From positions 1 through 12,047 of the forward strand of contig JAFGVM010000096.1 in assembly GCA_016937995.1 (NCBI GenBank): a stretch of DNA of 12,047 bases, given 5' to 3'. Positions 1 through 12,047 of this stretch are shown here, piece after piece (within the stretch, counting starts at the first letter, position 1; each line of letters opens with the position of its first letter). Made by a program: the position numbers and the translations under genes. The notes beneath the pieces are model-generated. The model had not been told where the DNA came from, made no database searches, and saw nothing but the letters and a program-made list of their open reading frames with translations. Source of the DNA: Candidatus Delongbacteria bacterium (lineage in GTDB: Bacteria > UBA4055).

Positions 1-34
1 ATACCTCATACATCATACATCATACCTCATACCC
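1..34. repeat. 7-bp tandem repeat tract (ATACMTC)
   Basis: Four full heptamers (ATACCTC, ATACATC, ATACATC, ATACCTC) and a partial fifth lie next to the terminator that follows mutS. The window begins inside it, so its left limit is unknown. It belongs to a set of heptamer tracts seen in almost every gap of the window. Confidence 0.85.
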
Positions 35-93
35 AAAAAAAAGTCTTACACTTCTCCGATAAATCGGAGCAGGCAAACTCAGTGTGACTTTTT
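35..93 (-). terminator. Intrinsic terminator of mutS, overlapping its stop codon
   Basis: Read on the minus strand this is a long bulged hairpin ending in a run of eight T. The outer arms 38-45 and 86-93 pair over 8 bp. A second segment, 48-52 with 81-85, pairs over 5 bp. The inner arms 54-60 and 63-69 pair as CTCCGAT/ATCGGAG. The outer arm includes bases of the mutS TAA stop (92-94), so the terminator begins inside the gene. Confidence 0.8.
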
Positions 94-2710
94 ATAACAT
101 ATCCTTAATTTCTTTCAATTTATTCAACGCCTCTATCGGTGTTAAATTATTTATATCGATCTCATTTAATTTTTCTCTGAGAACATCATTGTCAGAACTG
201 AATAAACTTGGCTGTTCAAGAACAATAATTTTTTCCTTATCCTTTGCCAGTTTAGGTTTTGCGTCAGGAGTTAACTCATTCTCTTCAAGATTTTTTAAAA
301 TGATATTAGCTCTGTCTATTATTTCTTGAGGTAATCCTGCAAGCTGAGCTACGTAAATACCGTAACTGTGATCAGCTCCGCCTTCAATTATTTTTCTCAT
401 GAAGATGATCTCATCCTTATACTCTTTAACACTGACTGAGTAATTTTTTACTCTGGAACAAATCCTGTCAATCTCTGTAAGCTCGTGATAATGAGTTGCG
501 AATAAAGTTCTGGATGATAATTTCGCGTTATTATGAATATACTCTATGATCGACCAGGCCAGACTGAGACCGTCAAAAGTGGCTGTACCTCTTCCTACTT
601 CATCGAAAATTATTAAACTTCTCTGAGTAGCATTGTTCAAAATATTTGCTGTTTCATTCATCTCTACAAGAAATGTACTTTCTCCACCTGCCAGATTATC
701 TGAAGCACCCACACGTGTGAATATTTTATCCACCATACCTATCTCTGCGAGGTCAGCAGGAACAAAACATCCAGCCTGTGCGAGAAGAACTATCAGAGCT
801 GTCTGCCTTAAATACGTTGACTTACCCGACATATTCGGACCGGTTATTATGTGAATATTCTCTTCTTCGGTCAAATTGAGATCGTTAGGGATATATTCTT
901 TCCCTGTTTCGATCATTCTTTCAACTACCGGATGCCTGCCATTCTTGATGTTGATGCTTACTGTATCAACAAAAACCGGTCTAGTAAAACCGTACTTTTG
1001 CGAAACAACAGCATACGAATGCAGAACATCTAGGTTGGCGATTATATGTGAATTATTCTTTATCTGAGAAATGTAGTCAAGAAGTTTGAACTTGATATCA
1101 TCGAACAGCTCCTTTTCCAGACTGGATATTTTATCATCTGCATTAAGTATGCTCTCCTCATACTCTTTCAGCTTTTCATTGATAAATCTGTCGGAGTTTA
1201 CAAGTGTCTGTTTTTTAACAAAATTATCAGGTATCTGATCAGCATATTTCTTCGTTACCTCGAAGTAATATCCGAAAACTTTGTTGAACCCGACCTTTAC
1301 GTTCGGAATACCAATTTCCTCTTTGACTTCCTGCTGTAATAACAGCAGCTTCTCTTTTCCGTGATTGATAATGTCATACAGATCATCCAGCCGGGCTGAA
1401 TATCCTTTTTTGATGAATCCACCATCGTTCATAGTAAGAGAACAATCCTCGCTGATAGAACTCTCAATGATCTCTATAATGCCTGAATTATTCTCAAATT
1501 TTGAGATAGCATCATCCACATACACTGAATTCAACTGCCTCAGCAGCTCAGCAACATCAGGTATCTTTTCAAGAGAGTCTTTCAGCTTTAAAAGTTCTAC
1601 AGGTGTTATCTTGTAAGTACTTATCTTACCTGAAAGTCTTTCAATATCCACGATTTCATTTAGAATTTTACCGAGCTCTCTGTTTATTGAATTATCATTA
1701 AGAAGTGAGTTTGTAATTTCAAGACGGCTGTTGATCTTTTCACCCTCTTTTAAAGGGTTGATCAACCATTTCTTCAATAATCTTGATCCCATTGGTGTTT
1801 TTGTAAAGTTCATTACAGCATAAAGAGTAGCACTTTTATCGCCATCTGAATTTACAGGTTCAAGGATCTCAAGGTTTTTTCTTGTCCTGTAATCTATACT
1901 GCAGTATTTATCGTTATCATATTTCTTCAAAACATTCAGATGTGAGAAACCTGATCTTATATTTTCCTTCAGATATGATAGAACAACTCCCGCTGATATC
2001 ATTGCAGGATCATTGTCTTCAAAACCCAAAGATCTCAAACTTTTCAATTTATAAAATTCTTTAAGTTTATCCACGCTTAGTTCAGGAATGAAATTCATCC
2101 CTTCAAGTCGTGTTATCATATATTTTTTTTCGTTGATATTTTTTAAAATTGAATCATCATCATGTGATATCAAAATCTCTGAAGGATCAAATATTTCAAT
2201 AATCTCGACAAGTTCATGTAACGATGAAATATTTGATGCTGAAAATTCTCCTGTCGATATATCAGAAACAGCAAAACCATATCTTTTAGATTTTTCATCT
2301 TCCCAGGCACACATAAGGTAATTATTGGCGGAACTGTCGATCATATTCTCAGACAGTGCAGTTCCTGCAGTGATTATTTCAACAATATCTCTTTTGACTA
2401 TTCCCTGGGCAAATTTAGGATCTTCGGTCTGGTCACATACTGCGACCCTGTATCCGGCTTTGATTATCCTGGGTAAATAATTATCAAGCTGATGATGAGG
2501 GAATCCCGCTAACGGTATTGATGTTCCCATATGCTTTCCCCTGGTCGTTAAAGTAAGATCAAGAACCTTACTTGCGACCTTTGCATCATCGAAGAACATT
2601 TCGTAGAAGTCGCCCAGTCTAAAAAAAAGTATATGGTTCGGATTCTGATTCTTAATATCCATATACTGTTTCATCATCGGGGTTAAATTATCTGTCTTTT
2701 CTTTGCTCAT
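92..2710 (-). CDS. mutS: DNA mismatch repair protein MutS
   Basis: Full-length MutS, 872 aa (family usually 850-880). It binds mismatches and small loops in DNA as a dimer and recruits MutL in an ATP-dependent way. The N-terminal mismatch-recognition domain carries GDFYEMF at residues 33-39, with Phe35 and Glu37 as the expected base-stacking and base-contacting residues. Connector, core/lever and clamp domains follow. The C-terminal ABC ATPase has a Walker A GPNMSGKST at 624-632, a signature stretch in DNLAGGEST, Walker B IIFDEVGRGT with Asp703-Glu704, and the FATHYHEL His loop. The tail ends in the usual TPIEALNKL segment. The ATG start gives the normal distance to GDFYEMF. A GGGAAAAG stretch lies upstream, directly after the arm of a hairpin repeat. 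kdsD lies 96 bp upstream on the same strand. Confidence 0.98.
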   Translation of the reverse strand: MSKEKTDNLTPMMKQYMDIKNQNPNHILFFRLGDFYEMFFDDAKVASKVLDLTLTTRGKHMGTSIPLAGFPHHQLDNYLPRIIKAGYRVAVCDQTEDPKFAQGIVKRDIVEIITAGTALSENMIDSSANNYLMCAWEDEKSKRYGFAVSDISTGEFSASNISSLHELVEIIEIFDPSEILISHDDDSILKNINEKKYMITRLEGMNFIPELSVDKLKEFYKLKSLRSLGFEDNDPAMISAGVVLSYLKENIRSGFSHLNVLKKYDNDKYCSIDYRTRKNLEILEPVNSDGDKSATLYAVMNFTKTPMGSRLLKKWLINPLKEGEKINSRLEITNSLLNDNSINRELGKILNEIVDIERLSGKISTYKITPVELLKLKDSLEKIPDVAELLRQLNSVYVDDAISKFENNSGIIEIIESSISEDCSLTMNDGGFIKKGYSARLDDLYDIINHGKEKLLLLQQEVKEEIGIPNVKVGFNKVFGYYFEVTKKYADQIPDNFVKKQTLVNSDRFINEKLKEYEESILNADDKISSLEKELFDDIKFKLLDYISQIKNNSHIIANLDVLHSYAVVSQKYGFTRPVFVDTVSINIKNGRHPVVERMIETGKEYIPNDLNLTEEENIHIITGPNMSGKSTYLRQTALIVLLAQAGCFVPADLAEIGMVDKIFTRVGASDNLAGGESTFLVEMNETANILNNATQRSLIIFDEVGRGTATFDGLSLAWSIIEYIHNNAKLSSRTLFATHYHELTEIDRICSRVKNYSVSVKEYKDEIIFMRKIIEGGADHSYGIYVAQLAGLPQEIIDRANIILKNLEENELTPDAKPKLAKDKEKIIVLEQPSLFSSDNDVLREKLNEIDINNLTPIEALNKLKEIKDML

Positions 2711-2711
2711 T

Positions 2712-2775
2712 TATTCTTTTCCCACAGGTTGAAACCTGTGGTTATTAGGGTTATATCCAGTTGGAATAATTTTAA
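2712..2775 (-). repeat. Dispersed double-hairpin repeat R2, copy 1
   Basis: On the mutS strand this reads as a small hairpin (TCCA/TGGA, 2756-2759 with 2762-2765), then a linker TATAACCCTAATAA, then a strong hairpin CCACAGGT-loop-ACCTGTGG (2722-2741), then GGGAAAA. A near-identical copy lies upstream of umuC at 5242-5297 in the same orientation relative to its downstream gene. It looks like a REP-type intergenic repeat. The strong hairpin ends about 11 nt upstream of the mutS ATG. Confidence 0.75.
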
Positions 2776-2806
2776 ACTTCTGAATTCTAATTTCTAACTT
2801 CTAATT
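2776..2806. repeat. 7-bp repeat tract between mutS and kdsD
   Basis: Degenerate heptamers ACTTCTG, AATTCTA, ATTTCTA, ACTTCTA and part of a fifth run up to the kdsD stop codon. Read on the minus strand they are TTAGAAG/TCAGAAG-like, the same family as the perfect array at the right end of the window. Confidence 0.7.
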
Positions 2807-3781
2807 TTATAATCCTGCGTTTAGTATATCATGTAGCTTGATCAATCCAATAGGTTTACCGTCTTTCATAACCGGCATGACCGTAAAACTTCCACTTTTT
2901 TCTATTATCCTTACGGCATCATAAGCCAGCATATCATGATTGATAGACTTTGGATCTGAAGTCATGATCTTACCGGCAGTCAGATCTTCTATACTTGTAT
3001 GTTTAAGCAATATTCTTTTAATATCACCGTTGGTTATGATTCCTTTCAATTTCTTTTTCTCAATGATAAGGCATGCTCCAAGATTCTTATCGTTCATTCT
3101 GATAATAACTTCTCTGAAATCATCTTTCTCAGAACATACTGCTACCTCTTCAAGAGGATGTATAAAATCATCTACTTTTAGTAATAATCTTTTTCCCAGA
3201 GTTCCACCAGGATGGAACAGAGCAAAATTTTCTTCTTTGAATTCCTTTACATCTGACAGAACTGTTGAAAGAGCATCACCCATGACCAATGCAGCAGTTG
3301 TACTTGAGGTAGGGGCCAGATTTAAACTGCAGGCTTCTTTGTCAACTTCCGTATTAAGAACAACATGTGAATTTTTTGCAAGAGTTGAGTTAACATTACC
3401 TGTAATAGCTATTATCTTACACCCTATTTTTTTCAGAACAGGAAGCATTGCTACCAGCTCATCTGATTCACCGCTTTTTCCAAGCATTATCATTGTATCT
3501 TCATTCTGCACCATTCCAAGATCACCATGCAATCCTTCTGCAGGATGCATATGGATCGCCATTGTACCTGTAGAACTTAATGTTGCCGCTATTTTTTTTG
3601 CAATGATACCTGATTTTCCCATACCTGTAACAACTACTTTGCCTGTAGTTGACATTATCAGGCTGACTGCTTCCACAAAGTTGTCATCAAGATTATTTTT
3701 CACCTTTATTAAAGCTTCTATCTCTGTGTCAAAAACCTTTTTTGCCAAATTACTTAAATAAGAATCATCCGGTTGTCTCAT
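2807..3781 (-). CDS. kdsD: Arabinose-5-phosphate isomerase (KdsD/KpsF/GutQ family)
   Basis: The 324-aa protein should interconvert D-ribulose 5-phosphate and D-arabinose 5-phosphate, the first step towards Kdo for lipopolysaccharide, in the cytosol. The length matches E. coli KdsD (328 aa). An N-terminal SIS sugar-isomerase domain (about 40-185) has TGMGKSG at 52-58 with the conserved Lys56. HPAEGLHGD follows at 79-87, then KEACSLNLAPTSSTTA near 148-162 and FHPGGTLGK with His190, the equivalent of the known active-site His. Two CBS domains fill about 205-324. The ATG start has an AAGG-like site upstream. The gene is co-directional with mutS but separated by repeats, so co-transcription is uncertain. 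KpsF or GutQ paralogues cannot be told apart from sequence alone, but the LPS role is most likely. Confidence 0.93.
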   Translation of the reverse strand: MRQPDDSYLSNLAKKVFDTEIEALIKVKNNLDDNFVEAVSLIMSTTGKVVVTGMGKSGIIAKKIAATLSSTGTMAIHMHPAEGLHGDLGMVQNEDTMIMLGKSGESDELVAMLPVLKKIGCKIIAITGNVNSTLAKNSHVVLNTEVDKEACSLNLAPTSSTTAALVMGDALSTVLSDVKEFKEENFALFHPGGTLGKRLLLKVDDFIHPLEEVAVCSEKDDFREVIIRMNDKNLGACLIIEKKKLKGIITNGDIKRILLKHTSIEDLTAGKIMTSDPKSINHDMLAYDAVRIIEKSGSFTVMPVMKDGKPIGLIKLHDILNAGL

Positions 3782-3871
3782 AGCGAATACCTTTTTATTG
3801 GGGTTGTAGCCTTATTGTGGGATATTTATTTGGGAGGGAAGTAACTTAGGATTCTCTCCAGCATATTACTT

Positions 3872-3893
3872 GATAATAATAAGGATTATTGTC
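3872..3893. promoter_or_regulatory. Candidate operator dyad upstream of umuD
   Basis: In the divergent kdsD-umuD gap (3782-3993) there is an inverted repeat GATAATAAT-AAGG-ATTATTGTC with 9-bp arms and one mismatch. A TTGATA-like hexamer (3870-3875) overlaps its left arm. umuD genes are normally LexA-controlled, so this dyad is a possible SOS operator. LexA boxes differ between phyla and I cannot confirm it. The rest of the gap shows no gene. Confidence 0.3.
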
Positions 3894-3993
3894 ATTTAAG
3901 TCAAGACATAATAGGAAAAAAGTATCCAAAATTTATTTTGCATAACTGATAAATGATATGGTATTCCACCTTTATTTTTTTTATATTAAAAAT

Positions 3994-4440
3994 ATGAAAA
4001 AAAACGTTAGAAATATTTCAAGAATATACAAGCCTGAGATTAACTCTGAAGTAGTACTGCCCCTTTACACTGAAAAACTTTCTGCAGGATTCCCTTCCCC
4101 AGCCAATGATTACATTGACAGAGGACTTGATCTGAACGAACTGCTTATAAAAAATCCATCTGCAACTTTCTATGTTGAGATAGAAGGTGAGTCCATGATA
4201 AATGCAGGCATAAATTCAGGAGACATTCTTGTTGTTGACAGATCACTGGAAGCAAAGCATGGAACTATAATAGTAGCAATACTTGATGGAGAATTCACAG
4301 TAAAGAGACTTTACTGGAAGGGAAAAACCGTAAAGCTTTTGGCGGAAAACCCGAACTATAAACCTATTATTATCACTGATGAGATGGATTTTGAAATATG
4401 GGGTGTTGCGACAACAGTGATACATAGAATAAAAACGTAG
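3994..4440 (+). CDS. umuD: UmuD-type LexA-like self-cleaving peptidase (S24)
   Basis: About 148 aa from the ATG at 3994. An in-frame ATG at 3958 would add 12 hydrophobic residues without family counterpart, so I prefer 3994. Neither start has a clear ribosome site. UmuD is cut by RecA-stimulated autoproteolysis to UmuD', which joins UmuC as DNA polymerase V for lesion bypass. The sequence matches UmuD along its length. The cleavage site is Ala-Gly in KLSAGFPSPANDY (E. coli has Cys-Gly). The nucleophile Ser67 lies in EGESM and the general base Lys104 in FTVKRL. Their 37-residue spacing equals that of E. coli Ser60/Lys97. The end, FEIWGVATTVIHRIKT, is typical. It heads a plus-strand set with the SRAP gene and umuC. 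Confidence 0.93.
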   Translation: MKKNVRNISRIYKPEINSEVVLPLYTEKLSAGFPSPANDYIDRGLDLNELLIKNPSATFYVEIEGESMINAGINSGDILVVDRSLEAKHGTIIVAILDGEFTVKRLYWKGKTVKLLAENPNYKPIIITDEMDFEIWGVATTVIHRIKT

Positions 4441-4444
4441 TTGC

Positions 4445-4507
4445 AATTACCCAAATGGCACCGTCTGGGGAGTAGCAACTGCGGTGATACATAAACTGAA
4501 TAAATAA
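4445..4507 (+). pseudogene. Relic of the C-terminus of a second umuD
   Basis: Directly after the umuD stop, in another frame, 20 codons read NYPNGTVWGVATAVIHKLNK and then TAA. The part VWGVATAVIHKLNK is clearly homologous to the end of the intact UmuD (IWGVATTVIHRIKT). The DNA has diverged considerably, so this is not a recent duplication. It has no start codon of its own. It is best read as the surviving tail of a resident umuD that was replaced or deleted. Confidence 0.75.
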
Positions 4508-4516
4508 AGGAAAATT

Positions 4517-5173
4517 ATGTGTGGAAGATTTGCTCAAATATATGATGACTCTGCTTTGAAGCAGGAGTTTCAGTTAGAAGATATCAGGGAAAATATTACA
4601 AATAGATTTAATATTTCACCTGGGATGGAAGTTAATACTATCATCGGGGTATCAGATAAAAATTCGTTTGTAAAACAACATTGGGGTATTAACAGTATTC
4701 ACGGCCGTGAACTGGATAATCTTGTATTCAATACAAGATCGGATACATTTATAAAAGACAGGTTCGGCAAACATTTTCATAAGACCCGTTGTATCATACC
4801 TGTCAGTGGATTTTTCGAATGGAATAATAAACAACCTTATTTTGTAAAGAGTTTAAAAAATGACATTCTTTCTTTAGCAGGTGTTTTTATTCTGGATAGA
4901 AGGACCAATGAGTATTCCTGCTCAGTTATGACCGTAAATTCTATCGGGCAACTCTCAAATATCCATGAAAGAATGCCGTTGATACTTTCCGGCTATGATA
5001 AAATCAAGTGGCTGAATAATTCAAGATCAGATGTATCCGATCTTGAAAATATTTGTTTAAAAAGGATCGATACTACTGAGTTGGATATATTCAGAGTTAC
5101 CGACAGGGTTAATTCTTTACTGCATGATTCTCCCCAGTGTATTGAAAAATTAAATGAAAATTCTTTGCTCTAA
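4517..5173 (+). CDS. yedK: SRAP-domain abasic-site processing protein (YedK/HMCES family)
   Basis: The 218-aa protein is a single SRAP domain (SOS-response-associated peptidase), which crosslinks covalently to abasic sites in single-stranded DNA and shields them. All hallmark residues are visible: catalytic Cys2 exposed after removal of Met1 in MCGRFAQ, NTRSDT with Asn72 and Arg74, RCIIPVSGFFEW with Glu101, and MTVNSIGQLSNIHERMPLIL with His150. The numbering matches E. coli YedK (Cys2, Asn75, Glu105, His160). The ATG has a good AAGGA at 4507-4511. The gene sits between umuD and umuC on the same strand, which fits the known genomic link of SRAP with SOS polymerases. The symbol follows E. coli usage. 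Confidence 0.94.
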   Translation: MCGRFAQIYDDSALKQEFQLEDIRENITNRFNISPGMEVNTIIGVSDKNSFVKQHWGINSIHGRELDNLVFNTRSDTFIKDRFGKHFHKTRCIIPVSGFFEWNNKQPYFVKSLKNDILSLAGVFILDRRTNEYSCSVMTVNSIGQLSNIHERMPLILSGYDKIKWLNNSRSDVSDLENICLKRIDTTELDIFRVTDRVNSLLHDSPQCIEKLNENSLL

Positions 5174-5182
5174 TATCACTTA

Positions 5183-5201
5183 AAGGTCACTATTTGACCT
5201 T
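5183..5201 (+). terminator. Hairpin after the SRAP gene
   Basis: A perfect 7-bp stem, AAGGTCA (5183-5189) with TGACCTT (5195-5201), has a 5-nt loop and lies 10 nt after the stop codon. No uninterrupted T run follows (ATGAGTTATTTAT), so it may be an inefficient terminator or a processing/stability hairpin between the SRAP gene and umuC. Confidence 0.4.
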
Positions 5202-5220
5202 ATGAGTTATTTATATTAAA

Positions 5221-5241
5221 AGTCAGAAATTAGAACTTAAA
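5221..5241. repeat. 7-bp repeat tract upstream of R2 copy 2
   Basis: Degenerate heptamers AGTCAGA, AATTAGA and ACTTAAA directly abut R2 copy 2. The tract is on the same side of R2 as at copy 1, so tract and hairpin repeat may travel together. Confidence 0.6.
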
Positions 5242-5297
5242 AAATTATCCCAACGGGATATAACCCCAATAACCACAGGTTTCAACCTGCGGGGAAA
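5242..5297 (+). repeat. Dispersed double-hairpin repeat R2, copy 2
   Basis: A small hairpin ATCCC-AAC-GGGAT (5247-5259), the linker TATAACCCCAATAA, and a strong hairpin CCACAGGT-TTCA-ACCTGCGG (5273-5292, one A-C mismatch) are followed by GGAAAA. It is almost identical to copy 1 near mutS but inverted relative to it on the map. Each copy points the same way towards its downstream repair gene. The two copies bracket kdsD, umuD and the SRAP gene. Confidence 0.75.
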
Positions 5298-5331
5298 AAT
5301 GCACTGAGCCTACCGAAGTGTGAGAGATAAA

Positions 5332-6603
5332 ATGAAAAAAGAACATGATAAAATATTTGCATTGATCGACTGCAACAGTTTTTATGCATCCTGTGAAAGG
5401 ATTTTCAGACCTGACCTGAGAGATAAACCTGTGGCCATTCTTTCCAACAATGACGGCTGTGTTGTCGCTTTAACAAAGGAAGCAAAAGAACTAGGTGTTA
5501 CCAGAGGTGAGCCATATTTTAAGATAGATCCTGAAATAAGAAAAAATCTTTCCGTTTTTTCATCGAACTATTCAATGTACGGTGATATCAGCCACAGAGT
5601 AATGAACATACTTTCAGAGTTCTCTCCTGAGACAGAAATCTACTCTATTGATGAAAGCTTCCTTGATCTTACAGGCATGAATATTGATCTTGCCGAGTAT
5701 GGAAATACAATAAGAAAAAAGGTAAAATGGTCAACCGGAATACCGGTATCAGTAGGCATCGGTAAAACAAAGACACTGGCAAAACTGGCTAATCATATCG
5801 CTAAAAAACTTGATAGATTCAACGGTGTTCTTGATCTGTCATCTGAAAAAGACATTGATAAGTATCTGGCAATGGTAAAAGTCAGCAGTATCTGGGGTGT
5901 CGGCAGAAAACTTTCCATGAAACTTGAAAGGCAGAATATCATCACTGCCAAAGATCTTAAATACACCTCAGACGGATGGATACAGAGAAATCTCGGAGGA
6001 GTGACCGGTATGAGAACGGTCTGGGAACTCAGAGGTATTTCCTGCATTCCTCTTGACTCTGTTCCAGCTACGAACAAAGGGATCGTAAGCTCCCGTTCTT
6101 TCGGTAAACCTATTGAAACTCTCATTGGCTTGAAAGAGGCCGTATCTTCGTATATTTCCATTGGTGCTCAGAAACTAAGAAAACAGAAAACTGCGGCATC
6201 TGCGGTAACAGTATTTATCAACACGAACCGTTTTAAAGATGAACCTCAGTATAACAATGGAATAACATATAAAACCCCCTACCCTACCTCTTCGACAATA
6301 GAGTTGACAGAATATGCTCTTAACCTGCTGGAAAGAATATATAAGGATGGCTATAAATATAAGAAAGCAGGTATCATGCTTGACGGTATTGTTCCCAATA
6401 ATGCTATTCAATACAGCCTTTTCACTCCTGAAAAATTCAGTGCTGATATTGATATTACTATGGATGCTGTAAATAAAAAATGGGGACGGAATACTCTTTT
6501 TACAGCCAGCTCAGGCATCAACCAAAAATGGTCAATGAGAAGAGAATTCGTATCTCCGAGATATACCACCAGCTGGGATGATATCTTGAAAATTAGAATT
6601 TAG
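5332..6603 (+). CDS. umuC: UmuC, catalytic subunit of DNA polymerase V (Y family)
   Basis: From the ATG at 5332 the protein is 423 aa (E. coli UmuC 422). A GTG at 5320 would add four residues, but the ATG puts the IDCNSFYASCERIF motif at the usual distance. With UmuD' it copies past lesions in DNA. Catalytic metal ligands are Asp13 in LIDCNSFYASC and Asp107-Glu108 in YSIDESFLDLTG. SNNDGCVVALTKEAK marks the fingers. The little-finger region follows, and the C-terminal DUF4113 (GIVPNNAIQYSLF to KWSMRREFVSPRYTTSWDDILKI) is complete. The last codons (KIRI, stop) lie inside a heptamer repeat tract. It lies 158 nt after the SRAP gene, with a hairpin and an R2 repeat between, so it may be transcribed separately. 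Confidence 0.97.
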   Translation: MKKEHDKIFALIDCNSFYASCERIFRPDLRDKPVAILSNNDGCVVALTKEAKELGVTRGEPYFKIDPEIRKNLSVFSSNYSMYGDISHRVMNILSEFSPETEIYSIDESFLDLTGMNIDLAEYGNTIRKKVKWSTGIPVSVGIGKTKTLAKLANHIAKKLDRFNGVLDLSSEKDIDKYLAMVKVSSIWGVGRKLSMKLERQNIITAKDLKYTSDGWIQRNLGGVTGMRTVWELRGISCIPLDSVPATNKGIVSSRSFGKPIETLIGLKEAVSSYISIGAQKLRKQKTAASAVTVFINTNRFKDEPQYNNGITYKTPYPTSSTIELTEYALNLLERIYKDGYKYKKAGIMLDGIVPNNAIQYSLFTPEKFSADIDITMDAVNKKWGRNTLFTASSGINQKWSMRREFVSPRYTTSWDDILKIRI

Positions 6604-6628
6604 ATTTTATAAGTTGACAGTTGACAGC
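6591..6628. repeat. 7-bp repeat tract overlapping the end of umuC
   Basis: Units AATTAGA, ATTTAGA, TTTTATA, AGTTGAC, AGTTGAC and a partial unit. The first two overlap the last codons and the TAG of umuC, so the C-terminal residues of the protein are written by the repeat. Confidence 0.7.
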
Positions 6629-6670
6629 TACGATATTTTATCCAAAAGTTTAAAAAAATAATCTTTTGAC

Positions 6671-6840
6671 TTACTTTCCCAGACTGTCAAGGATCTATAC
6701 AATTTATTCTCCCCGTGAAACCGACGATCCACATCACGGGGAAACCTGCGACACTGCTATAAACCAGCAGTCACTTAGGGGCAAGAACTTGGATCGTCTT
6801 GATTTTGGTCCCGATCAATCGGGATCATCAAGGAAAGTAA
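6671..6840 (+). ncRNA. Pseudoknot-forming dispersed element, copy A
   Basis: About 170 nt, with copies B and C elsewhere in the window. The outer arms TTACTTTCC (6671-6679) and GGAAAGTAA (6832-6840) pair. P1 is CCCCGTGA (6711-6718) with TCACGGGG (6734-6741). The P1 loop contains GACGATCCA (6723-6731), which pairs with TGGATCGTC (6790-6798) as P2, giving an H-type pseudoknot. The 48-nt linker (6742-6789) is conserved among copies. In this copy it also holds a local hairpin ACTGCT/AGCAGT (6753-6758 with 6766-6771). A 3' stem CTTGAT/ATCAAG (6798-6803 with 6827-6832) encloses TCCCGA-TCAA-TCGGGA. It lies between umuC and the converging 323-aa gene. Function, transcribed strand and family are unknown to me, and it may act as RNA or as folded single-stranded DNA. 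Confidence 0.6.
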
Positions 6841-6870
6841 CGTAAAAAAAATTATAATAAAACGTATTAA

Positions 6871-6897
6871 GATTCTGAATCAAGTTCAGAATGACGG
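6871..6897. repeat. GAATGAC-type hairpin repeat R5, copy 1
   Basis: TTCTGAA-TCAAG-TTCAGAA (6873-6891) followed by TGACGG, directly beside the stop codon of the 323-aa gene. A second copy at 9751-9780 keeps the TCAAG loop and GAATGAC but has other paired bases. It may also act as a weak terminator. Confidence 0.65.
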
Positions 6898-7869
6898 TTA
6901 GCTCTCCAACTTTAATTCAAATCTACAGCGATCATCTCCTTTAAGTGGGGATTCCAATAGTTTGATCTCAAGATCCATACCGAGCATATTATCAAATGCG
7001 TTCTTTGTAAATCCGGCACTGCAATAACACCAGTTCTCATTTACTTCATTGTTTCCTTTTAACAGAGAATCTCTGACGAACTGACAGTGACAGGCATAAT
7101 ATTTTCTTTCTTCTGGAGTTCTGGCATTCAGATAATTTTCTATATCATAAGGGATCTTAGTAACATACAATTTATTTCCATCTCTTACAGCTGAAAGTAT
7201 TTCCTGGTCAGCTTTCACATAATCAACTACTTCCTGAGTGATCCTCTGCTCGAACCAGACTATATCGTTATCACAGTGATACTGCAATTCAGCCACCTTA
7301 CGATCATGAAGTTCTTTGAGAAAAGTATCTAGATCCGATGCTTTTTTATAATTTTCATGCTCTTTTGCAAAAGCTTCCTTCGGAATATTATGGTTATTTC
7401 CTATAAGAACTTTTTGGTATTTATCCTCAGGAAGTACTTTGGTAAGCCTGTTCATAAGATCTTTGGTGAATTCAGGATATGCGGATAGAGGTGATCCAAG
7501 CGGAATATCTGGAAGATCTCCGAATATTTTTTCAGAAGTATTCTCACCAACTACCTTTATAGCTCTCTTTTTAATGTTTTCAATTACACCAACACCACCG
7601 AGAATGGTAGTAAAATAAATATAGATATCATTCTTTTTCAGAAGATAGAAATATCTCGCTATTGCAAGAATATTATCAATAGAATTATCACCCTGCTCTA
7701 TAAGCATTTTCACATATTTTTTGATATCACTGACCTCTGCTGAAACTGTATCTTTATTTATTTCCTGTAGGTATTTTTCCAGTTTTTCAATATCTCTGAG
7801 GGCCTGTTCGATCTGCTGCTCATCATAATTCCTCTGCTGATAAAGTTCCTTTAATTTTTCCTTACTCAT
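6898..7869 (-). CDS. Uncharacterised protein with a V4R-like Cys-motif C-terminal domain
   Basis: The 323-aa protein has no signal peptide, so it is probably cytosolic. The first 50 residues are charged and helical, likely a coiled coil (ELYQQRNYDEQQIEQALRDIEKLEKYLQEI). The middle is not recognised. The C-terminus carries Cys260-His-Cys262 (ACHCQFVRDSLL), Cys281-Tyr-Cys283 (NENWCYCSAGF) and LESPLKGDDRCRFEL with Cys315. The CYCSAG...LLESPLKGDDRCRF pattern resembles the V4R / methanogen-output / ATC-hydrolase-like ligand-binding fold, where such cysteines bind metal or ligand. That assignment is inference from motif style. The start has a strong AGGAG (7874-7879 region) about 5 nt upstream. It converges on umuC and is followed by R5 and element copy A. 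Confidence 0.85.
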   Translation of the reverse strand: MSKEKLKELYQQRNYDEQQIEQALRDIEKLEKYLQEINKDTVSAEVSDIKKYVKMLIEQGDNSIDNILAIARYFYLLKKNDIYIYFTTILGGVGVIENIKKRAIKVVGENTSEKIFGDLPDIPLGSPLSAYPEFTKDLMNRLTKVLPEDKYQKVLIGNNHNIPKEAFAKEHENYKKASDLDTFLKELHDRKVAELQYHCDNDIVWFEQRITQEVVDYVKADQEILSAVRDGNKLYVTKIPYDIENYLNARTPEERKYYACHCQFVRDSLLKGNNEVNENWCYCSAGFTKNAFDNMLGMDLEIKLLESPLKGDDRCRFELKLES

Positions 7870-7996
7870 AATTTCTCCTGCAAAATATTTCTATATGAGA
7901 TAATATACTAATCTTTTGATTGAATATAATATAAATCCGATGAACTGTAATAAAAAGGGATTAAAACAATTAATCTCTCACGGAGGCACAGAGGTG

Positions 7997-8010
7997 GTGG
8001 GTTGTGGGTT
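7997..8010. repeat. 7-bp repeat GTGGGTT x2
   Basis: Two perfect adjacent GTGGGTT units lie just left of element copy B, the same relative position as the heptamer tracts next to copies A and C. Before it, CACGGAGG-CACAGAGG (about 7979-7994) is a short 8-bp duplication. The gap 7870-8265 has no credible gene; its contents are this tract, copy B, a terminator and another heptamer tract. Confidence 0.6.
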
Positions 8011-8024
8011 GCATCTTTTGAATC

Positions 8025-8192
8025 ACTTTCCCAGACAGATAAGGAACTTACAAATTATATTCCCCGTGAAAAACCGACGATCCATCATCACGGGGAAACC
8101 TACGACACTGCTATAAAGTACTGATAACTAAGGGGTAAAAACATGGATCGTCTTGATTTTGGTCCCGATCAATCGGGATCATCAAGGAAAGT
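8025..8192 (+). ncRNA. Pseudoknot-forming dispersed element, copy B
   Basis: Same plan as copy A. The outer arms ACTTTCC (8025-8031) and GGAAAGT (8186-8192) pair. P1 is CCCCGTGA (8062-8069) with TCACGGGG (8088-8095). P2 is GACGATCCAT (8076-8085) with ATGGATCGTC (8143-8152), 10 bp. The linker 8096-8142 is 47 nt. The 3' stem CTTGAT/ATCAAG (8152-8157 with 8181-8186) encloses TCCCGA-TCAA-TCGGGA. The 3' half from P2 onward is almost identical to copy A, whereas the linker is closer to copy C. The A-only hairpin in the linker is absent. It follows the 3' side of the propeller lipoprotein gene. Confidence 0.6.
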
Positions 8193-8207
8193 AACGTAAA
8201 AAAACAT

Positions 8208-8237
8208 AAAAAAAGGGGACTAATGGAAATCGTCCCC
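8208..8237 (-). terminator. Intrinsic terminator of the propeller lipoprotein gene
   Basis: On the minus strand GGGGAC (complement of 8232-8237) pairs with GTCCCC (complement of 8215-8220) and is followed by seven T. It lies about 30 nt after the lipoprotein gene's stop. A related hairpin with the same ATCGTCCCCTAC flank follows the DUF4230 gene. Confidence 0.75.
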
Positions 8238-8240
8238 TAC

Positions 8241-8275
8241 ATTATCAATTATTAATTATTCATTGTTAATTATAA
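8241..8275. repeat. 7-bp repeat tract overlapping the end of the lipoprotein gene
   Basis: Five degenerate heptamers: ATTATCA, ATTATTA, ATTATTC, ATTGTTA, ATTATAA. The stop codon (8266-8268) and final codons of the lipoprotein gene lie inside the tract. Confidence 0.65.
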
Positions 8276-9420
8276 TCATAAACATTCACATAAACCTCTC
8301 CATCCTCATCCATTGCAACATATAATTTATCTCCAACAAAATAGAAAATATCTTTCATAATTAAAATTTCATTGTACACAATATTACCTTTGAATTTATA
8401 ACTATTTAAATAAACACCATCTTTGAAAATGCTGAATTCTGTATAACCACCTGCGACACTTTCGTCAGTCTTGGCTTTCTTAACCCACACACGACCGAAT
8501 TTATCGCAATAGATATCTTCAATAGCTTTATTATATGCTCTTTTAAGATCGTTTTCTTTCTTCCCATCACTATTGATCACAGCCCCTTTGAATATTTCTA
8601 TTCTGTCTTTAGAGACTTCTGATTTTTTATAACTCATTTTAACAGTCTGTTCAAGTTTTCCCGAAAGACCATATACTTTATATTTGAAAAGATTCTCATC
8701 AACTTCTGCAGTGAAAATATTATTATCTGAAAAAGTCACCGGAGTAAATATATCTGTCGGATTAACCTGTGGATTATTTGTATCTATTTCCATACTTCTT
8801 TTATCCAAAGAAAAGATCTCATTATACTTTGAATCATACATCTGTACTTCTACAGTAAAATATACAATACCATCGATCATCTTTGGTGCCATTTTAAGAC
8901 CTAGATTTCTTTCTTTGTTTATCTGTTCTAAGAACATAGGTTTCGCATCCTGTTGAAAGTGCTTAAATCCTAAAAATTCACCATCAGTATCAAACTTAAC
9001 ACGTTTAATTGCAGCCTGATCAAAAACAACGATCGTATCATTGAAAATACTCATATCTCCAAGCATTCCATATTCTCCGGGACCATTGCCTAATCTTCCA
9101 AAAGTTTTAATATATTTACCCGCCCTATCAAACTTTTTAATAGTAGAAGAGTGACTGTCAGCTATATAAATGCTCCCTTTCGAATCTACAACAATATCTG
9201 ACACTTTTGAAAATACTCTTTCTTCCGGATCATCATCGCTTTCAGTGCCTGATATTTTTATTTTGAGTTTTAAACCGGGATCAAAATCCGGTATTGAAGG
9301 TGTGCCATTATTGGTGAAATTCTTTACTCCATCAACTGTTTCCACTTTGTACGTGCTGTTATTTGAGCACGATGTCAAAGCAATTAGTAATGCCATTAAA
9401 ACGAATAAATATTTTTTCAT
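8266..9420 (-). CDS. 6-bladed beta-propeller (NHL-like) lipoprotein
   Basis: 384 aa. The N-terminus is a lipoprotein signal: MKK, a hydrophobic stretch, and the lipobox LTSC with Cys18 as the predicted lipidated residue, followed by SNNS. The mature part has NHL/6-bladed-propeller blades, clearest at about 85-135 (VSDIVVDSKGSIYIADSHSSTIKKFDRAGKYIKTFGRLGNGPGEYG), matching the '6-bladed beta-propeller' family common in Bacteroidota-type genomes. Later blades are degenerate; DKFGRVWVKK and DEDGEVYVNVYDYN close the fold. The role is probably binding at the cell envelope; the ligand is unknown. The ATG has a good AGGAG 8 nt upstream. A terminator and element copy B follow the gene. Confidence 0.88.
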   Translation of the reverse strand: MKKYLFVLMALLIALTSCSNNSTYKVETVDGVKNFTNNGTPSIPDFDPGLKLKIKISGTESDDDPEERVFSKVSDIVVDSKGSIYIADSHSSTIKKFDRAGKYIKTFGRLGNGPGEYGMLGDMSIFNDTIVVFDQAAIKRVKFDTDGEFLGFKHFQQDAKPMFLEQINKERNLGLKMAPKMIDGIVYFTVEVQMYDSKYNEIFSLDKRSMEIDTNNPQVNPTDIFTPVTFSDNNIFTAEVDENLFKYKVYGLSGKLEQTVKMSYKKSEVSKDRIEIFKGAVINSDGKKENDLKRAYNKAIEDIYCDKFGRVWVKKAKTDESVAGGYTEFSIFKDGVYLNSYKFKGNIVYNEILIMKDIFYFVGDKLYVAMDEDGEVYVNVYDYN

Positions 9421-9482
9421 ATTTTTCTCCTGTAATTTTAATTCTTTGACTGAGGAGAAGGGAAAAGGTTGTCTTTGTGTAA

Positions 9483-9517
9483 TTTTAGATTTTAGATTTT
9501 AGAAGTCAGATTTAAGA
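9483..9517. repeat. 7-bp repeat tract (TTTTAGA x3 plus variants)
   Basis: Three perfect TTTTAGA units, then AGTCAGA and TTTAAGA, about 20 nt left of element copy C. The gap 9421-9784 shows no gene; it holds this tract, copy C and R5 copy 2. Confidence 0.75.
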
Positions 9518-9537
9518 GAATGCGAAGAATTGTGCGA

Positions 9538-9707
9538 AACTTTCCAGATTGATAAGGATCTTTCCAAATTATCCTCTCCATCCATCATCGGCAGTTCAAC
9601 AGGATGGAGAAACCTGCGATACTGCTATAAAGTACTGATCACTAAGAGGTTAAAACTTGAACTGCCTAGCACTTTTTGTTACTTTTTGCTGCAATGGGAA
9701 AAAGTAA
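9538..9707 (+). ncRNA. Pseudoknot-forming dispersed element, copy C (covarying stems)
   Basis: Same architecture as A and B, but both main stems have new bases with pairing kept. P1 is CTCCATCC (9576-9583) with GGATGGAG (9602-9609). P2 is GGCAGTTCAA (9590-9599) with TTGAACTGCC (9657-9666). The two bases between the P2 5' arm and the P1 3' arm are CA, as in A and B. The 47-nt linker (9610-9656) is nearly identical to that of B. The 3' hairpin is replaced by TTACTTTTT (9679-9687) pairing with AAAAAGTAA (9699-9707). The 5' flank ACTTTCC-AGA-AAGGATCT is conserved. It lies on the 3' side of the 81-aa gene. Confidence 0.6.
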
Positions 9708-9750
9708 AGATCATGTACTCTTTCTAAATAAAACGAATTATAATACTCTT

Positions 9751-9780
9751 GGATTCCCGGATCAAGTCCGAGAATGACAG
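9751..9780. repeat. GAATGAC-type hairpin repeat R5, copy 2
   Basis: TTC-CGGA paired with TCCG-GAA around a TCAAG loop (9754-9774), then TGACAG. It lies directly beside the stop codon of the 81-aa gene, the same position as copy 1 beside the 323-aa gene. Confidence 0.65.
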
Positions 9781-9784
9781 AATA

Positions 9785-10030
9785 TTATTTTTTCTTAAAC
9801 GGGATCAGATCCAATCCCAAATACCTTAAACACATAAACAAAAAATAAGTAACCCCAGCCTCATCAATATTACCGAAAAAAGGTATATTATCCGGCAATA
9901 TCTCAAAAATCCCAGCTGTAGGGTTAATAATATAAACCAAACTAAAAAGAATCCCGATTATAGCTAAAAACACACCAAATAATGATCTCGGTTTCTTAGA
10001 ACTTTTAACAATTATTCGTTTCTTATCCAT
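9785..10030 (-). CDS. Small membrane protein, YkvA/DUF1232-like
   Basis: 81 aa. A basic N-terminus (MDKKRIIVKSSKKPR) is followed by one hydrophobic segment at about 17-36, then NPTAGIFEILPDNIPFFGNIDEAG and a second, weaker hydrophobic stretch. The pattern NP...ILPDNIPFFGNIDE resembles the NPLDLIPDFIPVLGYLDD signature of the YkvA/DUF1232 family of small membrane proteins of unknown function; this link is moderate. The ATG has AGGA 8 nt upstream. It lies 71 nt downstream of the DUF4230 gene, with a terminator between, so they may be separate units. R5 copy 2 and element copy C follow. Confidence 0.8.
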   Translation of the reverse strand: MDKKRIIVKSSKKPRSLFGVFLAIIGILFSLVYIINPTAGIFEILPDNIPFFGNIDEAGVTYFLFMCLRYLGLDLIPFKKK

Positions 10031-10047
10031 AATAGTTCCTTTTTTTT

Positions 10048-10076
10048 AAAAGAGGGGACGATAAGAAATCGTCCCC
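10048..10076 (-). terminator. Terminator-like hairpin after the DUF4230 gene
   Basis: On the minus strand GGGGACGAT pairs with ATCGTCCCC over 9 bp (10054-10062 with 10068-10076) around a 5-nt loop, followed by CTCTTTT. It shares AATCGTCCCCTACA with the terminator of the lipoprotein gene, so it is also a dispersed repeat. It lies just upstream of the 81-aa gene's ribosome site. Confidence 0.65.
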
Positions 10077-10079
10077 TAC

Positions 10080-10100
10080 AATTGGTAATTGTTAACTCTT
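10080..10100. repeat. Short 7-bp repeat tract beside the DUF4230 stop
   Basis: AATTGGT, AATTGTT and AACTCTT lie between the hairpin and the DUF4230 stop codon. Weak on its own; listed because it fits the hairpin-plus-heptamer pattern. Confidence 0.4.
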
Positions 10101-10101
10101 T

Positions 10102-10812
10102 TTAAACAAAAATTCCAGCGTCTTTTTCTTTCTTCAATCTGTCAAAAAGATCTTTAACTACCTTTTCAGCATTAGCTTTAGCTTTCTCAAGCAGCAGCTC
10201 ATGCTTGCCTGCCTCGATAACTTTGCTTCTGAGCTCTCCCCTGATCTGATCCTCCATAGCTTTACCTGAATAAGCATCAAATCTTGCCCATCCGATCTCT
10301 TTTTTGACCATGATCTTATTTGGATCACTCTGAACTTCCACAATGTCCTCATCCAGTATTACATCAGGAAGATCAAGAACAAGTTCCTGTTTCTCTATAT
10401 CCCATCTGATACTATTTGAACTGAGAGAATCTGCAGGTATATAATACTGAACTTTATTACCTGGAACTTTCATTTCGACAGTTGTAGTACCTAAATGATA
10501 CCAGTCCCATAGTATTTTTGAGGATGATCTTTCGATTTCTACAGTCAATTCTGCTGTCATGACCACTATCTTTGATTCCTGCTTTAATTGACCTATTGTA
10601 TTCAAAATGATCTCTGTATTATAAACATTTGGTCTGAATACATTATTGAAAGTATCGTGAAAACCCATACTGAATTTGTACAGAATATATCCTGTGGTCA
10701 ATATAGCTACGACACAAACTACTGCAAATGCCCAGTATTTTGAAGTATTTTTCTCAGGTCTTTCATCTATAACTTCAATTATATCTTCTATATTTTTGAT
10801 TTCTTCAGTCAT
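10102..10812 (-). CDS. DUF4230 family membrane-anchored protein
   Basis: 236 aa. An acidic cytoplasmic N-terminus (MTEEIKNIEDIIEVIDERPEK) precedes a single transmembrane helix at about 27-45 (YWAFAVVCVVAILTTGYIL), so the rest lies outside the inner membrane. The body (LKQESKIVVMTAELTVEIERSSSK, WYHLGTTTVEMKVPGNKVQYYIP, KQELVLDLPDVILDEDIVEVQSDPNKI) and the charged helical C-terminus (AKANAEKVVKDLFDRLK) fit DUF4230, a family of unknown function. The ATG has AGGAG 6-7 nt upstream. It is divergent from the FISUMP gene across a 265-nt AT-rich gap. Confidence 0.85.
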   Translation of the reverse strand: MTEEIKNIEDIIEVIDERPEKNTSKYWAFAVVCVVAILTTGYILYKFSMGFHDTFNNVFRPNVYNTEIILNTIGQLKQESKIVVMTAELTVEIERSSSKILWDWYHLGTTTVEMKVPGNKVQYYIPADSLSSNSIRWDIEKQELVLDLPDVILDEDIVEVQSDPNKIMVKKEIGWARFDAYSGKAMEDQIRGELRSKVIEAGKHELLLEKAKANAEKVVKDLFDRLKKEKDAGIFV

Positions 10813-10836
10813 TTTATACTCCTGTATTATTTATTT

Positions 10837-10865
10837 AATATGTTCAAAATTACACATTATTGCAA
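10837..10865 (-). promoter_or_regulatory. Candidate promoter of the DUF4230 gene
   Basis: On the minus strand TTGCAA (10860-10865) and CATATT (10837-10842) are separated by 17 nt, ending 24 nt before the ATG codon. In such AT-rich DNA chance matches are likely. Confidence 0.3.
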
Positions 10866-11007
10866 TTTATAATTTTTATGTTTTTACTATTAATATGTTA
10901 AATATAAATATCAAAGGTTAAAACTGAGAGTGATCTAAGCCTATATCTCCAGAATACATTCGGTTATTTAAAAACTGCACTTATTGCATTTTCTTAAAAT
11001 TTCTCTA

Positions 11008-11016
11008 TGTTATAAA
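11008..11016 (+). promoter_or_regulatory. Candidate extended -10 of the FISUMP gene
   Basis: TGTTATAAA matches the extended -10 form TGnTATAAT and would give a leader of about 55 nt. A TTGCAT lies at 10984-10989, 21 nt away, which is too far for a standard -35. Low confidence. Confidence 0.25.
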
Positions 11017-11077
11017 TTCTTTCTTTATTAATATTCATTTTTACCATTACTATACTAATATCATACTGGAGAAGATC

Positions 11078-11767
11078 ATGAAACCAAAATCAAGTTTTAT
11101 ATCAATTCCTCTTATCGCTGTATTTTTGCTATCAGTTCAAATTCAAACTACTTATTCTCAAGAAGTTATGAAAATTAAGAAGAAAGATAACACTATTATC
11201 AGTATACCAATGTCTGAGATCGCAGGAATATCTTTTAGCGGTTCTGACCAATTACCTGACAATGAGTTCGCTGATATTGATGGAAATATCTATAAGATCG
11301 TAAAAATAGGTTTACAATCATGGGCAGGGTCAAATTTAAATGTTAGCCGTTTTCGTAATGGAGACCCGATCCTTGAAGCAAAATCAGATGAGGAGTGGAT
11401 AAAAGCCGGAAAAAAAGGAAAACCTGCCTGGTGTTATTATTTGAACAGTTCAGAAAATGGTCCTCTGTATGGAAAGCTTTATAATTGGTATGCTGTTAAT
11501 GATAAAAGAGGTCTCGCTCCTAAAGGATGGCGTGTTGCTTTTGACCAGGATTGGGATGCTCTTTCCAAGGGACTGGGTGATATACCCGGTGCAAAATTAA
11601 AAGAAGCTGGAAAAAACAACTGGCTCAAAAATGCTGATAATGTTACTAATGAGACCGGGTTCACTGTTCTTCCAAGCGGATCAAGATTTGCTGCCGGTAA
11701 ATTTTCCGGTGCGGGATCACAGGCAACTTTGTGGACAAGCACTGAAAATACTCTTAATGAAGGGTGA
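11078..11767 (+). CDS. Secreted FISUMP-domain protein, cut short by an in-frame TGA
   Basis: 229 aa to the first stop. A signal peptide (hydrophobic 7-20, likely cleavage after TTYS at 27) is followed by a short leader, MKIKKKDNTIISIPMSEIAGISFSG, common at the start of such proteins. The rest, from DIDGNIYKIVKIGLQSW, is the Fibrobacter succinogenes major paralogous domain (TIGR02145): NGPLYGKLYNWYAV, LAPKGWRV, DWDALS, GAKLKEAG, ETGFTVLPSGSR, LWTSTE. Exported and of unknown function. Family members usually go on after LWTSTE with a W-S-R segment and end in VRCVK. Here a TGA stands where Trp (TGG) is expected, and the tail continues in frame after it. The ATG has GGAGA 5-6 nt upstream. Confidence 0.85.
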   Translation: MKPKSSFISIPLIAVFLLSVQIQTTYSQEVMKIKKKDNTIISIPMSEIAGISFSGSDQLPDNEFADIDGNIYKIVKIGLQSWAGSNLNVSRFRNGDPILEAKSDEEWIKAGKKGKPAWCYYLNSSENGPLYGKLYNWYAVNDKRGLAPKGWRVAFDQDWDALSKGLGDIPGAKLKEAGKNNWLKNADNVTNETGFTVLPSGSRFAAGKFSGAGSQATLWTSTENTLNEG

Positions 11768-11857
11768 TCAAGAATTATTTATGACTACAATAGTACTGTC
11801 TCCAAATACAGCTATGATAAAAATTGCGGACTGGCTGTCCGTTGCGTTAAAGAATGA
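11768..11857 (+). pseudogene. Detached C-terminal tail of the FISUMP protein
   Basis: In the same frame as the upstream gene, 29 codons read from SRIIYDYNSTVSK to LAVRCVKE and end in TGA (11855-11857). This is the normal end of a FISUMP domain. Only one base separates an intact gene from this state (TGG to TGA at 11765-11767). A terminator follows the distal stop, consistent with the original gene ending here. Confidence 0.8.
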
Positions 11858-11876
11858 TCATAGTGATTTGATTTGT

Positions 11877-11907
11877 ACTAAATTCAACCGTCAGTTTAGT
11901 TTTTTTT
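11877..11907 (+). terminator. Possible intrinsic terminator of the FISUMP gene
   Basis: ACTAAA (11877-11882) pairs with TTTAGT (11895-11900) around a 12-nt loop and is followed by seven more T. The stem is AT-rich and thus modest, but its place 20 nt after the distal stop is fitting. Confidence 0.5.
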
Positions 11908-11960
11908 ACAATAATACAACTATTGGATTATTGTTTATAAAGACTGCGATTGGTATATTT

Positions 11961-12047
11961 AAGTCAGAAGTCAGAAGTCAGAAGTCAGAAGTCAGAAGTC
12001 AGAAGTCAGAAGTCAGAAGTCAGAAGTCAGAAGTCAGAAGTCAGAAG
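11961..12047. repeat. Perfect 7-bp tandem array (TCAGAAG x12)
   Basis: From 11964 to the window end there are exactly 12 uninterrupted TCAGAAG units, preceded by AAG. The array may continue beyond the window. Its unit matches the degenerate units at 2776-2806, 5221-5241 and 9504-9510. Confidence 0.95.

Follow-up and report, generated by a model that had tools for sequence, protein, structure and literature searches.

Dispersed intergenic repeats with interleaved helices in a Candidatus Delongbacteria genome: a proposed, hitherto undescribed type of miniature mobile element, probably processed as folded single-stranded DNA

The intergenic repeats described here combine two interleaved helices, P1 and P2, with a terminal hairpin module. 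Their features suggest a miniature mobile element of a type not previously described, which is probably acted on as folded single-stranded DNA (ssDNA). The reading we propose, to which we give a probability of about one in two, is that the copies are small non-coding and non-autonomous mobile DNA elements that fold as ssDNA and are processed by a putative enzyme acting in trans. This reading is drawn from the covariation of the helices, the scarcity of G-T pairs, the occurrence of the terminal module across phyla, the inverted ends of relatives and the lack of a consistent promoter or terminator.

The window, that is, the whole stretch of 12,047 nucleotides that was analysed, is contig C48 of the 2.75 Mb genome (G000) of a Candidatus Delongbacteria bacterium. 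The genes of the neighbourhood are core genes (MutS, KpsF-like, UmuD-like, SRAP and UmuC) and the three copies are all intergenic, copy 1 lying 3' of UmuC and copies 2 and 3 flanking a β-propeller gene. A preliminary description of this DNA had reported the three copies with a common layout, and every part that it listed is present at the coordinates that it gave. The features are as follows.

6661..6841, + strand: copy 1, whole element; the stretch common to copy 2 starts at ATCTTTTGA
6671..6679, + strand: copy 1, 5' half of the closing arm, TTACTTTCC, which pairs with GGAAAGTAA at 6832-6840
6710..6718, + strand: copy 1, P1 5' arm, TCCCCGTGA
6723..6731, + strand: copy 1, P2 5' arm, GACGATCCA
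6734..6742, + strand: copy 1, P1 3' arm, TCACGGGGA
6742..6763, + strand: copy 1, start of the conserved linker
6790..6798, + strand: copy 1, P2 3' arm, TGGATCGTC
6798..6840, + strand: copy 1, 3' module, with the tag CTTGAT (6798-6803), an inserted hairpin TCCCGATCAATCGGGA (6809-6824), ATCAAGG (6827-6833) and GGAAAGTAA (6832-6840)
8013..8194, + strand: copy 2, whole element
8061..8069, + strand: copy 2, P1 5' arm
8076..8085, + strand: copy 2, P2 5' arm
8088..8096, + strand: copy 2, P1 3' arm
8096..8117, + strand: copy 2, start of the conserved linker
8143..8152, + strand: copy 2, P2 3' arm
8152..8194, + strand: copy 2, 3' module of the copy 1 type
9537..9722, + strand: copy 3, whole element, including a 3' extension AGATCATGTACTCTT common to other copies
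9575..9583, + strand: copy 3, P1 5' arm, TCTCCATCC
9590..9599, + strand: copy 3, P2 5' arm, GGCAGTTCAA
9602..9610, + strand: copy 3, P1 3' arm, GGATGGAGA
9610..9631, + strand: copy 3, start of the conserved linker
9657..9666, + strand: copy 3, P2 3' arm, TTGAACTGCC
9667..9707, + strand: copy 3, 3' module, with the hairpin TTACTTTTT...AAAAAGTAA and a weak candidate 4-bp loop-tag pair, AGCA/TGCT

The start of the linker, AAACCTRCGAYACTGCTATAAA, is identical in the three copies (at 6742, 8096 and 9610), and its pattern, with up to 3 mismatches allowed, gave 6 matches in the genome against 0 for the reversed-pattern control. The DNA comparison of copy 2 with copy 1 (E = 1e-53) excludes similarity by chance. 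A coding origin was discarded: by eye, the reading frames that are open differ between the copies and no frame is conserved.

The structure formed by P1 and P2 is real and under selection. In the alignment of ten copies, 98.4% of the P1/P2 cells pair, a value that drops to at most 54% after a shift of the 3' arms by 1-3 columns, and two-sided changes are found in 9 of the 19 P1/P2 pairs. The covariation score of 0.45-0.47 exceeds that of shuffles (0.20; 0 of 500 reach the observed value) and that obtained after the 1-3 column slide (at most 0.18), it being understood that the copies share descent and that covariation and wobble counts are therefore counts of non-independent events. Copies found later bring new compensated arms, such as GGCAAATCAA/TTGATTTGCC and GACGATGCA/TGCATCGTC; one copy carries an extra hairpin of about 38 nt inside the P1-P2 loop with both helices intact, and a divergent member in the congener G002 (L084; 17.7 bits, E 0.29) keeps the same order with CCCC/GGGG and GGCAATCATA/TATGATTGCC. 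The preliminary description had proposed a selected, pseudoknot-like structure and had held that further copies without P1 and P2 pairing would speak against it; the 14 further copies keep both helices, a few of them with mismatches, and the compensatory changes in these copies strongly support the proposal. A hairpin within the linker (CTGCTATAAA-NN-AGCA), visible by eye in some copies, is absent from others and was not retained.

DNA and pattern searches of the genome had brought up copies beyond the three of the window. The covariance-model search suggested in the preliminary description was carried out with a model, R1, built from ten copies and supplied with the pairs of P1 only. R1 matched 10 sites in the genome itself (the one on C37 being interrupted and weak), 3 in the congener G001 and 6 in the congener G002 (the one on G002:C110 being partial), and it had no match in any of the ten remaining genomes searched from this phylum. 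Since two contig ends, those of C18 and C24, fall inside copies, the true copy number in the genome is probably above 10. Copy 1 found no match in the plasmid collection; in the plasmid and phage collections the terminal module alone is found. The UmuC ortholog of G002 has no element behind it, and the next gene downstream differs too, so that this locus is not a clean empty site; neither a target-site duplication nor a clean empty site was found. The dispersion of the copies, their absence from the ten remaining genomes and the UmuC ortholog lacking the element together argue for mobility.

In the majority of copies, what had been described as a 3' hairpin proves to be another interleaved module. 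A tag CTTGAT, directly adjoining the P2 3' arm, precedes a hairpin GTTACTTTTT...AAAAAGTAAC whose loop, ATCAAG, pairs with the tag, and this tag-loop pairing interleaves with the A/T-rich stem to form a second pseudoknot. In copies 1 and 2, a TCCCGAT...ATCGGGA hairpin stands in place of the 5' half of the stem, and the 3' half is able to pair with the 5' ACTTTCC arm. The element is closed by 5' ACTTTCC and 3' GGAAAGT only in copies 1 and 2; most of the others have an interleaved hairpin of their own in the 3' region. The tag and the loop change together (CTTGAT/ATCAAG, CTTGAA/TTCAAG and, in Parabacteroides, CTTGACC/GGTCAAG); five more 4-bp pairs at this position (e.g. GCAG/CTGC and TGCC/GGCA) are each within chance individually, and the left modules of L051 and L055 and one hairpin of L074 give no good loop-tag pairing.

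The module is found well outside the genus. Its pattern has six matches, behind a different structured body, in G134, a genome of another phylum in which seven genomes in total carry the module; it is also present in phage contigs and on plasmids of Aureibacter, Persicobacter and Parabacteroides (Bacteroidota) and of Ilyobacter (Fusobacteriota). It caps unrelated structured bodies in at least three other phyla, namely Bacteroidota, Fusobacteriota and the phylum of G134; as R1 does not find these bodies, we make no claim of homology for them. Our motif searches of the literature returned primers and unrelated texts, and no description of the module. In the Ilyobacter plasmid NC_014633, the module is present in inverted orientation at both ends of elements of about 380-450 nt (7 of the 7 loci read), the inverted repeat running further outward, past the hairpin, and in the Parabacteroides plasmid element inverted modules surround a small ORF annotated as a smalltalk protein. 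In Delongbacteria, L051 and L055 carry a hairpin of the GTTACTTTTG...CAAAAGTAAC type about 180-230 nt upstream of the core, the left end being present there as a hairpin only. From these left-end modules and hairpins we infer that the copies in the window would be truncated elements, with a right end that is well kept and a left terminal module reduced to a remnant.

The structure could act as RNA or as DNA, and the preliminary description had left both alternatives side by side. A structured non-coding RNA present in several copies, either trans-acting, ribozyme-like or guide-like, would agree with the resemblance of the H-type pseudoknot and its long conserved single-stranded linker to RNA architectures, and the + strand folds better than its shuffles (z -4.9); but the - strand also does so (z -3.6), and the folding energies do not discriminate DNA from RNA. 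A selected RNA is expected to tolerate G-U far more than A-C. In 17 copies, whose arms were listed by hand, the 323 P1/P2 pairs comprise 310 Watson-Crick, 2 G-T, 5 A-C and 6 other pairs, G-T being no commoner than A-C, whereas the stems of 17 tRNAs from the loci studied comprise 329 Watson-Crick and 30 G-T pairs out of 359 (for the G-T fraction, the only one for which the comparison is fair because ARAGORN may omit mismatched pairs, Fisher's test gives a p of about 5e-7). The equal rarity of G-T and A-C agrees with selection acting on DNA or on the two strands together, and since P1 and P2 are almost purely Watson-Crick, unlike RNA, the near absence of G-T wobbles suggests that folded DNA is to be favoured. 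Promoter-like sites (9/12 matches) number one in copy 1 and one in copy 2, with none reported for copy 3; a search for terminator-like sites found none in the three window copies, and the copies stand behind unrelated genes. Rfam 15 gave nothing above the gathering threshold except tRNAs, the best sub-threshold matches, CRISPR-DR52 and Ocean-V, falling on the 3' hairpin; the earlier view that no named family has this layout thus holds for Rfam 15 and for the literature searched. Of the two alternatives we accordingly favour ssDNA, on the basis of the G-T pairs, and regard the RNA as rather unlikely.

If the element is mobile DNA, which enzyme would move it? The example given at the outset was a Y1/REP-type transposase, and a REP/REPIN-like or terminal inverted repeat (TIR) element moved by a Y1 transposase (RAYT or TIRYT) encoded elsewhere in the genome would agree with the REPIN-like look of the Ilyobacter elements, which have inverted hairpins at both ends; PMC3733652 describes long TIRs on either side of RAYT-like genes, and Y1 genes are present in the three genomes of the genus. 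Against it, none of the Y1 genes found in the phylum has an R1 match within 1.5 kb, and no such hairpin was found near those of the other element-bearing phylum; the two Y1 genes read closely, L060 and L059, have other palindromes on their flanks, of the CACGG...CCGTG and GTCCCTAAGGGAC kinds, which resemble repeats located at 2705-2773 and 5241-5309 of the window. Moreover, no Y1_Tnp match was found in three module-bearing genomes, G134 and G413 (99% complete) and G414 (93%), and the GT[AG]G foot is absent, so that the example fares badly and a Y1 origin appears unlikely. The copies might also be relics of an ordinary DDE-transposon MITE, with ends palindromic by accident and an interior pairing that is incidental to nested inverted repeats, as the long TIRs of Ilyobacter extending beyond the hairpin could indicate; this we find improbable, P1 and P2 being interleaved rather than nested and co-varying across copies, and the terminal modules being kept across phyla though the bodies differ. 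Inspection by eye of the ORFs in a small number of flanks revealed no transposase gene between the modules or next to them. Two further candidates were set aside: a relation to TnpB, the CTGCTATAAA matches in G051 being read as 3' coding ends of TnpB genes and the sharing attributed to chance, and an integron attC site, the surrounding genes being core genes and the structure unlike attC.

In the mobile ssDNA model that we prefer, a strand that becomes single at replication or transposition would fold into the interleaved shape. A putative trans-acting DNA-processing enzyme would recognise this fold via the conserved linker and the terminal hairpin, would excise or copy the element, and would join it elsewhere. 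Could these repeats form part of a class of miniature mobile DNA elements spanning several phyla, in which ends and bodies alike are interleaved, pseudoknotted ssDNA folds with tag-loop pairing, and which are moved by recombinases distinct from the Y1 transposases? We put this forward as a tentative and still doubtful extension. If the fold acts as DNA, it would be a natural DNA pseudoknot maintained by selection, and a common terminal signal would tie together scattered repeats across at least four phyla. The terminal module also provides a handle for finding an enzyme that reads folded ssDNA where no Y1 transposase is found.

In Pistol-type ribozymes and H-type RNA pseudoknots, a hairpin loop pairs downstream across a conserved linker and a hairpin follows. 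Compared with these, our elements have the same hairpin-linker-hairpin order; they differ by the lack of an Rfam match, by a linker of 47-48 nt and by the near absence of wobble pairs. Like MITEs, they are short, non-coding and dispersed, with full-length relatives that have inverted ends, but their interior is under structural selection, and terminal inverted repeats, clear in Ilyobacter, are represented in the window just by ACTTTCC/GGAAAGT of copies 1 and 2. The nearest concepts are REPINs (PMC3116915), the RAYT/TnpA-Y1 subclasses (PMC6006769) and TIRtrons (PMC3733652). With the TIR families of TIRYTs and TIRtrons (PMC3733652), they share long terminal inverted repeats, self-complementary tracts and a moderate copy number; unlike them, none of the loci read shows a tyrosine transposase next to the repeats or between them, and loop-tag pairing is not mentioned in the sections consulted. 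From REP/REPIN and RAYT systems (PMC3116915, PMC6006769) they are set apart by a module that reads CTTGAT, a T-rich stretch and GTTACTTTT with no GTAG/GTGG foot, by A/T-rich stems, by interleaved pseudoknot pairing and a much larger structured body, and by the absence of an adjoining RAYT and their occurrence in genomes without Y1_Tnp matches. Like REP and REPIN sequences, they are short, extragenic, dispersed and hairpin-forming and would act as folded ssDNA, and the REPIN-like unit of two inverted palindromic ends around a spacer is seen in the Ilyobacter and Parabacteroides relatives, of which the window copies retain the left end as a remnant only.

Palindromic repeats in inverted orientation, CAGGTTGAAACCTGTGG...TCCCGTTGGGATAA, are found at positions 2705-2773 and 5241-5309 of the window and are similar to the palindromes that stand on either side of the Y1 transposase genes of the genus (loci L060 and L059). 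They are likely to be the cognate repeats of these genes. The tail of the UmuD-like gene is present twice (4399-4433 and 4466-4500) and is adjoined by the SRAP gene; unlike the window, the congener genome G002 (L189) has no SRAP gene between UmuD and UmuC. An inverted repeat, AAAGTCTTACA...TGTGACTTTTT, at 38-95 resembles the flank of the divergent element member L084, and a tandem array of the 7-bp unit AGAAGTC (11961-12044) occupies the end of the contig.

Shortly 3' of copies 1 and 3 of the element lie CGTC-tagged-like palindromes ending in TGACG/TGACA (6870-6897 and 9751-9780, respectively), and comparable ones occur downstream of many other copies. The repeat GGGGAC...GTCCCC occurs twice (8215-8237 and 10054-10076), a similar sequence being present at the interrupted copy C37 and at another copy, G1C234.

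On a Parabacteroides plasmid (L192, 985-1541), two inverted structured bodies with terminal modules enclose a small ORF annotated as a smalltalk protein. The bodies of Ilyobacter, Aureibacter and Parabacteroides (L191, L194-L202) have in common the loop motif CTGTTTGAGCG-N-AGCGAGTTT, and within most copies lies GCGNAGC, which is familiar from DNA mini-hairpins.

Follow-up and report, generated by a model that had tools for sequence, protein, structure and literature searches.

Comparative analysis of an intergenic element from a Candidatus Delongbacteria bacterium provides strong support for an H-type pseudoknot, in which two crossing helices, P1 and P2, have been kept by compensatory change. 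The window (the whole stretch of DNA analysed, 12,047 nt) is one complete contig (G000:C48) of the 2.75 Mb source genome, G000, and carries three copies of the element, A, B and C, all on the + strand. Copy C occupies positions 9538–9707. Its P1 helix of 8 bp is formed by the 5′ arm CTCCATCC (9576–9583) and the 3′ arm GGATGGAG (9602–9609), and its P2 helix of 10 bp by GGCAGTTCAA (9590–9599) and TTGAACTGCC (9657–9666), with a CA junction at 9600–9601 and a linker at 9610–9656 that constitutes loop 3 of the pseudoknot and has a conserved core, GATACTGCTATAAA, in the 15-copy alignment. The arms lie exactly where the first-pass annotation had placed them, and 18 of 18 pairs are Watson–Crick. Immediately downstream is the P3 5′ strand AGCA (9668–9671), whose partner TGCT (9687–9690) sits in the loop of the P4 hairpin TTACTTTTT...AAAAAGTAA (9679–9707).

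Across 15 full genomic copies, 95.5 % of P1/P2 cells were paired, compared with 81.3 % when the letters of the 3′ arms were shuffled, and 46 cells carried double changes, compared with 15.2 after shuffling; none of 500 shuffles matched either the observed pairing or the observed double changes (covariation score). Double changes were found at 10 of the 18 pairs, non-Watson–Crick pairs accounted for 8 of 270 cells, and pairing fell to 41–53 % when the arms were offset by one base. Covariation was also supported in a smaller set of eight copies. Kinship among the copies was handled with a tree built from unpaired columns, on which we counted 29 left-arm changes, 23 right-arm changes and 30 changes of pair state, yielding ~22 joint changes, a figure to be read as approximate, given the weak support of the tree (a star on 1 of 12 inner branches) and possible recombination between copies. 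As crossing helices maintained by compensation indicate a real fold, the first-pass proposal of a genuine pseudoknot is borne out by the covariation in 15 copies, by the joint changes on the tree and by a second subfamily that has the same fold with other stems. It had also named many copies with only one P2 arm changed as evidence that would speak against it; single mismatches were present in just a few copies (L032, L035, L038, L046 and L050). Beyond the core helices, an extension of P1, termed P0, was confined to some of the copies and was set aside, and L050 and L051 contain extra hairpins in loop 1 or loop 2. An additional pairing between a G-run in the linker and a C-run in P1 appeared to covary by eye and was rejected as permutations did not support it (own partners 4.29, permuted 4.14).

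Copy A spans 6661–6850, from the 5′ end ATCTTTTGACTTAC to the 3′ end GAAAGTAACGTAAAAAAA, these being the limits of its homology to copy B (8013–8204). The two share the P1 5′ arm CCCCGTGA (A, 6711–6718 with 3′ arm 6734–6741; B, 8062–8069 with 3′ arm 8088–8095), whilst the P2 5′ arm is GACGATCCA in A (6723–6731; 3′ arm 6790–6798) and GACGATCCAT in B (8076–8085; 3′ arm ATGGATCGTC, 8143–8152), making P2 9 bp (A) or 10 bp (B) long rather than the 8 bp originally ascribed to both. In A, at 6798–6832, P3 (CTTGAT/ATCAAG) is arranged around a TCCCGATCAATCGGGA palindrome that replaces the 5′ strand of P4. The ends of copy A form imperfect inverted repeats (TTTTGACTTACTTTCC/GGAAAGTAACGTAAAA, 13 of 16 positions matching), which are seen in B also and are weaker in other copies. 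When copy C is compared with A and B every difference is compensated, as had been noted; the accompanying statement that nearly all pairs differ was overdrawn, with 8 of 18 doing so in register (4 of 8 in P1, 4 of 10 in P2). The impression of a barely changed linker was correct (B and C are ~89 % identical there), and in almost every copy nothing but CA separates P2 from the P1 3′ arm.

Of the helices of the element, P2 varies most and exists in about eight types, including GACGATCCAA, GGCAATCCAA, GGCAATTCAA, GGCAGTTCAA and GGCAAATCAA, each with its own complement. The P2 of copy C is four single-pair steps away from that of A and B, and because the intermediates GGCAATCCAA, GGCAATTCAA and GGCAAATCAA occur in other copies, each with a matching arm, this helix changed stepwise and not by the whole-arm exchange initially envisaged. 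Copy C belongs, without special features, to a single sequence subfamily in which the stems drifted pair by pair. Within element hairpins we also observed a palindrome, TCCCGATNNATCGGGA, at 6809–6824 and 8163–8178 of the window and in L249, L165, L156, L195 and L051; in L249 it splits the P2 5′ arm, and it is frequent on its own elsewhere in the genome. Between A and B lies a gene of unknown function (6898–7869) with a weak match to DUF6144. It is missing at the syntenic place in sister species G002, which has an unrelated 851-aa gene there, metalloprotease-like by eye.

The element as a whole is a repeat of ~170–230 bp dispersed in intergenic DNA, with about 14 copies or fragments in the source genome and 3 and 6 or more in its two genus mates. 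Subfamily 2 (seven copies, alignment A5) has the same architecture, linker core GATACTGCTATAAA and P4, together with wholly different P1/P2 stems (CCTCTTAC/GTAAGAGG with GTCTGCCATT/AATGGCAGAC), and its loop 1 contains a long hairpin; one member instead combines CCCCTTAC/GTAAGGGG with another P2, GGCAATCATA/TATGATTGCC. A third family (L182:17041–17240, L190:466–653, L201:1052–1232, L248:7559–7740, L150:10235–10422 and L101:959–1163) has a different, highly conserved interior (CTGTTGTGTAAAAACTAC) and a long outer stem. The 5′ end ATCTTTTGACTTAC is common to subfamilies 1 and 3, and the 3′ P3/P4 module to all three. Copy B is an apparent chimera, its linker grouping with one subfamily and its stems with the other. 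Both ends of contig G000:C18 (L004 and L005) break off within the element at one and the same point, where it reaches the P2 5′ arm, and their first ~85 bases are identical, a sign that element copies break the assembly.

Outside this genus, neither the remaining 10 genomes of the phylum, which comprises 13 in the collection, nor 373 further bacteria (383 in total) gave a match, in searches that scored a small number of candidates in each genome and from which divergent copies could escape. Whole-element searches of viral, phage and plasmid sequence likewise returned nothing, and pattern matches in Lachnospiraceae, Sporosarcina, Pseudomonadales and Ruminococcaceae were discarded as chance. A structure-only pseudoknot scan of 1.4 Mb gave 20 matches, the same number as its reversed control, and hence no new subfamilies. 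We found no published description of the element in a literature search confined mostly to journals available without subscription.

The 3′ module has a wider range. The P3 strand sits directly 3′ of P2 and is complementary to the loop of the P4 hairpin, the pairs including CTTGAT/ATCAAG, CTTGAA/TTCAAG, TTGAC/GTCAA, GAC/GTC, GGC/GCC and AGCA/TGCT. A copy's own P3 and loop formed 5.0 bp compared with 3.8 bp for permuted partners, a value reached in 0 of 5000 permutations of 24 copies, whose related sequences inflate the result. The loop leaves just 0–3 bases to bridge P3, so that the two helices may be unable to form completely at once. Querying with the third family retrieved a Pasteurella multocida record that matches over 38 bases and, onward from there, matches in Caballeronia, Paraburkholderia and Chitinibacter plasmids, whilst a pattern scan identified similar P3/P4 modules in viral contigs. 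Outside the phylum the P3/loop pairs read CGGGC/GCCCG, TTCGCC/GGCGAA, GTGGC/GCCAC, TGTA/TACA and GCTGC/GCAGC, and again 0 of 5000 permutations reached the observed fit (15 cases). Furthermore, the L1 spacer is a pyrimidine run that follows the P4 purine strand (Spearman 0.89), with parallel L1/P4 runs of 5.9 compared with 4.8 when permuted (0 of 5000). In six asymmetric T4CT3 cases L1 suits a parallel (triplex) reading better than an antiparallel one, whereas in two Delongbacteria groups the antiparallel reading is better by one base; from these sequence patterns, it is possible that L1 and P4 would form a major-groove triplex. The Pasteurella, Caballeronia and other bacterial modules differ from the Delongbacteria elements in their upstream parts, so that the likeness need not reflect descent from a common ancestor. 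We tentatively suggest, as something rather improbable, that these elements make up a class of mobile structured RNA, so far without a name, that extends across phyla (Delongbacteria, Pasteurella, Burkholderiaceae) and viral contigs, and in which the shared 3′ pseudoknot would be the handle for the copying machinery. Such a module would make the question of mobility testable in culturable hosts, e.g. Caballeronia. In P. multocida (NZ_CP020346.1; L254:1130–1552) we also noted intergenic repeats with strong folding (z-score −7) in the vicinity of dapF and xerC; the second of these ends in a P3/P4 module.

At three orthologous sites (those of copy C, of C9 at hisS, and of C81, at an ABC-F gene) the intergenic region of the sister genomes is short and lacks the element, and the copies are thus lineage-specific insertions. 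Their flanks are diverged and full of other repeats, so that element ends and target duplications are not exact. No autonomous partner element was found, and no mobilizing enzyme could be linked to the element. A RAYT partner was rejected, as the single Y1 transposase/RAYT gene of the genome sits amid a different repeat, namely GGTCGTCCC...GGGACTT palindromes (L029, 1860–1970, G000:C56) that are likely a REP pair unrelated to the element. A search of the two sister genomes, both incomplete, did not find a reverse transcriptase. All three genomes encode several integron-integrase-like tyrosine recombinases of ~280–370 aa that score just below NCBIfam cut-offs (L222, L224, L225, L227, L229 and L230, on contigs C78, C43 and C16 of G000, C23 and C110 of G002 and C146 of G001); these too were dismissed as partners, there being no copy within 1.5 kb of a tyrosine recombinase. 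Most of these genes are closely trailed by attC-like palindromes, e.g. CAGGCACAAACTGGACAGCAAAACGCCATATGGCGTTTTGCCGCACGTTAG, with similar sites at L211 and L215.

With regard to the strand, G·U pairs on the + strand outnumber A·C pairs by 13 to 5 over all helices (one-sided P=0.048), an excess to which the hairpin in loop 1 of subfamily 2 contributes most and which is weakened by shared ancestry; for P1/P2 alone the two are about equal. The counts lean towards a + strand RNA as the molecule that would fold, an assignment that is weakly supported. Scans for promoters and terminators yielded no excess over shuffled sequence. Elsewhere in the window, a different and abundant intergenic repeat, CCACAGGTTTCAACCTG, is present as inverted copies at 2705–2773 and 5241–5309; the sister genomes contain dozens of copies of it. 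Additionally, genes for a peptidase S24 (LexA/UmuD-like), an SRAP protein and a Y-family polymerase stand in a row at 3958–6603, forming an SOS-type cluster, and a tandem array of the heptamer AAGTCAG runs from 11961 to the contig end at 12047.

The explanation we favour, with confidence barely above even, is that the element is a mobile repeat of non-autonomous, MITE-like type and that trans-acting machinery recognizes its folded strand, probably RNA. A short repeat of this type would spread through intergenic DNA carrying the P1/P2 pseudoknot, followed by the P4 hairpin with its loop paired back to P3, and the fold, adopted most likely by a + strand transcript (alternatively by single-stranded DNA), would be the recognition handle of a mobilizing enzyme acting in trans, such that only folding copies would be copied onward. 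If the fold is indeed a mobility handle, it points to a mobilizing enzyme not yet recognized.

What mobility alone leaves unexplained is the good pairing of resident copies: for the 36 stem sites ~83 changes would be expected on terminal branches at the unpaired rate, and with just 8 of 270 pairs in the 15 copies departing from Watson–Crick the stems there are paired far better than this predicts. Such pairing would suit a structured RNA that is present in many copies and serves the host, possibly a trans-acting small RNA or a UTR element acting on stability or expression, with selection on each resident copy and dispersal only secondary. We consider this, the main rival, possible but unlikely. 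In its tandem pseudoknot and conserved single-stranded linker the element resembles ligand- or protein-binding RNA, and several copies lie between two genes of the same direction; at the same time, the copies are lineage-specific, none of the three sites tested is conserved between species, and the neighbouring genes are unrelated and in either orientation, convergent intergenic spaces included, with 25 of 38 flanking genes on the other strand from the element (a count that does not settle its strand). Nor was there an Rfam match at or above the gathering cut-off among 4227 families.

Considerably less probable is that the stems are perfected at the DNA level, with template switching or gene conversion correcting inverted repeats in the absence of selection on the fold. 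The scarcity of wobble intermediates in subfamily 1 (1 G·U in 270 cells), the seeming existence of chimeric copies such as B and a possibly rearranged arm in copy L041 would accord with this mechanism, but it would not preserve lengths, order and linker, and here two crossing helices of constant length covary together with P3 and P4 in an architecture that recurs with unrelated stem sequences. An integron-like recombination site, prompted by A and B flanking a single gene in direct orientation like attC, by the absence of that gene at the syntenic place of the sister species and by the integrase-like recombinases of all three genomes, is already largely refuted and highly improbable, as the integrase genes have their own attC-like palindromes 3′, which are different sequences from the element, no element lies near them and the pseudoknot is not the attC fold. 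Equally hard to credit is the earlier idea of P2 as an address, guide or self/non-self tag matched to target sites, which drew on the variability of this helix, since P2 10-mers and 8-mers showed no excess outside elements in 1.39 Mb (half of the source genome), both arms are occupied in a near-perfect intramolecular helix and the variation in subfamily 1 is stepwise rather than modular.

Dispersed structured repeats are common in bacteria, and for few of them is there comparative proof that the conserved feature is a pseudoknot and not just a hairpin. A conserved pseudoknot is not a requirement of MITEs; the element is like them in being short, non-coding and dispersed, with lineage-specific insertions and with imperfect terminal inverted repeats visible in A and B and weaker in other copies, and unlike them in that no parent transposase was found and no target-site duplication defined. 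Among RNAs, SAM-II, preQ1-II and telomerase RNA have H-type pseudoknots in which loop 3 is long; the element shares this feature, their P1/P2 topology and short loop 1, and L1 of its P3/P4 module may form a pyrimidine major-groove triplex with P4; in contrast to them, it is multi-copy, tied to no gene and has no known ligand. In HDV-like folds P1 begins at the cleavage site and P3 lies between P2 and the P1 3′ arm; here conserved sequence precedes P1, only CA occupies that position and Rfam gave no match, and a ribozyme of this type was rejected. HEARO/omega RNA had no Rfam match either, and by Pfam the genes of the window are not IscB/TnpB nucleases. As with REP sequences, which are mobilized by RAYTs (PMC2817692, PMC3733652), the element is a dispersed intergenic repeat with palindromic character, but its fold is much longer and pseudoknotted, and the sole RAYT of the genome is flanked by another palindrome. 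Structured, repeated intergenic stem-loop families have been described in many bacteria, including the Pam-1 family of Pasteurella (Petrillo et al., 2008; PMC2267715), a likeness by description in which no pseudoknot is mentioned. The bcr1–bcr18 repeats of the Bacillus cereus group are intergenic, 100–400 bp in length, confined to one bacterial group and present as several families per genome, some being MITE-like and mobile-looking and some having conserved RNA secondary structure (PMC3446304, PMC6542083). They carry a TTTAT motif, no tandem pseudoknot is described for them in these reports and no sequence relation to them is expected; by description, however, the element is like them in size, intergenic place, restriction to one group, MITE-like appearance, conserved secondary structure and existence as several families.
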